From: Bacteroidaceae bacterium
GTDB lineage: Bacteria > Bacteroidota > Bacteroidia > Bacteroidales > Bacteroidaceae
Reading direction: 5' to 3'
Assembly: GCA_017965425.1 (NCBI GenBank)
Contig: JAGCPY010000028.1
Span: forward strand, 1-61,436
Length of the DNA: 61,436 nt
The stretch's first letter is position 1. Every line of letters begins with the position of its first letter. The notes under the pieces were generated by a model that saw only the letters and a list, made by a program, of their open reading frames with translations, had not been told where the DNA came from and did not search any database. The translations under genes were made by a program, and so were the position numbers. Positions 1-61,436 of this stretch are shown here, in pieces.

Positions 1-224
1 CAGAGTCTTTCAATTCAAAGGTGAAGGGCTTAAGAGCACAGGTGCATGGGGTCAATGACCTGCCCTTCTTCATGTTCCGTTGCGCTAAGATATTTGGTTA
101 GTTGGCATGGGGGCTTATCCACGGACTTTTCCCCCTGCGCCAAATTTATCCCTAAGAAAGCGCAGATAGCACAGAAAGGGAACTCAGATTTTTCCGCATT
201 TCCGTGCTTTCCGTAAACCAAAAA
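1..224. other. Gene-free leading stretch
   Basis: I see no convincing gene here. An open frame of 67 codons on the minus strand (30-233) has no recognisable motif and looks spurious. Positions 102-143 can form an imperfect hairpin: TTGGC plus a G-run on the left pairs with a C-run plus GCCAA on the right. It could be a terminator or repeat remnant from the gene to the left of the window. Confidence 0.4.
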
Positions 225-330
225 CCTCACCATCCCTCACCTTCTCTCACCATTCCCTCACCAATCCCTCACCTGCAAGTCACTCATAAAGAGAACGATA
301 ACAGGTTTGGTGAGGGATTGAGGCTTTTTT
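225..330. repeat. Composite TCCCTCACC element, partial copy
   Basis: About five degenerate 10-11 bp units ending in CTCACC run from 225 to about 275. A spacer resembling those of the copies near 10.9 and 34.0 kb follows, then the right outer arm GGTGAGGGATTGAGGC with a T-run. The left outer arm seen in the other copies is missing, so this copy is truncated or rearranged. It lies beside a 22-bp array (361-455) and the 3' end of tRNA-Gln. Confidence 0.7.
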
Positions 331-360
331 CACGAAAAACACCATGTATAGAGGTGGTCT

Positions 361-455
361 GCAGCAGCAGTATACACCTTCTGCTGAAAACGTGTACACC
401 TTCTGACAGAAACGTGAAGACCCGTTTGTCAGAAGGTGTATGCGTTTGACGTTCT
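361..455. repeat. 22-bp dyad repeat array (copy E)
   Basis: Consecutive degenerate units of about 22 bp share the core ACGTGTACACCTTCT (for example GTATACACCTTCT and then ACGTGTACACCTTCT exactly 22 bp later). Later units are more decayed: GAAACGTGAAGACC and GAAGGTGTATGCG. The array abuts the 3' end of the minus-strand tRNA-Gln gene. The same repeat family occurs near 9.4, 10.7, 22.5, 33.7 and 46.8 kb. Function unknown. Confidence 0.75.
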
Positions 456-462
456 ACGTCTG

Positions 463-533
463 TTGGGATACCCGGATTCGAACCAGGAAAAACAGAACCA
501 AAACCTGTTGTGTTACCATTACACCATATCCCA
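463..533 (-). tRNA. tRNA-Gln (anticodon TTG)
   Basis: Read on the minus strand, the sequence folds as a cloverleaf. The acceptor arms TGGGATA and TATCCCA pair fully. The D-arm contains AATGGTA. The anticodon stem ACAGG/TCTGT holds the loop TTTTGGT, which gives anticodon TTG. The T-arm is CCTGG/TTCGAAT/CCGGG. The discriminator is A and the 3' CCA is not encoded. The gene is 71 nt. It decodes CAA and, by wobble, CAG glutamine codons. Confidence 0.95.
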
Positions 534-637
534 ATCCAAAGGCTTTTGTTGCCAAAAGCGGTGCAAAGGTAAGCAATTCTTTTGATAGGCAAGCTATCTG
601 CACCACATTTTTTTCATCTTTTGCTCATTTTTGCTAT

Positions 638-1279
638 TTACAGAGGCTTTTCGTCGATTATTTTTGAGGATAGGACGCTATTCATGGCCTCAAAAGAGAA
701 CTCACAACCACAATAACGCTGGTTATAGAAATTATAATCCCTCAATAACTGGTTCCGTCTTTCCTGTAAACCTCCCTTTCGCCAGTTCTGTGCCCAAAAA
801 CGGGAACCTGCTACGGCTTCCTGAGCAGCAAGTCCAGCCCTCTCTATCTGGTCGAGTCGTTTCCATCGGGAAGATGCCAAGGTGGTGGTGAAGGTGTTGA
901 TGCCCAACTCCACTGCCTTGCGTGCTGTTGCCATGAGCCGCATCTCAAAACAGCGCTCACATCGGTGACCACGTTCAGGTTCTCCTTCCAAACCGCGAAC
1001 ACAAGAGAGCCAATCCTCATGACTCCAATCATCGTCTATCCACTCAATACCCAATCCTGCTGCATGGCGTTGACTTTCACGCTTTCGGATTTCATATTCT
1101 TCACGCGGATATATATTTGGATTGAAGTAATAGATTGTCGGACGAAGACCACGGGACAACATCCATTCGACAATGGCACTGGAACATGGGGCACAACAAG
1201 CGTGCAGAAGCACACCCCCATTGACCCACTCTGGAATGTCAATGCCCCTACCTATTTCCATCGCTATTTTTCCTTTCAT
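638..1279 (-). CDS. queH: Epoxyqueuosine reductase QueH
   Basis: QueH reduces epoxyqueuosine to queuosine in tRNA, the last step of queuosine synthesis, and is unrelated to the cobalamin enzyme QueG. The 213-residue product has the family's N-terminal HACCAPCSS motif (about residues 27-35), then YYFNPNIYP, a CERCFEMR cysteine pair (about 108-115) and a C-terminal YCGC near residue 190. These cysteines would hold the iron-sulfur and metal centres. A -7 box (TATTTTTG read on the minus strand, 1304-1311) lies about 25 bp upstream of the start. A second in-frame Met at residue 7 is possible. The gene stands alone and is followed downstream by tRNA-Gln. Confidence 0.93.
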   Translation of the reverse strand: MKGKIAMEIGRGIDIPEWVNGGVLLHACCAPCSSAIVEWMLSRGLRPTIYYFNPNIYPREEYEIRKRESQRHAAGLGIEWIDDDWSHEDWLSCVRGLEGEPERGHRCERCFEMRLMATARKAVELGINTFTTTLASSRWKRLDQIERAGLAAQEAVAGSRFWAQNWRKGGLQERRNQLLRDYNFYNQRYCGCEFSFEAMNSVLSSKIIDEKPL

Positions 1280-1303
1280 TTAATATCTCTCTTTTTCTTC
1301 TTG

Positions 1304-1311
1304 CAAAAATA
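1304..1311 (-). promoter_or_regulatory. -7 box of queH
   Basis: TATTTTTG read on the minus strand matches the Bacteroidota TAnnTTTG consensus and lies about 25 bp before the queH start. Confidence 0.6.
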
Positions 1312-1426
1312 GTTTTTTCTACACAAAATGCCTACTTTTTCCGTCTCTTTTGTCCAAAAAACCTAAAAAACACACCCTTTTGCGGAAAAAAACAAGAACT
1401 TTTCTTTTGTTATAAAGAATTTTATG

Positions 1427-1434
1427 TACTTTTG
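1427..1434 (+). promoter_or_regulatory. -7 box of the secreted-protein gene
   Basis: TACTTTTG matches TAnnTTTG. A TTTTGTT about 16 bp upstream could be the -33 element. The predicted transcript would have a leader of about 40 nt before the ATG at 1479. Confidence 0.7.
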
Positions 1435-1478
1435 AGCCCGATTCAGAATAAAAACAAACTAAAAACAATAAAAGAAGT

Positions 1479-2678
1479 ATGAAAAAGATTTTATTATCAC
1501 TTCTGGCAATCTTTGCTATCGGAACCCATGCCATGGCCGATGAAGTTACAGTAGAAGCTGTGAATATTCCGCAAGGTAAGAGTGGACTCATGCACGTGTC
1601 CTTCAATATTACTTCGAATATCATCTATCGTGACTTCCAATTCGATGTGGAGCTTCCCAGCACCATTTCCATCCCTAATAACACAGATGGTGAGCCTGAT
1701 GGAACCATCGGTAATGCAGCTTCAACTGCACACCAGTTGGCAACCAGTATTGTCGATGGCAAAGCACGTTACATCGCCAACACCACAACAGGTAAGACAT
1801 TGAGCAGCGGTGTTCTTGTCTCCATTCCTTTGACCGACACTGATAAACAGGCCATCGGAACTGTTTTGGAAGGCAAACTCACTGGTGTAAGCCTCAGCAA
1901 GGATGATGGAACTTCTGTCCCTTTCCCCGATGTAACCTTCTCTATCAACATCGTTGATTCAAGAATCACGTTGGACGAAACTCAAAGTACTCTCGATGTG
2001 ATTGACAAGTCAACTGCTGATGTTCTTGTAAAGCGCACTATCCGTGCCAATGAGTGGAGTACATTGATATTGCCTTTCAATAATCTGAAGAAAGCACAAT
2101 TAGAGGCAGCTTTTGGAGCTGATGCTGAGTATGCCACATGGTCAGGTTTTGAAGTCACTTATGCAGCTGACGAAGTTACACCCGTAGCCATTGATCTTCA
2201 ATTCACCACAGCAACTCCAAATGCTCGTACAGGCCTTGCCATGAACAAGCCTTATATCATTAAAACAACCAAGGATATTTCAGAATTTACTGCAGATGGT
2301 GTCACTATCAATACAACCAAAGATGAAACTACGAATAAAGATAGTGAACAATTCAACAGTGGTGTTTTCAAAGGTACATTTGTGACTTCCACTGTTCCGA
2401 CCAATGGAATCTTCTTGAGCGAAAATAAATTCTGGTATTCAACAGGTCTCACCAATATCAAGGCTTTCCGTGGTTGGTTTGAGTTGGATGCTATCGTGGG
2501 TCAATCCGTAGATTTAGTAAAAGTAAACTTCTTCATTGACGGACAAAGCACCCACATCGCTGGCTTGCAGAACAACAGCGAAGAAGGTTCCGTCTATGAT
2601 TTAGGTGGCCGCAAGATGAACTCCAAGCAATTGCAAAAAGGCATCTACATCAAGAACGGTAAAAAAGTAACAAAATAA
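1479..2678 (+). CDS. Secreted protein with LPF module and GRK..KG-Y-I-NGKK tail
   Basis: The 399-residue product starts with a Sec signal peptide (cut after about residue 20, at AMA-DE). A beta-rich N-terminal half resembles cohesin-like or Ig-like folds (inference). From about residue 195 it has a module reading R-x-x-x-x-W-S-T-L-I-L-P-F, later KPYIIK and GIFLSENKF. The same module order occurs in the 841-residue protein at 40.4 kb. It ends in VYDLGGRKMNS and KGIYIKNGKK, a C-terminal tail common on secreted Bacteroidota proteins and reminiscent of sorting domains; whether it is a type 9 signal is not established. It is followed 54 bp later by a small protein and a hairpin. Function unknown. 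Confidence 0.85.
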   Translation: MKKILLSLLAIFAIGTHAMADEVTVEAVNIPQGKSGLMHVSFNITSNIIYRDFQFDVELPSTISIPNNTDGEPDGTIGNAASTAHQLATSIVDGKARYIANTTTGKTLSSGVLVSIPLTDTDKQAIGTVLEGKLTGVSLSKDDGTSVPFPDVTFSINIVDSRITLDETQSTLDVIDKSTADVLVKRTIRANEWSTLILPFNNLKKAQLEAAFGADAEYATWSGFEVTYAADEVTPVAIDLQFTTATPNARTGLAMNKPYIIKTTKDISEFTADGVTINTTKDETTNKDSEQFNSGVFKGTFVTSTVPTNGIFLSENKFWYSTGLTNIKAFRGWFELDAIVGQSVDLVKVNFFIDGQSTHIAGLQNNSEEGSVYDLGGRKMNSKQLQKGIYIKNGKKVTK

Positions 2679-2732
2679 GCTTCATAACATCATCATTCAT
2701 TTAACCCATTTACCAACTTAAATACAAGAACT

Positions 2733-2912
2733 ATGAAAAAAGCATATATAATCCCCAACATGGAAACACAGTTTATCAGTGTAACCAACATGCTTGCTGA
2801 AAGTGGCAATGGCTTGGGCAGTTCAGACAAGGGCATCGGTAGCGGTGGCATCGATGCTGATGGAAGCAAAGAGCCTTCTGTCAAGGAAGCATTTGAATTC
2901 TCTTGGGAATAA
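2733..2912 (+). CDS. Small MKK-x-Y-x-x-P protein, 59 aa
   Basis: The open frame encodes 59 residues beginning MKKAYIIPNM, with a middle LAESGNGLGSSDKGIGSGG and an acidic, aromatic end FEFSWE. There is no signal peptide or membrane segment. It has the same plan as the 54-residue product at 42,952: MKK, Tyr at 5, Pro at 8, a hydrophobic/Ser segment, a Gly/Asn-rich segment and a Trp plus acidic end. Both follow a secreted protein with the same C-terminal module and precede a hairpin, which argues that they are real genes. I recognise the general type as a common uncharacterised small protein of Prevotella and Bacteroides relatives, but I know of no assigned function. Confidence 0.8.
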   Translation: MKKAYIIPNMETQFISVTNMLAESGNGLGSSDKGIGSGGIDADGSKEPSVKEAFEFSWE

Positions 2913-2938
2913 GAAACATTTACACTTTATATGTTGGT

Positions 2939-2969
2939 CTGCCGTCCGTGCTTTTTGCAAGGGCGGCAG
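2939..2969 (+). terminator. Hairpin after the small protein gene
   Basis: CTGCCGTCC pairs with GGGCGGCAG (one G-T wobble) across a T-rich loop. The downstream T-run is weak (ATTCATT). It is probably the terminator of the two-gene unit. Confidence 0.6.
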
Positions 2970-3038
2970 ATTCATTAAAAGTTCTAAATCATTTCTGTTT
3001 TTCTGAGATATTTATTTGGCCATGCACGCGCTTTGAGC

Positions 3039-3046
3039 TACCTTTG
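3039..3046 (+). promoter_or_regulatory. -7 box of the TPR lipoprotein gene
   Basis: TACCTTTG matches TAnnTTTG and lies 39 bp before the ATG at 3086. Confidence 0.75.
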
Positions 3047-3085
3047 CAGCCAAAAAGTGAATATCAATAACATAAATCCTTTACA

Positions 3086-4780
3086 ATGCGTAGAATAACA
3101 CTATTCTCTATGGCTGCAGCCAGCGCTGTCGTGCTGATTTCTTGCAGCAAACTCGGACAACTGAGTTCCGACAACGTGAACGTTACACCCACACCGTTGG
3201 AAGCTGTTGGCGGTGAAGTACCTGCTACTATCAGTGCGACGTTCCCAGAAAAATACATGAAGAAGAAAGTCACTATCGGCGTGACACCTGTGTTGAAGTA
3301 TGAAGGTGGTGAAGTGATTTCTGAAGGAACCACTTTCCAAGGAGAAAAAGTACAGGGCAACGGTACGACCGTACAGTACAAAACAGGCGGTACCTACACC
3401 TTGCGTGCCAGTTTCCCCTATTCAGATGCACTTCAGAAGAGCGACCTCTATCTGCGCTTCGATGCACGTCAAGGCAACAAACGTTACGATCTGCCTGACC
3501 TGAAGGTTGGCTATGGCGTGGTATCTACTATAGGATTGCTCGCCAATGCCGTCACTACCAGCAATCCTTCCACTGCTTCCGATGCCTACCAGCGCATCAT
3601 TAAGAAGAAGCAGGAAGCACAAATCAAGTATTTGGTCAATCAAGCCAACGTGCGTGCCACGGAACTGAAAACCAACAGCATCCAGGACTTTATCAAAATC
3701 CTACAGGAAATCAACACCAATCAAGAAAAACTGAAGTTGGCCAACATAGAAGTGAGTGCATACGCCTCACCTGAAGGACGCTATGACTTCAACGAAAAAC
3801 TGGCAGAGAAACGACAGGACTCCTCATCTGAGTACGTCAACCAAGAGCTGAAGAAGAACAAGATGAAAGCCGACGTCAACACCCGCTTCACTGCTGAAGA
3901 CTGGGAAGGCTTCCAAGAACTTGTCAGCCAGTCAAACATCCAAGACAAAGACATTATTCTTCGAGTGCTCTCGATGTACAAAGATCCGCAAGAACGTGAA
4001 CAGCAGATCCGTAACATGAGCGTTATCTACGACGAACTGACCAAGGGTGTACTGCCTGAGCTGCGCCGCGCTCGCTTGATAGCCAATTACGAGGTCATCG
4101 GACGCAGTGACGCACAAATCAAGAAACAGTTCCAGCAGGATGCCAAACAATTAGGCATTGAGGAAATTCTTTATGGTGCTACCCTGCAGAACGATAATGC
4201 ACAAAAGAAGGTTTGGTATCAGAAGGCCACAGAATTGTTCCCGAACGACGCCCGTGCCTTCAATAACCTCGCCAATATCGCTTATCAGGAAGGTGACTCA
4301 GATACAGCCACCAACTTCCTGAAGAAAGCCAAGAGCCTCAACACCAACAGCCCTGAAGTGGCCACCAACCAAGCGCTGCTGGCTCTGGCAGAAGGCAAGG
4401 TTGAAGAAGCTGAAGCTCTTCTGGCTAAAGGTTCTGGTGCCGACTCCTACAACGAAGTGCTCGGTAATATCAATCTTGCAAAAGGAAATTACGCTGCTGC
4501 TGCTGCCAACCTGTCTGGCAAGAAGACAAACAGCGCTGCACTGGCACAGATTCTGAACAAAGATTATGCTGCTGCCGCCATCACGCTTGCAGGCATTCCC
4601 AATGCCGACGCTACGACCAGCTATCTGAAAGCTATCCTGGGTGCTCGTCAGAACGATGTTTCTGCCGTCATCAGCAACCTGCAAAGTGCTATTCAGCAAG
4701 ATCCAGGTCTTGCACAGCGTGCTGCAAAGGATCTTGAGTTCCAGCAGTTCGCTTCTCAAGTGGCTGAAGTGATTCAGTAA
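3086..4780 (+). CDS. TPR lipoprotein with OmpA-like segment
   Basis: The 564-residue protein carries a lipoprotein signal (VVLISC, Cys near residue 20). After a beta-rich N-terminal half, residues about 225-265 contain VSAYASPEGRYDFNEKLAEKR, here quoted only in part as YASPEGRYDFNEKLAEKR, which fits the SPEG...N..L...R pattern of OmpA-like peptidoglycan-binding domains. Residues about 370-450 hold tetratricopeptide repeats (FPNDARAFNNLANIAYQEGD, then SPEVATNQALLALAEGK). The C-terminus is Ala-rich and probably more TPR-like helices. It is likely an outer-membrane or periplasmic scaffold. It is transcribed from its own promoter and is followed 69 bp later by the DUF4369 gene. Confidence 0.85.
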   Translation: MRRITLFSMAAASAVVLISCSKLGQLSSDNVNVTPTPLEAVGGEVPATISATFPEKYMKKKVTIGVTPVLKYEGGEVISEGTTFQGEKVQGNGTTVQYKTGGTYTLRASFPYSDALQKSDLYLRFDARQGNKRYDLPDLKVGYGVVSTIGLLANAVTTSNPSTASDAYQRIIKKKQEAQIKYLVNQANVRATELKTNSIQDFIKILQEINTNQEKLKLANIEVSAYASPEGRYDFNEKLAEKRQDSSSEYVNQELKKNKMKADVNTRFTAEDWEGFQELVSQSNIQDKDIILRVLSMYKDPQEREQQIRNMSVIYDELTKGVLPELRRARLIANYEVIGRSDAQIKKQFQQDAKQLGIEEILYGATLQNDNAQKKVWYQKATELFPNDARAFNNLANIAYQEGDSDTATNFLKKAKSLNTNSPEVATNQALLALAEGKVEEAEALLAKGSGADSYNEVLGNINLAKGNYAAAAANLSGKKTNSAALAQILNKDYAAAAITLAGIPNADATTSYLKAILGARQNDVSAVISNLQSAIQQDPGLAQRAAKDLEFQQFASQVAEVIQ

Positions 4781-4796
4781 AAAGCCATCCCACTCT

Positions 4797-4906
4797 TCTT
4801 CCCCGCTTTCTCATCGAATATCAAAGAGATTACTATAATATATTGAAACATGAACCATCAACTGTTTTCATCAATAGTCTCCTTGTTCCAGAGAAAGCGG
4901 GGAAGA
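4797..4906. repeat. 16-bp inverted repeat spanning the start of the next gene
   Basis: TCTTCCCCGCTTTCTC at 4797-4812 and GAGAAAGCGGGGAAGA at 4891-4906 are perfect complements. The loop of about 78 nt contains the ATG at 4850. A T-run (TTTTTCTT) follows the right arm inside the coding sequence, so a folded transcript would look like a terminator or would tie up the translation start. Confidence 0.7.
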
Positions 4907-5857
4907 TTTTTCTTATTACTTCTTCCATTTTTTTTCATTGCCTGTAGTAACAAGAAGACATTCCGTTTGCGTGGAACCTTTGAAAACCTGCAACAAGCAG
5001 ATGTATTCATATACAGTCCTGACGGCGGAATTGACCGCGTTGATACCTTGCACATCATCGAGGGAGAATTTGACTGGAAAACACCACTTGCAAACGAAGC
5101 TATCTTCTATATTATATTTCCCAACTTTAGCGAACAAGTCATATTTGCCCGTCCGGGAGATGTTGTCAAGATAGAGGGTAATGGAAACCAACTGCGCTCA
5201 CTGACTATTCAGGGAAATCCAGAAAACGACGAACTCACCGAGTTCCGACTTTCCCATCTTGAAGACCATCCAGATTCGCTGAAAAAGGCCATGCAAGCCT
5301 TTATAAAGGAAAAACCAGCCACGCGTGTGGCCAGCTACATGCAACGGCAAATAACGCTGTCACGGGCCGTTTTGTCAAGATTGAAAGTGGGACAGAAATT
5401 GCCCGATATCGTTCTTCCTCCAGATAGTTTGGGCGGACCTGAACCCGATGACGATTACAAGCTTCCATCTTCCGACAACAAAGATACGCTATTCATCAAT
5501 AGTAAACAGAAAAATCCGAAGCCGGTTCTACTCATTTTCTGGGCTTCATGGAAACGAAACAGTGTAGATGATTTTCCACAAATCAGAAACATACTTAGAA
5601 ATAATAAACAGATTCAACCCGTCAGCATCAGCCTCGACTATGATCTGAGCCCATATTATTATAATTTACGCAGAGACAGCATACACTTCGACCGCAGATG
5701 CTACAAACAAGTCTGGCAGACACCTATCGTTCAACAGCTTTCCATCCGAGACCTTCCCTACTATATCCTTGTTGACAAACAACGTCATGTGCTGGCTTTG
5801 GGAACCAATTGGAAAAAGAATATTGAGCCAGCCATTGATCAATTGCCAAAAGAATGA
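4850..5857 (+). CDS. DUF4369/thioredoxin-fold lipoprotein lacking CxxC
   Basis: The 335-residue product has a long basic N-region, then a hydrophobic lipoprotein signal ending in FFFIAC. The N-terminal part (about 38-150) resembles DUF4369 (FRLRGTFENL, then GEFDWKTPL). The C-terminal part is a TlpA/thioredoxin fold: VLLIFWASWKRNS followed by DLPYYILVDKQRHVLALG. In the redox members the motif is WASWCxPC; here both cysteines are replaced (W-K-R-N-S), so thiol-disulfide activity is not expected and a binding or chaperone role is more likely. It overlaps the DUF4294 gene by ATGA, so translation is probably coupled. Confidence 0.85.
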   Translation: MNHQLFSSIVSLFQRKRGRFFLLLLPFFFIACSNKKTFRLRGTFENLQQADVFIYSPDGGIDRVDTLHIIEGEFDWKTPLANEAIFYIIFPNFSEQVIFARPGDVVKIEGNGNQLRSLTIQGNPENDELTEFRLSHLEDHPDSLKKAMQAFIKEKPATRVASYMQRQITLSRAVLSRLKVGQKLPDIVLPPDSLGGPEPDDDYKLPSSDNKDTLFINSKQKNPKPVLLIFWASWKRNSVDDFPQIRNILRNNKQIQPVSISLDYDLSPYYYNLRRDSIHFDRRCYKQVWQTPIVQQLSIRDLPYYILVDKQRHVLALGTNWKKNIEPAIDQLPKE

Positions 5858-6507
5858 AGCCTTTCTCTTTCTTTCTTTCACTCATGATGCTTTGCGTATC
5901 TTCCCCTTTGCATTCACAAGAGGAAGACTGGGACATCAATGATTTGTTACCAATGGGAGAAAAGGAAATGCCTTCGCTTATCAAGCTGCAATATTATGTT
6001 TATCCGAAGCCAGAGATCATCGATGGCGACACCATCTGGACTTACCTGATGCCAGAGCTGCCTGTCTATCGTCCTATTCACTTTCGAACAAAACGTGAAA
6101 AGCAAAAGTTCGACAAGATGGTATATAATATAAAAAAGGTATTGCCTCTGGCGAAGAAAGTGAATATGATGCTGTGTGAGACATACGAGACGCTGGAGCA
6201 ATTGCCTACGAAAAAAGAAAAGGACGAGCACATCAAAAGGGTGGAAAAAGATATCAAAAAGCAATATACCCCTATCATGAAAAAGCTCACGCTCACACAA
6301 GGCAAACTGCTCATCAAGCTCGTGGACAGGGAATGTAATCAGGAAGCCTTTGAGATTGTGAAAGCGTTCTTAGGGCCAGCAAGAGCCACTTTCTATCAGA
6401 TATTTGCATGGACGTTCAAGGCCAGCTTAAAAAAAGAGTATGATCCAGAGGGGGAAGATGCCATGATTGAACGCATCGTCCGACAGATTGAAGTGGGCCA
6501 GCTCTGA
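5854..6507 (+). CDS. DUF4294 family exported protein
   Basis: The 217-residue product has a signal peptide (cut near residue 21, LHS-QEE) and the DUF4294 pattern: DGDTIWTYLMPELPVY, then TKREKQKFDKMVYNIKKVLP, a charged helix, LTLTQGKLLIKLVDRECNQ and YDPEGEDAMIE. The family is restricted to Bacteroidota and has no known function. The start overlaps the previous stop (ATGA). It is convergent with the methyltransferase gene, which ends 5 bp away. Confidence 0.9.
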   Translation: MKPFSFFLSLMMLCVSSPLHSQEEDWDINDLLPMGEKEMPSLIKLQYYVYPKPEIIDGDTIWTYLMPELPVYRPIHFRTKREKQKFDKMVYNIKKVLPLAKKVNMMLCETYETLEQLPTKKEKDEHIKRVEKDIKKQYTPIMKKLTLTQGKLLIKLVDRECNQEAFEIVKAFLGPARATFYQIFAWTFKASLKKEYDPEGEDAMIERIVRQIEVGQL

Positions 6508-6511
6508 TAGA

Positions 6512-7051
6512 TTACTGATTCTTCAACTTATTGAATATTTGCCAGATGATGATGCCAGCCGTGACGCTGACATTCATCGAATGTTTCGTACCGAACTGAG
6601 GAATCTCTATGCAGACATCGCAGGCATCGATCACTTGTTGCTGAACACCTTTTACTTCATTTCCTAAGACGACAGCATATTTTTCTCCATTCGCCGGCTC
6701 AAAATCCTGCAACATCGTACTGCCTTCACACTGTTCGATGGCCAAGAGTGTATAACCCTCTTCACGCAACCAGTTTACAGCTTCCATCGTATCGGCAAAG
6801 TGATGCCACGCCACACTGTCCTCTGCTCCAAGTGCCGTCTTGTGGATTTCGGCGTTAGGGGGAATAGCCGTGATGCCGCAAAGAACTACACCCTGAATGC
6901 GGAACGCATCGCCCGTACGGAAAATCGAACCTACGTTATACAACGAGCGCACACCGTCGAGCACCACCACAAGCGGCAGTTTTTCTGCATCGTGAAACTG
7001 CTCGACGGTCATGCGACCCATCTCTGTTATCTTCAGTTTTCGATGATTCAT
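6512..7051 (-). CDS. SpoU/TrmH-type RNA methyltransferase
   Basis: The 179-residue product carries the three SPOUT knot motifs: NVGSIFRTGDAF (about 41-52), VVLGNEVKGV (about 127-136) and IPQFGTKHSMNVSVTAG (about 149-165). These make the SAM-binding trefoil knot, and the Arg in motif 1 is the usual catalytic residue. It probably 2'-O-methylates a ribose in tRNA or rRNA; the substrate cannot be told from sequence. There is no N-terminal substrate-binding domain, so it is a minimal member of the family. It lies 16 bp downstream of nadA in the same direction. Confidence 0.9.
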   Translation of the reverse strand: MNHRKLKITEMGRMTVEQFHDAEKLPLVVVLDGVRSLYNVGSIFRTGDAFRIQGVVLCGITAIPPNAEIHKTALGAEDSVAWHHFADTMEAVNWLREEGYTLLAIEQCEGSTMLQDFEPANGEKYAVVLGNEVKGVQQQVIDACDVCIEIPQFGTKHSMNVSVTAGIIIWQIFNKLKNQ

Positions 7052-7067
7052 CGTTTCTGAAAGACTT

Positions 7068-8060
7068 TCAAATTCCCAACTGCGCAGAAATCTCCAGCAT
7101 CTTGTTAATAGGTCTGACGGCTTTTTCTGCCACTTCAGGACTTACGGACACTACCGGCCACTCATGCTTCAGGCAGAGGTAAAGCTTACGCATGGTGACG
7201 AGCTTCATATACTCACACTCATTGCACATGCAAGTTGAATCGTCGGGCGGAGCAGGGATAAAAGTTTTCTGCGGAGCTGCCTTTTGCATTTCATGGAGAA
7301 TGCCGCTCTCGGTAGCCACAATGAACTCATCGGCCTGGTCATTGATGGCGAACTTCAGCAGGGCAGCCGTGCTTCCTACTTTATCCGCAAGCTTCACAAC
7401 CGGACCTTTGCATTCCGGATGAACGAGTACTTTGGCATAGGGATGTTCACACTTCAACTCAAGAATCTTCTCTACGCTGAAGCGGGCATGAACGTGGCAA
7501 GCACCGTCCCAAAGCAACATGTTCCTGCCTGTGACGGAATTGATGTAGTTGCCTAAATTCTGGTCGGGACCAAAGATAATGGGCGTTTCTGCGGGCAACG
7601 ACTCCACAATCTGACGGGCATTGCTGCTGGTAACAACCACATCCGTCACCGCCTTTGTAGCTGCCGTCGTGTTGACATAGCTGACGACAGTATGACCTGG
7701 ATGTGCAGCCACAAATTCTGCAAAACGGTCTGCCGGACAGCTCTCAGCCAGGGAACAAGTGGCATTGAGGTCTGGAACCAATACCTTCTTATCCGGACAC
7801 AGAATAGCAGCCGTCTCACCCATGAAATGGACACCGCAAAGCACGATGATGTCTGCGTCGGTCTTTGCTGCCTGCTGCGCCAGTGCCAAGCTGTCTCCAA
7901 TGAAGTCAGCCACGTCCTGTACTTCTCCAGGCACATAGTAGTGTGCCATGATGACGGCGTTCTTTTCCTTTGCCATCCGACGGATCTCAGCTTTCAAATC
8001 AATGGCAGGGTCAACAGTTTCGTTGGCATAGCCCGCCTCTATCCATTCAGTTTTCAACAT
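7068..8060 (-). CDS. nadA: Quinolinate synthase A
   Basis: NadA condenses iminoaspartate with dihydroxyacetone phosphate to quinolinate in de novo NAD synthesis, using a [4Fe-4S] cluster. The 330-residue product has the family blocks MAHYYVPGEVQDVADFIGDS, LCGVHFMGETAAIL, CSLAESCPAD, HPECKGPV and STCMCNECEYMKL, with the expected cluster cysteines in the CGVHF, HPEC and CxCNEC regions. No nadB or nadC is adjacent. Its promoter lies at 8147-8154, and the region upstream is shared with divergent cysK. The methyltransferase gene follows 16 bp downstream. Confidence 0.96.
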   Translation of the reverse strand: MLKTEWIEAGYANETVDPAIDLKAEIRRMAKEKNAVIMAHYYVPGEVQDVADFIGDSLALAQQAAKTDADIIVLCGVHFMGETAAILCPDKKVLVPDLNATCSLAESCPADRFAEFVAAHPGHTVVSYVNTTAATKAVTDVVVTSSNARQIVESLPAETPIIFGPDQNLGNYINSVTGRNMLLWDGACHVHARFSVEKILELKCEHPYAKVLVHPECKGPVVKLADKVGSTAALLKFAINDQADEFIVATESGILHEMQKAAPQKTFIPAPPDDSTCMCNECEYMKLVTMRKLYLCLKHEWPVVSVSPEVAEKAVRPINKMLEISAQLGI

Positions 8061-8408
8061 AGTTATATTATATTTGTTCTTTTCTTTTCTCGAAAAAAAG
8101 AGTTAATAATAATAATAATAGGTTGTTCATTCTGTTAATATCTTTGCAAAGGTACGGTTTTTCAGCGAAATACGTTGTCAATAACTCAAAAAAATGTAGT
8201 TGATAAAATGTTTTTATGTGTTCATTCAAACGGCGTGTCATGTGTATGAACTGTTATAAACGTGTTTTTGTTTATTTGTCAACAATAGTATTCAAATATT
8301 ATCGACAAGTTATCAACAGACGAAAATACCATAATTAGGGTATTGTAGGGTTGACGAAAAGTACCGACCTTTGCACCATCAAAATTCACATAACCAAATT
8401 TATTAACT
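8061..8408. promoter_or_regulatory. Divergent nadA/cysK control region
   Basis: This 348-bp A+T-rich gap holds the nadA -7 box TACCTTTG (minus strand, 8147-8154), which overlaps a plus-strand TATCTTTG to form the near-palindrome TATCTTTGCAAAGGTA. It also holds a run of AAT triplets (8106-8120) and a plus-strand ACCTTTG (8367-8373) likely to serve cysK. Scattered TTATCAACA-like words occur, but too few to call an origin. No gene is seen. Confidence 0.55.
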
Positions 8409-9356
8409 ATGGCAAAAATTTATCAAAAGCTCACAGAGCTTATCGGCAACACGCCGCTCGTTCAACTGAACAACATCACGAAGTCACACGAAGCAAAAGC
8501 TGAGGTGGTGGCTAAGGTAGAGTATTTTAATCCGGGTGGAAGCGTGAAGGATCGCATTGCGCTTGCCATGATTGAGGATGCCGAAAAACGTGGTATTCTG
8601 AAAGCTGGAAGCACGATTATCGAACCCACAAGCGGAAACACGGGTGTAGGCTTGGCTTGGATCAGCCGCGTTAAAGGCTATGAAGCTGTGATTGTGATGC
8701 CGGAGACGATGTCTAAAGAGCGTCAGAATCTATTGAAGGCAGCAGGAGCTAAACTGGTGCTGACGGAAGGTAGCAAGGGAATGAAAGGTGCAATCGCGAA
8801 GGCTACAGAGCTGCGTGATACAATTCCTGGAACTGTCATCCTTCAACAATTCCAGAATCCCGCTAATCCCGCAATTCATGAACGTACGACTGGTGAGGAG
8901 ATTTGGAGTGATACGGACGGTCAAGTGGACGTATTCGTAGCAGGTGTCGGAACGGGAGGAACGGTCAGTGGTGTTGGTAAAACCTTGAAAAGTAAAAATC
9001 CTAATGTCAAGGTGATTGCCGTTGAGCCAGCTTCCAGCCCTGTGTTGAGTGGTGGAAATCCAGGTCCTCACAAGATTCAAGGTATAGGTGCAGGCTTCCA
9101 GCCAGACACGTATAATGGAAGTGTTATAGATGAAATCATTCAGGTTTCAGACGACGACGCTATCCGCACTGGTCGTGAGCTGTCTTTGCAAGAAGGTTTG
9201 CTGGTGGGTATTTCAAGCGGAGCCGCCACTTTTGCCGCTCTTCAGGTGGCTAAGCGTCCTGAGTTGCAAGGCAAACGTGTTGTTGTTCTATTGCCAGATA
9301 CAGGCGAGCGTTATCTATCTACCCAACTCTACGCCTTTGAGGATTATCCGTTATAG
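8409..9356 (+). CDS. cysK: Cysteine synthase A
   Basis: CysK is the PLP enzyme that makes cysteine from O-acetylserine and sulfide. The 315-residue product has the PLP lysine motif NPGGSVKDR (about 42-50), [22 protein letters not shown] (phosphate-binding glycines), [11 protein letters not shown] and GISSGAA. Its substrate would be supplied by the serine acetyltransferase at 52,850-53,770, which lies 44 kb away. The stop codon TAG is the first three bases of a 22-bp repeat array. It is convergent with the GH43 gene. Confidence 0.96.
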
Positions 9357-9425
9357 GAATTACGTATAGACGTGTAAGCTGGAACGTATATACAATCAAC
9401 CAAGAACGTATATACGTTCCGGCTT
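9354..9425. repeat. 22-bp dyad array (copy A) and inverted repeat between convergent genes
   Basis: Three units in exact 22-bp phase cover 9354-9375, 9376-9397 and 9398-9419. The third contains the perfect 16-bp palindrome GAACGTATATACGTTC (9404-9419). The array also makes an 18-bp hairpin: 9376-9393 pairs with 9408-9425 with one wobble. It starts at the cysK stop codon and reaches the GH43 stop codon, so it could act as a bidirectional terminator as well as a repeat. Confidence 0.8.
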
Positions 9426-10407
9426 ATTTCTTTATCTTTCTGGCTTTGACTCCTTCAAACGTCATTTGAACGGGTTGAATGGTGCCGTCGTCGTTGAATA
9501 AAAGACGGTCGATGCACGTCTCTCTGCTGTTGCCGTCTGTTTCTGAAAGAGGACGACGATGATAGACGATATAGTATTCGTCGCATCCTGGAATCTGTAT
9601 GACAGAATGGTGTCCGGCTCCCATGGCAATTTTCGGGTCGCCTTGAAGGATTTTTCCTATACGTTGGAAAGGACCAAAGGGACTGTCGCTGATAGCATAC
9701 GCGACGCAATAATCAGGTCCACCCCACCCTCCTTCGCTCCACATGAAATAGTACTTGCCGTTACGCTTCAGCATGAAAGGACCTTCTACATAGCTCTCAC
9801 TGGGAGTAATCTCGTGGAACTTTTGTCCGTCTTTCCATGGGACAATGCTCAGCAAATCTGGACTCAGTCGGCAGACGTTGCAATGACGCCAGCCACCGTA
9901 GTACATGTAGAACTGTCCGTCGTCATCGCGGAACACAAACTGGTCGATGGGTTGTGCACCATTGACGATCTCGTTGATGAGTGGCTTTCCCAAAGCATCT
10001 TTGTAGGGACCTTCCGGTCGGTCTGAAACGGCTACGCCGATGCCGCCTATTTCTCCCTCATGTACGTCGTTTCCTCCGAAGAAAAGATAGAATCGGCCAT
10101 TGGCTTCGATGATGGATGGAGCCCACAACGCCATTCTCAGCCAAGGAATGTTCTTCTGTTCCAATACGCGCTCATGCTTTTTCCACTTCACAAGATCCTT
10201 TGAAGAAAAAGCATCAAAGAAAAGTTGCTTCTCGTAAGGCGCACTGTAAGTGGGGAATACCCAGTATTGACCGTCTAAAACAGCTCCTTCCGGGTCGGCA
10301 TACCAACCTGTGAAGATGGGATTACCATTCTTTTTTTTCTGCCGGGCTTCTGTAGGTATGAAAATGGCGATGGCCACAATCATACAAAGAAACAGTAGTT
10401 TTTTCAT
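9424..10407 (-). CDS. Glycoside hydrolase family 43 protein
   Basis: GH43 enzymes are five-bladed beta-propellers acting mostly on arabinose- or xylose-containing glycans. The 327-residue product has a signal peptide (cut near residue 22), then FTGWYADPEGAVLDGQYWVF with the catalytic-base Asp (ADPEG, about residue 37), APSIIEANGRFYLFF, IDQFVFRDDDGQFYMYYGG with the modulator Asp, and SYVEGPFMLKRNGKYYFMWS with the general-acid Glu. It is exported to the periplasm or surface. There is no SusC/D pair or carbohydrate-binding module nearby, so the substrate is unclear. The likely -7 box is at 10,523-10,530, giving a leader of about 110 nt. Confidence 0.9.
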   Translation of the reverse strand: MKKLLFLCMIVAIAIFIPTEARQKKKNGNPIFTGWYADPEGAVLDGQYWVFPTYSAPYEKQLFFDAFSSKDLVKWKKHERVLEQKNIPWLRMALWAPSIIEANGRFYLFFGGNDVHEGEIGGIGVAVSDRPEGPYKDALGKPLINEIVNGAQPIDQFVFRDDDGQFYMYYGGWRHCNVCRLSPDLLSIVPWKDGQKFHEITPSESYVEGPFMLKRNGKYYFMWSEGGWGGPDYCVAYAISDSPFGPFQRIGKILQGDPKIAMGAGHHSVIQIPGCDEYYIVYHRRPLSETDGNSRETCIDRLLFNDDGTIQPVQMTFEGVKARKIKK

Positions 10408-10645
10408 TGTCGTATTTATTAAGAAACGTTTGAATATTTGTCTGTATCATCTACCAAATGATATGGAAGTTCATAGCTAAACTGTGTATCTGGTAAAACT
10501 ATAGTTTTTGAATTTGATGCTGCAAATTTAGATATAATCTCTGAGTTAAATAACCATTATGACGAGGAATTTTACTTTTCTATAGAGGAAAGTGCAACTT
10601 TTCTGCTATTTTTCTGAGCAATTGCATGTTAAAATGACAATCTGT

Positions 10646-10735
10646 GTAGCGTGAACATGTACTCGAATTGTTAGGAACGTCAATACCTTCCAAGCATAAC
10701 GTCAATACCTTCCAGTCATATTGTCAAGACATGGC
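10646..10735. repeat. 22-bp dyad repeat array (copy D)
   Basis: Four degenerate units in 22-bp phase share AACGTCAATACCTTCC (two near-identical copies, 22 bp apart, near 10,675-10,712), flanked by weaker units with GAACATGTACTCG and TTGTCAAGAC. The same TTGTCAAGAC ending occurs in copy C at 22.5 kb, which shows common ancestry of whole arrays and not just of single units. Confidence 0.75.
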
Positions 10736-10768
10736 TCGTCTTTCCTTCTATACATGGCTTTTCATTGC

Positions 10769-10992
10769 AAAAACCCTCAATCCCTCACCTTTTCTTACAT
10801 CTATTTGTTATACAATTATTTACGGGTGAGACTTTGGTGAGGAATAGGTGAGGGATGGTGAGGAAAAGCTTTTTTCTGTTTTTTCTTTATAAATTCCTCA
10901 CTATCCCTCACCTATTCCTCACCAATCTCTCACCTATAAGTGATTTTCTTTCAGAACATTATAGCAAAAGGTGAGGGATTGAGGGATTTTTT
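10769..10992. repeat. Composite TCCCTCACC hairpin element, full copy
   Basis: The outer arms are perfect 20-bp complements: CCCTCAATCCCTCACCTTTT at 10,774-10,793 and its complement at 10,966-10,985. Inside, a 41-bp inner arm (10,825-10,865) of four degenerate GGTGAGG units matches the complement of 10,894-10,934 at 38 of 41 positions, including the unit-specific variations. The whole could fold into a two-tier hairpin over about 220 nt. There is no open frame and no transposase. A homologue of the same design is at 33,815-34,058. Confidence 0.85.
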
Positions 10993-11135
10993 ATGAAATA
11001 GCAAGTGTGAAGGTTTAGTAACTAAGAAATGACATCACCCTTTTTGTCTTTTGCCTTCATTCAAAGGTTGATAAGATAAATATATATCATGTAAACCTAA
11101 TAGATAATAAGGTATATACGAAGTTGTGAAGCTCT

Positions 11136-11169
11136 GAAGTTATAAAGTGCATTCACACTTCATAACTTC
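11136..11169 (-). terminator. Hairpin downstream of frdB
   Basis: GAAGTTATAAAGTG (11,136-11,149) pairs with CACTTCATAACTTC (11,156-11,169) with one wobble, about 30 bp beyond the frdB stop. Outer flanks (GTTGTGA and TCACAAC) can extend the stem. There is no clear T-run, so it is a probable terminator or 3' stabiliser. Confidence 0.5.
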
Positions 11170-11199
11170 AAAACCTCACAACCTTATTAACGAATGACC

Positions 11200-11958
11200 T
11201 TAGTCGGCGAGCTTGGCCTTGATGAACTCGCGGTTCAGGCGTGCGATGTTGGCGATGGTCTCGTTCTTCGGGCAAACAGCCTCACAAGCGCGGGTGTTGG
11301 TGCAGTTGCCGAAGCCGAGCTCGTCCATCTTAGCCACCATGGCCTTAGCGCGCTTGGCAGCCTCGGGACGACCCTGGGGCAGCAGAGCGAGTTGGGAGAC
11401 CTTGGAGCTGACGAAGAGCATGGCAGAACCGTTCTTACAAGCTGCTACGCAGGCACCGCAACCGATGCAGCTGGCACAATCCATAGCCTCGTCGGCATCC
11501 TGCTTGGGGATGAGGATGGCATTGGCGTCCTGTGCCTGGCCAGTACGGATGGTGGTGTAGCCGCCAGCCTGAATGATCTTGTCGAAGGCAGAGCGGTCGA
11601 CCATGCAGTCCTTGATGACGGGGAAGCCGGCAGAGCGCCAAGGCTCCACGGTGATGGTCTCGCCATTCTTGAAACGACGCATGTAGAGCTGGCAGGTGGT
11701 GGCGCCACGCTCGGTCTTACCGTGGGGCGTACCGTTGATGTAGAGCGAACACATGCCGCAGATACCCTCACGGCAGTCGTGGTCGAAGACGAAAGGTTCC
11801 TTGCCAGCCTCGATGAGTTCTTCGTTCATGATGTCGAGAGCTTCGAGGAAGGAGGTGTCGTCGGGAATGTTCTTCAACTCATGTGTGTCGAAGTGGCCCT
11901 TCTCCTTCGGGCCGTTCTGTTTCCAGAACTTTATTGTAACTGAAATGTTTTTAGCCAT
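11200..11958 (-). CDS. frdB: Fumarate reductase/succinate dehydrogenase iron-sulfur subunit
   Basis: This subunit passes electrons between the cytochrome b subunit and the flavoprotein. The 252-residue product has the [2Fe-2S] motif [15 protein letters not shown] (about 60-75), then [14 protein letters not shown] for the [4Fe-4S] cluster and [13 protein letters not shown] for the [3Fe-4S] region. I chose the ATG at 11,958 (MAKNIS) over an upstream ATG five codons earlier because family members start here. It is the last gene of frdC-frdA-frdB. A palindromic intergenic element separates it from frdA. Confidence 0.95.
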
Positions 11959-11966
11959 AATCATAA

Positions 11967-12117
11967 GACCCACCCCCCTGCCCCTCCCTTGTAGGGAGGG
12001 GAGTAGAATGTATCTGACTCATCAGGGGGTCATTAGGGTTATTCTTTAATGTTAATAATAAAACCTATTCTTGAAAGGTGACCACTCCCTCCCTACAAGG
12101 GAGGGTGAGGGGAGGGT
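11967..12117. repeat. Palindromic G/C-rich element between frdA and frdB
   Basis: Two short hairpins, CCCCTCCCT-TGT-AGGGAGGGG (11,981-12,001) and CCCTCCCT-ACA-AGGGAGGG (12,087-12,105), face each other across about 80 bp and are themselves inverted copies. The left copy ends in GAGTA and the right begins with ACCACTCCC. The same architecture and end sequences recur inside the M16 peptidase gene at 33,017-33,127. It may set the stoichiometry of frdB relative to frdA. Confidence 0.8.
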
Positions 12118-12121
12118 CTTT

Positions 12122-14098
12122 TTAGTTCTTATAGTTACGTGTCTGAACCTTAATTGCTTCGTACTCCAGAGGCTCCTTGATGAGTTCGGGATCCTTGTCG
12201 GCACCCTGATACTCCCAGCAGCCGACGTAGAAGTAGTGCTCGTCGTCGCGCTTGGCTTCGCCTTCCTCCGTCTGGTATTCCTCACGGAAGTGACCGCCGC
12301 AGGACTCGTTACGCGAAAGGGCGTCGTGAGCCACGAGCTCGCCCATCGTGAAGAAGTCGCGCAGGTGGATAGCCTTGTCAAGCTCCACGTTGAGACCTTC
12401 CTTCGAACCTGGCACGAAGAGGTTGGTGTCGAACTCCTTTTGCAGTTCTTTCATCTTCTTGATACCAGTCTTCAGACCTTCGGCGGTACGACCCATGCCG
12501 ACGTACTCCCACATGATGTGGCCGAGTTCCTTGTGGATGCTATCTACAGAGCGCTTACCCTTGATGTTCAGCAGGCGTGTCAGCTCGTCATCCACAGCCT
12601 TTTCAGCGGCTGCAAACTCGGGCAGGTCGGTGCTGATGCGCGGCCAGATAGCCTGATCGGCGAGATAGTTCTGGATGGTGTAAGGAAGGACGAAGTAACC
12701 GTCGGCCAAGCCTTGCATCAGAGCGCTGGCACCGAGACGGTTGGCACCATGGTCGGAGAAGTTGCACTCGCCGATGGCGAAGAGGCCGGGGATGGAGGTC
12801 TGCAGCTCGTAATCGACCCAGACGCCGCCCATCGTGTAGTGGATGGCGGGATAGATCATCATGGGCTTGTAGTACTTCACACCGTTGATTTCGTTGGCGA
12901 GGTCGCCGGGATAGACGTCGGTAATCTCCTCGTACATGTCGAAGAGGTTGCCATAACGCTGCTTCATGGCGTCGAGGCCGAGGCGGTTGATGGACTCGGA
13001 GAAGTCGAGGAACACGGCCAGGCCGGTGTTGTTCACGCCGAAGCCTTTGTCGCAACGCTCCTTGGCAGCACGGCTGGCGACGTCGCGCGGCACGAGGTTA
13101 CCGAAGGCGGGATAGCGGCGCTCCAGGTAGTAGTCGCGGTCCTCCTCGGGAATCTCCCAGCCCTGCAGCGTGCCTGCCTGCAGCTTCTTGGCATCTTCGA
13201 GCTTCTTGGGCACCCAGATGCGGCCGTCGTTACGCAGGGACTCGGACATCAGCGTCAGCTTGGACTGCTTGTCGCCGTGTACGGGGATGCAGGTGGGGTG
13301 AATCTGCACATAGGAGGGGTTGGCCATGTAAGCACCCTTGCGGTAGCACTGAACGGCAGCCGTGCAGTTGCAGCCCATGGCGTTGGTGGAGAGGAAGTAG
13401 GCGTTGCCGTAGCCGCCGGTGGCGATGACGACAGCGTTGGCGCTGAAGCGCTCCAGCTTACCTGTCACCAGGTTCTTGGCGATGATACCGCGAGCACGGC
13501 CATCCACAATGACAACATCTTCCATCTCATAACGGGTGAAGAGCTTCACCTTGCCGGCCTGCACCTGAGCGCTAAGGGAGCTGTAGGCACCTAAGAGCAG
13601 CTGTTGACCAGTCTGACCTTTGGCGTAGAAGGTACGGCTAACCTGTGCGCCGCCAAAGGAGCGGTTGGCCAGCATACCGCCGTATTCGCGAGCGAAAGGA
13701 ACGCCCTGTGCCACGCACTGGTCGATGATATTGTTCGACACCTCAGCCAGACGATAGACGTTGGCTTCGCGAGCACGATAGTCTCCACCTTTTACAGTGT
13801 CGTAGAACAGACGATAGACGGAGTCACCATCGTTCTGATAGTTCTTGGCTGCATTGATACCGCCCTGTGCGGCAATAGAGTGAGCGCGACGAGGACTGTC
13901 CTGAATACAGAAGTTGAGAACGTTGAATCCCATCTCACCGAGAGAGGCAGCAGCACTGGCACCGGCCAGACCCGTACCGACAACGATGACATCGAGTTTC
14001 AGTTTGTTCTTTGGGTTGACCAGACGTTGATGAGCTTTGTACTCTTTCCACTTCTCAGCTACTGGACCTGCGGGTATCTTAGAATCAATCTTTTTCAT
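12122..14098 (-). CDS. frdA: Fumarate reductase/succinate dehydrogenase flavoprotein subunit
   Basis: This is the catalytic FAD subunit that interconverts fumarate and succinate; in fermenting Bacteroidota it mainly reduces fumarate. The 658-residue product has the FAD-binding [19 protein letters not shown] (about 37-55), the FAD-attachment region [42 protein letters not shown] and [20 protein letters not shown] (His/Arg active-site and FAD segments). The length and the long C-terminal part match the Bacteroides/Wolinella type. It lies 14 bp after frdC. Confidence 0.97.
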
Positions 14099-14112
14099 GA
14101 TGTATATAGCTT

Positions 14113-14799
14113 TTAGAATATTGCAAACTTAATAACGACTACAAGGAACATCAGGATGACAACGGTTGACCAGATGAAGCCAATGCATTGCCAGCGGTTG
14201 TGCCAGATTTTGCCGCTCCAACCGAGGGTTTGAATAGCACTCCAGAAACCGTGGTTGATGTGCAACCAGATAGCGCAAAGCCAGATGATGTACAATACCA
14301 CGAATACTGGCTGTGAGAAGGTCTGTTCAATCCACGCATAGCCGTCGCTGGGTGAGGGAAGCTGGGTGTAGGCATTGCCCATCAGCTCGCTCCACATCAT
14401 GTTGTACCAGAAGTTGTACAGATGCAGGATCAGTCCGAGGCAGATGATGCAACCGAGCAGCAACATGCTACTTGAAGCCCAACGTTCTCCCATGTCAAGC
14501 AGACCGTCAGAGTTTGTCTTCGTGGACACTTCATAGTTGTCGGTGCCACGAGCCCTCTTGTTCTGCAAAGTCAGAATGATGGCAAAGACGAAGTGCAGCA
14601 CCATAAGGGCTGCCAAGCCAACGGTTGCGACCACGGCATACCAGTTGGCGCCGAGGAATTCGCAGATCATGTTGTAGCCTTCTGCACTGAACAAGGCTAC
14701 GACGTTCATGCACGCATGGAACGTCAGGAAGAGAATCAAGGCCAAGCCCGTGACAGACATGACTACTTTCCTTCCGATGGATGAATCAATTAACCACAT
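14113..14799 (-). CDS. frdC: Fumarate reductase/succinate dehydrogenase cytochrome b subunit
   Basis: FrdC anchors the complex in the inner membrane and carries two b-type haems that take electrons from menaquinol. The 228-residue product has five hydrophobic segments, with haem-ligand candidates in [26 protein letters not shown] and LHINHGFW. I place the start at 14,799 (MWLIDSS) and not at the upstream ATG at 14,889, because the -7 box (14,887-14,894, TACTTTTG on the minus strand) overlaps that upstream ATG. It is the first gene of frdCAB. Confidence 0.94.
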
Positions 14800-14886
14800 A
14801 AAGAATAAAATAAAGTGTTGATTAAAAAATGATTTAAAGTTATGTTCAATGTGGGTACTTACATGCTCATAGTACGTAAGTTGCCG

Positions 14887-14894
14887 CAAAAGTA
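14887..14894 (-). promoter_or_regulatory. -7 box of frdCAB
   Basis: TACTTTTG read on the minus strand, about 90 bp upstream of the frdC start. The Tat-phosphatase promoter lies back to back with it, 66 bp away. Confidence 0.7.
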
Positions 14895-14959
14895 AGTCTT
14901 TTTAACGATTCGACAAAAGAAAAGTGTAAAAAGTTTGGGTTATCGACGTCAAACTACAT

Positions 14960-14967
14960 TATCTTTG
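14960..14967 (+). promoter_or_regulatory. -7 box of the Tat-exported phosphatase gene
   Basis: TATCTTTG with a TTTGGG about 20 bp upstream as the probable -33 element. The ATG at 14,992 lies 25 bp downstream. Confidence 0.75.
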
Positions 14968-14991
14968 CAGCCAGAACGCTATATTTGTTGT

Positions 14992-16386
14992 ATGAATAGA
15001 AGAGATTTTTTGAAGAAAACGGCTTTATTATCTTCTGCCGTTGGCTCTTGTGAAGTTATTCAAGCTGCCACATTATTCACTCACGATGAAGAACCAGGAA
15101 ACGTTTCCAACTCGTTGGATCAGAAAAAGCAGTCTCTTATTGTATCTGCACCGATGTTACAAAACTATGCTGAAACCAGCATAGGCATCACTTTTGCCGT
15201 TAGTGACATGGCCAATGGATATGTTATTATAGGTTGTCAACCTAATCTTAGTGATGGTCGGAAGGTGTTATGTGGAGGGTATCGTACAACGGAAATCAGC
15301 AATCATGTCATTCAAGTGCGTATTACTGGATTACAGCCTGCCACTACTTATTATTATCGTATCGGTGCTGACCGTATTGAGTATAAAGGTGGTTATAAAA
15401 TGAAGAATCTCGGAACGGAAGAAGACTCGACTATTTACCATTTTACTACTGCTGGTGCTGATGCAAAAGCTCACTTTTGCGTGATCAATGATACGCACGT
15501 CAATTGGGAACCATTCGGACGGGCAATTGAGAAGATTGCTCAGTTAAATCCTTCCTGTGTTGTTTGGAACGGCGATGCCAGTAATGTGGAGGAAACCATA
15601 GAAGATCAGATTCGTATCTTTCTTACACCAGATATAGAACGGAAAGACTATGCATCCTACATACCTTATCTCTTCTGTTCTGGTAATCATGACTTCCGTG
15701 GAATGGCCAATCGCCATTTAGAGCGAGTTTGGATGTATCGACAGCCAGAAGAACGTAATGTTCGTGACTGGGATCTCGGTCGTAACTTTGCCGTCCGTAT
15801 GGGTGACATTGCCATGATAGGCCTTGATACAGGTGAAGATAAACTTGACACCAATCCTAAATTTGCTGGTATTTTCACCATGAAAGCTTACCGTGAAGCG
15901 CAGACTCAATGGTTGGCCGAAGCTTTACAGCGAACAGAGATCGCTAAAGCTCCTTTCCTTGTTGCTTTCTGCCATATTCCGCTCTTTGACACTAACCCCA
16001 GGCATAATCCTGGTGACGTAGCACCCGATGACAAAGATTCCAGATATGATAGCGACTTTGCTATGTGGCAACGCACTTGTGCTGAATTGTGGTGTCCTTT
16101 GCTCGATGCTGCTCATTGCCAACTCATTATTACTGCTCATCAGCATCGGTATCAATACTTTGAGTCTTCAGAGATTCATACATGGGCACAAATAATTGGA
16201 GGCGGTCCTGAGATGGGCGAATATGATGGAAAGAAACGTGCAGACAAATTCCCCACCGTCATTGAGGGTGAAATTATTAACAATCAACTTCACATAACAA
16301 TCCATAATCTTGTTTCTGGTAATGTTCAACAGACATTTACCTTTTCTCCGCGTAAAAAGAAAAGAAGGAAGAAGACAAAACAGTAA
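14992..16386 (+). CDS. Tat-exported metallophosphoesterase with Fn3-like domain
   Basis: The 464-residue product begins MNRRDFLKKTALL, a twin-arginine signal, so it is exported folded. An N-terminal Ig/Fn3-like part (about 50-150, ending ITGLQPATTYYYRIG) is followed by a calcineurin-like phosphoesterase domain with CVINDTHVN (D-x-H variant), VWNGDASN (GD motif), FCSGNHDFRG (GNH[DE]), ITAHQHRYQYF and the earlier CHIPLF. The layout resembles purple acid phosphatases. The start at 14,992 was chosen over a frame opening 57 bp earlier because the promoter lies between them. The basic tail (RKKKRRKK) is unusual. Confidence 0.88.
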   Translation: MNRRDFLKKTALLSSAVGSCEVIQAATLFTHDEEPGNVSNSLDQKKQSLIVSAPMLQNYAETSIGITFAVSDMANGYVIIGCQPNLSDGRKVLCGGYRTTEISNHVIQVRITGLQPATTYYYRIGADRIEYKGGYKMKNLGTEEDSTIYHFTTAGADAKAHFCVINDTHVNWEPFGRAIEKIAQLNPSCVVWNGDASNVEETIEDQIRIFLTPDIERKDYASYIPYLFCSGNHDFRGMANRHLERVWMYRQPEERNVRDWDLGRNFAVRMGDIAMIGLDTGEDKLDTNPKFAGIFTMKAYREAQTQWLAEALQRTEIAKAPFLVAFCHIPLFDTNPRHNPGDVAPDDKDSRYDSDFAMWQRTCAELWCPLLDAAHCQLIITAHQHRYQYFESSEIHTWAQIIGGGPEMGEYDGKKRADKFPTVIEGEIINNQLHITIHNLVSGNVQQTFTFSPRKKKRRKKTKQ

Positions 16387-16447
16387 GAAATAAACGATAT
16401 TTGTACACTTTTTCGCAAAAACACTTTTTACCTCAGCGATTTTAGTG

Positions 16448-16455
16448 TATCTTCG
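16448..16455 (+). promoter_or_regulatory. Probable -7 box of mnmG
   Basis: TATCTTCG differs from TAnnTTTG at one base and lies 33 bp before the TTG start codon of mnmG. Confidence 0.5.
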
Positions 16456-16487
16456 CGGCGTGAAATTTTATAAAGAAGAGAAACTGC

Positions 16488-18383
16488 TTGGAACAGAACT
16501 ATGATGTCATTGCGATTGGAGCGGGCCATGCCGGATGTGAGGCTGCACATGCTGCCGCACTGATAGGTGCTCGCACGCTTTTAATAACAATGGACATGAA
16601 CAAGATTGCACAAATGTCCTGCAATCCTGCTGTAGGTGGTATTGCTAAAGGACAGATTGTCAGAGAAATAGATGCTCTTGGAGGAGCTATGGGACAGGTG
16701 ACAGATGCCACCACGATTCAATTCCGTATGCTCAATCGTTCTAAAGGTCCAGCAATGTGGAGTCCTCGTGCTCAGTGTGATCGTGGTAAGTTCATTTGGG
16801 CCTGGAGAGAAGTCTTGGATCATACACCAAATCTATATATCTGGCAAGATCAGGTGAGGAAGCTCATTGTGGACAATGGTGTTGCCATTGGTGTGGAAAC
16901 TTATCTTGGTATGATCTTTCATGCCAAGAGTATTATTCTAACTGCAGGCACTTTTCTAAACGGCCTCATGCACATTGGTCGAGTGAAACTGCCTGGAGGT
17001 CGTTGTGCAGAGCCACCTTCTTTAGAATTGGCAGAAAGTATTGCTCAGCATGGTATCCGCGTTTCCCGGATGAAAACTGGTACGCCTGTTCGAATTGATG
17101 CGCGCAGTGTTGATTTTTCGCTCATGGTTGAACAACCAGGAGACACTGATGGACGTCGTTTTTCCTTTTTTGATTCAACAAATGATCACCATGAAGACAA
17201 GGTTCGAAAGGATTGTTTTCTTCCTTGTTGGATTACTTATACCAATGAAGAAGTTCATGAACGTCTCCGTGCTGGCTTACCCGATTCTCCTCTTTATAAT
17301 GGTCAAATCCAAAGTATCGGCCCTCGTTATTGCCCCAGCATTGAGACCAAACTTGTCACCTTCCCCGACAAAGATCAGCACCAACTTTTCTTAGAACCAG
17401 AAGGAACTAATACCAACGAATATTACCTCAACGGTTTTTCTTCGTCCCTTCCAATCAACGTACAGATAGAAGCTTTGAAACTCATCCCTGCTTTCCGAGA
17501 TTTGAAGATTTATCGTCCTGGTTATGCAATCGAATACGACTTCTTTGATCCCACCCAACTCCATCATTCTTTGGAATCACGGGTCATCAGTGGTCTCTTT
17601 CTCGCTGGGCAAGTTAATGGAACGACCGGTTATGAGGAAGCGGCAGGGCAAGGACTCATAGCAGGTATCAATGCTGCTCGCCATTGTACGGGTCAAGAAC
17701 CATTCGTATTGAAGCGAGACGAAGCTTATATTGGAGTTCTCATTGATGACCTCGTTTGTAAAGGAGTGGATGAACCATATCGTATGTTCACCTCCAGGGC
17801 TGAGTACCGTATTCTGCTCCGACAGGATAATGCTGATGCTCGTTTGACCGAGTTAGGTCATCATTATGGTTTGGCGAATACAGCACGATTAGAACATTAT
17901 TTAAAAAAGGAAAAGGAGGTAGAACGGATCATTCATTTTGCCGAAGATTATTCTGTAAAGATGAATGACGTCAATGGCCTGTTGGAACATCTTGGCACCG
18001 CTCCTCTTGTCAGAAGTTGCAAGTTGGTCGAATTACTCGGTCGTCCTCAGGTTACTTTTAAAAACCTCTCATCTGTACTTCCACGCCTGCAAGGACTTTT
18101 TGATTCCATAGTCGATAGGCATGAAGAGATTATTGAGGCTGCTGAAATAGTGATTAAGTATAAAGGCTATATCATGCGTGAAGTAGAGCAAGCTCAAAAG
18201 ATGCACCGTCTTGAAGATATCCGTATTCGTGGCCGATTTGATTACTCAACACTTCAATCCATTTCCACCGAAGGCCGCCAGAAACTCATCTATCATGATC
18301 CAGAAACTCTCGCTCAGGCCTCACGAATTCCAGGAGTCTCTCCTTCTGATATAAACGTTCTTCTTGTTCTCCTTGGAAGGTAA
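16488..18383 (+). CDS. mnmG: tRNA uridine-5-carboxymethylaminomethyl modification enzyme MnmG
   Basis: MnmG (GidA) with MnmE adds the (carboxymethyl)aminomethyl group to wobble U34 of several tRNAs, using FAD, NADH and folate. The 631-residue product has the FAD dinucleotide motif IGAGHAGCEAA (about 10-20), MSCNPAVGGIAKGQIVREID, GLFLAGQVNGTTGYEEAAGQ and TSRAEYR, plus the C-terminal helical MnmE-binding domain. The start is TTG: the frame has a TGA 30 bp upstream and no ATG between, and AAGAAGAGA lies at Shine-Dalgarno distance. It heads mnmG-apt-uvrC-dtd-deoC. A parS-like site begins at its stop codon. Confidence 0.96.
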   Translation: MEQNYDVIAIGAGHAGCEAAHAAALIGARTLLITMDMNKIAQMSCNPAVGGIAKGQIVREIDALGGAMGQVTDATTIQFRMLNRSKGPAMWSPRAQCDRGKFIWAWREVLDHTPNLYIWQDQVRKLIVDNGVAIGVETYLGMIFHAKSIILTAGTFLNGLMHIGRVKLPGGRCAEPPSLELAESIAQHGIRVSRMKTGTPVRIDARSVDFSLMVEQPGDTDGRRFSFFDSTNDHHEDKVRKDCFLPCWITYTNEEVHERLRAGLPDSPLYNGQIQSIGPRYCPSIETKLVTFPDKDQHQLFLEPEGTNTNEYYLNGFSSSLPINVQIEALKLIPAFRDLKIYRPGYAIEYDFFDPTQLHHSLESRVISGLFLAGQVNGTTGYEEAAGQGLIAGINAARHCTGQEPFVLKRDEAYIGVLIDDLVCKGVDEPYRMFTSRAEYRILLRQDNADARLTELGHHYGLANTARLEHYLKKEKEVERIIHFAEDYSVKMNDVNGLLEHLGTAPLVRSCKLVELLGRPQVTFKNLSSVLPRLQGLFDSIVDRHEEIIEAAEIVIKYKGYIMREVEQAQKMHRLEDIRIRGRFDYSTLQSISTEGRQKLIYHDPETLAQASRIPGVSPSDINVLLVLLGR

Positions 18384-18398
18384 GTTCCACGTGAAACA
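18383..18398. promoter_or_regulatory. parS-like site
   Basis: AGTTCCACGTGAAACA matches the widely conserved ParB site TGTTnCACGTGAAACA at every position but the outermost. It starts on the last base of the mnmG stop codon. In many bacteria parS sites cluster near the replication origin, often close to gidA (mnmG). No parA or parB lies in the window. Confidence 0.65.
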
Positions 18399-18446
18399 TT
18401 CTTTAAACATTAAACATAAAAGTATGAGCTAAGCTCTTTCTGACAA

Positions 18447-18974
18447 ATGAACAATCAAGTACTAATTGACAACCTTCGTTGTATTCCAGATTTCCCAAAG
18501 AAGGGAATCAACTTTCGCGATGTTACAACCCTCTACAAAAGTGCCGAGTGCATGAAGATTATGCTCGACGAACTATACGAGCTCTATAAAGACAAAGGCA
18601 TCACGAAAATCGTCGGCGTGGAGAGCCGCGGTTTCGTCATGGCTTCTGCCTTGGCTGCCAAGTTAGGCTGCGGTATAGTGTTAGCTCGCAAACCAGGCAA
18701 GTTGCCATTTACAGCCATAAAAGAATCTTTCTCTAAAGAATATGGTGTTGACACCGTAGAGATGCACATTGACTCTATATGTGCAGACGATGTGGTGCTC
18801 ATCCATGATGACTTATTAGCTACTGGCGGAACAGCGATGGCAACATACAAACTGGTCAGACATTTCAATCCTAAGAAGATTTACATCAACTTCATCATCG
18901 AGATTACAGATGAAGGTTTGCATGGACGTGACCAATTTGAAGGCATAGACTTGACGACATTGGTGACTATCTGA
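18447..18974 (+). CDS. apt: Adenine phosphoribosyltransferase
   Basis: Apt converts adenine and PRPP to AMP for purine salvage. The 175-residue product has FPKKGINFRDVTTL at its N-terminus, ESRGFVMASALA, the hood region ARKPGKLPFTAIKESFSKEY (partial quote) and the PRPP loop VLIHDDLLATGGTA (about 118-131). Length and motifs match the family closely. It lies 63 bp after mnmG with the parS-like site between, and its stop is one base from the uvrC start. Confidence 0.97.
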   Translation: MNNQVLIDNLRCIPDFPKKGINFRDVTTLYKSAECMKIMLDELYELYKDKGITKIVGVESRGFVMASALAAKLGCGIVLARKPGKLPFTAIKESFSKEYGVDTVEMHIDSICADDVVLIHDDLLATGGTAMATYKLVRHFNPKKIYINFIIEITDEGLHGRDQFEGIDLTTLVTI

Positions 18975-18975
18975 T

Positions 18976-20808
18976 ATGACCAAGGAAGAAGATGAGAAAC
19001 GGCTCAAACGGCTCAAGGCTATAGTGAGTAACATGCCCGAAAGGCCAGGGAGCTATCAGTACCATGACATTCATGGTACAATCATCTATGTAGGTAAAGC
19101 GAAGAACCTTAAAAGCCGCTGCTCATCTTATTTCCTTAAAGAGGTAGATCGTTATAAGACGAAAATTCTTGTTAGCAAGATAGAGAATATCACTTATACC
19201 GTCGTTAAGACAGAGGCAGAAGCGCTGCTCCTCGAGAACCAGCTGATCAAGCAGTTTCAACCGCGCTATAATGTCCTTCTTAAAGATGGTAAAAGCTACC
19301 CTTCCATCGCTGTTACCAAAGAGTATTTGCCACGCATCTTCAAGACTCGACACATTGACCGCAAGGGTGCCATCTATTTCGGTCCTTTCAGTCATTATCC
19401 AACCATCAGTGGTTTGCTCGAACTCTTCAAGAACCTCTATCCCATTCGTCGTTGCCACCAACCCATGAACAAGGAAGGGGTAGAATCTGGCAAATATAAG
19501 CTTTGCTTGGAGTATCACATGAAGAATTGTCTTGGACCCTGTGTAGGTTATCAGAGCCGCGAGGATTATATGCAATACATCGATTCTGCCGTTAGAATCC
19601 TTAAAGGTGATACTATCTCCCTGCGTAAGGATATGCTTGCTCAGATGCAGACGTTAGCGGCTGAGATGAGATTCGAAGAAGCGCAGGTTATCAAACGTCG
19701 ATATGATCTCATTACCGAGCATATAGAAAAGAGCCAAGTCATCACGTCAACCGCTCATAACATTGATGTCTTTTCTATCGAGAATGATGAGCGTACGGCC
19801 TATATCAACTATCTGCACGTGGTTGAAGGTGCCATCAATCAGGCTTTCACCTTTGAATATAAGAAGAAGCTGGATGAATCGCAAGAGGAATTATTGGTTC
19901 GCGGCATCATGGACATGCGTGACCGTTGGGGTTCTGAAGCAAAGGAGATAGTGTTACCGTTCCCCGTGGAACTACCCCTTAACAATGTGGAAATCACCGT
20001 ACCTATGCGAGGTGATAAAAGACAACTTTTAGCATTGTCTGAGCTCAATGTCAAGCAATATAAAGTGGATCGTTTGAAACAAGAGGATAAGCTCAATCCC
20101 GAACAGAAAGCTGTACGGTTGATGAAAGAAATCCAAGATCATTTGCATCTCCCTACCCTACCCTATCAGATAGAGTGTTTCGATAATTCGAACATCTCAG
20201 GAGCTGATGCCGTTGCCGGTTGCGTTGTCTTTAAGAAGTGTAAACCCAGCAAGGCCGACTACCGAAAGTATAATATTAAGACGGTTCAAGGTCCTGATGA
20301 TTATGCGTCGATGCAAGAGGTAGTTCGTCGTCGTTACAGTCGAATGATTGACGAAGGAACTCCCCTACCCGATCTTATCATTACCGATGGAGGTTCGGGT
20401 CAGATGAGCGTAGTCCGAGCTGTTGTTGAGGGTGAGTTAGGGTTGAAAATACCCATCGCAGGTTTGGCAAAAGATGACCGCCATCGCACGCACGAATTAC
20501 TTTATGGAAATCCACCGATGACTATTGCTTTGAAACAAGACAGTGCTCTCTTCCGCTTGCTCACACAGATACAAGATGAGGTTCACCGCTATGCCATCAC
20601 TTTTCATCGAGATAAACGCAGTAAGAGCCAGTTAAAATCTGAACTTGATCTTCTATCTGGTATAGGTCCTAAGACCAAACAAGTCCTGTTGAAAGCATTT
20701 AAGAGTGTTAGGCGCATTCGCAATGCCAGCTTTGAAGAGTTGTCTAACCTCATTGGCGAATCAAAGGCAAGAATTATACAGAAAGGCCTCTCCCCTACCC
20801 TATCCTGA
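18976..20808 (+). CDS. uvrC: Excinuclease ABC subunit C
   Basis: UvrC makes both incisions in nucleotide excision repair. The 610-residue product has an N-terminal GIY-YIG nuclease (PGSYQYHDIHGTIIYVGKAK, about 18-37), a cysteine cluster region (CLEYHMKNCLGPC), a UVR motif (EMRFEEAQVIKRRYD), an RNase H-like C-terminal nuclease (ECFDNSNISGADAV and LIITDGGSGQ) and a helix-hairpin-helix end (LSGIGPKTKQVLLKAF). It is one base downstream of apt, so the two are co-translated. Confidence 0.97.
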   Translation: MTKEEDEKRLKRLKAIVSNMPERPGSYQYHDIHGTIIYVGKAKNLKSRCSSYFLKEVDRYKTKILVSKIENITYTVVKTEAEALLLENQLIKQFQPRYNVLLKDGKSYPSIAVTKEYLPRIFKTRHIDRKGAIYFGPFSHYPTISGLLELFKNLYPIRRCHQPMNKEGVESGKYKLCLEYHMKNCLGPCVGYQSREDYMQYIDSAVRILKGDTISLRKDMLAQMQTLAAEMRFEEAQVIKRRYDLITEHIEKSQVITSTAHNIDVFSIENDERTAYINYLHVVEGAINQAFTFEYKKKLDESQEELLVRGIMDMRDRWGSEAKEIVLPFPVELPLNNVEITVPMRGDKRQLLALSELNVKQYKVDRLKQEDKLNPEQKAVRLMKEIQDHLHLPTLPYQIECFDNSNISGADAVAGCVVFKKCKPSKADYRKYNIKTVQGPDDYASMQEVVRRRYSRMIDEGTPLPDLIITDGGSGQMSVVRAVVEGELGLKIPIAGLAKDDRHRTHELLYGNPPMTIALKQDSALFRLLTQIQDEVHRYAITFHRDKRSKSQLKSELDLLSGIGPKTKQVLLKAFKSVRRIRNASFEELSNLIGESKARIIQKGLSPTLS

Positions 20809-20844
20809 GTAATAATGATTAAAATGAATGATAAAATCTAACTA

Positions 20845-21321
20845 ATGAGAATCGTCATACAAAGAGCCAAAGGTGCCAGCGTCGTCATAGATGGTTGCAC
20901 TCATGCTAAGTTCGATGGACTTGGCTACGTTATCCTTCTTGGAATAGAATCAACGGACACTCACGAGGATGTGGATTGGCTTGTCAGGAAGGTTTCCACC
21001 TTGCGTATTTTCGATGATGAGCAAGGAGTGATGAATCGTAGTATTTTGGACATTGCCGGAGAACATGAAGGTGCTGATGGTAACATTATAGTTATCAGTC
21101 AGTTTACGCTCTTTGCATCCTACAAAAAAGGCAACCGACCTTCATGGTTACGTGCAGCTCCTCATGATATTAGTGTACCACTCTATGAGTCTTTCATTCA
21201 GAGGCTTGGCGAGACTCTTGGTCGTCCTGTAGGTCATGGAGTTTTTGGTGCAGATATGAAGGTGTCTCTCACGAACGATGGACCCGTCACGATCATCATG
21301 GATACCCATAATAAGGAATAA
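20845..21321 (+). CDS. dtd: D-aminoacyl-tRNA deacylase
   Basis: Dtd hydrolyses D-aminoacyl-tRNAs (and glycyl-tRNA-Ala) to protect translation. The 158-residue product has the family start MRIVIQRAKGASVVIDG, the catalytic ISQFTLFASYKKGNRPSW (about 87-104) and the Gly-cisPro motif in NDGPVTIIMDT near the end. An extra segment around AGEHEGADGN before the SQFTL motif is longer than in E. coli. It lies 36 bp after uvrC and 44 bp before deoC. Confidence 0.96.
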   Translation: MRIVIQRAKGASVVIDGCTHAKFDGLGYVILLGIESTDTHEDVDWLVRKVSTLRIFDDEQGVMNRSILDIAGEHEGADGNIIVISQFTLFASYKKGNRPSWLRAAPHDISVPLYESFIQRLGETLGRPVGHGVFGADMKVSLTNDGPVTIIMDTHNKE

Positions 21322-21365
21322 AAGACCGTTTGAATCATATCACCAACTAATAATAGTAATTGATT

Positions 21366-22253
21366 ATGGAACAAAACAAGTATGAACAAGCGTTATCGCT
21401 GTACAACCTGAACATCAGCGATGCCGAAGTGGCAGCCGCTGTGAAGAGGATTATTGAGGAGAAAGTGCCTCAGAATGACACCGTTGAAGTGAAGAAATTC
21501 CTGATGGGCAGCGTGGAACTGACAACCCTGAAGACCACCGACTCCGAAGAGAGCGTGCTGGCCTTCACGGAGAAAGTCAACAAGTTCGAGGACGCTTATC
21601 CCGATCTTCCGCATGTGGCCACCATCTGTGTTTATCCCTGTTTCGCCCAGATTGTCTCTCAGAGTCTGGAAGTTGAAGGCGTTGAGGTAGCGTGTGTCAG
21701 CGGTAGTTTTCCAAGTTCACAGGCCGTTTTAGAGGTTAAAGTGGCAGAGACAGCTCTTGCGCTTAAGGATGGTGCTACAGAGATAGATATTGTGATGAGC
21801 GTAGGTAAGTATTTAAGTGGTGACTACGAGACATTGTGCGATGAAATCGGCGAATTAAAAGCCGTCTGCGGCGCCAAGAAGATGAAGGTCATTCTGGAGA
21901 CCGGTCTCCTACCCTCCTGCGCCGACATCAAGCGAGCATCCATTCTCTCCATGTATGCCGGTGCCGATTACATCAAGACTTCCACAGGTAAGGAAAAGCC
22001 AGCCGCCACCCCCGAGGCTGCCTATGTCATGTGTCAAGCCATCAAGGAGTACTACGAGAAGACTGGCATCCAGATCGGCTTCAAACCCGCCGGCGGTCTC
22101 AACACCGTTCACGATGCCCTTGTCTATTACACCATCGTCAAGGAAGTCCTCGGCGAACAATGGCTGACGAACCAGTGGCTCCGTCTCGGCACCTCTCGTC
22201 TCGCCAACCTTCTCCTCTCTGAAGTTCTCGGCCAAGAAACCAAATTCTTCTGA
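21366..22253 (+). CDS. deoC: Deoxyribose-phosphate aldolase
   Basis: DeoC splits 2-deoxyribose-5-phosphate into glyceraldehyde-3-phosphate and acetaldehyde in deoxynucleoside catabolism. The 295-residue product is a class I aldolase: MKVILETGLL with the proton-relay Lys, YIKTSTGKEK with the Schiff-base Lys, and FKPAGGLNTVHDAL with the second catalytic Lys. I start at the ATG 21,366, two codons after a possible TTG. Codon use is more G+C-rich than in the preceding genes. It ends the mnmG operon and is followed by a strong terminator. Confidence 0.96.
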   Translation: MEQNKYEQALSLYNLNISDAEVAAAVKRIIEEKVPQNDTVEVKKFLMGSVELTTLKTTDSEESVLAFTEKVNKFEDAYPDLPHVATICVYPCFAQIVSQSLEVEGVEVACVSGSFPSSQAVLEVKVAETALALKDGATEIDIVMSVGKYLSGDYETLCDEIGELKAVCGAKKMKVILETGLLPSCADIKRASILSMYAGADYIKTSTGKEKPAATPEAAYVMCQAIKEYYEKTGIQIGFKPAGGLNTVHDALVYYTIVKEVLGEQWLTNQWLRLGTSRLANLLLSEVLGQETKFF

Positions 22254-22327
22254 TTTTTCCCTCTTGAGACTCGAAAAATCACGTATTCCTGACCGAGAAA
22301 AAGATTTTGAACAATTCTCAGAGACGT

Positions 22328-22377
22328 AAAATCTGCCCAAGGCACTCATAAATAGTGTCTTGGGCAGATTTTTTTTG
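22328..22377 (+). terminator. Intrinsic terminator of the mnmG-deoC operon
   Basis: An 18-bp stem, AAATCTGCCCAAGGCACT with AGTGTCTTGGGCAGATTT (one wobble), closes an 8-nt loop and is followed by a run of eight or more T. It can also work leftward because the left arm is preceded by A residues. Confidence 0.92.
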
Positions 22378-22435
22378 TATGAATGTTTTGTTCATTCAGT
22401 TCAAGATATCACCAACAACAAGAAAGAGGTCGAAT

Positions 22436-22560
22436 TTTAAAGCTACATACCCTTCTGGAACAATTCAAAGAGAGAACTTGAACACACGTTTTGTTAGGAA
22501 CGTGTACACCTTCCGTGCCGAAGGTGTACACCTTCTGTCAGATTGTCAAGACTTTTCTCC
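22436..22560. repeat. 22-bp dyad repeat array (copy C)
   Basis: Successive units show TACATACCCTTCT, AACGTGTACACCTTCC and GAAGGTGTACACCTTC, then a decayed unit with TTGTCAAGAC. The last three are in 22-bp phase. GAAGGTGTACACCTTC (22,520-22,535) is a perfect 16-bp palindrome. It lies about 60 bp beyond the deoC terminator and just left of a composite hairpin element. Confidence 0.78.
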
Positions 22561-22589
22561 CCCACCCTTTCTACATTGTCTTTTTGGTG

Positions 22590-22679
22590 GAAAATCCCTC
22601 AATCCCTCACCAAAGTATCACCTTTAAATCATTTTGTTTCAAACGATTAACGCAAAATGTGAGGGATTGAGGGATTTTC
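22590..22679. repeat. Composite hairpin element, minimal copy
   Basis: The outer arms AAAATCCCTCAATCCCTCAC (22,591-22,610) and its exact complement (22,659-22,678) enclose only about 48 bp. The inner TCCCTCACC unit arrays of the copies at 10.8 and 33.9 kb are absent. The right-hand spacer resembles those copies, so this is a deletion derivative or an ancestral short form. Confidence 0.8.
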
Positions 22680-23042
22680 TATGAAATAATAGGTGTATGA
22701 GTTCTTATGAGCGGTTTCAAACGCGTGTTCACTGATTGATTTGACTACGCTGTGAATCTGCGTCAGTAACCATTGCTCCTCTTCATAAGCTGAATGACGA
22801 AAAATATTACTTGGTAAACTTCTGATTCCCGAACATCTTTGAAGAAAAGATGAATGCCATACCGCTTAGTGTCCACACCTGAAGGTGCGGAAGTGCCATA
22901 CTTAATTCCAATGATTGCGCTTCATAGGACGAATCGTTTTGTCGGCAAAAGGCTCATCAAAAGTGAGTATTGACCGTCAACGGTAGCTCATTAAATATAG
23001 GTATATTGGCGATTGACGGTTGATGTATAAATATTTTTCATA

Positions 23043-23050
23043 TACCTTTG
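23043..23050 (+). promoter_or_regulatory. -7 box of the iron/cytochrome locus
   Basis: TACCTTTG lies 33 bp before the porin ATG at 23,083. No other clear promoter is seen before 33 kb on this strand, so it may drive the whole co-directional run. Confidence 0.75.
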
Positions 23051-23082
23051 CACCGATTTTTGGATATAGAAATACACAACGA

Positions 23083-24402
23083 ATGAAAACAGAATTACAT
23101 CGTTTATTGACGTCTATGCTGGCACTAGGTGTCGTTTGCACAGTATCTGCTCAAGGTTCAGAAGGTGGAGTTGGCGATTTCCAGAAGCTCCGTGTTGGAG
23201 GTTATGGCGAAATGGTGGCTTCTTTCATGGGATATGGCACCAGCCGCTTCAATGGCACCACGACCGGCAATAGTTATGAACGCCGCAACAGTATAGCCAT
23301 CCCGCGTTTCGTACTTGCAGGAGACTATAAGTTCAATAGCCATTGGCAGTTAGGTGCTGAAATAGAGTTCGAAGCAGGTGGTGTCGGCGTTGAGACCGAG
23401 CTGGAAGCCTCGGAGAATGGCGAATATGAAACTGAGATGGAAAAAGGCGGCGAGGTGGCTTTGGAGCAGTTCCATGTCACCTACACGCTCAATCGCTCGT
23501 TCCATGTGCGGTTGGGTCATCAGGTGCTTCCTGTTGGTCTCACCAATGCCCATCATGAACCTATTCTCTTTTTCGGTACAGTGCGGCCAGAATCAGAGAC
23601 GGTTGTGATTCCTTCGACATGGCACGAGACAGGTCTCAGCATCTTCGGTTCAGTTGGTAGTGGTTATAGCCGCGTCAGCTATCAGGCGTTTGTGACAGCC
23701 GGGCTGAATGCCGACGGTTTCGGTCGCGACCATTGGGTGGCCGATGGTAAGCAAGGTCTTTTCGAGACCGACAACTTCACCAGTCCTGCCTATACTTTGC
23801 GCGTTGACTATGAAGGTGTTCCGAACCTACGTGTCGGTGCGAGCTACTACTTCTGCAACGATGCAGCAGCCAACGCCGACAAGACTTATAAATATGCCAC
23901 AGTTGGCAAGGTGCCGGTGCATATTGTGACGGCTGATGCTCAGTTCAGGAACCGCTATATCACTGCACGTGGCAACATCCTATGGGGTGAGGTCGGCAAT
24001 GCTAAGAAGCTCAGCGGTATCTCGTTGTCTGGCAAATCGCCCTACCACAGCGGTGCCATGCACAGGGTTGCGAAGAACGCCCTTTCCTACGGAGCGGAAG
24101 TTGGCCTGAACCTCCGCAATATCTTCAATAACAGCCACGTACCCGTTTTCTATCCCTTTGCCCGCTATGAGTACTACAACCCGCAACAGCGAGGAGAAGA
24201 CAACCAAACCATGGAGGCTCGCTGCCAAGTCAGCAAATGGGTGGGAGGCATCAACTGGATGGCCCTGCCGAACCTAGTGGTGAAAGCCGACTACAGCACC
24301 CGCAAAATTGGCACGCAGAAAGTATTTGGCCACAGCCGCTATAACCGAGAGAATGAATTCTCCATCGGCGTCGCTTATGCCGGATGGTTTTGGAAGAAAT
24401 AG
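23083..24402 (+). CDS. Outer-membrane porin, first of locus
   Basis: The 439-residue product has a signal peptide (cut near VSA-QGS) and a repetitive amphipathic beta-strand pattern ending in an aromatic tail (YAGWFWKK), as expected of an outer-membrane barrel of the phosphate-selective (OprO/OprP) or related type. Motifs include LRVGGYGEMVASF near the start of the barrel, FHVRLGHQVLPVGLTNAHHE, and PRFVLAGDYKFNSHWQLGAE. The start at 23,083 was chosen because the -7 box precedes it. It heads the run with imelysin, haem lipoproteins and CcsBA, so the cargo could be iron or a complex of it (inference). Confidence 0.85.
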   Translation: MKTELHRLLTSMLALGVVCTVSAQGSEGGVGDFQKLRVGGYGEMVASFMGYGTSRFNGTTTGNSYERRNSIAIPRFVLAGDYKFNSHWQLGAEIEFEAGGVGVETELEASENGEYETEMEKGGEVALEQFHVTYTLNRSFHVRLGHQVLPVGLTNAHHEPILFFGTVRPESETVVIPSTWHETGLSIFGSVGSGYSRVSYQAFVTAGLNADGFGRDHWVADGKQGLFETDNFTSPAYTLRVDYEGVPNLRVGASYYFCNDAAANADKTYKYATVGKVPVHIVTADAQFRNRYITARGNILWGEVGNAKKLSGISLSGKSPYHSGAMHRVAKNALSYGAEVGLNLRNIFNNSHVPVFYPFARYEYYNPQQRGEDNQTMEARCQVSKWVGGINWMALPNLVVKADYSTRKIGTQKVFGHSRYNRENEFSIGVAYAGWFWKK

Positions 24403-24446
24403 AGAAAACTATAATAACAAATCAACATCTAACTAATCATCTAACT

Positions 24447-25625
24447 ATGAAACATTCATTCCTATGGGTGGCCACGTTGCTGCTCGCCTCCGTGACCATC
24501 TTCACCGCTTGCTCCGACAGCGAAGACAACAAAGCCTCCGAAGACGAAACCCTGTCTGCACTCGTCTGTATCGAACAAATCATTGATGGGTGTCTGGACA
24601 TTTCCGACGAAGTGGGCAACGCCAAAATCGGCGACCCTTACGACCTTTACAAGCATGGCGAGACAGAGAAAGCGCTGTATGCAGTGGAATCATGGTATAG
24701 TTGGCACAGCAAAGACGACTACACAAACAATATCCGCTCTATTCGCAATGCCTACTTTGGCAGCCGCAACGGTCAGATTGCCGACAACTCATTGGCTAAG
24801 CTCATCGCAGCCAACAATGCCAATCTCGACCGACAAGTGAAGACTGCCATTCAGGCAGCCATCGATGCTATTCAAGACATTCCCAGTCCCTTCCGCAACA
24901 ACATCGGCGCGCCAGAGGTGCAGGAAGCCATGAACGCCTGCAACGATTTGAACGAGATCATAAGTCGCCTGAAAGCCTATCTTCAGCAGACGCCGGCTGT
25001 GAACAGCGACGCTGTCTTGCAGCCCATCCTCAACACATACGTGAATGATGTAGTCCTTCCCACCTACGCCGACCTCGTTAAGGCCAATACTGCCCTCTAT
25101 CGCTCGGCTCTGGCTTTTCAGCAGTCGCCCAGCGACAAAGCCTTTGAGGATGCTTGCGAAGCCTGGTTCACAGCGCGTGAACCTTGGGAGACGAGCGAAG
25201 CATTTCTCTTCGGTCCCGTCGATGCCCTTGGCCTCGACCCCAATATGGACAGCTGGCCCCTGGATCAGGAAGCCATCGTGAACATCCTCAATTCAGGCGA
25301 ATACGACAACCTTACTTGGGGCGACGAAGACGATGAAGATGCCATCGAAGCTGTCCAAAGCGTGAGAGGCTTCCACACAATGGAATTCCTCATCTTCAAG
25401 GATGGCAAAGCCCGCACCGTCAATGGCGGTCAAGAAGACCAAGATTATGCCAACCTTGACTATACTAAGAAGAATGCTGCCAGCTGGGCTAACTATATGG
25501 TACAAGTTGGCCGTCTGTTGCAAGACGATGCTCAGAAGTTGTACGACGCGTGGACGGTCAGCTACGAAGGCGGAAAAGCCTATAAAGACCTCTTCCTCAA
25601 TCACAATATAGGCGATGAAGAATAA
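24447..25625 (+). CDS. Imelysin-family (M75) lipoprotein
   Basis: The 392-residue product has a lipoprotein signal (VTIFTAC, Cys 22) followed by the acidic SDSED, which resembles the Bacteroidota signal for surface display. The mature part is helical with two imelysin repeats: TYADLVKANTALYRSALAF, then WFTAREPWETSEAFLFGPV, and the conserved GFHTMEFLIF at 308-317, which is the GxHxxE signature. Imelysins act in iron uptake and are believed to be binding proteins, not peptidases. The end overlaps the DUF1111 gene by 11 bp, so the two are translationally coupled. Confidence 0.93.
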   Translation: MKHSFLWVATLLLASVTIFTACSDSEDNKASEDETLSALVCIEQIIDGCLDISDEVGNAKIGDPYDLYKHGETEKALYAVESWYSWHSKDDYTNNIRSIRNAYFGSRNGQIADNSLAKLIAANNANLDRQVKTAIQAAIDAIQDIPSPFRNNIGAPEVQEAMNACNDLNEIISRLKAYLQQTPAVNSDAVLQPILNTYVNDVVLPTYADLVKANTALYRSALAFQQSPSDKAFEDACEAWFTAREPWETSEAFLFGPVDALGLDPNMDSWPLDQEAIVNILNSGEYDNLTWGDEDDEDAIEAVQSVRGFHTMEFLIFKDGKARTVNGGQEDQDYANLDYTKKNAASWANYMVQVGRLLQDDAQKLYDAWTVSYEGGKAYKDLFLNHNIGDEE

Positions 25626-27066
25626 ACGACACCATCTGTTGTCTGCAGTAATCATGGCCGTCGGACTCGCGAGTCTGGCGGCCTGTTCGGGCGACGACGA
25701 CGGGCTGACAGAAGCCGACCTGATACCGGTAAAAGGTTATGCGCTCTCAGCTGGAATGTCAACCATCTATTCCACCTCGTCATTCGCTTATGATTCCGAA
25801 GCAGAATGGGTGACAGGCACGCTGAAGACTCGTTTCAATCGAGGTGACAAGCTCTATGACGATGCCCGCACCAGTTCCAACGGCTATGGAGGAGGGCTTG
25901 GTCCTGTCTATGCCGGCTACAGTTGTGGCAGTTGTCATCGCAATGCCGGACGTACAAAGCCAGCCCTTTGGGAAAGTGCCGAAGGCAGTGGCAACTATGG
26001 TTTCTCGGCCATGCTCTGCTATGTGACTCGCAAGAACGGCGTCTTTTTCCAGAACTATGGTCGTGTGATTCACGACCAGGCTATTTACGGTGTGCAGCCC
26101 GAAGGAAAAGTCCACGTGACAAAGCACTACCAGACCTTTGAGTTTCCCGATGGCGAGACATACGAGCTGTGTTATCCCGAGTACAGCATCACCGATTGGT
26201 ATGCCGACAGCATTCGTCCCGAAGACCTCTTCTGTTCAGTGCGCATACCGCTTCGGCACGTAGGAATGGGGCAGATCATGGCACTCGATCCCAATGAGAT
26301 TGAAGCCCTTGCCCGCAAGAGCAACTATCCCGAATGGGGCATCAGCGGGCGGTGTAACTACATCACTGAACGTGGAAAGCGGCAATTGGGTGTTGGTGGC
26401 AATAAAGCACAGCACGCCGACCTCACCGTAGAACTGGGTTTTAGCAGCGACATGGGTGTCACCAACAGCCGTTATCCAGAAGAAATCTGTGAAGGACAGT
26501 TGCAGATGCAGGAAGGTTCCATGATGGGTCTGACCTATGACCAGCTGGACATCTCCACAGAAGATATGGAAGATGTGGACCTCTACCTCCAATGCTTGGG
26601 TGTTCCGGCACGACGCAACGTCAACAATACCACCGTCCGTCAGGGCGAGCAGCTGTTTTATCAGGCTGGATGCCACCTTTGCCACGCCACGACACTGCAC
26701 ACCCGCAACCGTGGAACGACCTTGCTCAATGGAACACAACTGCCTTGGCTGGGTGGGCAGACCATCCATCCCTACAGCGATTTCCTGCTTCACGACATGG
26801 GTAGCGAGATCATGGGTGTAGGGTTGAACGACAACTACGTCAGCGGCCTGGCAAGAGGCAACGAATGGCGTACGACTCCGCTCTGGGGTATTGGCTTACA
26901 GGAAACCGTCAACGGACATACCTATTTCCTCCACGATGGACGTGCCCGCAACTTCACCGAAGCTATCCTCTGGCACGGTGGAGAGGCAGAAGCATCCAAG
27001 AACAAGTTCAAAAACATGAGCCGCGACGAACGGAAGGCCTTGCTAAGGTTTTTGAAGTCGCTTTGA
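25615..27066 (+). CDS. Di-haem DUF1111 (thiol oxidoreductase-like) lipoprotein
   Basis: The 483-residue product has a lipoprotein signal (LASLAAC, Cys 24) followed by SGDDDG, an acidic stretch fitting surface export. It has two c-type haem sites, CGSCH (104-108) and CHLCH (353-357), as in the DUF1111 family, which is related to di-haem cytochrome c peroxidases and accompanies imelysins in many genomes. The C-terminus carries FLHDGRARNFTEAILWHGGE, the usual family signature. It would receive haem from the CcsBA protein encoded downstream. A role in surface redox chemistry of iron is an inference from context. Confidence 0.93.
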   Translation: MKNKRHHLLSAVIMAVGLASLAACSGDDDGLTEADLIPVKGYALSAGMSTIYSTSSFAYDSEAEWVTGTLKTRFNRGDKLYDDARTSSNGYGGGLGPVYAGYSCGSCHRNAGRTKPALWESAEGSGNYGFSAMLCYVTRKNGVFFQNYGRVIHDQAIYGVQPEGKVHVTKHYQTFEFPDGETYELCYPEYSITDWYADSIRPEDLFCSVRIPLRHVGMGQIMALDPNEIEALARKSNYPEWGISGRCNYITERGKRQLGVGGNKAQHADLTVELGFSSDMGVTNSRYPEEICEGQLQMQEGSMMGLTYDQLDISTEDMEDVDLYLQCLGVPARRNVNNTTVRQGEQLFYQAGCHLCHATTLHTRNRGTTLLNGTQLPWLGGQTIHPYSDFLLHDMGSEIMGVGLNDNYVSGLARGNEWRTTPLWGIGLQETVNGHTYFLHDGRARNFTEAILWHGGEAEASKNKFKNMSRDERKALLRFLKSL

Positions 27067-27108
27067 AAAACAGAAACATCCTTCAAACTCCACATAAACA
27101 ATCGTCAC

Positions 27109-28380
27109 ATGAAAACAACAGTAAAAATACTATTATTCATAAGCCTCTCTTTCTCACATGTGAATATGCTTTCTGCAAAAACAACTGCCGCTCTCCCTTC
27201 ACGGGATGGGGCAGGGGAGGAGAAGCTCGACATGACCAATGGCGTGGTTCCAATTGCAGACAACCGCGGCTTCACGCTCCAGAGCAAGGACGGCAAATTC
27301 ATCTTCAAGCCTTATCTGATGCTTCAGGCCAGCGGCAACTTCAACTGGTATGACAGCGAAGGTCTCGACAAGGCCTACAATCAAGACAATGTTGCCAACA
27401 GCGGCTTTGCCATCCCCAATGCCATCCTCGGTTTCACGGGTCGTGCTTTTGGCAAAATCGATTACAACCTTTGCATCAACGCCGCCGCCAGCGGTTCGGC
27501 CATCCTGCAACAGGCTTGGATAGACTATGGCATCAACAGAGCAGCCCACTTCCGTGTTGGAAAGTTCAAGACGCCGTTTTCACACGCCTACCTCACGACG
27601 CTTGGAGAGACGCTGTTGCCATCGTTGCCCAATTCCATGACACAAGCCGTCATCCTGCCTTACTCGCTCAATGCTGTCACCCCCGCTTTTGCCACAGGTT
27701 TTGACTTGGGTGTAGAGTTTCATGGCATCACGAAAACCGGCATCGGCTATGAAGTGGGGCTGTTTAATGGAACAGGCATTAACGTGAACGCTGCCACGAA
27801 AACTTTTTCCGACGACATCCATATTCCTTCGTTGCTCTATGCGGGGCGGCTCACTTACCAACCATTTGGAGAGATGCCCACCACGCAAGGCAATCCCAAG
27901 TTGCTGAATGAAAAGAAGATGCTCTTCGGCCTTTCGGCCAACTACAATGTTGAAAGCGAAAACGAATCCACCAACGACCTGCGTCTTGGAGCCGAATTTG
28001 CCATGCTTTGGAAACGTCTGTACGTGGCTGGTGAATTCTACTTCATGCAAGTCGATTTCACCAACCGGCAAAAGATTCAGGACAAATACAATTACCTCGG
28101 TGCATATATACAGGCAGGCTATTTCGTGACGAAGAACCTGCAACCCGCTCTTCGTTACGACTTCTACGACCGCAACGGCATCGGTAAGACCGGAGCAGGC
28201 GGTTTTCTCAATTGTCCAGCCGTCGGCATCAACTACTTCATCCCTGGATGCAATCTCAAATTATCGGGAATGTATGAATATGTAGGCCGATGGGGTCACG
28301 ACACCCAACTTGACCGCGACATCGACGACCTCGGCATCTCCACGCATAAAGCCGTGGTCATGTTACAATACTCATTCTGA
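27109..28380 (+). CDS. Second outer-membrane porin (OprO/OprP-like)
   Basis: The 423-residue product has a signal peptide (cut near LSA-KTT), then a barrel with GFTLQSKDGKFIFKPYLMLQ, FKTPFSHAYLTTLGETLLPS and a Phe at the C-terminus (VMLQYSF), the typical end of a BamA-assembled barrel. This fits phosphate-selective-porin-like proteins that also transport other anions. Just after the signal peptide the residues ALPSRDGAGEE are encoded by a G/C-rich palindrome half (27,190-27,224) related to the element in the frd operon, an in-frame insertion. It lies 42 bp after the DUF1111 gene. Confidence 0.87.
   Translation: MKTTVKILLFISLSFSHVNMLSAKTTAALPSRDGAGEEKLDMTNGVVPIADNRGFTLQSKDGKFIFKPYLMLQASGNFNWYDSEGLDKAYNQDNVANSGFAIPNAILGFTGRAFGKIDYNLCINAAASGSAILQQAWIDYGINRAAHFRVGKFKTPFSHAYLTTLGETLLPSLPNSMTQAVILPYSLNAVTPAFATGFDLGVEFHGITKTGIGYEVGLFNGTGINVNAATKTFSDDIHIPSLLYAGRLTYQPFGEMPTTQGNPKLLNEKKMLFGLSANYNVESENESTNDLRLGAEFAMLWKRLYVAGEFYFMQVDFTNRQKIQDKYNYLGAYIQAGYFVTKNLQPALRYDFYDRNGIGKTGAGGFLNCPAVGINYFIPGCNLKLSGMYEYVGRWGHDTQLDRDIDDLGISTHKAVVMLQYSF
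27190..27224. repeat. Half copy of the G/C-rich palindromic element inside a porin gene
   Basis: CTCTCCCTTCACGGGATGGG followed by GCAGGGGAGGAG resembles one arm of the frdA-frdB intergenic element (CTCCCT, a short loop, AGGGA, then a G-rich tail). It encodes ALPSRDGAGEE right after the signal peptide, where a short extra loop would be tolerated. Confidence 0.5.
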
Positions 28381-28427
28381 GGATAGGAGGTAAGTCTTTT
28401 GTTAATTATTCAAAAAAAGTAAATGGA

Positions 28428-29141
28428 ATGATGAAAAACAGCCTTATCTTTGCAACGCTATTGGGGGCTTTGGCTCTCTCTGCTTGTGACGAAGGTGATA
28501 TCATAGAGCGAAAGCCAGAGGTACAGACGTCTGGTAAGGTAGCCAAACTGACCGCTTATGTTACGGGTGTAGATAGTTGGAGTTCGCCTTATAGTCTTGT
28601 CCTGGCAGGTTTTGCCGAAAACAGCGACTACGCAGTCATCCAGAAGCCGTTACCGAACATCTCTGCGGGGAATGTGACGACGACGCTGCGTATAGGCGAT
28701 GACCACATCTCGACCATCGAGTTGTGCGTCACCAATCGGCTGGGGCAGCGCATATTGTCTTTCGCCAGTGCCTCCGCTGGCCAGATACAAGGCGATACGC
28801 TCCATCTGGAAGTAGGTACGGTGAACGTGGGGATGTACAAGTCCATTCAGGATCGGGTCTTCACCATCACATGTGCGCGCTGCCACGGGCTTGGGAACAC
28901 GCCTGCGGGCAACTTGACGCTGACAGGGAATGAGAGTTATGCTTCACTTGTCAACCATGAGGCACGCCGACCGGAAAATGGCATTCGGGTCGTTCCTGGC
29001 GATGCAGACGCAAGTCTGCTACATAAGGTCATCCACGGTGATGCGGATTCGGGAATCAACTTCGACCACTCGAATATGATCAAGGAGAGCAGCATCATTA
29101 CCCTCATCGACAACTGGATTTCGGCTGGTGCGAAGCCGTAA
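28428..29141 (+). CDS. Mono-haem c-type cytochrome lipoprotein
   Basis: The 237-residue product (or 236 from the second Met) has a lipoprotein signal (LALSAC, Cys 20) followed by DEGD, another acidic stretch fitting surface display. Residues about 35-135 form a beta-rich domain. The C-terminal third is a small cytochrome with CARCHG (149-154) and GDADASLLHKVIHG, the latter being the usual segment around the distal haem ligand region in planctomycete-type and related cytochromes. It is probably a redox partner of the DUF1111 protein. The stop is 4 bp before the RidA-like gene. Confidence 0.88.
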   Translation: MMKNSLIFATLLGALALSACDEGDIIERKPEVQTSGKVAKLTAYVTGVDSWSSPYSLVLAGFAENSDYAVIQKPLPNISAGNVTTTLRIGDDHISTIELCVTNRLGQRILSFASASAGQIQGDTLHLEVGTVNVGMYKSIQDRVFTITCARCHGLGNTPAGNLTLTGNESYASLVNHEARRPENGIRVVPGDADASLLHKVIHGDADSGINFDHSNMIKESSIITLIDNWISAGAKP

Positions 29142-29145
29142 GAAT

Positions 29146-30291
29146 ATGACAAACGAAAAGATAACATTCCATGAATTGGGCGTGACGGTGGAACTTGCCA
29201 CCTTTGCACCCGCGGAAAAAGTAACAGAACAACACGCCATCCTCCACGTGGAGCCGCGCGGTGAGTTGTTTTCGGGCCAGCTCGACCGCATCTGCCGCGC
29301 TGAGCAGGCACTGCTGCATCTCCCACAGTGTGCAGGTGCACGCACCATCTTCAAACGCTATTTCCTCAGCGATGCAACGAACCAGCAGCCTGATGTAATG
29401 TCGCGAATGAAGAACGACTCTTCTGTCAGTTGCATCCAGCAACCACCGTTGGACGGGTCTAAGGTGGCCGCGTGGTTGTACATTGTTTATGGTATGGAGG
29501 TCGAAAACCACGACGGCCTTGTCATTGCCAGCCACAACGGTTACCAGCACCTTTGGAAGATGGGGATGCACGAGCACAAAGGCGATAGTGCCTGGCAGAC
29601 CGAAAGCCTGCTCATCAACTATGAAGAGACCTTGCAGCGTTTTGGAGCCACGTTGGCCGACAATTGCATACGGACGTGGTTCTACGTCCGTGATGTCGAT
29701 ACACAATATGCCGGCATGGTCAAGGCACGTCGCGAGAATTTCATCGAACAAGGCCTGACAGAGAAGACTCATTACATCGCTTCGACAGGAATCGGTGGCC
29801 TGCCTGCCGACACACGTGCACTCATTCAATTGGGCACATACGCTCTCATAGGTTTTGAACCTCGGCAACAACGCTATCTGTATGCAAAGACACACCTTAA
29901 TTCGACTTATGAATACGGGGTGACTTTTGAGCGTGGAACCGTGATGGATTATGGCGACCGTTCCCACGTTTACATCAGTGGCACGGCCAGCATCAACAAC
30001 AAGGGCGAGGTGGTTCACGTAGGCGACATCGTCCGTCAGACACAACGCATGTGGGAGAACGTCAATGCCCTGCTGACCGAAGCCGGCAGTGGTTTCGACG
30101 ATGTGGCACAAATCATCGTTTATCTGCGCGATGTGTGTGACTATGCCATCGTCAAGGCGATGTTCGAAGAGAAATTTCCTTCCACCCCTTGTGTCATCAC
30201 CTACGCTCCCGTCTGTCGGCCCACATGGCTCATTGAGATGGAATGCGTGGCAATCAAGGAGCAAAAGAAGACCGAGTTCCGTGACTTCTAA
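29146..30291 (+). CDS. RidA/YjgF-fold protein, FkbO/Hyg5-like two-part architecture
   Basis: The 381-residue product has no signal peptide, so it is cytoplasmic. The C-terminal 120 residues are a RidA-like domain: HVYISGTASINNKGEVVHVG, then QTQRMWENVNALLTEAGSGF and YLRDVCDYAIVKAMFEEKFP with an end ITYAPVCRPTWLIEMECVAI. The N-terminal half resembles the degenerate RidA half of chorismatase-like (FkbO/Hyg5) proteins (RTWFYVRDVD and YGMEVENHDG). The substrate is unknown. I start at the ATG 29,146 and not at a GTG 18 bp earlier that would overlap the previous gene. The stop touches the ccsBA start. Confidence 0.83.
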   Translation: MTNEKITFHELGVTVELATFAPAEKVTEQHAILHVEPRGELFSGQLDRICRAEQALLHLPQCAGARTIFKRYFLSDATNQQPDVMSRMKNDSSVSCIQQPPLDGSKVAAWLYIVYGMEVENHDGLVIASHNGYQHLWKMGMHEHKGDSAWQTESLLINYEETLQRFGATLADNCIRTWFYVRDVDTQYAGMVKARRENFIEQGLTEKTHYIASTGIGGLPADTRALIQLGTYALIGFEPRQQRYLYAKTHLNSTYEYGVTFERGTVMDYGDRSHVYISGTASINNKGEVVHVGDIVRQTQRMWENVNALLTEAGSGFDDVAQIIVYLRDVCDYAIVKAMFEEKFPSTPCVITYAPVCRPTWLIEMECVAIKEQKKTEFRDF

Positions 30292-32406
30292 ATGAAGCGA
30301 GTTCCTTTTTTCCTTCTTTTGTTGTGCGTGGCTGTTCTGGCCATAGCCACTTTTATCGAGGACAGCCACGGCACGTCCTTCATCCACACGACGGTTTATG
30401 GAGCCTGGTGGTTTCAGCTGTTGTGGGCTGTTGTTGCGGCATCTGCCATCTGGACATTCTGCACACAGAAGCTATGGCGTCGTTGGTTCGTGCTGGGCTT
30501 CCACCTGAGTCTTATCCTCATTCTCGTGGGTGGGTTCCTGACGTCACAAACTCGCCAGAAGGGCATCTTGCATTTGCGGCAGGGTGAAGAGATACAGGCG
30601 TTTGTGGATAACGAAAAACACGTACGGCATTTTTCGTTCAGTGTGTGTCTCGACACCTTCTTCATACAACCCTATCCCCATACGGCCACTCCCCAGGACT
30701 TCGTCAGCCGAATCACGGTCACGGACAAAAGGTCAACCGAAGCCGGAAACAGCACGGGCGAGGAACGCTTGCAAGCTGTCATCTCGATGAATCGCATCTT
30801 TCATCACGACGGCTATCGCTTCTATCAGACGAGCTATGACCCCGACGGGCATGGCTCTTGGTTGACCGTCACCTACGACCCTTGGGGAACCCCTGTTGCC
30901 TATGCGGGTTTCCTGCTTTTCGGCCTCTTTGGCGTCATGATGCTATTGAGCAGTCAGGGGACTTTTAGGAAGGAAATCAGGCATTTGGATGGCGAGGTTG
31001 TCAGCCGTCCAAACACCTACCTCTGTCTGGCGATGCTTCTTGCCTTCGGAGCAGCCGTCTGGCCTTGGCAAAGGGTAGGGGAGGACGTTTCCACCGAGAA
31101 GATTCCATGCGTTAGTCGCGCTCTTGCAGACAGTTTGGCGAGGGAACCGGTGGTGTGGAACGGGCGCATCTGTCCATTGAACACGCTGGCCACAGATGTC
31201 GTGACGAAAATCAGCGGAAAACGCACTCCTCACGGCTACAGCCCTGAACAGGTCGTGGTGAGCTGGGCACGTTATCCCGATGTGTGGAACCGTGCGCCGC
31301 TCATCAAGGTCAAGGATGCAGGCCTTCGCCAACGCCTCGGCATAGAGAAGCAGCATATCGCCCTTTCCCAACTCTATGACGGAGAGAGCTATCGCCTTCA
31401 ACAGCTTTGGGACAACGAAACAGACAAACAATCCAAACTCTGCAAAGCCATTCGGGAAACCGATGAACGGGTTGCACTTGTTGGAATGATCATCGACGGG
31501 AGCCTCATCGAACGTGCACCCGTGGATGCACCTCCGCTTTCTGCCTTCCGCCTGCAGGCCGAGCTCTTGTACAACCGCCTCCCGTTCGTGAGCATCCTCT
31601 TCATGGCCAACCTCACTTTGGGACTGCTGGCCCTTCTCTTCCTCCTTTTTCAGCCCTCGGTGGTTCAGCCCTCATCCTCCACCACTCGGCGCTTTATTCT
31701 AAGTGTTTTGCACTCGGCTCTTTACGCGTCCACCATCTTGCTGACCTTTGCCTACGTCTTGCGCTGGTATGTCAGCGGTCACATACCTCTTTCCAATGGA
31801 TTTGAGACGATGATGTTCGTGGCTTTAGCCATTCTCCTTGTTGCCTGTTGGCTATCGCGCCGGTTCCAGTTTGCCATCCCCTTTGGCTTCCTGCTTTCCG
31901 GTTTCACCCTCTTGGTGGCTCACCTTGGATTGATGAATCCGCAGGTCAGTTCGCTCATGCCTGTGTTGAATTCTCCTTGGCTGAGCAGCCATGTCAGCTC
32001 CATCATGATTGCCTATGCCCTGCTGTCCTTCACCTTCCTGATTGCCCTTTTCTATTTTGCACTCAGCACGCTACGCTCCAGCCCTTCTTCGCTCCAGCAG
32101 TTCACTCAGCTCAGCCGCCTTCTGCTTTATCCGGCTGTCATGTTGCTCGGCCTTGGCATCTTTCTGGGAGCCGTGTGGGCTAACGTCTCGTGGGGAGCCT
32201 ATTGGAGCTGGGATCCGAAGGAGGTGTGGGCGTTGATTACGTTCCTGGTCTATTCCTTGCCCCTCCACAGGAGCAGCCTGCCACTGTTCCAGCGCTCGCG
32301 CGCGTATCATTTCTATATGCTCCTTGCCTTCCTCACCGTCCTGATGACTTATTTCGGTGTCAACTTTCTCTTAGGAGGAATGCACAGCTACGCCAATGCC
32401 TCATAA
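30292..32406 (+). CDS. ccsBA: Cytochrome c maturation protein, CcsB-CcsA (ResB-ResC) fusion
   Basis: CcsBA (system II) exports haem and ligates it to CxxCH motifs in the periplasm. The 704-residue product combines a ResB/CcsB part (helices at about 5-20, 40-60 and 75-95, then a large periplasmic region with YQTSYDPDGHGSWLTVTYDP) with a C-terminal CcsA part of about eight helices containing the haem-handling WGAYWSWDPKEVW. Conserved His occur in SGHIPLSNGFE and SSHVSS. The client proteins are probably the two haem lipoproteins of the same run. It starts right after the RidA-like stop. Confidence 0.94.
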   Translation: MKRVPFFLLLLCVAVLAIATFIEDSHGTSFIHTTVYGAWWFQLLWAVVAASAIWTFCTQKLWRRWFVLGFHLSLILILVGGFLTSQTRQKGILHLRQGEEIQAFVDNEKHVRHFSFSVCLDTFFIQPYPHTATPQDFVSRITVTDKRSTEAGNSTGEERLQAVISMNRIFHHDGYRFYQTSYDPDGHGSWLTVTYDPWGTPVAYAGFLLFGLFGVMMLLSSQGTFRKEIRHLDGEVVSRPNTYLCLAMLLAFGAAVWPWQRVGEDVSTEKIPCVSRALADSLAREPVVWNGRICPLNTLATDVVTKISGKRTPHGYSPEQVVVSWARYPDVWNRAPLIKVKDAGLRQRLGIEKQHIALSQLYDGESYRLQQLWDNETDKQSKLCKAIRETDERVALVGMIIDGSLIERAPVDAPPLSAFRLQAELLYNRLPFVSILFMANLTLGLLALLFLLFQPSVVQPSSSTTRRFILSVLHSALYASTILLTFAYVLRWYVSGHIPLSNGFETMMFVALAILLVACWLSRRFQFAIPFGFLLSGFTLLVAHLGLMNPQVSSLMPVLNSPWLSSHVSSIMIAYALLSFTFLIALFYFALSTLRSSPSSLQQFTQLSRLLLYPAVMLLGLGIFLGAVWANVSWGAYWSWDPKEVWALITFLVYSLPLHRSSLPLFQRSRAYHFYMLLAFLTVLMTYFGVNFLLGGMHSYANAS

Positions 32407-32423
32407 CCCCTGCATTCAGCCAC

Positions 32424-33668
32424 ATGAATACTTTCGTCTTCGATAACGGTTTGCGTGTCATTCTCGCTCCTTCAGAAACCAACGTGGTATATGCCGGCAT
32501 TGCCGTCGCCACAGGGACACGCCATGAACTCGACACCGAGAGCGGCATGGCCCACTTGGTCGAGCACATGTCGTTCAAAGGAACGGCACGTCTTTCTTCC
32601 GTGCAGATTCTCAACCGCATGGAGAGTGTCGGCGGCGACCTGAATGCCTATACGGGCAAAGAAGAAACAGTCTATTATGCCACCTTCCTGCGTCCCCACC
32701 TTAAAAGAGCCATCCCGTTGCTCTTTGACATCGTCTTCTCCAGCACCTTCCCTCAAGCCGAATTGGACAAGGAGGTCGAAGTGGTCATCGACGAGATAGA
32801 GAGCTACAACGATACCCCTTCTGACCTCATCTTTGATGACTTCGAGGGTCTGCTCTTTCCCAATCATCCTCTTGGACGCAAAATCCTCGGCAATGCCGAA
32901 CGCCTCCGTCAATACCGCACTGCCGACCTTCAGCGCTTCGTCAGCCGATGCTACACGCCCGATCGTGCCGTTTTGTTTGTCAAGGGAAATGTCAGTGAAG
33001 AGGACATCAGAAGCCTCATCCCCCGCCTCCCTCTCGAAAGGGAGAGGGGGAGTATATGCTTATTTGGAGTTGAAGATGGAAAGGTAACCACTCCCCCTCT
33101 CCTTTTGGAGAAGGGGGCGGGTGGTGAGACTTGTATCTCCAAGCACACTCACCAAGCTCATGTCATGCTTGGAAGCCGTGCCTACGCCGCCAATGACCCA
33201 CGACGCATGGGGCTCTATCTGCTCAACAACATCCTCGGCGGGCCTGCCATGAACTCGCGCCTCAGCCTTGCCTTGCGCGAGCGGACAGGACTTGTCTATG
33301 CCGTCGAGAGCAACTACACGGCTTATAGCGACACGGGTGTTTGGGCGACCTACTTCGGATGTGACCACGCCGACGTACGCCGATGCCTGCGGCTCGTAAA
33401 CCGAGAACTGCAACGACTCGTCGAGCGTCCACTCTCGTCCCGCATGCTGGCTATTGCCAAAAGACAACTGAAGGGGCAGATGGGTATCGCCTATGACAAC
33501 TCCGAGAATGTGGCTCTGTCGATGGCCAAACGTTTCCTTCATGAAGGCCGGGTGCCCACGCTGGAAGAGATGTATCAGCAGATAGATGACCTCAGCCCCG
33601 AGGCGCTGCAAACCATCGCTGAAGAACACTTTGCGCCAGACCGTCTCGTCACACTCATCTATCAATAA
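32424..33668 (+). CDS. M16 family zinc peptidase with in-frame palindromic insert
   Basis: The 414-residue product is a single M16 unit pair: the inverted zinc motif HLVEH (44-48) lies in MAHLVEHMSFKGT, the distal Glu is in VVIDEIESYND, and the C-terminal half has SRLSLALRERTGLVYAVESN. Such processing peptidases in Bacteroidota have no signal peptide and may be cytoplasmic. Residues about 199-234 (LPLERERGS...PPLLLEKGAGG) are encoded by a G/C-rich palindromic repeat (33,017-33,127) and interrupt the linker before HQAHVMLGSRAY. The frame stays open through it, so the protein is probably still made. The start was set at 32,424, 17 bp after ccsBA. Confidence 0.88.
   Translation: MNTFVFDNGLRVILAPSETNVVYAGIAVATGTRHELDTESGMAHLVEHMSFKGTARLSSVQILNRMESVGGDLNAYTGKEETVYYATFLRPHLKRAIPLLFDIVFSSTFPQAELDKEVEVVIDEIESYNDTPSDLIFDDFEGLLFPNHPLGRKILGNAERLRQYRTADLQRFVSRCYTPDRAVLFVKGNVSEEDIRSLIPRLPLERERGSICLFGVEDGKVTTPPLLLEKGAGGETCISKHTHQAHVMLGSRAYAANDPRRMGLYLLNNILGGPAMNSRLSLALRERTGLVYAVESNYTAYSDTGVWATYFGCDHADVRRCLRLVNRELQRLVERPLSSRMLAIAKRQLKGQMGIAYDNSENVALSMAKRFLHEGRVPTLEEMYQQIDDLSPEALQTIAEEHFAPDRLVTLIYQ
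33017..33127. repeat. Palindromic element inserted in frame in the M16 gene
   Basis: Two hairpins, CCTCCCTCTCGAAAGGGAGA plus G-run on the left and CCCCCTCTCCTTTTGGAGAA plus G-run on the right, face each other across about 33 bp. The left ends in GAGTA and the right begins ACCACTCCC, as in the frdA-frdB element. The length of about 108 bp keeps the reading frame. The layout recalls Rickettsia palindromic elements, which also sit inside genes. Confidence 0.8.
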
Positions 33669-33676
33669 ACCAATAA

Positions 33677-33808
33677 GATGGGAAGGTATATACCTTCTTC
33701 ACGGAACTAATTTACCTTCTTCACGTAAGGTATTTACCTTTTACATGAAAGGTGAACGACTTCTTATAGAAGCGTTTACAGACTTCATGAGCTTACTGTA
33801 CCTGTGTT
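33677..33808. repeat. 22-bp dyad repeat array (copy F, six units in exact phase)
   Basis: Six units of exactly 22 bp begin at 33,677, 33,699, 33,721, 33,743, 33,765 and 33,787. The first holds the perfect 16-bp palindrome GAAGGTATATACCTTC (33,682-33,697). The next two carry ACTAATTTACCTTCT and AAGGTATTTACCTTTT; the later ones decay progressively. This is the longest and most regular copy in the window, and it lies 8 bp beyond the M16 stop codon. Confidence 0.85.
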
Positions 33809-33814
33809 TTAGGT

Positions 33815-34058
33815 AAAAAAAGCCTCAATCCCTCACCTTTCATGCTATCTGGTTGATATACAACCTTTTGTTGGTGAGGGATTGGTGAGGGTATTGTGAG
33901 GGATGGTGTGGGATTGGGGAAAGCAAAGGACAAATGGATGGTGATATGTTCTTCATGAATCCCTCACCATCCCTCACCATTCCCTCACCATTCCCTCACC
34001 AGTAAGCGTTTGTCTGTCAAGTTGATAATGAGAAAGGTGAGGGATTGAGGCTTTTTTT
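33815..34058. repeat. Composite TCCCTCACC hairpin element, full copy
   Basis: The outer arms (33,815-33,841 and 34,032-34,058) are perfect complements over 27 bp, built on GCCTCAATCCCTCACC next to runs of A and T. Inner arms (33,873-33,915 and about 33,958-34,000) each carry four degenerate GGTGAGGGA units and are complementary at about 38 of 43 positions. The spacers between outer and inner arms align with those of the 10.8-kb copy. The element ends 16 bp from the M20 stop codon. Confidence 0.87.
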
Positions 34059-34074
34059 GCAAAAAACAGGGTGA

Positions 34075-35160
34075 TCAGAGCTGGAGCCCGTCAAGCATTT
34101 GGCTGTAGTCGGCAATGGCTGCACGGATTTCACGAATGCAGATGTATTCGTCTGCGGTGTGGCTGCGGGCGCTGTCGCCAGGACCCATCTTCATGGAAGG
34201 CCACGGCATGAGCGCTTGGTCGCTGAGGGTAGGGGAGCCGAAAGGGGTACGGGGTTTCCCGTCGGCAGTCGGTCCGAGTAGAATGGCACGTTGCACCAAG
34301 GGATGCGCGACGTCGATGCGTGAGGAATTGAGTCGGAAGGAACGTGCTTTCACTTGCCCTTTCACGGCAGCACAGATATGCTGATAAATCTCTTCGTTCG
34401 AATAGCATTCATTGCTGCGAACATCGACGGTGAAGGTGCAACAGTCAGGAACGACATTGTGCTGGGTGCCGGCTTGTATGACGGTCACACTCATCTTGAC
34501 AGGCCCGAGCAATGACGAGACCAGAGGGAAACGGTAGTTGCGGAACCAGTTGATGTCGTCGAGGGCAAGGTAGATGGCGTTCACCCCTTCTTCGCGTGCG
34601 GCGTGGCCGGCCTTGCCCGTGGCCGTCACATCAAGCACCATCAGACCCTTCTCTGCCACTGCGGGCTGCATCCCTGTGGGTTCACCGACGAGCGCAACGT
34701 CGATGTGAGGCAGCAGGGGCAGGGCGCGGCTGAGGCCGTCTTGTCCAGACACCTCCTCTTCGGCAGATGCCAGGAAAACAAGGTTATAGGATTGCGGACG
34801 CATGGCCATCGCACGAAACGTCTGCAACAGACACACCAACGAGGCACCGTCGTCGTTGGTGCCCAGGCCATAGAGGCGGTCGCCTTCGAGCGTGGGGCGA
34901 AAAGGGTCGCGCGTCCAAGCGGCAACGGGTTTCACGGTGTCGATGTGGGCGTTGAGCAGTAGGGTAGGGCGGTTGGGGTCATAGCCTTCGGCAATGCACC
35001 AGATATTGTTGGCCTCGCGATGCGGAAAGAGGCCTTTCTCTTCCATGAATCTGGCGAGGATGTCTGCGGCGTCGGTTTCATGGCGACTGGTACGTGGAGT
35101 GGCCACCAGCTGCTTCAGCAGGTCGGTAGCCTCGGCGGAGAGATTTTCGATGTCTGTCAT
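34075..35160 (-). CDS. M20 family deacylase (ArgE/DapE-like)
   Basis: The 361-residue product is a di-zinc M20 hydrolase: NAHIDTVKP (metal His and catalytic Asp, about 70-78), GLGTNDDGASL (bridging Asp, about 98-108), LASAEEEVSGQDG (catalytic and metal Glu, about 130-142), LVGEPTGMQPAVAEKG, and GPGDSARSHTADEY with the last metal His. It fits N-acetyl- or N-succinyl-ornithine/citrulline deacetylases of arginine synthesis in Bacteroidota, but other acylamino substrates are possible. No other arg gene is nearby. Its -7 box is TACCTTTG at 35,187-35,194 (minus strand). Confidence 0.9.
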   Translation of the reverse strand: MTDIENLSAEATDLLKQLVATPRTSRHETDAADILARFMEEKGLFPHREANNIWCIAEGYDPNRPTLLLNAHIDTVKPVAAWTRDPFRPTLEGDRLYGLGTNDDGASLVCLLQTFRAMAMRPQSYNLVFLASAEEEVSGQDGLSRALPLLPHIDVALVGEPTGMQPAVAEKGLMVLDVTATGKAGHAAREEGVNAIYLALDDINWFRNYRFPLVSSLLGPVKMSVTVIQAGTQHNVVPDCCTFTVDVRSNECYSNEEIYQHICAAVKGQVKARSFRLNSSRIDVAHPLVQRAILLGPTADGKPRTPFGSPTLSDQALMPWPSMKMGPGDSARSHTADEYICIREIRAAIADYSQMLDGLQL

Positions 35161-35186
35161 GCGTCATTAGGGTTGCTTTCTGCCTG

Positions 35187-35194
35187 CAAAGGTA
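35187..35194 (-). promoter_or_regulatory. -7 box of the M20 deacylase gene
   Basis: TACCTTTG on the minus strand, 27 bp upstream of the start codon. Confidence 0.7.
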
Positions 35195-35230
35195 ATGCTT
35201 TTCAGAGAAAACACGATGGAAATGCAAGAT

Positions 35231-35258
35231 AAATCGCAAATCGTAAATCGTAAATCGC
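35231..35258. repeat. Four tandem 7-bp units upstream of the acyl-CoA ligase
   Basis: AAATCGC, AAATCGT, AAATCGT, AAATCGC follow each other directly. They lie just upstream of the -7 box at 35,269-35,276, so changes in copy number would alter the promoter's upstream spacing. Confidence 0.75.
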
Positions 35259-35268
35259 AAATTATACT

Positions 35269-35276
35269 TATCTTTG
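35269..35276 (+). promoter_or_regulatory. -7 box of the acyl-CoA ligase gene
   Basis: TATCTTTG lies 29 bp before the ATG at 35,305. Confidence 0.7.
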
Positions 35277-35304
35277 CGGCGTCAAAACAAAAAACCGAAC
35301 GTCT

Positions 35305-37113
35305 ATGCTGAACACTTCTAACCTCTCTGTACTCATCCATGAGCAGGCAAAAGTTTATGGTGAGAAGACAGCACTGAGCTATCGCGACTATGACACGTCA
35401 TCGTGGAAAGAGATTTCGTGGCGTGACTTCTCCCGCATGGTCTCACAGGTCTCCAACGCCCTGATTCACCTCGGGGTGGAGGAGCAGGAGAATGTGGCTG
35501 TCTTCACGCAGAACAAACCCGAAGGTGTGTGCGTCGATTTTGGCACCTATGGCATCCGTGCCATCAGTATTCCGTTCTATGCCACCAGCAGTGAGGCGCA
35601 GATCCAGTACATGATCAACGATGCTTCTGTGCGCTTTCTCTTCGTGGGCGAACAATATCAGTATGACACGGCGTTCCGTGTGTTCAAGATGTGTCCGACG
35701 TTGAAACGTCTGATCATCTTCGACCGCAAGGTGGAACTCAATCCCCGTGACCAAGTGTCCATGTACTTCGACGATTTCCTGAACTTAGGGAAGGGGGAAC
35801 CATACGCCGACGAAATCCAGCGTCGTGTGGCGGCTGTTCAACCAGATGACCTCGTAAACATCCTCTATACCAGCGGCACAACGGGCGTGTCGAAAGGCGT
35901 CACGCTCACCTATCGCATGTACGCCGCCGCCATCCCGGCCAACGACAAGGTGATGGACCTCTCGGAAGACGACGTCATCATGTGCTTCCTGCCCTTCACC
36001 CACGTCTTTGAGCGTGCCTGGAGCTATTGGTGTCTGAGCCGTGGATGCCAGTTGGCCATCAACTTGCGACCGCAGGACATCCTGATGACGTTGAGGGAAG
36101 TGCACCCGACATGTATGGCCGCCGTGCCGCGATTCTGGGAGAAAGTCTATTCCGGCGTACAGGAAAAGATTGCTTCAAGCAGCGCCATACAGCAAAAGCT
36201 GATGCTCGATGCTTTGGCCGTCGGCAAGCGTTATAATGTGGACTATAAGATGCGTGGATTGGAACCACCGCTGCCACTGAAACTGCGCTATAAATTCTAC
36301 GAAATGACCATCATCGCCTTGCTGAAGAAGACACTGGGGCTGGAAAATGCCAACTTCTTCCCCACGGCTGGATCCTTTATTCCTCCCGCCATTGAGGAGT
36401 TCGTGCATTCCTGCGGCATCAAAATGACTGCGGGCTATGGCATGACGGAAACCACTGCCACGGTTTCCTGTGACTGGCACCACTCACCCGTGAGCATCGG
36501 GTCTGTGGGACGAGTGCTCGAAGGCATCGAAATCAAGTTTGGTGAGATGAACGAGATTCTCCTGCGGGGCGATACCATCACGAAGCAATACTACCGCAAG
36601 GCAGAAATAACCGCCCAAGCATACGACGAAGACGGCTGGTTCCACACAGGTGACTGCGGATACCTGAAGAATGGTGAGCTCTTTCTGACAGATCGAATCA
36701 AGGACTTGTTCAAAACCTCCAACGGCAAATATATCTCGCCACAGGCATTGGAGTCGAAGTTTGTCGTCGATCGCTACATCGACGAAGTGGCGATTATCGC
36801 CGATGAACGAAAGTTTGTCTCTGCGCTCGTCATCCCTGATTATGCGTTGCTGGAACAGTGGGCTCGCGACAATGCCATCGCTTTCGAGAATCGCGAACAA
36901 CTCTGCCAGAATCCGCTCGTCAACAAAATGATCCTGGATCGCATCGTGACCTTGCAACAGGAATTTGCCCACTATGAGCAGGTCAAGCGCATCACACTCC
37001 TGCCGGAACCCTTCAGCATGGAGCGCGGAGAGCTGACCAACACATTGAAAATCAAACGTCCCGTCATCGCTAAGAACTATAAGGAACAAATCGACGCGAT
37101 GTACGAAGAATAA
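35305..37113 (+). CDS. Long-chain fatty acid:CoA ligase (AMP-forming)
   Basis: The 602-residue product is an ANL-superfamily adenylating enzyme: the P-loop-like YTSGTTGVSKGVTLTY (about 191-206), FTHVFERAWSYW, the substrate motif YGMTETTATVS, and GWFHTGDCGYLKNGELFLTD with DRIKDLFKTSNGKYISP (hinge and C-terminal domain). The length and the FTHVFER block are typical of long-chain acyl-CoA synthetases. It activates fatty acids for lipid synthesis or recycling. There is a 45-bp gap to prfB in the same direction. Confidence 0.94.
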   Translation: MLNTSNLSVLIHEQAKVYGEKTALSYRDYDTSSWKEISWRDFSRMVSQVSNALIHLGVEEQENVAVFTQNKPEGVCVDFGTYGIRAISIPFYATSSEAQIQYMINDASVRFLFVGEQYQYDTAFRVFKMCPTLKRLIIFDRKVELNPRDQVSMYFDDFLNLGKGEPYADEIQRRVAAVQPDDLVNILYTSGTTGVSKGVTLTYRMYAAAIPANDKVMDLSEDDVIMCFLPFTHVFERAWSYWCLSRGCQLAINLRPQDILMTLREVHPTCMAAVPRFWEKVYSGVQEKIASSSAIQQKLMLDALAVGKRYNVDYKMRGLEPPLPLKLRYKFYEMTIIALLKKTLGLENANFFPTAGSFIPPAIEEFVHSCGIKMTAGYGMTETTATVSCDWHHSPVSIGSVGRVLEGIEIKFGEMNEILLRGDTITKQYYRKAEITAQAYDEDGWFHTGDCGYLKNGELFLTDRIKDLFKTSNGKYISPQALESKFVVDRYIDEVAIIADERKFVSALVIPDYALLEQWARDNAIAFENREQLCQNPLVNKMILDRIVTLQQEFAHYEQVKRITLLPEPFSMERGELTNTLKIKRPVIAKNYKEQIDAMYEE

Positions 37114-37158
37114 TTCTTGTCCTTCTTTGCTGCGACACCATCGCAGCCTACTCAACCC

Positions 37159-38274
37159 ATGATCACAGCAGAACAACTCAAGGAAATACAAGAGCGAACG
37201 GAAGCTCTCTACAAATACCTCGACATCCCGCGCAAGCAGATGGAGTACGAGGAGGAACAACTGCGCACGCAGGCACCTGACTTCTGGGAAGATGCCAAGC
37301 GCGCCGAAGAACAGATGAAGAAGGTGAAGGGACTCGAGAAGTGGATTAAAGGCTATGCCGAAGTGCGCACTCTCGCCGACGAACTGGCCACTGCCTTCGA
37401 CTTCTACAAAGAAGAACTTGTTACCGAACAGGAGGTGGACGACCTCTATGCCAGAGCTGTAGATTCCATCGAGAATTTGGAGCTGAAGAACATGCTTCGG
37501 CAGGAGGAAGACCCCATGGATGCCGTGCTGAAAATCAACTCTGGTGCAGGAGGCACCGAAGCACAAGACTGGGCGCAGATGCTCATGCGTATGTACATGC
37601 GATGGGCCGAGCAAAACGGCTATAAATGTGTGGTCAGCAACCTCCTCGAAGCTGACGACGCGGGCATCAAGAGCTGCACGTTGGAAATCATAGGCGATTA
37701 TGCCTACGGCTACCTCAAAGGCGAGAATGGCGTGCACCGACTCGTGCGCGTGTCGCCATACAATGCCCAGGGAAAGCGAATGACCAGCTTCGCATCGGTC
37801 TTCGTCACACCCCTCGTGGACGACTCCATAGAGGTCAACATCGAGCAAGCCCGCATCTCATGGGATACTTTCCGAAGCAGTGGTGCCGGAGGACAGAACG
37901 TGAACAAGGTCGAGTCTGGTGTGCGACTGCGTTACCAATACAAAGACCCCTACACGGGCGAAGAGGAAGAAATCCTCATCGAGAACACCGAGACGCGCGA
38001 CCAACCCAAGAACAAAGAGAACGCCCTGCGCCTGCTGCGCTCTATGCTCTACGACAAGGAACTGCAGCACCGCATGGCCGAGCAAGCCAAGGTGGAAGCG
38101 GGAAAGAAGAAGATTGAATGGGGTTCGCAGATACGTTCCTACGTCTTCGACGACCGCCGTGTCAAGGATCACCGCACGGGCTTCCAGACCTCCGACGTGG
38201 GAGCCGTCATGGATGGTAAGATCGACGGCTTCATCAAAGCATACCTCATGGAATTTGGTGCCGCTGAGTCTTAA
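37159..38274 (+). CDS. prfB: Peptide chain release factor 2, no programmed frameshift
   Basis: RF2 releases peptides at UGA and UAA. The 371-residue product has the catalytic GGQ in SSGAGGQNVNKVESG and the codon-recognition region HRLVRVSPYNAQGKRMTSF, where the usual SPF tripeptide reads SPY. Most prfB genes need a +1 frameshift at CTT-TGA-C near codon 25; here the equivalent place reads TAC-CTC-GAC (KYLDI) in one frame, so autoregulation by frameshifting is absent. I start at the ATG 37,159; a TTG at 37,117 keeps the frame open but adds a low-complexity stretch. The peptidyl-hydrolase region extends to residue 371 without disruption. Confidence 0.95.
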   Translation: MITAEQLKEIQERTEALYKYLDIPRKQMEYEEEQLRTQAPDFWEDAKRAEEQMKKVKGLEKWIKGYAEVRTLADELATAFDFYKEELVTEQEVDDLYARAVDSIENLELKNMLRQEEDPMDAVLKINSGAGGTEAQDWAQMLMRMYMRWAEQNGYKCVVSNLLEADDAGIKSCTLEIIGDYAYGYLKGENGVHRLVRVSPYNAQGKRMTSFASVFVTPLVDDSIEVNIEQARISWDTFRSSGAGGQNVNKVESGVRLRYQYKDPYTGEEEEILIENTETRDQPKNKENALRLLRSMLYDKELQHRMAEQAKVEAGKKKIEWGSQIRSYVFDDRRVKDHRTGFQTSDVGAVMDGKIDGFIKAYLMEFGAAES

Positions 38275-38326
38275 CCCTTTCCATCATTCTTATAAGCCTA
38301 TCATAAAACTAAAATAAACGATCATC

Positions 38327-38473
38327 ATGAGTAAGACAAAGAAAGAGATGCGTGCTACCAAGAAAGCAGTACGCGAAGCCAATCAAGGAAAGAAAGTCAT
38401 CCAATGGATTGCCGGGTGTCTGGCAGTGTTGTTCCTCATCATGTTTTTCGGCTACCTGATCATGTTCTCCTAA
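38327..38473 (+). CDS. Small single-span membrane protein, 48 aa
   Basis: The open frame encodes a basic N-terminal half (MSKTKKEMRATKKAVREAN) and a C-terminal hydrophobic span (about residues 26-47, with VLFLIMFFGYLIMF), suggesting an inner-membrane protein with its basic end in the cytoplasm. It lies 52 bp after prfB and 4 bp before the CYTH gene, in the same direction, and AAAATAAACG precedes the ATG as in other leaders here. No function is known. The tight fit between two genes supports it as real. Confidence 0.72.
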   Translation: MSKTKKEMRATKKAVREANQGKKVIQWIAGCLAVLFLIMFFGYLIMFS

Positions 38474-38477
38474 GTCG

Positions 38478-38960
38478 ATGGCACAGGAAATCGAACGCAA
38501 GTTCCTCGTTAAAGGCGACGCCTACAAGACGCTCGCCTTTAATCATACTCACATCACGCAAGGTTACATCGCCTCTGGCAATGGCCGCACGGTGAGAGTG
38601 AGAATCCGTGATGACCATGCTTACCTGACCATCAAGGGGGCAAGCCATGACGGTGGTCTTTCTCGTTACGAGTTCGAGACAGAGATACCGCTGGCGGATG
38701 CCCGTGACCTCATGGACATTTGCGAACCAGGAATCATCGAGAAGACACGTTGGCTGGTGCGGGCAGAGGACGGCCATGTCTTCGAGGTGGATGAATTTCA
38801 TGGCAACAACGCACCATTGGTGATGGCTGAAATCGAACTAAAGTCTGTTGACGAGACCTTCCTAAAACCAGACTTTTTAGGACAAGAAGTGACGGGCGAC
38901 CGCCGCTTCTACAACTCCCACATGCGCCGCTATCCTTTCTGTCTGTGGGGGAACAGATAG
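38478..38960 (+). CDS. CYTH domain protein
   Basis: The 160-residue product is a triphosphate-tunnel enzyme: it begins with the ExExK signature (MAQEIERKFLVKG), then ITQGYIASGNGRTVRVRIRD, YLTIKGAS, YEFETEIPLADA and FEVDEFHGNN with alternating charged residues lining the tunnel. Small stand-alone CYTH proteins are usually inorganic triphosphatases, and some are adenylyl cyclases or thiamine triphosphatases; the substrate is not set by sequence. It follows the small membrane protein by 4 bp. Confidence 0.92.
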   Translation: MAQEIERKFLVKGDAYKTLAFNHTHITQGYIASGNGRTVRVRIRDDHAYLTIKGASHDGGLSRYEFETEIPLADARDLMDICEPGIIEKTRWLVRAEDGHVFEVDEFHGNNAPLVMAEIELKSVDETFLKPDFLGQEVTGDRRFYNSHMRRYPFCLWGNR

Positions 38961-39001
38961 GATAATGAGAATGTTATAAAGGTACTTTGGGGGTGAATTT
39001 T

Positions 39002-39030
39002 CGGTAAAAAAGGCGAAAAATACCGTTTTT
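39002..39030 (+). terminator. Weak hairpin after the CYTH gene
   Basis: CGGTA and TACCG pair across a 14-nt A-rich loop and are followed by five T. The stem is short. Confidence 0.4.
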
Positions 39031-39055
39031 CCTTCTTTAGAAGAAAAGAAAGTAC

Positions 39056-39063
39056 TAATTTTG
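39056..39063 (+). promoter_or_regulatory. -7 box of the DUF4105 gene
   Basis: TAATTTTG fits TAnnTTTG and lies 31 bp before the GTG start at 39,094. Confidence 0.6.
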
Positions 39064-39093
39064 CATCCGTTTGACTAATCGATTACAGTATAG

Positions 39094-40329
39094 GTGAAAA
39101 AGATTGTACTTATCTTTGTGTGTTGCTTGACTATCTTCCATCATGTGAGAGGTCAAGCGGTAGCAGATACAATCTATGCAGAACCTGTCATCAAAGATAG
39201 TGCCACTTTCATCCAAGCAAGCTTGATGATTGGTGAACCTTCCCATCTTCAAGCTCAAAGTGTTTTCGGTCATGCTTTCCTGAGGATGCAATGTCCATCG
39301 GAAAATCTTGACTATTGTTATTCGATGGAAAGCGGAAATTACGAAAACTTCTTAGATATTTGTTTGGGTAACTATCCGAATCGTTTGGCTTGTGTACCGA
39401 CCGATGAATACTTGTCGATCTTCGAGAAAGAAGGGCGCATCGTCACGGAGTACCCTCTCAATCTCCGTCTGGAAGAGAGTCAAAGTCTTTGGCAATTGCT
39501 GGACGCAACGGCGGCTCAAGGCATATCTCCTTATCACGACTTCTTTCATCACGGTTGTTCACAGGAAATCGTCAGTTTGCTCACGTCAAAGCTTCAAGGA
39601 AAACTCGTTTATGGTTCACGTGCAGAGAGCTATGGCCGTACCATCTTGGTGCTTGGCAACCAATCTTTACCATCCAACAGCTGGATGCACCTACCTCCTA
39701 CCATGTTAGGAACCACCGATTTCTCAGACCGTATTCTCTCTCTCGAAGAAAAAACACTGATTCCGTGGATTGTTCCAGACTTGTTCTCCGATGCCACCAT
39801 TGTGGGTGACGATGGCATATCGCGTCCTATTCTCAAGGATGTGACTCCTATTGAGCACCATCCAAAGGTACATTTTTCCGAGAATACGGCCCCACCTATC
39901 GTTGTCTGGTTCTTGGCTATGCTCTGTGTGGTAGTTGTCATTTGTCTGGTTCGTGTGTGTTGGTCTGTCAAGCCTGTCGTTTGGCTCACTCATCTAATCG
40001 ATCTTCTGCTTTTCTTGCTTTATAATGCCATAGCTTTTACCATGCTGTTTTTCAGCCTGCGCTCTTCGCTTCCCAGCATCAGTGGTTGGAACTGGAACTT
40101 CCTTTTTTACAATCCTGTTCCTTTGTTGCTGTGGCTCTATCATCTTTGCCATCCAAGCGTTTCACATATATATTATAAATATATAGGCTATACGGTGTGG
40201 GCTGTTTTGTTTATGATGGGCATGGCAATCGTTGGTGACCACTTGATTCTCGAACAATATCTTCTTGTTTCCACCTTTGCCGTAAGATGTTTATTCAAAG
40301 GACTTGAAATCAGATATAAGAGTAAATAA
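39094..40329 (+). CDS. DUF4105 membrane protein
   Basis: The 411-residue product starts with GTG and a signal peptide (cut near residue 20, VRG-QAV). Residues about 45-240 match DUF4105, with SVFGHAFLRMQCPSENLDY carrying the GHxxLR-type motif and YHDFFHHGCSQEIVSLL a conserved Asp/His/Cys cluster. The DUF4105 domain is predicted to be a periplasmic cysteine-peptidase-like or lipoprotein N-acyltransferase-like fold. The C-terminal part (about 265-400) has four to five membrane helices. It is inserted in the inner membrane with the domain outside. Substrate unknown. Confidence 0.85.
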   Translation: MKKIVLIFVCCLTIFHHVRGQAVADTIYAEPVIKDSATFIQASLMIGEPSHLQAQSVFGHAFLRMQCPSENLDYCYSMESGNYENFLDICLGNYPNRLACVPTDEYLSIFEKEGRIVTEYPLNLRLEESQSLWQLLDATAAQGISPYHDFFHHGCSQEIVSLLTSKLQGKLVYGSRAESYGRTILVLGNQSLPSNSWMHLPPTMLGTTDFSDRILSLEEKTLIPWIVPDLFSDATIVGDDGISRPILKDVTPIEHHPKVHFSENTAPPIVVWFLAMLCVVVVICLVRVCWSVKPVVWLTHLIDLLLFLLYNAIAFTMLFFSLRSSLPSISGWNWNFLFYNPVPLLLWLYHLCHPSVSHIYYKYIGYTVWAVLFMMGMAIVGDHLILEQYLLVSTFAVRCLFKGLEIRYKSK

Positions 40330-40376
40330 CAACAAATACTATAAATCATTTAATCATTAATCATTATCAAAAAACT

Positions 40377-42902
40377 ATGAAACAAAAACTACTTCTAATC
40401 GTAGGATTGTTGTTGTGCGTTTCCACAACGTTTGCAAACAACAAGGATTACTTTTTTGACAAAGTAACCGTGAAAGCCTCAGGTGCAGGAAAGGTCTATG
40501 CCGCAACTTCATCTGATGCAACCCCCGACTATCAGACAAGCTACACATTGGATGCAGGCTCTCAGAACACTTCTTCTGCTCCTACCAAGGTTATTTATCT
40601 CTTTGCCCAGCCGGAAGAAGGATATACCGTCACTTGGCAATCTAATGACTATACCGTCACACCCACGTCTAATGACAACACGACGGCTACTGTTACCATT
40701 AACAGCCAAGAAAGCAGTGCTGCTGAAAAGAGTATCACAGCCGTGTTTACACGCCAAGGAGCAGAAGAAGGTTCACTAGTCATTTCCACCTCCACATTAA
40801 CTCTCGCCATTGGTGAAACGAGCACCCTCTCTGTAACCTCCCAGAGCCATGATGCCGAAATCACTTGGGCAAGCGCTGCCCCTGGACTTGTCAGTGTTGA
40901 TGCAACAGGTAAGGTGACAGCCCTTGACGAAGGTAAAGTAGCGATCACTGCCACGTTAGCTGAGAACAATGCTTACACCAGCGCTAATGCCACTTGCGTC
41001 GTCATTGTCACCAAGCCCAAGTCCATGTATCAGGTACAGAATGGCGGCTTTGAGCTGTGGGATGATGAGGAAACGGAAAGCATTGAACCTGCTCACTGGA
41101 ACTCCTTCATGCATGCCACTGGCAGTTTAACCTCAATGGTTCAGGCTCAGCAAATCCAACAATCAAATGAAGTGCGTCCAGGTTCCAACGGTCAATACAG
41201 CGCACGAATCTATTCACGTAATGTAATGCTTGGCATTGCTGCTCAAGGTAATATGACCACTGGATGCATCAATGGCGGCTCTACGAGTGCTTCAGATGCT
41301 TCTGGAAACTACAACTACACTAAAGAAGATGATGCCGATTTCAATCAACAACTTACGGGGCGTCCCGACAATCTTCGTGTATGGGTGAAGGGTAGCTGTT
41401 CCAAGAAAGCATCTATCAACTGCGTCCTTCACACAACGGGCTATTACCAAGATCCTGAAGCGAACGATATTACGGCTCAAGTTGTTGCCAAGGCAACAAA
41501 CAGCGCAATCGAAGCAACCAATGAATGGAAACAGCTCACCATACCTTTCAACTATGATCTCACCGACGGCACTCGTCCGGCTTATGCCCTTGTGACCATT
41601 AGCACAAGTGGTACTCCTGGAGAAGGAAGTACTTCCGACTACCTGTCTATTGACGACTTCGAGTTCCTTTACAACTCAGAGCTTGCCAATGCTACTTACG
41701 ATGGTGAGAACGTGGTCTTTACGAATGGTGCGGCTGTAATAGATGTAGCCTATGATGCAGCAAAGCTGACACTTACAAGTAATGGACAAGGAGCAGCCAT
41801 TGAGACCACTTATGACAAGCTCTCTGCCCTTCTCACCATTACAATCAAGGGTGATAATATCAGTGATGATCCCACGAATCAGCATCAATATACTATCCAG
41901 TTCAAAGCCCCAGAGACGACAGTTTATACAGATGCCCTCATGGTGAAAGTGAACGGTTATTACAATGCTCCGCAAGAATCCAACATTACTTTAGTGCAGT
42001 ATGCAGATGGCACCAATGCCTTCACCTTGAAAAACTTCATGCTTGGTTCTACTCCTGTGGGAAATATCAACCTGAATGATGTTACCATTAACCAGGACGG
42101 CACTTTCGAAACCACACAAAACATTACCATTGCTAACGGTGAGCCAGCTAACGCAGGATGGATAGGTCCTTCAATCGGCATTATCCCCGTGGAGATGAAG
42201 GGCGTAGTGACAGACGATAAGTTCGAGACATCCATCAATATTGACCTTACGTCTTCTCTCAAACAGATTGTGGAAGTCAGCTTCGGACATGATCTCGTCT
42301 ACAACTATAGCCGTAGCATCAACGCAGGAAACTGGGGCACGATTTGCTTACCATTTGGTTACGCTGCTAATAATCTGTCTGGTGCTACCTTCTACACTGT
42401 AGCCGGTAAAAAGAGTATTGGTGGTGCTCCTAACTACATCGTCTTGAATGAAGTATCTGCGTTGGAAGCAGGAAAACCCTATCTCTTCAAGGCCACGGCT
42501 TCCGAAATCAAAGCTGTCAACGGTGAAGGTTTTGTTGCTGTTGTTGATCCGACCGATGCTTCATATATCACAGCCAATAATGGTCTGGCGGGTACATTTG
42601 CCGCCATTGACGTACCGACCAATTATGGCATCTATCTGCTTTCCAACAATCAGATTGTTCTTGCAGGTGAAGGTTGCACTCTTGCCGCCCACCGCGCAGC
42701 TCTATTTATGAGTTTCGTTCCCGAAGTTACTGACGAGGTGAAGGGCATTCGCTTCTACCTCAATGGTTCTGCCGATGGCATCAATGCCACTAAGGCTGCT
42801 CAGGACAACGACGACATGTTCGACCTTGCTGGTCGTCGTGTGAACAATGCCCAGAAGGGTCTGTACATTGTAAATGGTAAAAAGATCCTCGTTAAAAAAT
42901 AA
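40377..42902 (+). CDS. Secreted multidomain protein: Big2, PCMD-like, calycin-like, LPF module, GRR..KG-Y-I-NGKK tail
   Basis: The 841-residue product has a signal peptide (cut near TFA-NNK). In order I see a short beta domain, a bacterial Ig-like Big2 domain (about 135-220: TLTLAIGETSTLSV and VSVDATGKVTALDEGKVAIT), a PCMD-type domain (about 224-430: VQNGGFELWDDEE and PAHWNSF), a beta domain, a calycin-like domain (about 520-635: FTLKNFMLG and WIGPSIGIIPVEMKG), a module with GNWGTICLPFGYA, KPYLFK and YGIYLLSNNQ, and the tail FDLAGRRVNNAQKGLYIVNG (then KK). The last module resembles that of the 399-residue protein at 1.5 kb. It probably sits at the cell surface and binds glycan or protein. Confidence 0.85.
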   Translation: MKQKLLLIVGLLLCVSTTFANNKDYFFDKVTVKASGAGKVYAATSSDATPDYQTSYTLDAGSQNTSSAPTKVIYLFAQPEEGYTVTWQSNDYTVTPTSNDNTTATVTINSQESSAAEKSITAVFTRQGAEEGSLVISTSTLTLAIGETSTLSVTSQSHDAEITWASAAPGLVSVDATGKVTALDEGKVAITATLAENNAYTSANATCVVIVTKPKSMYQVQNGGFELWDDEETESIEPAHWNSFMHATGSLTSMVQAQQIQQSNEVRPGSNGQYSARIYSRNVMLGIAAQGNMTTGCINGGSTSASDASGNYNYTKEDDADFNQQLTGRPDNLRVWVKGSCSKKASINCVLHTTGYYQDPEANDITAQVVAKATNSAIEATNEWKQLTIPFNYDLTDGTRPAYALVTISTSGTPGEGSTSDYLSIDDFEFLYNSELANATYDGENVVFTNGAAVIDVAYDAAKLTLTSNGQGAAIETTYDKLSALLTITIKGDNISDDPTNQHQYTIQFKAPETTVYTDALMVKVNGYYNAPQESNITLVQYADGTNAFTLKNFMLGSTPVGNINLNDVTINQDGTFETTQNITIANGEPANAGWIGPSIGIIPVEMKGVVTDDKFETSINIDLTSSLKQIVEVSFGHDLVYNYSRSINAGNWGTICLPFGYAANNLSGATFYTVAGKKSIGGAPNYIVLNEVSALEAGKPYLFKATASEIKAVNGEGFVAVVDPTDASYITANNGLAGTFAAIDVPTNYGIYLLSNNQIVLAGEGCTLAAHRAALFMSFVPEVTDEVKGIRFYLNGSADGINATKAAQDNDDMFDLAGRRVNNAQKGLYIVNGKKILVKK

Positions 42903-42951
42903 ACAATAAAAAGAGAAAAGATAAGCATCTAACTCTTAATAAGAATTCGTT

Positions 42952-43116
42952 ATGAAAAAGATATATCAGAAACCCGCACTTACTATTGCTCACATAGAGC
43001 AAAGCCTCCCTATTGCCACCAGTCTCATCATCAACAATGAAGCCCAGAATGGTGTGAGTGGCGACGTGAACGCTGCCGGTAACTGGGGCGACATCTGGAG
43101 CAACGATGCTGAATAA
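42952..43116 (+). CDS. Small MKK-x-Y-x-x-P protein, 54 aa
   Basis: The open frame encodes MKKIYQKPALTIAHIEQSLP, a Ser/Ile/Asn middle, a Gly/Asn stretch (QNGVSGDVNAAGNWG) and an acidic end (DIWSNDAE). It lacks a signal peptide. The ends and spacing match the 59-residue product at 2733-2912, while the middles differ, as expected for fast-evolving paralogues. It follows the 841-residue secreted protein by 49 bp and is closed off by a strong hairpin. Function unknown; a precursor peptide, toxin/immunity, or cargo-related small protein are all possible. Confidence 0.8.
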   Translation: MKKIYQKPALTIAHIEQSLPIATSLIINNEAQNGVSGDVNAAGNWGDIWSNDAE

Positions 43117-43134
43117 GCATTGACATACATACTG

Positions 43135-43187
43135 ACATCCGCCGCCATCAACCCTTAGAAAAGGTTCATGGCGGTTGGATGTTTTTC
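43135..43187 (+). terminator. Intrinsic terminator after the second small protein
   Basis: ACATCCGCCGCCAT pairs with ATGGCGGTTGGATGT (one mismatch and a bulge), and the right arm is followed by TTTTTCTGTTT. This is a classic intrinsic terminator. Confidence 0.85.
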
Positions 43188-43218
43188 TGTTTATCACCGT
43201 TTAACCATTACTTATTAT

Positions 43219-43839
43219 ATGAAAAGAACACTACTTCTCTTGGCTTCGTTTTGCCTATGCGGTCTATCCATGCAGGCACAGGAAGCCCGCACTTATACTG
43301 AAGACATTATCGTGACTGTCAACAATCAGTCTGCTCCTCCCCAGCCGGCAAACATCGACGTGCTGTTCCATGAGAAAGAACAGACCATCGACCTTACCCT
43401 GAAGAATTTCTGCCTCAGTGACGGAGAAAATACGATGGGTATCGGCAATATCGCAGTCAAAGACATTCCTGTCCAGAAGGATACAGAGGGCCGGTTCACT
43501 TTCAATATCGAACAAACTATCAAGATTACTGAAGGAGAGGGAGATTCGCCCTCTGGTATCTGGCTCGGTCCTGAGCTCCCTGAAATACCTCTCGTGCTTC
43601 AAGGTGAGCTGGATGAAAAGAAAATCTATGCAACCATCGACATCGACTTGCAGGAACAACTGGGTCAAATCGTCTACGTAGTTGTGGGTACACCTTTCCC
43701 GCAGAAAGGAGATGCCATCCGCTCTATCGTCTCTACGCGTAATGGTAAATGTCAAATCGTTGACTTGGCTGGCCGCCGTGTTTCCGGTTCCAAGAAAGGA
43801 CTTTATATCGTAAATGGTAAAAAGGTAGCCGTGCGATGA
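43219..43839 (+). CDS. Secreted calycin-like protein with GRR..KG-Y-I-NGKK tail
   Basis: The 206-residue product has a signal peptide (cut near MQA-QEA) and one calycin-like domain: LTLKNFCLSDGENTMGIGNI, then IWLGPELPEIPLVLQGELDE and IDIDLQEQLGQIVYVVVG. The pattern (LTLKNF...GNI...W.GP...IP...IDL...L.QIV) also occurs inside the 841-residue protein just upstream, so the two are paralogous at the domain level. It ends in QIVDLAGRRVSGSKKGLYIV and NGKKVAVR, the third copy of this tail in the window. It overlaps the next gene by ATGA. Confidence 0.85.
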   Translation: MKRTLLLLASFCLCGLSMQAQEARTYTEDIIVTVNNQSAPPQPANIDVLFHEKEQTIDLTLKNFCLSDGENTMGIGNIAVKDIPVQKDTEGRFTFNIEQTIKITEGEGDSPSGIWLGPELPEIPLVLQGELDEKKIYATIDIDLQEQLGQIVYVVVGTPFPQKGDAIRSIVSTRNGKCQIVDLAGRRVSGSKKGLYIVNGKKVAVR

Positions 43840-45089
43840 ATTTCCGTATTTTGATTCCATTGTTTTCGATGGGTGTTTTTGCGTTGACGGGTTGCATCGC
43901 CGATGAACCTGCCAATGCAGAATGCGATATCGAGCAGTGCTGGATTCACCTTGATGCCCCCGAAGCTGTCTTCTATCATAGCTATGATACGCTGGCCGGC
44001 ATTCCTGTCTCGACCGATCAACCCGATGTGAAGGTCATTCCCTCTACTGCTGACAGTATTATCTTCACAACCCGTTGGAATGCAACCGTCGAGCATTCGG
44101 TTCCGCTGTTCTTCCGTGTTACGCCTAACGCTCAGGTGTTTCATCTGGTCGATGGGCGCGAAGTGCCATTCGTCAGTGGCACGCCGGTTGACTTGAAGGC
44201 TACGGGCGTGGGTCGCTACACACCTCAGACATTTATCGTTCGCTCTGAGGACGGTAAATGGCAACGCTCGTATCGAGTTAGCATCCAGGTTCCTCCCATG
44301 CCGTCCTATCCTCCCGAGGGCTTTGAATTCAAGTTCGACAGCTATGGGTTGGACAGCAAGGGGAAATATTATGTCTGGACAGAAGCCAATCCATTCTTGC
44401 CCGACGTGCAGTGGGCTAATGGCAATCCAGGCTTCGCTATCAGCAAGAGTTCAGCCCTTAGCGATGCCTATCCTACCGTTCCCGAGGCTCACGGTGGTTT
44501 CGACGGTGGTCCTTGTCTGAAGTTGACAACACAGGACACAGGCGGCTTTGGAAAGATGGTGAACATGCTGATAGCTCCAGGTAGCCACTTCATTGGAACC
44601 TTCGATGTCGGTCCGGCCTTGAAGGGTCAGGCAGGAGCCTTGGCTGCCACTCGCTTCGGCATTCCCTTCCCACACAAACCGTTGGTATTGCGTGGCTATT
44701 ATAAGTATCTTCCAGGTGCCTTCAAGCAAGATCGTAGTGGACAACGTATCGATGGAGCTGTAGATTATCCCGACATCTATTCGGTCTTTTACCGCAACGT
44801 TGATGCAGATGGCAACGAAGTTCAGCTGGACGGAGCCGACGTCCTCACGAATCCACACATTGTCGCCGTGGGTCGTCTGCGCAGTGAGGATGTTGATGCG
44901 ACGGGTCAGGAATGGCGTCGCTTTGAAATACCTCTTGTCTATACGGGCGAGGTGAGCGACGACGACATCCGCGAGAAGAAGTATTCCTTTACTATCAGTT
45001 TCACTTCCAGCATTGATGGTGCCTACTTTGAAGGTGCTGTCGGCAGTACGTTGTGGATTGACGATGTCACGCTGGAGTGTGCTTTCTAA
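43836..45089 (+). CDS. PCMD domain lipoprotein
   Basis: The 417-residue product has a lipoprotein signal (VFALTGC, Cys 20) followed by IADEPANAE, partly acidic as in surface lipoproteins. The N-terminal part (about 40-160) is Ig-like. The C-terminal part (about 160-417) matches the PCMD family (putative carbohydrate metabolism domain): FEFKFDSYGLDSKGKYYVW, WANGNPGFAI, CLKLTTQDTGGFGKM, LVLRGYYKYLPG and WIDDVTLECAF. It overlaps the calycin-like gene by ATGA and is followed by a beta-barrel gene 13 bp later. It probably forms part of a surface glycan-binding set. Confidence 0.9.
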   Translation: MNFRILIPLFSMGVFALTGCIADEPANAECDIEQCWIHLDAPEAVFYHSYDTLAGIPVSTDQPDVKVIPSTADSIIFTTRWNATVEHSVPLFFRVTPNAQVFHLVDGREVPFVSGTPVDLKATGVGRYTPQTFIVRSEDGKWQRSYRVSIQVPPMPSYPPEGFEFKFDSYGLDSKGKYYVWTEANPFLPDVQWANGNPGFAISKSSALSDAYPTVPEAHGGFDGGPCLKLTTQDTGGFGKMVNMLIAPGSHFIGTFDVGPALKGQAGALAATRFGIPFPHKPLVLRGYYKYLPGAFKQDRSGQRIDGAVDYPDIYSVFYRNVDADGNEVQLDGADVLTNPHIVAVGRLRSEDVDATGQEWRRFEIPLVYTGEVSDDDIREKKYSFTISFTSSIDGAYFEGAVGSTLWIDDVTLECAF

Positions 45090-45102
45090 AACGCTATTTC
45101 CG

Positions 45103-45894
45103 ATGAATACAATCCTTATGAAACTGCGTTTCTTAGCATTCTTTGTCCTCTTGTTGTCCACAGGTGTGACACGTGCACAGGACACGGACAAATACGCTGT
45201 CTGGGGGCCGACAGACACTGAACGGCAAGCTGGCTTCATGGTACGCCTTGGCTATGTGATAGGAGGCACCACGCCTGTTCCCCTTCCTGCAGAAATCCGC
45301 AGCATCAATGCGTTCCATCCGTTTGGTGGAATCTCCCTCGGTGCCGACGCTTATTGGATGTTGAGTCGCCGCTGGGGCGTACAGGTAGGATGGCATTTCT
45401 TCTACGAGGGTTTCCATACAAGTGCGAATGTTAAGAACTACTTCATGGGCATTACGAAGGATGGCAACTACCTCGAAGGGTATTTTACCGGCGTGGATGA
45501 GACCGATACGAAGATGTTCGGTGCAACGGTGCCGCTGACAGCAACTTTCAGACTTTCTCCGAGATGGAATGTCAGTGCCGGCCCGTTCGTGTCTATGCTC
45601 TACACCAAGCGTTTTGAGGGAGAGGTCTATGACGGCTATCTCCGTGAGGGAAACCCTACCGGGCAGAAGATAGAGATGACAAAGGATAGCCCTGCCACGT
45701 ATGATTTCCAGGACGATATGCTTAACTGCTACTGGGGTGTGGAATTGATGTTTGACTGGAAGGCCATGCGTCACATGAATGTCTTCGGTGGCCTTGACTG
45801 GTCTTGCAGCAGTATCTTCCCCTCTTCTTTCAAGACTGTCCATTTCAAGATGTTCCCACTTTACGCCAAATTGGGAATAGCTTATCGCTACTGA
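45103..45894 (+). CDS. Outer-membrane beta-barrel protein
   Basis: The product (263 residues from 45,103, 258 from a second ATG at 45,118) has a signal peptide (MKLRFLAFFVLLLSTG, cut near TRA-QDT) and an alternating beta pattern with FMVRLGYVIGGTTP, ISLGADAYWMLSRRWGVQVG, ATFRLSPRWNVSAGPFVSML and LYAKLGIAYRY at the C-terminus. This is typical of small (8-10 strand) outer-membrane barrels. It lies 13 bp after the PCMD gene and ends the run that starts with the secreted calycin protein. Either start is possible; the shorter gives a more standard signal peptide. Confidence 0.85.
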   Translation: MNTILMKLRFLAFFVLLLSTGVTRAQDTDKYAVWGPTDTERQAGFMVRLGYVIGGTTPVPLPAEIRSINAFHPFGGISLGADAYWMLSRRWGVQVGWHFFYEGFHTSANVKNYFMGITKDGNYLEGYFTGVDETDTKMFGATVPLTATFRLSPRWNVSAGPFVSMLYTKRFEGEVYDGYLREGNPTGQKIEMTKDSPATYDFQDDMLNCYWGVELMFDWKAMRHMNVFGGLDWSCSSIFPSSFKTVHFKMFPLYAKLGIAYRY

Positions 45895-45932
45895 ATCCTA
45901 CGTTGCCGCGATGGCACGATGGACATTCCTCC

Positions 45933-45989
45933 ATTGTTCGCAAAAGTTCCCTCTGCCGCTATTCGGTTGAGGGAACTTTTGCGAACAAT
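45933..45989. terminator. 21-bp perfect hairpin
   Basis: The arms ATTGTTCGCAAAAGTTCCCT (one more base on each side) at 45,933-45,953 and their complement at 45,969-45,989 pair perfectly across 15 nt. There is no T-run on either strand. It may be a terminator-like or dispersed palindromic repeat (an uncertain call). Confidence 0.6.
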
Positions 45990-46034
45990 TGTAAAAACAG
46001 GAATATAAAGTAAGGAGGTTCGTGAAAAAAGTAC

Positions 46035-46042
46035 TATCTTTG
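46035..46042 (+). promoter_or_regulatory. -7 box of the cyclophilin gene (leaderless)
   Basis: TATCTTTG is followed by only CGCC before the ATG at 46,047. With the start of transcription a few bases beyond the -7 box, the mRNA would begin at or very near the start codon. The same arrangement (TATCTTTG-CGCC-ATG) precedes the U32 gene at 55,117. Confidence 0.7.
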
Positions 46043-46046
46043 CGCC

Positions 46047-46748
46047 ATGTTCAGAAAAATCATTTTTTTGCTGTTGCCGCTTCTCACGGTGGCAGTGGTC
46101 GCCTTCTGCAAGACGAAGGCTCAGCGTGTGCGTCTGGAAACGACGGCAGGGGTGATTCGTGTAGAGTTGTCTGACGAAACGCCTTTGCATCGCGATAATT
46201 TCTTGAAGCTGTGTCGCGCCGGTTACTATGACAGTACGCTTTTCCACCGCGTCATCAAAGACTTCATGATTCAAGGCGGCGACCCCGATAGTCGTGTCCG
46301 TCGCGGTGATGACGGCAAGACGCTCTCGCCCTCGCGTGAACGCCCGTTGGGCAATGGCGGTCCCGAATACACCATTCCTGCTGAATTCCGTCTTCCGTGG
46401 TTGTATCATGTCCGGGGTGCTTTGGCCGCTGCCCGTGAGGGCGACGAGGTAAACCCGGAGATGCGAAGCAGCGGTTCACAGTTCTACATCGTCTATGGAC
46501 GCTCCTGGGGAGAAGGGTCGCTGGGCAAGATTCGAGCCACCCTGCAAGAGCAAGGCGTGGAGATGAACTACGAGATGTGGAACGACTACCTGAGCCGCGG
46601 CGGTGCCCCTCATCTCGACGGCACTTACACGGTCTTTGGTCACGTTGTAGATGGCATGAAGGTGCTGAAAGCCATCCAAGGTGTTCAGACTGACAAGTTC
46701 GACCGTCCGCTTGAAGACGTCATTCTGCTCAGGGCCGTCGTCGAGTGA
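46047..46748 (+). CDS. Cyclophilin-type peptidyl-prolyl isomerase
   Basis: The 233-residue product has a membrane-anchoring or lipoprotein N-terminus (LLTVAVVAFC) and a cyclophilin domain: FHRVIKDFMIQGGDP (active-site Arg/Phe/Gln, about 71-85), GSQFYIVYGRSW and LDGTYTVFGHVVDGM. A long insertion (about 88-115, with the charged RGDDGK) and another after GEGSLGK are typical of Bacteroidota periplasmic members. It helps fold exported proteins. It is probably leaderless. Its stop codon lies in the first unit of a 22-bp array. Confidence 0.92.
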   Translation: MFRKIIFLLLPLLTVAVVAFCKTKAQRVRLETTAGVIRVELSDETPLHRDNFLKLCRAGYYDSTLFHRVIKDFMIQGGDPDSRVRRGDDGKTLSPSRERPLGNGGPEYTIPAEFRLPWLYHVRGALAAAREGDEVNPEMRSSGSQFYIVYGRSWGEGSLGKIRATLQEQGVEMNYEMWNDYLSRGGAPHLDGTYTVFGHVVDGMKVLKAIQGVQTDKFDRPLEDVILLRAVVE

Positions 46749-46832
46749 AAACTTGTCTATACGTGAAGGCCGGAACGCATATACGAGATGGCTGTAACGT
46801 ATATACAAGTTGGCAGGAAAGTGTACACGTGT
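46745..46832. repeat. 22-bp dyad repeat array (copy B, four units)
   Basis: Four units in exact 22-bp phase begin at 46,745, 46,767, 46,789 and 46,811. The cores are GTCTATACGTGA, GGAACGCATATACG, GTAACGTATATACAAG and GGAAAGTGTACACGTG. The array starts at the cyclophilin stop codon and ends 42 bp before the alkaline phosphatase start. Its cores resemble copy A at 9.4 kb more than copies C and F. Confidence 0.82.
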
Positions 46833-46874
46833 CTGAAAATATCTATTCAAAACAACTTAAAACGATAAAGACCT

Positions 46875-48287
46875 ATGAGAAAACGTTTCTTCAGCTGCCT
46901 CGTTGCAGCACTTGTCTGCCTCGCTGCCACGGCTCAGGGCCAAGTCAAGTATGTCTTCTATTTCATTGGCGACGGCATGGGCGTCAACCAAATCAACGTC
47001 ACGGAAACCTATTTGGCCGCCTTGAAGGGCAAGATAGGCTATGAACCCATTTTGATGGCCAGCCTTCCCGTCGTGGGCATGGTCAACACGTATTCTGCCA
47101 CCAATGGTGTGACCGACTCGGCAGCCGGAGGCACAGCACTGGCCTGTGGCAAGAAGACGAAGAACGGTGCCATCGGCGTTCTTGAAGACCTTCAGACGCC
47201 TTGCACCAGCATCGCTGCATGGGCGCAGAAAGCCGGAAAGGCCGTAGGCGTTGCCACGACCGTGTCCATCACTCATGCCACACCGGCATCCTTCTATGGC
47301 CATCAGCCCAGACGTCAGATGTACTACGAACTGGGTCAGGATCTTTGCCGCAGTGGCTATGATTTCTTTGGTGGCAGCGATTTCAATCCTCCCTATAAGA
47401 AAGAGGGTGAGCCTTCGTTGCACGAACAGGCTCAGCAGGCTGGCTACACGATCGTCAAGGGCTACAAGGAATATGAGAAGAAAGGTCGCAAGGCCGACAA
47501 GCTGATACTCCTTCAGAGCGATGCCCAAAATGCAAAACTGGGCAGCGAGCAGCTCCCTTACTCCTTAGACCAAGACAAGAACGACCTGACGCTGGAACAA
47601 ATCGTCCGCGCGGGCATCAATTACTTGACTGGCAAGCAGAAGGATGGCTTCTTTTTCGCGATTGAGGGCGGCTTGATCGACTGGGCTTGCCACCGAAATG
47701 ACATCGGCAATGTCATCAATGAAGTAATCGACATGGACAAGGCCATCAAAGTTGCCTACGAATTCTACCAGCAGCATCCCGACGAGACGATTATCGTTAT
47801 CTCTGCAGATCATGAGACGGGCGGCCTCGTCATGGGTCGTGGCCCGTATGAGCTGCACACCGACCTGCTGCGTTTCCAGCACAAGAGCATCGACGAGTTC
47901 AAGCGAATCCTTCGTGAGCAATATAAGAAAGCTCCCAAGAAATTCACATGGGCTGCCGTGGAGAAACAGCTGAAGACGCTCATGGGTTTCTGGCAGGGCA
48001 TTCAGCTTGACGAGAAGCAGACCGAGCGTGTGAAAAATCGCTGGAACGCTATTGAGAAAGCTATCGCAGAGGGCGGAAAAGTAGAGGATCGCATCAATGA
48101 CCTCGGCGAGACCACCAAACACATTCTCTCGGAAGTGGCGATGATCAGCTGGGCCAGTGGCGGACATAGCAACGGCTATGTGCCCGTCTATGCCATCGGC
48201 CCTGGAACCGAGGTCTTCCAAGGCCGTATCGACAACATTGAAATTGCGCCCGCTATGGCTAAGATAGCTGGGTACAAGGTGGAATAA
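46875..48287 (+). CDS. Alkaline phosphatase
   Basis: The 470-residue product has a signal peptide (cut near ATA-QGQ) and the alkaline-phosphatase fold: FIGDGMGVNQI (metal Asp, about 31-41), TDSAAGGTALACG with the nucleophilic Ser 82, SITHATPASFYGHQPRR, EGGLIDWACHRND (metal site) and SADHETGGLVMG with metal Asp/His. The C-terminal WASGGHSNGYVPVYAIG supplies the last zinc His. It hydrolyses phosphomonoesters in the periplasm. A 22-bp array separates it from the cyclophilin gene. The S46 peptidase follows 11 bp later. Confidence 0.95.
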   Translation: MRKRFFSCLVAALVCLAATAQGQVKYVFYFIGDGMGVNQINVTETYLAALKGKIGYEPILMASLPVVGMVNTYSATNGVTDSAAGGTALACGKKTKNGAIGVLEDLQTPCTSIAAWAQKAGKAVGVATTVSITHATPASFYGHQPRRQMYYELGQDLCRSGYDFFGGSDFNPPYKKEGEPSLHEQAQQAGYTIVKGYKEYEKKGRKADKLILLQSDAQNAKLGSEQLPYSLDQDKNDLTLEQIVRAGINYLTGKQKDGFFFAIEGGLIDWACHRNDIGNVINEVIDMDKAIKVAYEFYQQHPDETIIVISADHETGGLVMGRGPYELHTDLLRFQHKSIDEFKRILREQYKKAPKKFTWAAVEKQLKTLMGFWQGIQLDEKQTERVKNRWNAIEKAIAEGGKVEDRINDLGETTKHILSEVAMISWASGGHSNGYVPVYAIGPGTEVFQGRIDNIEIAPAMAKIAGYKVE

Positions 48288-48298
48288 ATGGAAAGATT

Positions 48299-50569
48299 AT
48301 GAAGAATACATCTCTGTGGCGGATGCCATTATTGTTGCTGGCATTCGCGTTGAACCTGAATGTTCATGCCGACGAGGGCATGTGGCTCTTGGGACGCACC
48401 GACCCCAAGGCGATGGCTGTTGCACGCCAGTTGGGGCTTCAGCTGACAGATGCCCAGCTGTATGGCGAAGATGGTACCAGCCTGAAGGACTGCGTCGTGG
48501 ACTTCGGAGACTATTGCTCCGGCGTCATCGTCTCAGCCGAAGGCCTCCTGTTCACCAATCACCATTGCGGCTACCGTGCTATCCAGCAACTTTCCACGCC
48601 TGAAGACGACATTCTTGGCAACGGCTTCGTGGCTCACAGCCATGCAGAAGAGCGACCTGTAGAGGATTTGTATGTGAAAATTTGGCAGCGCACCGAGGAC
48701 GTGACAGCTGAAGTCAACCAGGAGCTGCAGAAAGTCTATGACAACAAAGACGAGGGTGCAAAACTCGGTAAGCGACGCCAGGCAGTGCTCTATGCCCGAC
48801 ACATTGGCGGCATCCTCAACAGGCTTGCAGGCCGAGCCGAACAACGTGCCGAGCAGGAGGGCCAGACGGCTATCGTCTGCGAGGCAAAGGCGTTCGAGGG
48901 AGGGCGAGTCTATTTGCTTAACTACTATAAACAATACTCCGACATTCGTCTTGTTTTCACCGTTCCGCAGTCACTCGGTAAGTTCGGCGGCGACACAGAC
49001 AACTGGATGTGGCCACGCCAGACAGCGGACTTCAGTGTGTTCCGCATCTACGCCGACTCAACAGGACAACCCGCAAAGTACAGTGCTGACAATGTTCCTC
49101 TGCACCCCAAGCGGTGGGCACATGTGAGCCTCGAAGGCTTCGACCAAGGCTCCTATTGCATGACCATTGGCTATCCAGGTTCCACGAGCCGTTACCTCAG
49201 CAGTTATGGTATAGACGAACGGGTCAACGTGACCAATATTCCGATGATTCAGGTGCGGGGCATCAAGCAGGACGTTTGGCGGAAATGGATGCGCGCTGAA
49301 CGTCCTATCGGCATCAAGTATGCCTCTAAGTTTGCCAGCAGTTCCAATTATTGGAAGAACTCACAAGGGATGAACGAAGCGGTTGAACGCTTAGGCATCA
49401 TCGCGCAAAAACAACAACGCGAAAGGGAAATCCGTCGGTGGTTCAGTGCCGACAAGCAACGCAAGGCACGTTTCTCCACCATGTTCCCCACGCTCAAGCA
49501 AGCCTATAAGGCTCGTCACGATGCGCGCTATGCCATGGGCTTCGTCAACGAGACATTCTACAGAGGCATCGAAATTGTCAACTTCGCCCAACTGGCTATC
49601 CAGTACTTCAGTAGCCACGCGTCTGAAGCCCAACGTGCCCGTATCAACGAACGTTTGCAGACCTTGTACAAGGACTATGACCCTCGCGTGGATGAGGAAG
49701 TGATGGCGGCCCTGCTCGAGAACTATGCCAAGCAGGTACCTTCCAAGTATCTTCCTTTATTCTATAAGGACATCCGAAAAAAATTCCACAACGATTATCG
49801 TGCCTACGCCCGCTATGTGTTCCAGAACTCACGCCTCACCTCATGGGAGAAATGGAACGAATTGTGCCATCAACGTTTGCCAGTCGTGAACACGTCAGAC
49901 CCTGATTTGGCTGAAAAGATGGGCGGAGACTCTGTCCTTGATAAGGGTCAGCTCTACAAAGACCCGGCAGACATTATCGCCTATCATGTCGGACGTATGG
50001 TGACGGCGCAGATTCAGAAAACACTCAATGAGACGAGTGACCTCATTCGTCACAACGAGAATCTGCTCACGCAGGCTGTGTTGGAAATGGAACAGGATCA
50101 ACCTCACTACTCCGATGCCAACTTTACCCAACGCATGAGCTTTGGCATCGTCAGCGACTACACCAATGCCGGACAGCATCATGACTTTCTCACGACGCTC
50201 CCCAGCCTCATCAAGAAAATAGAAAACGGACGAGACAACCCCGACTATGCCATGCAAGCTGAAATCCTGACGTTGCTCAAGTCGGGCGATGTGGGTCGCT
50301 ACGCCGACAAACGTACAAGCCAACTGCCACTCTGTTTCCTCACGACGAACGACATCACTGGCGGCAACAGCGGAAGCCCCATGTTCAACGGGAAAGGCGA
50401 ACTCATCGGCTTGGCTTTCGATGGCAACTGGGACGCCCTTAGCTCCGACATTTCCTTTGATGCCTCACTGACCCGCTGCATCGGTGTTGACATCCGCTTC
50501 GTACTCTGGCTCATGGAGAAATGGGGACATGCCGACCACTTGATTCGTGAAATAGAAAGCCCTCTCTAA
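48299..50569 (+). CDS. S46 family dipeptidyl peptidase (DPP7/DPP11 type)
   Basis: S46 enzymes are periplasmic serine peptidases that remove dipeptides from the N-terminus and feed asaccharolytic Bacteroidota. The 756-residue product has a signal peptide (cut near VHA-DEG), the His of the triad in LLFTNHHCGY (residue 89, as in DPP7), and the Ser in NDITGGNSGSPMFNGKGELI with IGLAFDGNWDALSSDISFDA after it. The FDG sequence suggests a DPP7-like preference for non-acidic residues, where DPP11 has Arg; I am only moderately sure of this. It lies 11 bp after the alkaline phosphatase. Confidence 0.93.
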   Translation: MKNTSLWRMPLLLLAFALNLNVHADEGMWLLGRTDPKAMAVARQLGLQLTDAQLYGEDGTSLKDCVVDFGDYCSGVIVSAEGLLFTNHHCGYRAIQQLSTPEDDILGNGFVAHSHAEERPVEDLYVKIWQRTEDVTAEVNQELQKVYDNKDEGAKLGKRRQAVLYARHIGGILNRLAGRAEQRAEQEGQTAIVCEAKAFEGGRVYLLNYYKQYSDIRLVFTVPQSLGKFGGDTDNWMWPRQTADFSVFRIYADSTGQPAKYSADNVPLHPKRWAHVSLEGFDQGSYCMTIGYPGSTSRYLSSYGIDERVNVTNIPMIQVRGIKQDVWRKWMRAERPIGIKYASKFASSSNYWKNSQGMNEAVERLGIIAQKQQREREIRRWFSADKQRKARFSTMFPTLKQAYKARHDARYAMGFVNETFYRGIEIVNFAQLAIQYFSSHASEAQRARINERLQTLYKDYDPRVDEEVMAALLENYAKQVPSKYLPLFYKDIRKKFHNDYRAYARYVFQNSRLTSWEKWNELCHQRLPVVNTSDPDLAEKMGGDSVLDKGQLYKDPADIIAYHVGRMVTAQIQKTLNETSDLIRHNENLLTQAVLEMEQDQPHYSDANFTQRMSFGIVSDYTNAGQHHDFLTTLPSLIKKIENGRDNPDYAMQAEILTLLKSGDVGRYADKRTSQLPLCFLTTNDITGGNSGSPMFNGKGELIGLAFDGNWDALSSDISFDASLTRCIGVDIRFVLWLMEKWGHADHLIREIESPL

Positions 50570-50587
50570 TAGAGGCTCTATGCTTCT

Positions 50588-50660
50588 CCATCGTAGGGCT
50601 ATATCCTTATATATGGCCATGAAATATAGCAGTCATATACGGGCGATGCCCATACGATGG
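50588..50660. repeat. Inverted repeat after the S46 peptidase gene
   Basis: CCATCGTAGGGC (50,588-50,599) pairs with GCCCATACGATGG (50,648-50,660) with one bulged base. Inside, ATGGCCAT and GGGCGATGCCC make smaller dyads. Probably a structured terminator or dispersed repeat. Confidence 0.55.
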
Positions 50661-50703
50661 ATGATATCGATGACATTTATATGGATAGATTATTTCAGGT
50701 AAA

Positions 50704-51276
50704 ATGGTAAAAGAAGATATGTCTGTTCGAGTAGATACCTCGCTTCATCCCCTCCATCAGTTTTGCTTTTGTCCAAAGTGCGGTTCTTCCCATTTTGTAG
50801 AGCATAACGGCAAGTCGAAGCACTGCGAGGCTTGTGGCTTCACCTATTACTTCAACCCTTCTGCGGCTACCGTCGCACTCATCGAGAACCAACGTGGCGA
50901 ATGGCTCTGCGTGCGGCGCGCCAAAGAACCGGCACGAGGCACACTCGACCTTCCTGGTGGTTTCTCTGACATGTTTGAAACCAGCGAGGAAGGTGTCTGC
51001 CGTGAAGTGAAGGAAGAAACAGGTCTGACGGTTGACCGTGTGGAGTTTCTGTTTTCATTGCCCAATCTCTACGTCTATTCGGGCTTCACCGTTCACACAA
51101 TAGATATGTTCTATCGTTGCCACGTTGGTGATGTCTCCGCCGCAAGAGCCGCTGATGATGCTGGTGAACTTCTTTGGTTGCGTCCAGAAGAGATTCACCC
51201 AGAAGATTTCGGACTCCTTAGCATTCGGCGTGGCATAGAGAAGTTGCAGGCAATGCGGCCATTTCAAAGGGCTTAA
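50704..51276 (+). CDS. Nudix hydrolase with zinc ribbon
   Basis: The 190-residue product has an N-terminal zinc ribbon (CPKCGS and CEACGF, about 20-43) and a Nudix domain with the full box GGFSDMFETSEEGVCREVKE then ETGL (about 81-104). This resembles the C-terminal half of NADH pyrophosphatase NudC. It cleaves a nucleoside diphosphate linked to another moiety; NADH-like or ADP-ribose-like substrates are plausible. It is convergent with the methyltransferase gene and overlaps it by 4 bp (stop codons interlock). Confidence 0.92.
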   Translation: MVKEDMSVRVDTSLHPLHQFCFCPKCGSSHFVEHNGKSKHCEACGFTYYFNPSAATVALIENQRGEWLCVRRAKEPARGTLDLPGGFSDMFETSEEGVCREVKEETGLTVDRVEFLFSLPNLYVYSGFTVHTIDMFYRCHVGDVSAARAADDAGELLWLRPEEIHPEDFGLLSIRRGIEKLQAMRPFQRA

Positions 51277-52859
51277 TCCTCGTTGTCATTGTGCCCACCG
51301 AAGAAACGGCGTCGCGCTTCCTGACGGGCTGCACGGTCATTGCCCTTGGCACGATAATCACCCCGTTTTGAGGAACCGCCACGACCTCCGAAGCCTTCGC
51401 GTGAATTGAATCCGTTGCGTTTGTCGAAACCTTCACGTCTGTTGAAGCCATCACGTTTGCCTCCACGTTTGTCGAAGTCGTCTTCTCTATTCCCGAAACC
51501 ACCTCGGCGTCCTCTGAAGCCCTCTTCTCTGTGGTCAGTACGTTCGTGGCGTGCGTATTTGTTGAAGCCGTGGCTACGTTCGGGCCGTGGAGCCTCATCG
51601 TCTTCACCCTTGAAGAAAGAGCGTTTCTGCTTAAAGCGGTGTTTTTCGGCCATTTGACGACGTTCGTATTCCGTCTTGACCATACCGCCATTGGCGCGAT
51701 GGTCGTTCAGGCGTCCGTCGAAAAGCACATATTTACGTAGTTCACATTCAAGAGAGCCATTGAAAAGTGGTGTCTTCAATGACGGTTTCAAGCCAATCTG
51801 TTCGAAACATTCCTCCCGATAGCTGAGGATCCAAGCCTCGCCGCCAGTGAACTCGCGCTTGAGCTTTTGACCGATGGTTTTGTAGAGTCCTTGCAAATCG
51901 GGCGAAGAGATACGCTCACCATAGGGTGGATTCGTAATCAAGAGTGTCTTGTTCTGGCCATCTGCTGGTAGGAGCGGACATTTGGTGAAGTCCGCCTCTG
52001 CAATCGTAATGTCTTTGCTCAATCCGGCAGCACGCACATTGCGAGTGGCAACACCAACAGCTTTCGGGTCAATGTCGCGTCCGTAGATATGATGTGTGAA
52101 CTCGCGGTCATTGCTATCGTCGTTATAGACTTGTTCGAAGAGGTCACGGTCAAAGTCGGGCCATTTCTCAAAGGCATAGCCTTGACGGAAAACGCCTGGA
52201 GCGATGCCGCGTGCAATGAGAGCAGCCTCGATGCAAAGCGTACCACTGCCGCAGAAAGGGTCAAGAAAGTCGCTTTCTCCTCGCCATCCCGTCATGAGGA
52301 TGATGCCGGCAGCCAGCACCTCATTCAGAGGAGCGGCAACACTCTCTTGGCGGTAGCCACGACGGTGGAGGCTCTCGCCACTGCTGTCGAGGGCAAGCGT
52401 GGCATCGTAGTCAGAGATATGGATGTGAAGCTGAATGTCTGGATTGGTCACGCTGACGTTGGGGCGCTTCCCGGTGCGTTCGCGGAATTGATCGGCAATA
52501 GCGTCCTTGACCTTATAGGCCACGAACTTCGAGTGGTGGAATTCCGGCGAAAAGACGACACTATCTACGGCAAAGGTCGTCTCTGGAGAAAGATATGTTG
52601 TCCAGTCGATTTCCTTCACCGCGTTGTACACGTCGTCGGCACTCTTGGATTTGAACTGTTTGATGGGCTTGAGGATACGGATGGCTGTGCGCAAGCAGAA
52701 GTTGGCACGATACATCATTTCCTTGTCACCAATAAAGGTGACCATCCGTCGCCCTATTTGAATGTCGCTGGCACCTAATTCTGTAAGTTCCTGTGCCAGC
52801 AGGGGCTCAAGACCTTGGAAAGTCTTGGCGATGAGTTCGCTTGTCATATTCAATGGCAA
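51273..52859 (-). CDS. THUMP-class rRNA methyltransferase (RlmL-like) with RGG-rich tail
   Basis: The 528-residue product has an N-terminal THUMP domain (about 50-155), then a Rossmann methyltransferase with LDPFCGSGTLCIEAALIA (SAM motif, about 200-217) and the NPPYGER catalytic motif. This is the RlmL half of the 23S rRNA G2445 m2G enzyme; RlmK is not fused. After about residue 395 it continues as a disordered tail of Arg/Gly/Phe/Asp repeats (such as EGFRGRRGGFGNRED, DGFNRREGFDKRNGF and REGFGGRGGSSKRG) ending in RRRFFGGHNDNED. The tail is probably an RNA-binding or phase-separating segment. It overlaps cysE by 10 bp from the first ATG; a second ATG lies at 52,847. Confidence 0.93.
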   Translation of the reverse strand: MPLNMTSELIAKTFQGLEPLLAQELTELGASDIQIGRRMVTFIGDKEMMYRANFCLRTAIRILKPIKQFKSKSADDVYNAVKEIDWTTYLSPETTFAVDSVVFSPEFHHSKFVAYKVKDAIADQFRERTGKRPNVSVTNPDIQLHIHISDYDATLALDSSGESLHRRGYRQESVAAPLNEVLAAGIILMTGWRGESDFLDPFCGSGTLCIEAALIARGIAPGVFRQGYAFEKWPDFDRDLFEQVYNDDSNDREFTHHIYGRDIDPKAVGVATRNVRAAGLSKDITIAEADFTKCPLLPADGQNKTLLITNPPYGERISSPDLQGLYKTIGQKLKREFTGGEAWILSYREECFEQIGLKPSLKTPLFNGSLECELRKYVLFDGRLNDHRANGGMVKTEYERRQMAEKHRFKQKRSFFKGEDDEAPRPERSHGFNKYARHERTDHREEGFRGRRGGFGNREDDFDKRGGKRDGFNRREGFDKRNGFNSREGFGGRGGSSKRGDYRAKGNDRAARQEARRRFFGGHNDNED

Positions 52860-53770
52860 TATTTATTCTGTAGGATTTTCGTTCCAGGTTCCACATCTTC
52901 GGTGACCCAGATATTACCGCCGATGACGGCATCGTGTCCGATGGTTATGCGTCCGAGGATGGTGGAGTTTGCATAGACAATCACGTTATCTTCGAGAATC
53001 GGATGGCGTGGTATGCCTTTGATGGGATGCCCGTTATCATCAACTGGGAAACTCTTGGCTCCAAGTGTGACACCTTGATAAAGCTTCACGTGGTTACCGA
53101 TAATGCATGTGGCACCAATGACCACACCTGTTCCGTGGTCGATGGTGAAATGGTGGCCAATAGTGGCAGCCGGATGGATATCTATGCCTGTTTCTGAATG
53201 AGCCATCTCAGTGATGATACGGGGAATCAGTGGCACGCCCAGTTGCAACAGCTCGTGGGCAATGCGGTAGTTGGTGATGGCTTTGATGACAGGATAGCAC
53301 GAGATGACCTCGCCGTATGTTTCTGCAGCTGGGTCACCCAGATAAGCTGCTTCTACATCTGTGGCCAATGTCTGTCGCAGGAGGGGCAGTTTCTGAATGA
53401 AAGTGCGCGCCAGTTCTGAGGCTTTGCGCTTGCGGGTGTCTTGGGCAGAAGCATAAGTTTCGCCGTATGCCTCGGCTTCCCCCCAACCTGTCGAGAAGCA
53501 GAGCCCCGCTTGTATCTGTCCACACAAAAGGCCATACAAACGTTCCAAGGCGACACCAATGTGGAAAATAAGGTTTTGGTTGTTCACGTTGCTCTTTCCA
53601 TAGAATCCTGGAAAGAGAATGCTGCGACATAATTCCATCGCTTCGGCCAACTCTGGCTGCGACGGCAACGGATCACCGTCCCGGTGTTCGTGGAAAAGGC
53701 CGCAAAGCGACTTGGGGCTGGCCAGCTCTTTGGCTACTGTCGTCAAGACAGTTTGTGTTGAATGATTCAT
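52850..53770 (-). CDS. cysE: Serine acetyltransferase
   Basis: CysE makes O-acetylserine from serine and acetyl-CoA. The 306-residue product has a helical N-terminal half of Bacteroidota type and a left-handed beta-helix with hexapeptide repeats (GIDIHPAATIGHHFTIDHGT, VVIGATCIIGNHVKLYQGV, then ILGRITIGHDAVIGGNIWV). The conserved His/Asp pair (HPAA and IDHGTG) is present. It is nearly leaderless: TACCTTTG (minus strand, 53,779-53,786) ends 8 bp before the ATG. Its product feeds cysK at 8.4 kb. It leads the methyltransferase gene in the same transcript. Confidence 0.93.
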   Translation of the reverse strand: MNHSTQTVLTTVAKELASPKSLCGLFHEHRDGDPLPSQPELAEAMELCRSILFPGFYGKSNVNNQNLIFHIGVALERLYGLLCGQIQAGLCFSTGWGEAEAYGETYASAQDTRKRKASELARTFIQKLPLLRQTLATDVEAAYLGDPAAETYGEVISCYPVIKAITNYRIAHELLQLGVPLIPRIITEMAHSETGIDIHPAATIGHHFTIDHGTGVVIGATCIIGNHVKLYQGVTLGAKSFPVDDNGHPIKGIPRHPILEDNVIVYANSTILGRITIGHDAVIGGNIWVTEDVEPGTKILQNKYCH

Positions 53771-53778
53771 TTGCGGCG

Positions 53779-53786
53779 CAAAGGTA
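53779..53786 (-). promoter_or_regulatory. -7 box of cysE
   Basis: TACCTTTG on the minus strand with 8 bp (CGCCGCAA) before the start codon. The transcript would have a very short leader. Confidence 0.65.
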
Positions 53787-53854
53787 AGGATAATTTGTGA
53801 TTCATGAATTACAATTGACGAAATCTTTTGTAAAACATGTCTTTTTTGTTTATA

Positions 53855-55117
53855 TTACACCTTGTCTATCCGGTAGAGTTTGTCGCTGTGACGAATTTTC
53901 CCATCCACCTTGAAGGATACATTGCTGCCCTGACGTGCCAGAGAAACGGCTGCGTTTGTGTCGTCGTGCATTTCCTCAATGACACCGAAGATTGCTCCTG
54001 TGGTAGGTCCAGTGACAAGGAACTTGTCGCCGACGTGCAATTCTGCTGCTTCGATGTGGAACTCACCAAGTCCCAGACGTGAATAATACTTCGTGCCCCG
54101 TCCCACATAGACTTTGCGCTCGGTTGCCTGTGAGCCATAAACCTGCGACCATTCTCCTAACCGCTGACCTTGATAATATCCATCCCAGAAGCCACGGTTG
54201 AAAACCCGAGCCAAGCGTTCATCCCAGTCATCCAACTTTGCCTTGAACCTCTGTTTCTCCTCTCCTTCTGCCGCGTCGGCAACCAGGCAATCCAACGCTT
54301 CACTATAGCACTCCACGACCGTCTTTACGTATTCAGGCCCTCGCGCGCGACCTTCAATCTTCAGCACGCGCACCCCAGCTTCTATCAGCTGATCGAGGAA
54401 ACGAATGGTCTTCAAGTCCTTCGGTGACATGATATAAGGACCATCCACTTCCAATTCCGTGTCCGTTTCCCTGTCGCGGACGAGGTAGCCACGGCGGCAG
54501 AGCTGCATACATTCTCCACGGTTTGCACTTCTGCCTGTGTTTTGCAGGCTTAGGTAACACTTACCCGAGACAGCCATACACAACGCTCCATGACAGAACA
54601 TTTCAATGCGGATGAGCTCACCCGAAGGACCGCAAATACCCTCGCGCAGAATCGCTTCATGAATCGCTTTGACCTGTCCGATATTCAATTCACGAGCCAG
54701 CACGACGACATCGGCAAATTGCGCATAAAAGCGTAGAGCTTCGATATTGGAGATGTTCAATTGTGTACTCAAGTGTACTTCCACTCCAATATGTCTGGCG
54801 TAAGTCATCGCGGCTACGTCCGATGCAATCACGGCACTAATGCCTGCTTTCTTGGCTGCATCCAGAATCTCGCGCATTAGAGGTAAGTCTTCGCCATAGA
54901 TAATCGTGTTCAATGTCAGGTAACTCTTTACTCCGTGTTCCTGACAGGTCGTTGCAATCTCTCTTAAATCATCAATGGAAAAAACAGAAGCCGAGTGAGC
55001 TCGCATGTTCAGACGTCCAATGCCGAAATAGATGCTGTCTGCTCCTGCCTGCAAGGCCGCTGCCAAACTCTCATGCGACCCCACAGGGGCCATCACTTCA
55101 AAGTCTTTACGTTTCAT
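53855..55117 (-). CDS. U32 family peptidase-like protein (TrhP-like)
   Basis: The 420-residue product is a TIM-barrel U32 protein with the cysteine set that binds an iron-sulfur cluster: IEMFCHGALCMAVSGKCYLS (about 167-186) and NRGECMQLCRRGY (about 195-207). MAPVGSHESLAAALQAGADS opens the barrel. Members related to TrhP (YegQ) are needed for hydroxylation of U34 in tRNA, and others act in ubiquinone synthesis; here the TrhP role is likeliest. I start at 55,117. The -7 box TATCTTTG (minus strand, 55,122-55,129) is 4 bp before the ATG, so a frame extending 29 codons upstream is not translated and the mRNA is probably leaderless. Confidence 0.9.
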   Translation of the reverse strand: MKRKDFEVMAPVGSHESLAAALQAGADSIYFGIGRLNMRAHSASVFSIDDLREIATTCQEHGVKSYLTLNTIIYGEDLPLMREILDAAKKAGISAVIASDVAAMTYARHIGVEVHLSTQLNISNIEALRFYAQFADVVVLARELNIGQVKAIHEAILREGICGPSGELIRIEMFCHGALCMAVSGKCYLSLQNTGRSANRGECMQLCRRGYLVRDRETDTELEVDGPYIMSPKDLKTIRFLDQLIEAGVRVLKIEGRARGPEYVKTVVECYSEALDCLVADAAEGEEKQRFKAKLDDWDERLARVFNRGFWDGYYQGQRLGEWSQVYGSQATERKVYVGRGTKYYSRLGLGEFHIEAAELHVGDKFLVTGPTTGAIFGVIEEMHDDTNAAVSLARQGSNVSFKVDGKIRHSDKLYRIDKV

Positions 55118-55121
55118 GGCG

Positions 55122-55129
55122 CAAAGATA
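55122..55129 (-). promoter_or_regulatory. -7 box of the U32 gene (leaderless)
   Basis: TATCTTTG on the minus strand followed by CGCC and the ATG. The arrangement is the same as at the cyclophilin gene (46,035). Confidence 0.7.
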
Positions 55130-55267
55130 AGCAAAAACGATTGAAAACAGGATAGAATTGATTGAAAACCGAACAAAAATGAAAAAAAGAGAGGATGGTT
55201 GCAACTTTTTTTGTTCCTTTGTCGTCTAATGGGCAAAAACAACTACCAATTCAAAAACATCAAGATT

Positions 55268-56206
55268 ATGAACATTCAGAAATTTCTTGCCCTGACAATG
55301 GTCGCTATGATGACCCTGACACAGGCTCCTGCGCTTTCTGCCGCAGAACTCACGGACAGCGTGAAAACAGAACAAACCACCAGCAGCATGACCGTGAACG
55401 GACGGCCTGCTACGAAACAGGAGAAAGCCATCGCCAAGCAGATGACCAAACAAGGTGTTAAAATGGCCAAAAAGGGTGTGCAACTGGCGGTAGCCACTGT
55501 GACAAATCCTCAAAAAGCCCAAAGTATTGCTGACGAAATGGAAGAAATGGGCGAGGAAATGGAACGCTTGGGAGATTCCTTGGAGACAATGGCTGAAGAC
55601 ACGACGTTCTTCTATGAAGGCGAAGACGATGACAGCCTCACCTACGCAGAGGATGATTTTGAAGACCTGAAGCAAGACATTGAAGAACATTTCGGTTGGT
55701 TGAACAGCTGGTGGGGCAAATTGCTTGCTGGAGGTTTTGGCATGTTGGCTGGCATTTTTGGCATCCTTATCGCCATCTTTGTCGTCGCCATTGTCTTCCT
55801 CGTCCTGACTGCTCCTTTGTGGGTTATTGCCCTCGTCATCTGGCTCCTTGTGCGCAACAGCAGTAAATCCCATGCTTCTTATTCGTCAAATATGCCCCAT
55901 GAGCCTCACAAGTCCTACGAGCCTCATGCGCCTTATTACCAAGAAGAGAACATGGAAATGTGGAAGAGTGGTATCATGTACAGTTGCATCGGCGTCGGTC
56001 TCATCCTCGTCTTCCTGTCCATTGGAGCCAGCAGCCTCTGGGGCATTGGAGCCCTTGTCGCTGCAATCGGTGTTGCAAAGTTAGTTATTGCCACGACAAC
56101 GAAAGGAAAAAAGGATGCCACCTCTGAGACTCCTCAGCAAGAAAGTTTCACTACGGGGTTAGGCGGTGAAGACAAACCAGAAAGCTACAACCAAAAAGAG
56201 AACTAA
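55268..56206 (+). CDS. Membrane protein with DUF6249-like C-terminus
   Basis: The 312-residue product has a signal peptide-like start (MNIQKFLALTMVAMMTLTQA), a long charged periplasmic or cytoplasmic helical segment (about 45-140, acidic: MEEMGEEMERLGDSLETMAE), two hydrophobic spans at about 155-195, a His/Pro-rich linker and a C-terminal two-helix segment resembling DUF6249 (MWKSGIMYSCIGVGLILVFL, then GIGALVAAIGVAKLVI). It lies 15 bp before an ECF sigma gene in the same direction, so it may work in that regulon as a sensor or as a membrane-stress protein. It starts at 55,268, not at an upstream ATG at 55,199. Confidence 0.75.
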   Translation: MNIQKFLALTMVAMMTLTQAPALSAAELTDSVKTEQTTSSMTVNGRPATKQEKAIAKQMTKQGVKMAKKGVQLAVATVTNPQKAQSIADEMEEMGEEMERLGDSLETMAEDTTFFYEGEDDDSLTYAEDDFEDLKQDIEEHFGWLNSWWGKLLAGGFGMLAGIFGILIAIFVVAIVFLVLTAPLWVIALVIWLLVRNSSKSHASYSSNMPHEPHKSYEPHAPYYQEENMEMWKSGIMYSCIGVGLILVFLSIGASSLWGIGALVAAIGVAKLVIATTTKGKKDATSETPQQESFTTGLGGEDKPESYNQKEN

Positions 56207-56221
56207 GCATTTATTATAAAG

Positions 56222-56758
56222 ATGCAACGTCTCTCAGACATCGCACTCATCGCGCAGGTAGTGACGCTCGGCAGTGAACGGGCTTTCGGACAGTTGGTCC
56301 GTGCCCATCAGGAAGCCGTGCGTCGCTTCCTGCTTCGCCTGACAGCTGGCGATGAGATGCGTGCCGATGACCTTGCACAAGAGACCTTCATTCGTGCATG
56401 GCAAAGCCTCAGCAGCTTTCGGCAGCTCTCAGGTTTTGAGACATGGTTGTTCAAGATCGCCTTTCGCGTGTTCCTCGATGAACAGAGGAAAAGCAAGGAA
56501 ACAGCCGATACCTTTGAAGAAGCCGTCAAAGCTCCGATGCAACCCGAATCTTTTTCCCTTCGATATGATTTGGATAGGGCTCTCTCCACACTTTCTCAAT
56601 TGGAACGCACATGCGTCGTCCTCCAATGCGTAGAGGGGCAAAGTATCAAGGAGATTACACAGATAACAGGAATACCAGAGAATACCGTCAAAAGCCACCT
56701 CCTACGTGGAAAGAAGAATTTAGCTAACTACCTTAGAAAAAATGGATATAATGGATAG
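56222..56758 (+). CDS. ECF-type RNA polymerase sigma factor
   Basis: The 178-residue product has region 2 (about 15-85: AFGQLVRAHQEAVRRFLLRL, then DDLAQETFIRAWQSLSSF and FETWLFKIAFRVFLDEQRK) and region 4 (about 115-170: LSQLERTCVVLQCVEGQS and ITGIPENTVKSHLLRGKKNL). It directs core polymerase to an unknown regulon. It lies between two membrane-protein genes and overlaps the next by 17 bp, which is the usual coupling of an ECF factor to its anti-sigma. Confidence 0.93.
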   Translation: MQRLSDIALIAQVVTLGSERAFGQLVRAHQEAVRRFLLRLTAGDEMRADDLAQETFIRAWQSLSSFRQLSGFETWLFKIAFRVFLDEQRKSKETADTFEEAVKAPMQPESFSLRYDLDRALSTLSQLERTCVVLQCVEGQSIKEITQITGIPENTVKSHLLRGKKNLANYLRKNGYNG

Positions 56759-57200
56759 ATTCAATACGAAAGTTTCCGACGAGCAGCTGATTATCAATTT
56801 CTTTGATCAGCATAGAGAGCCCATCGAAGATAACGGATTCACAAGTCGTGTACTGAATGCGCTACCTCTCTCCGAAAACAGTTGGCAGTCCGAGACAATA
56901 CGTCTGCGTCGATGGTCGCTGTTGCTGAACGTTTTCGGGGTTGCAGCTGGCTTCTTAGTGCTCATCTATTTTGGAGGTTTCTCCCTCGTTTGGGATGGGC
57001 TGGACAATCTCAGCAACCGTTTGCTTGTGGGCATCCTGACTTTCGACTACGACAACATACTCGTGCAGGCAATGCTCTATTTGCATCGCCTGCCAGATAT
57101 GCTGCCGTCATCTACACAACTGCTTGCCCTCGTAGCCACCATTCTGATTTTGACTTTTGAAGGCTTAGGAGCGCTGAAGAACCGAGTCTATTTACGATAG
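56742..57200 (+). CDS. Putative anti-sigma membrane protein (DUF5056-like)
   Basis: The 152-residue product (149 from a second ATG at 56,751) has a cytoplasmic N-terminus with FFDQHREPIEDNGFTSRVLN then ALP (the pattern of Bacteroidota DUF5056-like partners of ECF factors), two or three membrane spans (about 62-82 and 125-143) and a short basic end. The start overlaps the sigma gene by 17 bp. By position it is probably the anti-sigma factor; no classical zinc-ZAS motif is seen. The end overlaps the convergent isomerase gene by 13 bp. Confidence 0.75.
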   Translation: MDIMDRFNTKVSDEQLIINFFDQHREPIEDNGFTSRVLNALPLSENSWQSETIRLRRWSLLLNVFGVAAGFLVLIYFGGFSLVWDGLDNLSNRLLVGILTFDYDNILVQAMLYLHRLPDMLPSSTQLLALVATILILTFEGLGALKNRVYLR

Positions 57201-58081
57201 CTTTTCTTGACTGATTTTGATTGGTTGAGGTATTCTGCACAGCGCCGCACACCCTCCATGATATCAATCGTACCGTCTGTTCCCTCCATCTCCACGATGT
57301 AATCACAAAGGCCGGCCGTGTCGGCATTGCGGAAAATGGCGTTGAAATCAACCATACCGCTCTCACCCAACTCGTATAGATCCTTGATATGCAGCATCGT
57401 GAAGCGTCCGGAGTATTTCTTGAAATACTGCACAGGCGATTGTTGTCCCATCACACACCAGTAGGTGTCCATCTGCCAGAACATGTTCTCCGGCTCGATG
57501 TGCTGCATCATATAGTCAATCCACGGCGTCCCCTCCACCTTCTGGTATTCATGTGAATGGGTGTGATAGCCATACTTCAATCCCGCTGCCCGGCATTTCT
57601 GTCCGATAGCGTTGGCATAGTCACACATCGTCTGCGCTTCTGCCAGCGTCTTTGGCACCCCCCAACCAGGAGTAACGATGTAGCTCATGCCTGCTGCTTT
57701 GTGGTCGGCAATGGCCTTGTCCCACCAGCGCAAAGCCTCGGTGAAATCATGGCTTTTGATTTCTTCGCCACTTAGTCCGCGTGTGGCGTGGCTGCTCAGA
57801 CATTCCAATCCCGCAGCTTCACAGTCGGCCTTGAACTGCTGTGGCGAGACTCCGTAGAACGTCCCCTTGCCTTGGTCGTAACTGGCCGCTTCCACAGCCG
57901 TGTAACCCCAATCGTGCAGTTTCTTGAACACCTCGACGTGGTGCTTCGCATAGTTCTCAGGGGAACCTATTACCTCGCGAATCGAATACAGCTGCAAGCC
58001 CATCTCTTTCTTCGGCTTCGCCGTGGCGCCTGTGCAGCACAGAATCGCACACAGCAACCATAAAGCTTTTTTCAGTTTCAT
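57188..58081 (-). CDS. Exported sugar-phosphate isomerase/epimerase-like TIM barrel
   Basis: The 297-residue product has a signal peptide (cut near ATA-KPK) and an AP-endonuclease-2 type TIM barrel: MGLQLYSIREVIGSPENY near the start, YVTPGWG-like segment, GYHTHSHEYQ, FWQMDTYWCV, MLHIKDLYELGESG and YIVEMEGTDG at the end, supplying the Glu/Asp/His metal site. Such exported members in Bacteroidota are believed to act on sugars or inositol-like compounds. Its -7 box (TATCTTTG, minus strand) lies near 58,118-58,125. Confidence 0.88.
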   Translation of the reverse strand: MKLKKALWLLCAILCCTGATAKPKKEMGLQLYSIREVIGSPENYAKHHVEVFKKLHDWGYTAVEAASYDQGKGTFYGVSPQQFKADCEAAGLECLSSHATRGLSGEEIKSHDFTEALRWWDKAIADHKAAGMSYIVTPGWGVPKTLAEAQTMCDYANAIGQKCRAAGLKYGYHTHSHEYQKVEGTPWIDYMMQHIEPENMFWQMDTYWCVMGQQSPVQYFKKYSGRFTMLHIKDLYELGESGMVDFNAIFRNADTAGLCDYIVEMEGTDGTIDIMEGVRRCAEYLNQSKSVKKSYRK

Positions 58082-58262
58082 ACGTGAAATGATGATTAAA
58101 GTTAATTAGGTTTCTGCCTGCAAAGATACGCAACACTTTTTATCCTACAAAAGAAATCACAAAAAAATAGTACCATCATGACCTCAGCCAGTAGGGCAGG
58201 GGAGAGGCACAATCAGTATGGTGCCATCCTCGTGTGTTGGTATTCAAGGGTGGAATAAACCG

Positions 58263-59387
58263 TCACCACCCTTTGGGCAGCACGATAGTCTCTACGTCGT
58301 GAGCCTGTTCAAACAGGGGGGCTATCTCATCGTCCGTGAAGCCAGCGATGCCGCAGCCGATGCGCGTCACGAGGAACGTCAGTTCGGGATGCTGTTTCGC
58401 GAATGCGATGAACTCGTCCACGTAGGGACGAATGGTCTCCACGCCGCCCTGCATCGTGGGGATGGCATAGCTTTGGCCTTGCAGGCCTACGCCCTGTCCC
58501 ATGACGGCGTCGAACTTGCGTAGAGCGATGTAGGCAGCTCCGCCGCCGTGCATACCTCTCAGATTGCTGCCGAACACAAAGACCTCGTTCGGCTCCAGCG
58601 AAGTGATGAACTCTGGTGTTGTTCTCTTCTGTTCCATAATTTCCATTTGTGTAAAATACATATCCTCGTCAGATATTTCGTCCATGATTCCCATTGCCTC
58701 TGGCATCGGCACAGCCAGCTCGTACCGTTCCTCGGCTTGCCGCACTGTCTGCTCTCGCATCTCGGCACGCAGCACTGCCCACTCGTCCATCACCTCCGGC
58801 ATGTCCAGATCCAGATCGAAGTATTTCTTGAAGTAGGGTACAATGATGTTCTCCTTCAGTTTTTTGTATTTCTGCGAGATAGCCGAAGGTGTCATCCCCA
58901 TCTGCTCCGCCACCTCCTTCCCTTTGAAGCCGCGCAGCAACATCAAGTCGATCAGCAGCCTGTCCTCGCGGCTGAGCGGGGCATGGTCGCACACATCCTC
59001 CACCATTCGGTTGAACTGCAATCGCAAGTCGTCCGTTACGTCGAACGACCGCAGATACTCCTCATGGGTGACGCTGCCGTATTCCCTCCGATACCATTTC
59101 AGGGCATCAAGTACCACATAGCGGAACCCGTTGATGAGCCACGTCTTCAGGCTCACGCCTGGCGAATGGTCTTCCAACGGTTTCCAGTCGTGTTCCATCA
59201 GGTAGATGGCATACTGGTGTGCCAGCGACATGAAGTCCAGGTTCTCCTTGCTGCTCAGCTGATAGCGCTGGTCATAGATGAGGTAGCCCGCATGACAGTA
59301 GCCATAGAAATACCTGCGGATGATGTCGGCATTTCCCCTTCGGAAGCCTCGGAGGATCTCTCCTTCTGACAATGATTGATGGTACAT
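58263..59387 (-). CDS. Sigma-like factor fused to a macro-like domain
   Basis: The 374-residue product starts with a sigma-70-like part: region 2 (about 60-100, SLKTWLINGFRYVVLDALKW) and region 4 helix-turn-helix (about 155-185, LLRGFKGKEVAEQMGMTPSA and ISQKYKKLKENI). After an acidic linker, residues about 269-374 form a domain with VFVFGSNLRGMHGGGAAYIA, GQGVGLQGQSYAIPT, FLVTRIGCGIAGFTDDEIAP, which matches macro-like (A1S_2505-type) domains that are predicted to bind ADP-ribose-like ligands. A gene control protein that reads a nucleotide signal is the natural inference. The start at 59,387 is the first Met after the promoter. It is divergent from the VWA gene. Confidence 0.85.
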   Translation of the reverse strand: MYHQSLSEGEILRGFRRGNADIIRRYFYGYCHAGYLIYDQRYQLSSKENLDFMSLAHQYAIYLMEHDWKPLEDHSPGVSLKTWLINGFRYVVLDALKWYRREYGSVTHEEYLRSFDVTDDLRLQFNRMVEDVCDHAPLSREDRLLIDLMLLRGFKGKEVAEQMGMTPSAISQKYKKLKENIIVPYFKKYFDLDLDMPEVMDEWAVLRAEMREQTVRQAEERYELAVPMPEAMGIMDEISDEDMYFTQMEIMEQKRTTPEFITSLEPNEVFVFGSNLRGMHGGGAAYIALRKFDAVMGQGVGLQGQSYAIPTMQGGVETIRPYVDEFIAFAKQHPELTFLVTRIGCGIAGFTDDEIAPLFEQAHDVETIVLPKGW

Positions 59388-59396
59388 ACAGGAAAA

Positions 59397-59451
59397 TTTT
59401 TCCGCGAAAGTACAAAAAAATCTGCTTCCGAGCTTAATTTTTCGCGAAAAA
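59397..59451. promoter_or_regulatory. Divergent promoter region with two TTTCGCG sites
   Basis: TTTTTCGCGAAAAA (59,438-59,451) is a perfect 14-bp palindrome, and TTTTTCCGCGAAA (59,397-59,409) is a near copy on the other side. Read outward, the minus strand has TACTTTCGCGGAAAAA before the sigma-macro gene, and the plus strand has TAATTTTTCGCGAAAAA before the VWA gene. Both have the TA at the same distance, so the sites look like one motif serving two promoters. They could bind the sigma-macro protein. Confidence 0.65.
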
Positions 59452-59514
59452 CATCTTCTAAGAGATAAAGACATGTCGAAAACAGAGTATTCACCCTTCA
59501 AACAAACAACAATT

Positions 59515-60180
59515 ATGAAAACAAAAGAAGTAGCAGCCAAGAGAGTCTTCAACCTGATTATCGTCGATGAGAGCGGTTCGATGTCGATTATCCGCAAACA
59601 GGCCTTTACGGGCATGAACGAAACGCTGCAGACCGTCCGACAGATGCAGAAGAAGTACCCCGACCAGGAGCAGAGGGTCACACTTGTCACCTTTGACAGT
59701 GACCACACCACTTGGCATTACAATGACATCCCTGCACAGCAAACGACAAATCTCAGCTGGGAGGCTTACAGTCCCTGCGGCGCTACGCCACTCTACGATG
59801 CGATGGGCACGGCCATCTCGAAGGTCAATGCCCAGGTGGCAAAAGGTGACAACGTCCTCGTGACCGTCATCACGGACGGCGAAGAGAACAGCTCTCAGGA
59901 GTGGACGCTGACCATGATCCGCACGATGATTGAGAAGCTGAAGAAGCAGCACTGGACGTTCACCCTCATCGGCACCGATAACCTCGACGTCGAGGCCATG
60001 GCACGTTCCTTCGCCATCGACGAGCATCTGGAGTTCCACCAGGATGTCGAGGGAACCCGAAAGATGTTCGAGCGTGAACGCCGCAGCCGTGAGCGTTACT
60101 GCTGTTGCCTGGCCGAGGAAAGAGACATGCCCGTAGGCTCGTTCTTTGAGGACGGCGACGACGTCCCGGATAAGGCGTGA
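59515..60180 (+). CDS. VWA domain protein
   Basis: The 221-residue product is essentially a single von Willebrand A domain with a complete MIDAS: VDESGSMS (D18-x-S-x-S22), the Thr in SPCGATPLYDAMG (about 85-97), and the Asp in VITDGEEN. There is no signal peptide, so it is cytoplasmic and resembles TerY-like stress proteins. A Cys-rich spot (YCCCLAEER) precedes an acidic tail (EDGDDVPDKA). An ATG at 59,473 would add 14 residues; the ATG at 59,515 follows an A-rich leader (AAACAAACAACAATT) like those of other genes here. It is divergent from the sigma-macro gene. Confidence 0.87.
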   Translation: MKTKEVAAKRVFNLIIVDESGSMSIIRKQAFTGMNETLQTVRQMQKKYPDQEQRVTLVTFDSDHTTWHYNDIPAQQTTNLSWEAYSPCGATPLYDAMGTAISKVNAQVAKGDNVLVTVITDGEENSSQEWTLTMIRTMIEKLKKQHWTFTLIGTDNLDVEAMARSFAIDEHLEFHQDVEGTRKMFERERRSRERYCCCLAEERDMPVGSFFEDGDDVPDKA

Positions 60181-60215
60181 GCAGAAACAAGAAGAGGATT
60201 ATCGGTCATTTATAC

Positions 60216-60240
60216 CAAAAGGTGAGGAATTGAGGGTATC
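60216..60240. repeat. Decayed right arm of the composite hairpin element
   Basis: AAAAGGTGAGGAATTGAGGG resembles the right outer arm AAAAGGTGAGGGATTGAGGG (19 of 20). No left arm is found upstream. Confidence 0.6.
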
Positions 60241-60340
60241 GACTTCAAGAAAAACATCATTTTTCGAATGACGCTAATTACGGCCATTCATATCAAATAT
60301 ATCGATTCCTTTCTTTCCCGTTTTTCGCCTGAAAATACCA

Positions 60341-60380
60341 TTTGAACCCATTTGAACCCATTTGAACCCATTTGAACCAA
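60341..60380. repeat. Four tandem 10-bp units
   Basis: TTTGAACCCA occurs three times exactly and once as TTTGAACCAA, without gaps, about 80 bp upstream of the BspA-like gene's -7 box. Confidence 0.9.
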
Positions 60381-60462
60381 TGCAGTTTGAGACGAATTGG
60401 TTATTTTTGCCGCCGAAATATAAAAAATCGGCTCACATGAACAGAGTTTCAGGTTTAATGTT

Positions 60463-60470
60463 TACCTTTG
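60463..60470 (+). promoter_or_regulatory. -7 box of the BspA-like gene
   Basis: TACCTTTG with a leader of about 180 nt to the ATG at 60,655, much longer than other leaders here. Confidence 0.6.
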
Positions 60471-60654
60471 CAGCCGTAGGGCCATCCCCAGCCCTGCCGT
60501 GTGGCATGTCCGTGCCGCGTGCATTGAGGAAAGCATTTAAGCTCCTGGCCGCCAGAGAATTTGCAAAATCCAAAGGTAAAAGGGCAAGAAGACTCACACT
60601 CTGTGTGTCATATTAAAGAAGAATCTATGTTTAACCATTAATAAACAAAAGCGA

Positions 60655-61059
60655 ATGAAAACAAATTACTTCAAACAAGCACTGGCAACACTCGCGCTGT
60701 TGCTCCTTGCTACCGCAGCCCATGCGTACGATGTGGAGATTAACGGCATCTATTACAACCTAGTGCCAAAAGCCAAACAGGCTACAGTGACCTACACTGG
60801 AGAGGATCCATGGAACCGTAGCTCATACAGTGGTGCAATCCAGATTCCCGCCACAGTGGATAAAGACGGTGTTACCTACACCGTCACCGCTATCGGAGAT
60901 AATGCTTTTTACGGTGCCATCATTACGTCCATTGACATTCCTAACACTGTTACCAGCATCGGTGATTATGCTTTCAATGGCTGTAGTAGTCTGGCCTCCG
61001 TCACCATTCCCAACAGCGTGGCATCCATTGGTTCCGACGCTTTCGTGCATTGTATTTAG
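60655..61059 (+). pseudogene. Truncated BspA-like leucine-rich repeat protein
   Basis: The 134-residue product has a signal peptide (cut near AHA-YDV), the usual N-terminal segment of BspA-type proteins (VEINGIYYNLVPKAKQATVT) and a start of LRR_5 repeats (VTAIGDNAFYG, VTSIGDYAFNGCSSLASVTI, VASIGSDAF). It stops after about three repeats, in VHCI, whereas complete members have many more and a C-terminal tail. The stop falls within a repeat and the next bases do not continue the pattern, so it is probably a truncated gene, though a short secreted protein cannot be ruled out. Confidence 0.7.
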
Positions 61060-61436
61060 AGACCTCTAAACAACCATAAACAACGAAAAACACATAGAGA
61101 TAAAACGCTGTATATCAACTACTTTTAGATTTTAACACTTCGGACTTGCTTTTTGGTGGTTCTCAAAAATCCGCTTACCTTTGCAACGCATTTCTACCGC
61201 GGAGAATTATGAGGGCTTTTATTTTGCCATCTCGTGGACAAGGTTGACAAAAGTTGACAAGAGTGTACAACGGTTGACTGATGAACGAGAGGGAAAAGAG
61301 CAAGGAAGTGACCTCATTTGAAGAACGTGACATCGTGGAATGAGTTGACAAGGATTGTCAATGATTGACGACAGTTCACTCCGTGGCGGTTTGCATGAGA
61401 TTGATTGTAAAACCACATAAAAAGGAGTCAAATGAG
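61060..61436. other. 377-bp gene-free right end
   Basis: A -7 box TACCTTTG lies near 61,178-61,185. The leader after it contains two clusters of GTTGACAA-like words in 10-bp phase (61,243-61,280 and 61,345-61,382). AAAGGAGTCAA followed by ATG at 61,432 may be the start of a gene that continues past the window. No other gene is seen. Confidence 0.5.

Follow-up and report, generated by a model that had tools for sequence, protein, structure and literature searches.

The window, that is, the whole stretch of 61,436 nucleotides of Bacteroidaceae DNA that was analysed, carries two divergent genes separated by an intergenic region of 127 bp (59388..59514). The gene on the reverse strand (58263..59387) encodes a protein of 374 aa, starting with the ATG at 59387, that joins a sigma-like part to a macro domain, the sigma half being weaker by sequence than the macro half; the fusion posited in the preliminary description is therefore present. 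A longer frame begins with a GTG at 59711, but homologues begin at or near the ATG at 59387 instead. On the same strand, the ECF-type sigma part spans residues 1-200 (58788..59387), with predicted region 2 at residues ~8-98 and region 4 at residues ~121-190. The linker, residues 201-250 (58638..58787), is variable, presents few conserved columns and is predicted with low confidence (pLDDT 32-58 per block). The A1S_2505-type macro domain covers residues 255-374 (58266..58625) and displays the motifs FGSN, HGGG, GQG, IPT and GCGIAG. The sequence facts of the fusion are solid. A scan of a species-genome collection returned 92 relatives, the best 80 of which (60-79% identity) were kept and retain the fusion gene in their loci; hence, the fusion is more than a product of chance.

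The gene on the forward strand (59515..60180) encodes a VWA protein of 221 aa that is matched by phrog_7371 (E 8.5e-31). PF00092 scores above cut-off for the VWA homologue of a related locus (L121), and VWA models match the window protein below cut-off only. The divergent VWA protein with a full MIDAS described initially was recovered: its D-x-S-x-S, T and D residues (P0002 residues 32-36, 105 and 135, counted from the longer VWA start at 59473) follow what we take to be the MIDAS pattern and are conserved among 66 homologues. The conserved start, however, is the ATG at 59515 and not position 59473, which falls within a conserved dyad. None of the PADLOC models matches the window's fusion or VWA protein, and the genes surrounding the pair look ordinary by eye. 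At 56222-57200 on the forward strand, ~1.1 kb from where the fusion gene ends, an unremarkable gene for an ECF sigma factor (178 aa) is overlapped by an anti-sigma-like gene downstream of it, and a short forward-strand ORF at 60655-61059 has a leucine-rich, BspA-type look and ends early, as judged by eye.

The macro domain, its distribution and its partners

The fusion was searched against profile collections, as proposed at the outset. The C-terminal part scored far above the family cut-off with NF049995 (A1S_2505_Nterm; residues 269-374, E 1.1e-42, 144.7 bits versus a cut-off of 45), which makes it a clear member of the A1S_2505 family, to which N4 gp14-like phage proteins also belong, and it also matched PHROG 2072 (residues 248-364, E 2.9e-33); the N-terminal part matched TIGR02937 below cut-off (E 1.1e-7, 31.7 bits, cut-off 42.9). 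Because the first full-length structural model gave only medium confidence for the macro part (pTM 0.37), a second model was made of the domain alone. Foldseek returned no match with an E of 0.001 or lower for the full-length or the macro-alone model; the folds are assigned by VIA-align Z and, in the macro part, also by the many macro domains heading both lists. A macro-superfamily fold is predicted over the whole domain, in agreement with the macro-like character first read from its motifs, and the best structural match of the macro model is an ADP-ribose-bound structure.

In the species-genome scan, the best 80 of the 92 relatives bear the names Prevotella, Prevotellaceae, Xylanibacter, Bacteroidaceae or Bacteroidales, and many are from ruminants; named strains with the fusion include Prevotella ruminicola KHT3, Xylanibacter brevis ATCC 19188 and Xylanibacter ruminicola Ga6B6 (L055, L078 and L084, respectively). 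Across sampled phylogenetic levels, the fusion was present in 8 of the 61 genomes of the nearest sample (the window's own included), and a near full-length fusion in 26 of 399 family genomes from eight genera (read from the table). In the order sample, the window's own genome alone among 393 carried it, the macro domain being common there without a strong sigma match. In the phylum sample, the domain was matched in 5 of 296 genomes (own included), 4 of them above cut-off.

The macro domain also occurs in 405 phage records, none of which spans 80% of the fusion, and five IMG/VR contigs match the fusion. The best phage-record match (L127, filed as 'Bacteriophage sp.') spans 79%, with a fusion running off the end of the record; this short, unverified record seems chromosomal, with sigma and anti-sigma-like genes beside the fusion. 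Of the phage macro genes examined, one is annotated as N4 gp14-like and one as ADP-ribosylglycohydrolase, and in three phage loci (L128-L130) the A1S_2505 domain forms a short separate ORF, unlike the fusion to a sigma factor seen here. Since the loci of the best 80 of the 92 relatives are bacterial genome contigs, the fusion is not classed as a phage gene, a designation retained for the macro domain. By eye, phage-like genes lie near the fusion in L119 and L121, and part of the fusion loci may be carried by prophages. A tree of the macro domain (160 of 253 distinct rows, the sigma and viral rows randomly subsampled) was poorly resolved, 92 of 157 inner branches being open and the sigma label changing 12 times; in a test on 151 rows, 56 of them sigma rows, from which nine long ones had been removed beforehand, a single clade of sigma-fused macro domains could not be rejected (p-AU 0.473).

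Partners of the macro domain within the same ORF were assessed in 40 stretches, comprising eight sigma fusions and others chosen mostly for long frames, so that the counts do not represent a rate. The domain shares its ORF with VWA in eight cases, with ADP-ribosylglycohydrolase in four, and once each with PARG and with PARG plus ADP-ribosylglycohydrolase; 19 further macro ORFs showed no match to a query domain. Pfam confirms VWA, glycohydrolase, PARG and DUF1810 partners in the scanned examples, the VWA of L200 falling below its cut-off, and a further macro domain is fused to a Nudix domain (L138). Genes for an NrtR-type Nudix regulator, a VWA-macro protein and an ADP-ribosylglycohydrolase stand in a row on one strand in both L198 and L200, and the row of L200 is supported by Pfam and NCBIfam. 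Separately, macro domains are joined to other, unfamiliar regions at L195 6057-7031, L219 6039-7106 and L218 6055-7194, those of L219 and L218 having no Pfam match; the C-terminal part of L218, L220 and L227 may resemble phage YopX proteins.

The same families recur in the flanks of the fusion loci. Clustering of flanking ORFs from 88 loci with no preset families returned VWA in 71, Nudix in 13 and ADP-ribosylglycohydrolase in 10, the next cluster reaching 7; a SIR2 protein, found in 3 of the 88, is no commoner than several unrelated families. By tblastn, an ADP-ribosylglycohydrolase lies near 9 of the best 80 loci versus 0.13 expected for the 650 kb of flank, the expectation deriving from 10 profile matches in ~51 Mb (19 genomes of the genus); since the counting methods differ and the loci are related, this excess is an enrichment and not a P value, and it could reflect shared defence islands. 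Nudix proteins lie near 13 of the best 80 loci, and the two scanned (L038, L121) are short and lack NrtR_WHD. On a viral-collection contig (L121), ADP-ribosylglycohydrolase, SIR2 and Nudix genes stand in a row, followed by the VWA and sigma-macro genes, and restriction and methylase genes lie alongside the fusion in L084 and L117. ADP_ribosyl_GH (PF03747) has no match in the window's own genome, and the module is therefore regarded as reduced there. In L043, a second macro domain (8-1161, the stretch starting just before it) is followed directly by an ADP-ribosylglycohydrolase, ~3 kb from the VWA/sigma-macro pair, and in L188 a 387-aa protein with no Pfam or PADLOC match (7193-8356, forward strand) sits between the sigma-macro and ADP-ribosylglycohydrolase genes.

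These data bear on whether the macro domain could be an enzyme that removes or converts an ADP-ribose adduct and is tethered to a DNA- or polymerase-binding module, with no regulation of the sigma part. The abundance of the domain in the 405 phage records and its pairing with hydrolases in other fusions are consistent with such a role, and the invariant Ser, Asn, His and GCG positions of the domain resemble an active pocket. However, compared with the TARG1 and DarG macro domains, the fusion does not keep the Lys and Asp positions of TARG1: by a weak profile alignment (E 0.035), TARG1 Lys84 and Asp125, which we take to be the catalytic residues, correspond to M312 and A348 in every one of the 61 fusions, and the latter position is Ala also in 73 of 73 rows of the A3 set, a mixture of viral-contig and fusion rows in which position 312 is Lys in 36 of 73. 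As far as this alignment goes, the domain does not fit a TARG1-type lysine/aspartate hydrolase, an argument that bears on TARG1-type chemistry and leaves room for other chemistry, and we regard the enzymatic reading of the fusion as unlikely.

The divergent VWA gene and the intergenic region

The pairing with a VWA gene, which the preliminary description expected to be conserved across genomes, was evaluated in the loci of the best 80 of the 92 relatives, minus four that end too near the gene. A divergent VWA gene lies within 400 bp of the fusion gene in 71 of the remaining 76 loci; it is located elsewhere in one, and none is found within the stretch in four. Both outcomes named beforehand as refuting, the lack of a macro-fold prediction and the lack of a conserved VWA neighbourhood, failed to appear, in favour of the preliminary description. 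Among seven more distant fusions with long flanks, the VWA gene is divergent in L190, L191 and L193, lies ~4.7 kb off in L194 and is missing from L188 and L192. In the remaining one, L189, the divergent slot holds a VWA protein from another family (PF00092 E 5.6e-8, above cut-off) and the intergenic element described below is retained; this swap would be hard to explain if no VWA protein were needed there. TerY-type VWA triads include kinase and PP2C partners. The comparison with TerY made at first found no support: inspection by eye of the 28 most frequent neighbour clusters brought up no PP2C-like partner, and one cluster, present in 6 of 88 loci, resembles a small-molecule kinase rather than a TerY partner.

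The intergenic region is conserved beyond drift, with a mean pairwise identity of 64% (40 of 78 rows sampled) versus 41% at the fourfold sites of the fusion gene (40 of 74), which indicates that it is selected in relatives. It contains a conserved element, AAGA-N11-AAAAATTAAG, on the reverse strand (59433..59457). The core AAAAATTAAG is exact in 57 of the 71 VWA-paired loci and has at most one mismatch in 69 of them, versus 3 of 77 loci with at most one mismatch to the reversed word. In loci without an adjacent VWA gene, the core shows 2 (L038), 4 (L044), 3 (L045) and 4 (L046) mismatches; L052, which still has the start region of the VWA gene, and L083, whose contig ends there, carry it without a mismatch. 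Where the VWA gene has been relocated (L044 and L194), the element adjoins it at its new position. Among the distant fusions, the element is kept between the genes in L189, L190, L191 and L193, has no match in L192 and is reversed, pointing to the fusion gene, in L188, which has no VWA gene. Because of these losses, moves and retentions, the element can be said to track the VWA gene, L188 excepted.

A second feature, the dyad GACATGTC (59470..59477), is replaced at the same place in homologues by other perfect dyads such as AAGACGTCTT and GACTAGTC. Perfect dyads of at least 8 were identified in 37 of the 58 loci scored (78 loci in all), versus 3.3% in a shuffled control. The core of the dyad varies, yet the palindrome stays perfect, as if it were a dimer site in which AGAC half-sites are kept. 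Upstream of the fusion gene, a housekeeping-type TAnnTTTG is exact in 42 of 78 loci, versus 4.7% in shuffles, but it is taken as a hint only, since it is inexact in the window itself.

A wider regulon for the element was considered and rejected, its matches away from the locus being no more frequent than those of controls. In the window's own genome, the 16-bp core with at most two mismatches was matched five times, once at this locus, versus five control matches, and AAGA-N9-12-AAAAATTAAG occurs once, at this locus. In 23 relatives, selected for holding the fusion, 18 off-locus matches were obtained versus 36 for the control, and the element was present at the fusion locus in 19 (read from coordinates).

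The simplest inference is that the sigma-macro protein acts on the vwa promoter, since the fusion is the sole DNA-binding gene found conserved at the locus, although the element might be the target of some other regulator. In one rival explanation it is such a target, the VWA protein is an antagonist of the sigma factor (an anti-sigma factor or chaperone), and the macro domain does no more than recruit it. The divergent pairing, the VWA-macro fusions and the dyad symmetry of the intergenic region would suit this arrangement. The fusion persists, however, where no VWA gene adjoins it (absent from four and moved in one of the 76 loci; absent also from L188 and L192), and the 28 most frequent neighbour clusters, as far as was noticed, include no further DNA-binding gene, so that we also hold this explanation to be improbable.

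The sigma part and a candidate signalling route

Evidence for the sigma part comes from several weak sequence matches and from its predicted structure. Besides TIGR02937, the N-terminal part is matched by phrog_1740 (RNA polymerase sigma factor; E 3e-6), and hhalign aligned fusion residues 67-178 with a small profile built from three of the genome's own ECF sigma factors (E 2e-5, probability 77). All Pfam sigma models fall below cut-off for the fusion; the sole Pfam model above cut-off, when the N-terminal part is given alone, is Myb_DNA-bind_6 (24.1 versus 22.9 bits), on the region 4 helices. Two distant fusions give TIGR02937 matches that are also below cut-off (L193, E 2e-9, residues 25-174 on profile positions 10-161; L190, E 3.6e-8). 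The predicted structure has region 2 and region 4 helices and matches ECF sigma factors, so that by its modelled folds the part would belong with them; because it remains below the TIGR02937 and Pfam sigma cut-offs, we term it ECF-type or sigma-like and do not file it by score. A degenerate sigma-like repressor, whose region 2 and region 4 helices would bind DNA without polymerase engagement, could account for the weak scores, the Myb helix-turn-helix match on region 4 and the low-confidence linker, but region 2 residues are strongly conserved across 61 fusion proteins and distant members such as L193 score better as whole ECF sigma factors, which leaves this the most doubtful of the explanations.

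The reading that we favour, to which we give slightly better than an even chance, combines an ADP-ribose-type ligand with a sigma output on vwa. The fusion would then constitute a one-protein switch from signal to transcription: it would behave like those ECF sigma factors whose C-terminal extension is regulatory, and its place would be in a module for ADP-ribose stress or conflict. What the macro domain reads would be ADP-ribose itself, a derivative of it or a protein that has been ADP-ribosylated. Depending on the state of the domain, to which a bound VWA protein might contribute, the attached ECF-type sigma part would or would not be able to engage RNA polymerase. Transcription from the divergent vwa promoter would follow, and some relatives may use the sigma factor in addition for a cassette that handles ADP-ribose (ADP-ribosylglycohydrolase, Nudix, sirtuin). 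The VWA protein may be a partner that binds proteins in a Mg-dependent manner, either assisting ADP-ribosylated proteins as chaperone or adaptor or regulating the sigma factor in a feedback loop. Tentatively, and with somewhat less than an even chance, the fusions may form a sigma family gated directly by ADP-ribose or an ADP-ribosylated protein through the fused macro domain and firing a VWA-based response; such a family would have a one-step link to RNA polymerase and would sense NAD stress or an attack by ADP-ribosylation, such as might arise when a phage infects the cell. The original proposal of an ADP-ribose- or NAD-linked signal controlling transcription, with the VWA protein as an assembling or sensing partner, holds for its ADP-ribose theme, which the domain fusions and neighbours bear out, whereas we infer the ligand, the direction of control, the promoter served by the sigma output, the role of the VWA protein and the link to phage.

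In the portions of the literature compared here, ADP-ribose-responsive bacterial regulators are Nudix (NrtR) repressors. If the proposed switch is correct, a sigma factor with an ADP-ribose-reading fold would link ADP-ribosylation to the choice of promoter positively and within one protein, and it would offer a clue to what the A1S_2505/N4 gp14-like domain does in phages, where it is common. The idea is testable at the divergent vwa promoter with its conserved element.

Comparison with known systems

By title and abstract, no sigma-macro fusion was found among the open-licence papers listed, in keeping with the preliminary description, which knew of none; the macro part belongs to an already named family. 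The portions of PMC8195603 compared here mention, in the vicinity of ECF sigma genes, macro domains joined to some other protein but no sigma-macro fusion, and those of PMC7824862 treat phage macro and vWA proteins.

Several known systems share part of the arrangement. Several NrtR regulators couple ADP-ribose, the ligand of NrtR, to transcription, and some Bacteroides NrtR relatives bind arabinose, according to the sections of PMC4666351 drawn on. NrtR-type genes stand beside VWA-macro genes in related genomes, but NrtR proteins are Nudix-winged helix repressors of a fold unrelated to the fusion, and since some Bacteroidetes members answer to arabinose (PMC4666351), the NrtR genes found here need not sense ADP-ribose. 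Regulatory C-terminal extensions on ECF sigma factors have precedents in the parts of PMC8999054 used here, and the fusion resembles them in the succession of sigma2, sigma4 and a separate fold possibly gating activity; it differs in that the extension is a macro domain, and the words 'macro' and 'ADP-ribose' are absent from the main text of that review.

A better comparison than TerY is provided by the ADP-ribosylglycohydrolase (ARG)/Nudix-regulator/vWA/Macro systems set out in section 3.8 of PMC9503650. As far as that source was drawn on, these are predicted host systems centred on ADP-ribosylglycohydrolase, in part of which a Nudix or WYL regulator senses ADP-ribose; they include vWA among other chaperones, and Macro, NADAR and restriction parts are added. 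The taxa named there are actinobacteria, planctomycetes and proteobacteria. The words 'sigma' and 'bacteroid' are absent from the main text of PMC9503650. As in those systems, the combination of ADP-ribosylglycohydrolase, Nudix, vWA and macro parts is a recurrent one, a regulator of the sensor type stands beside a vWA gene (a neighbour often, though not always, present in ARG systems), and some fusion loci adjoin restriction genes. Unlike them, the regulator read among the neighbours at the window is a sigma-macro protein rather than a Nudix/WYL repressor, the hosts belong to the Prevotella group, and the window holds the sigma-macro and VWA genes only. The core enzyme, ADP-ribosylglycohydrolase, found near 9 of the best 80 relatives' loci, is lacking in the window's genome, and the locus is therefore not filed as a member of the ARG/vWA systems. 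Relative to what is known, the fusion would work both like the ECF sigma factors that carry a sensory extension (PMC8999054) and like the regulator of an ARG/vWA system (PMC9503650).
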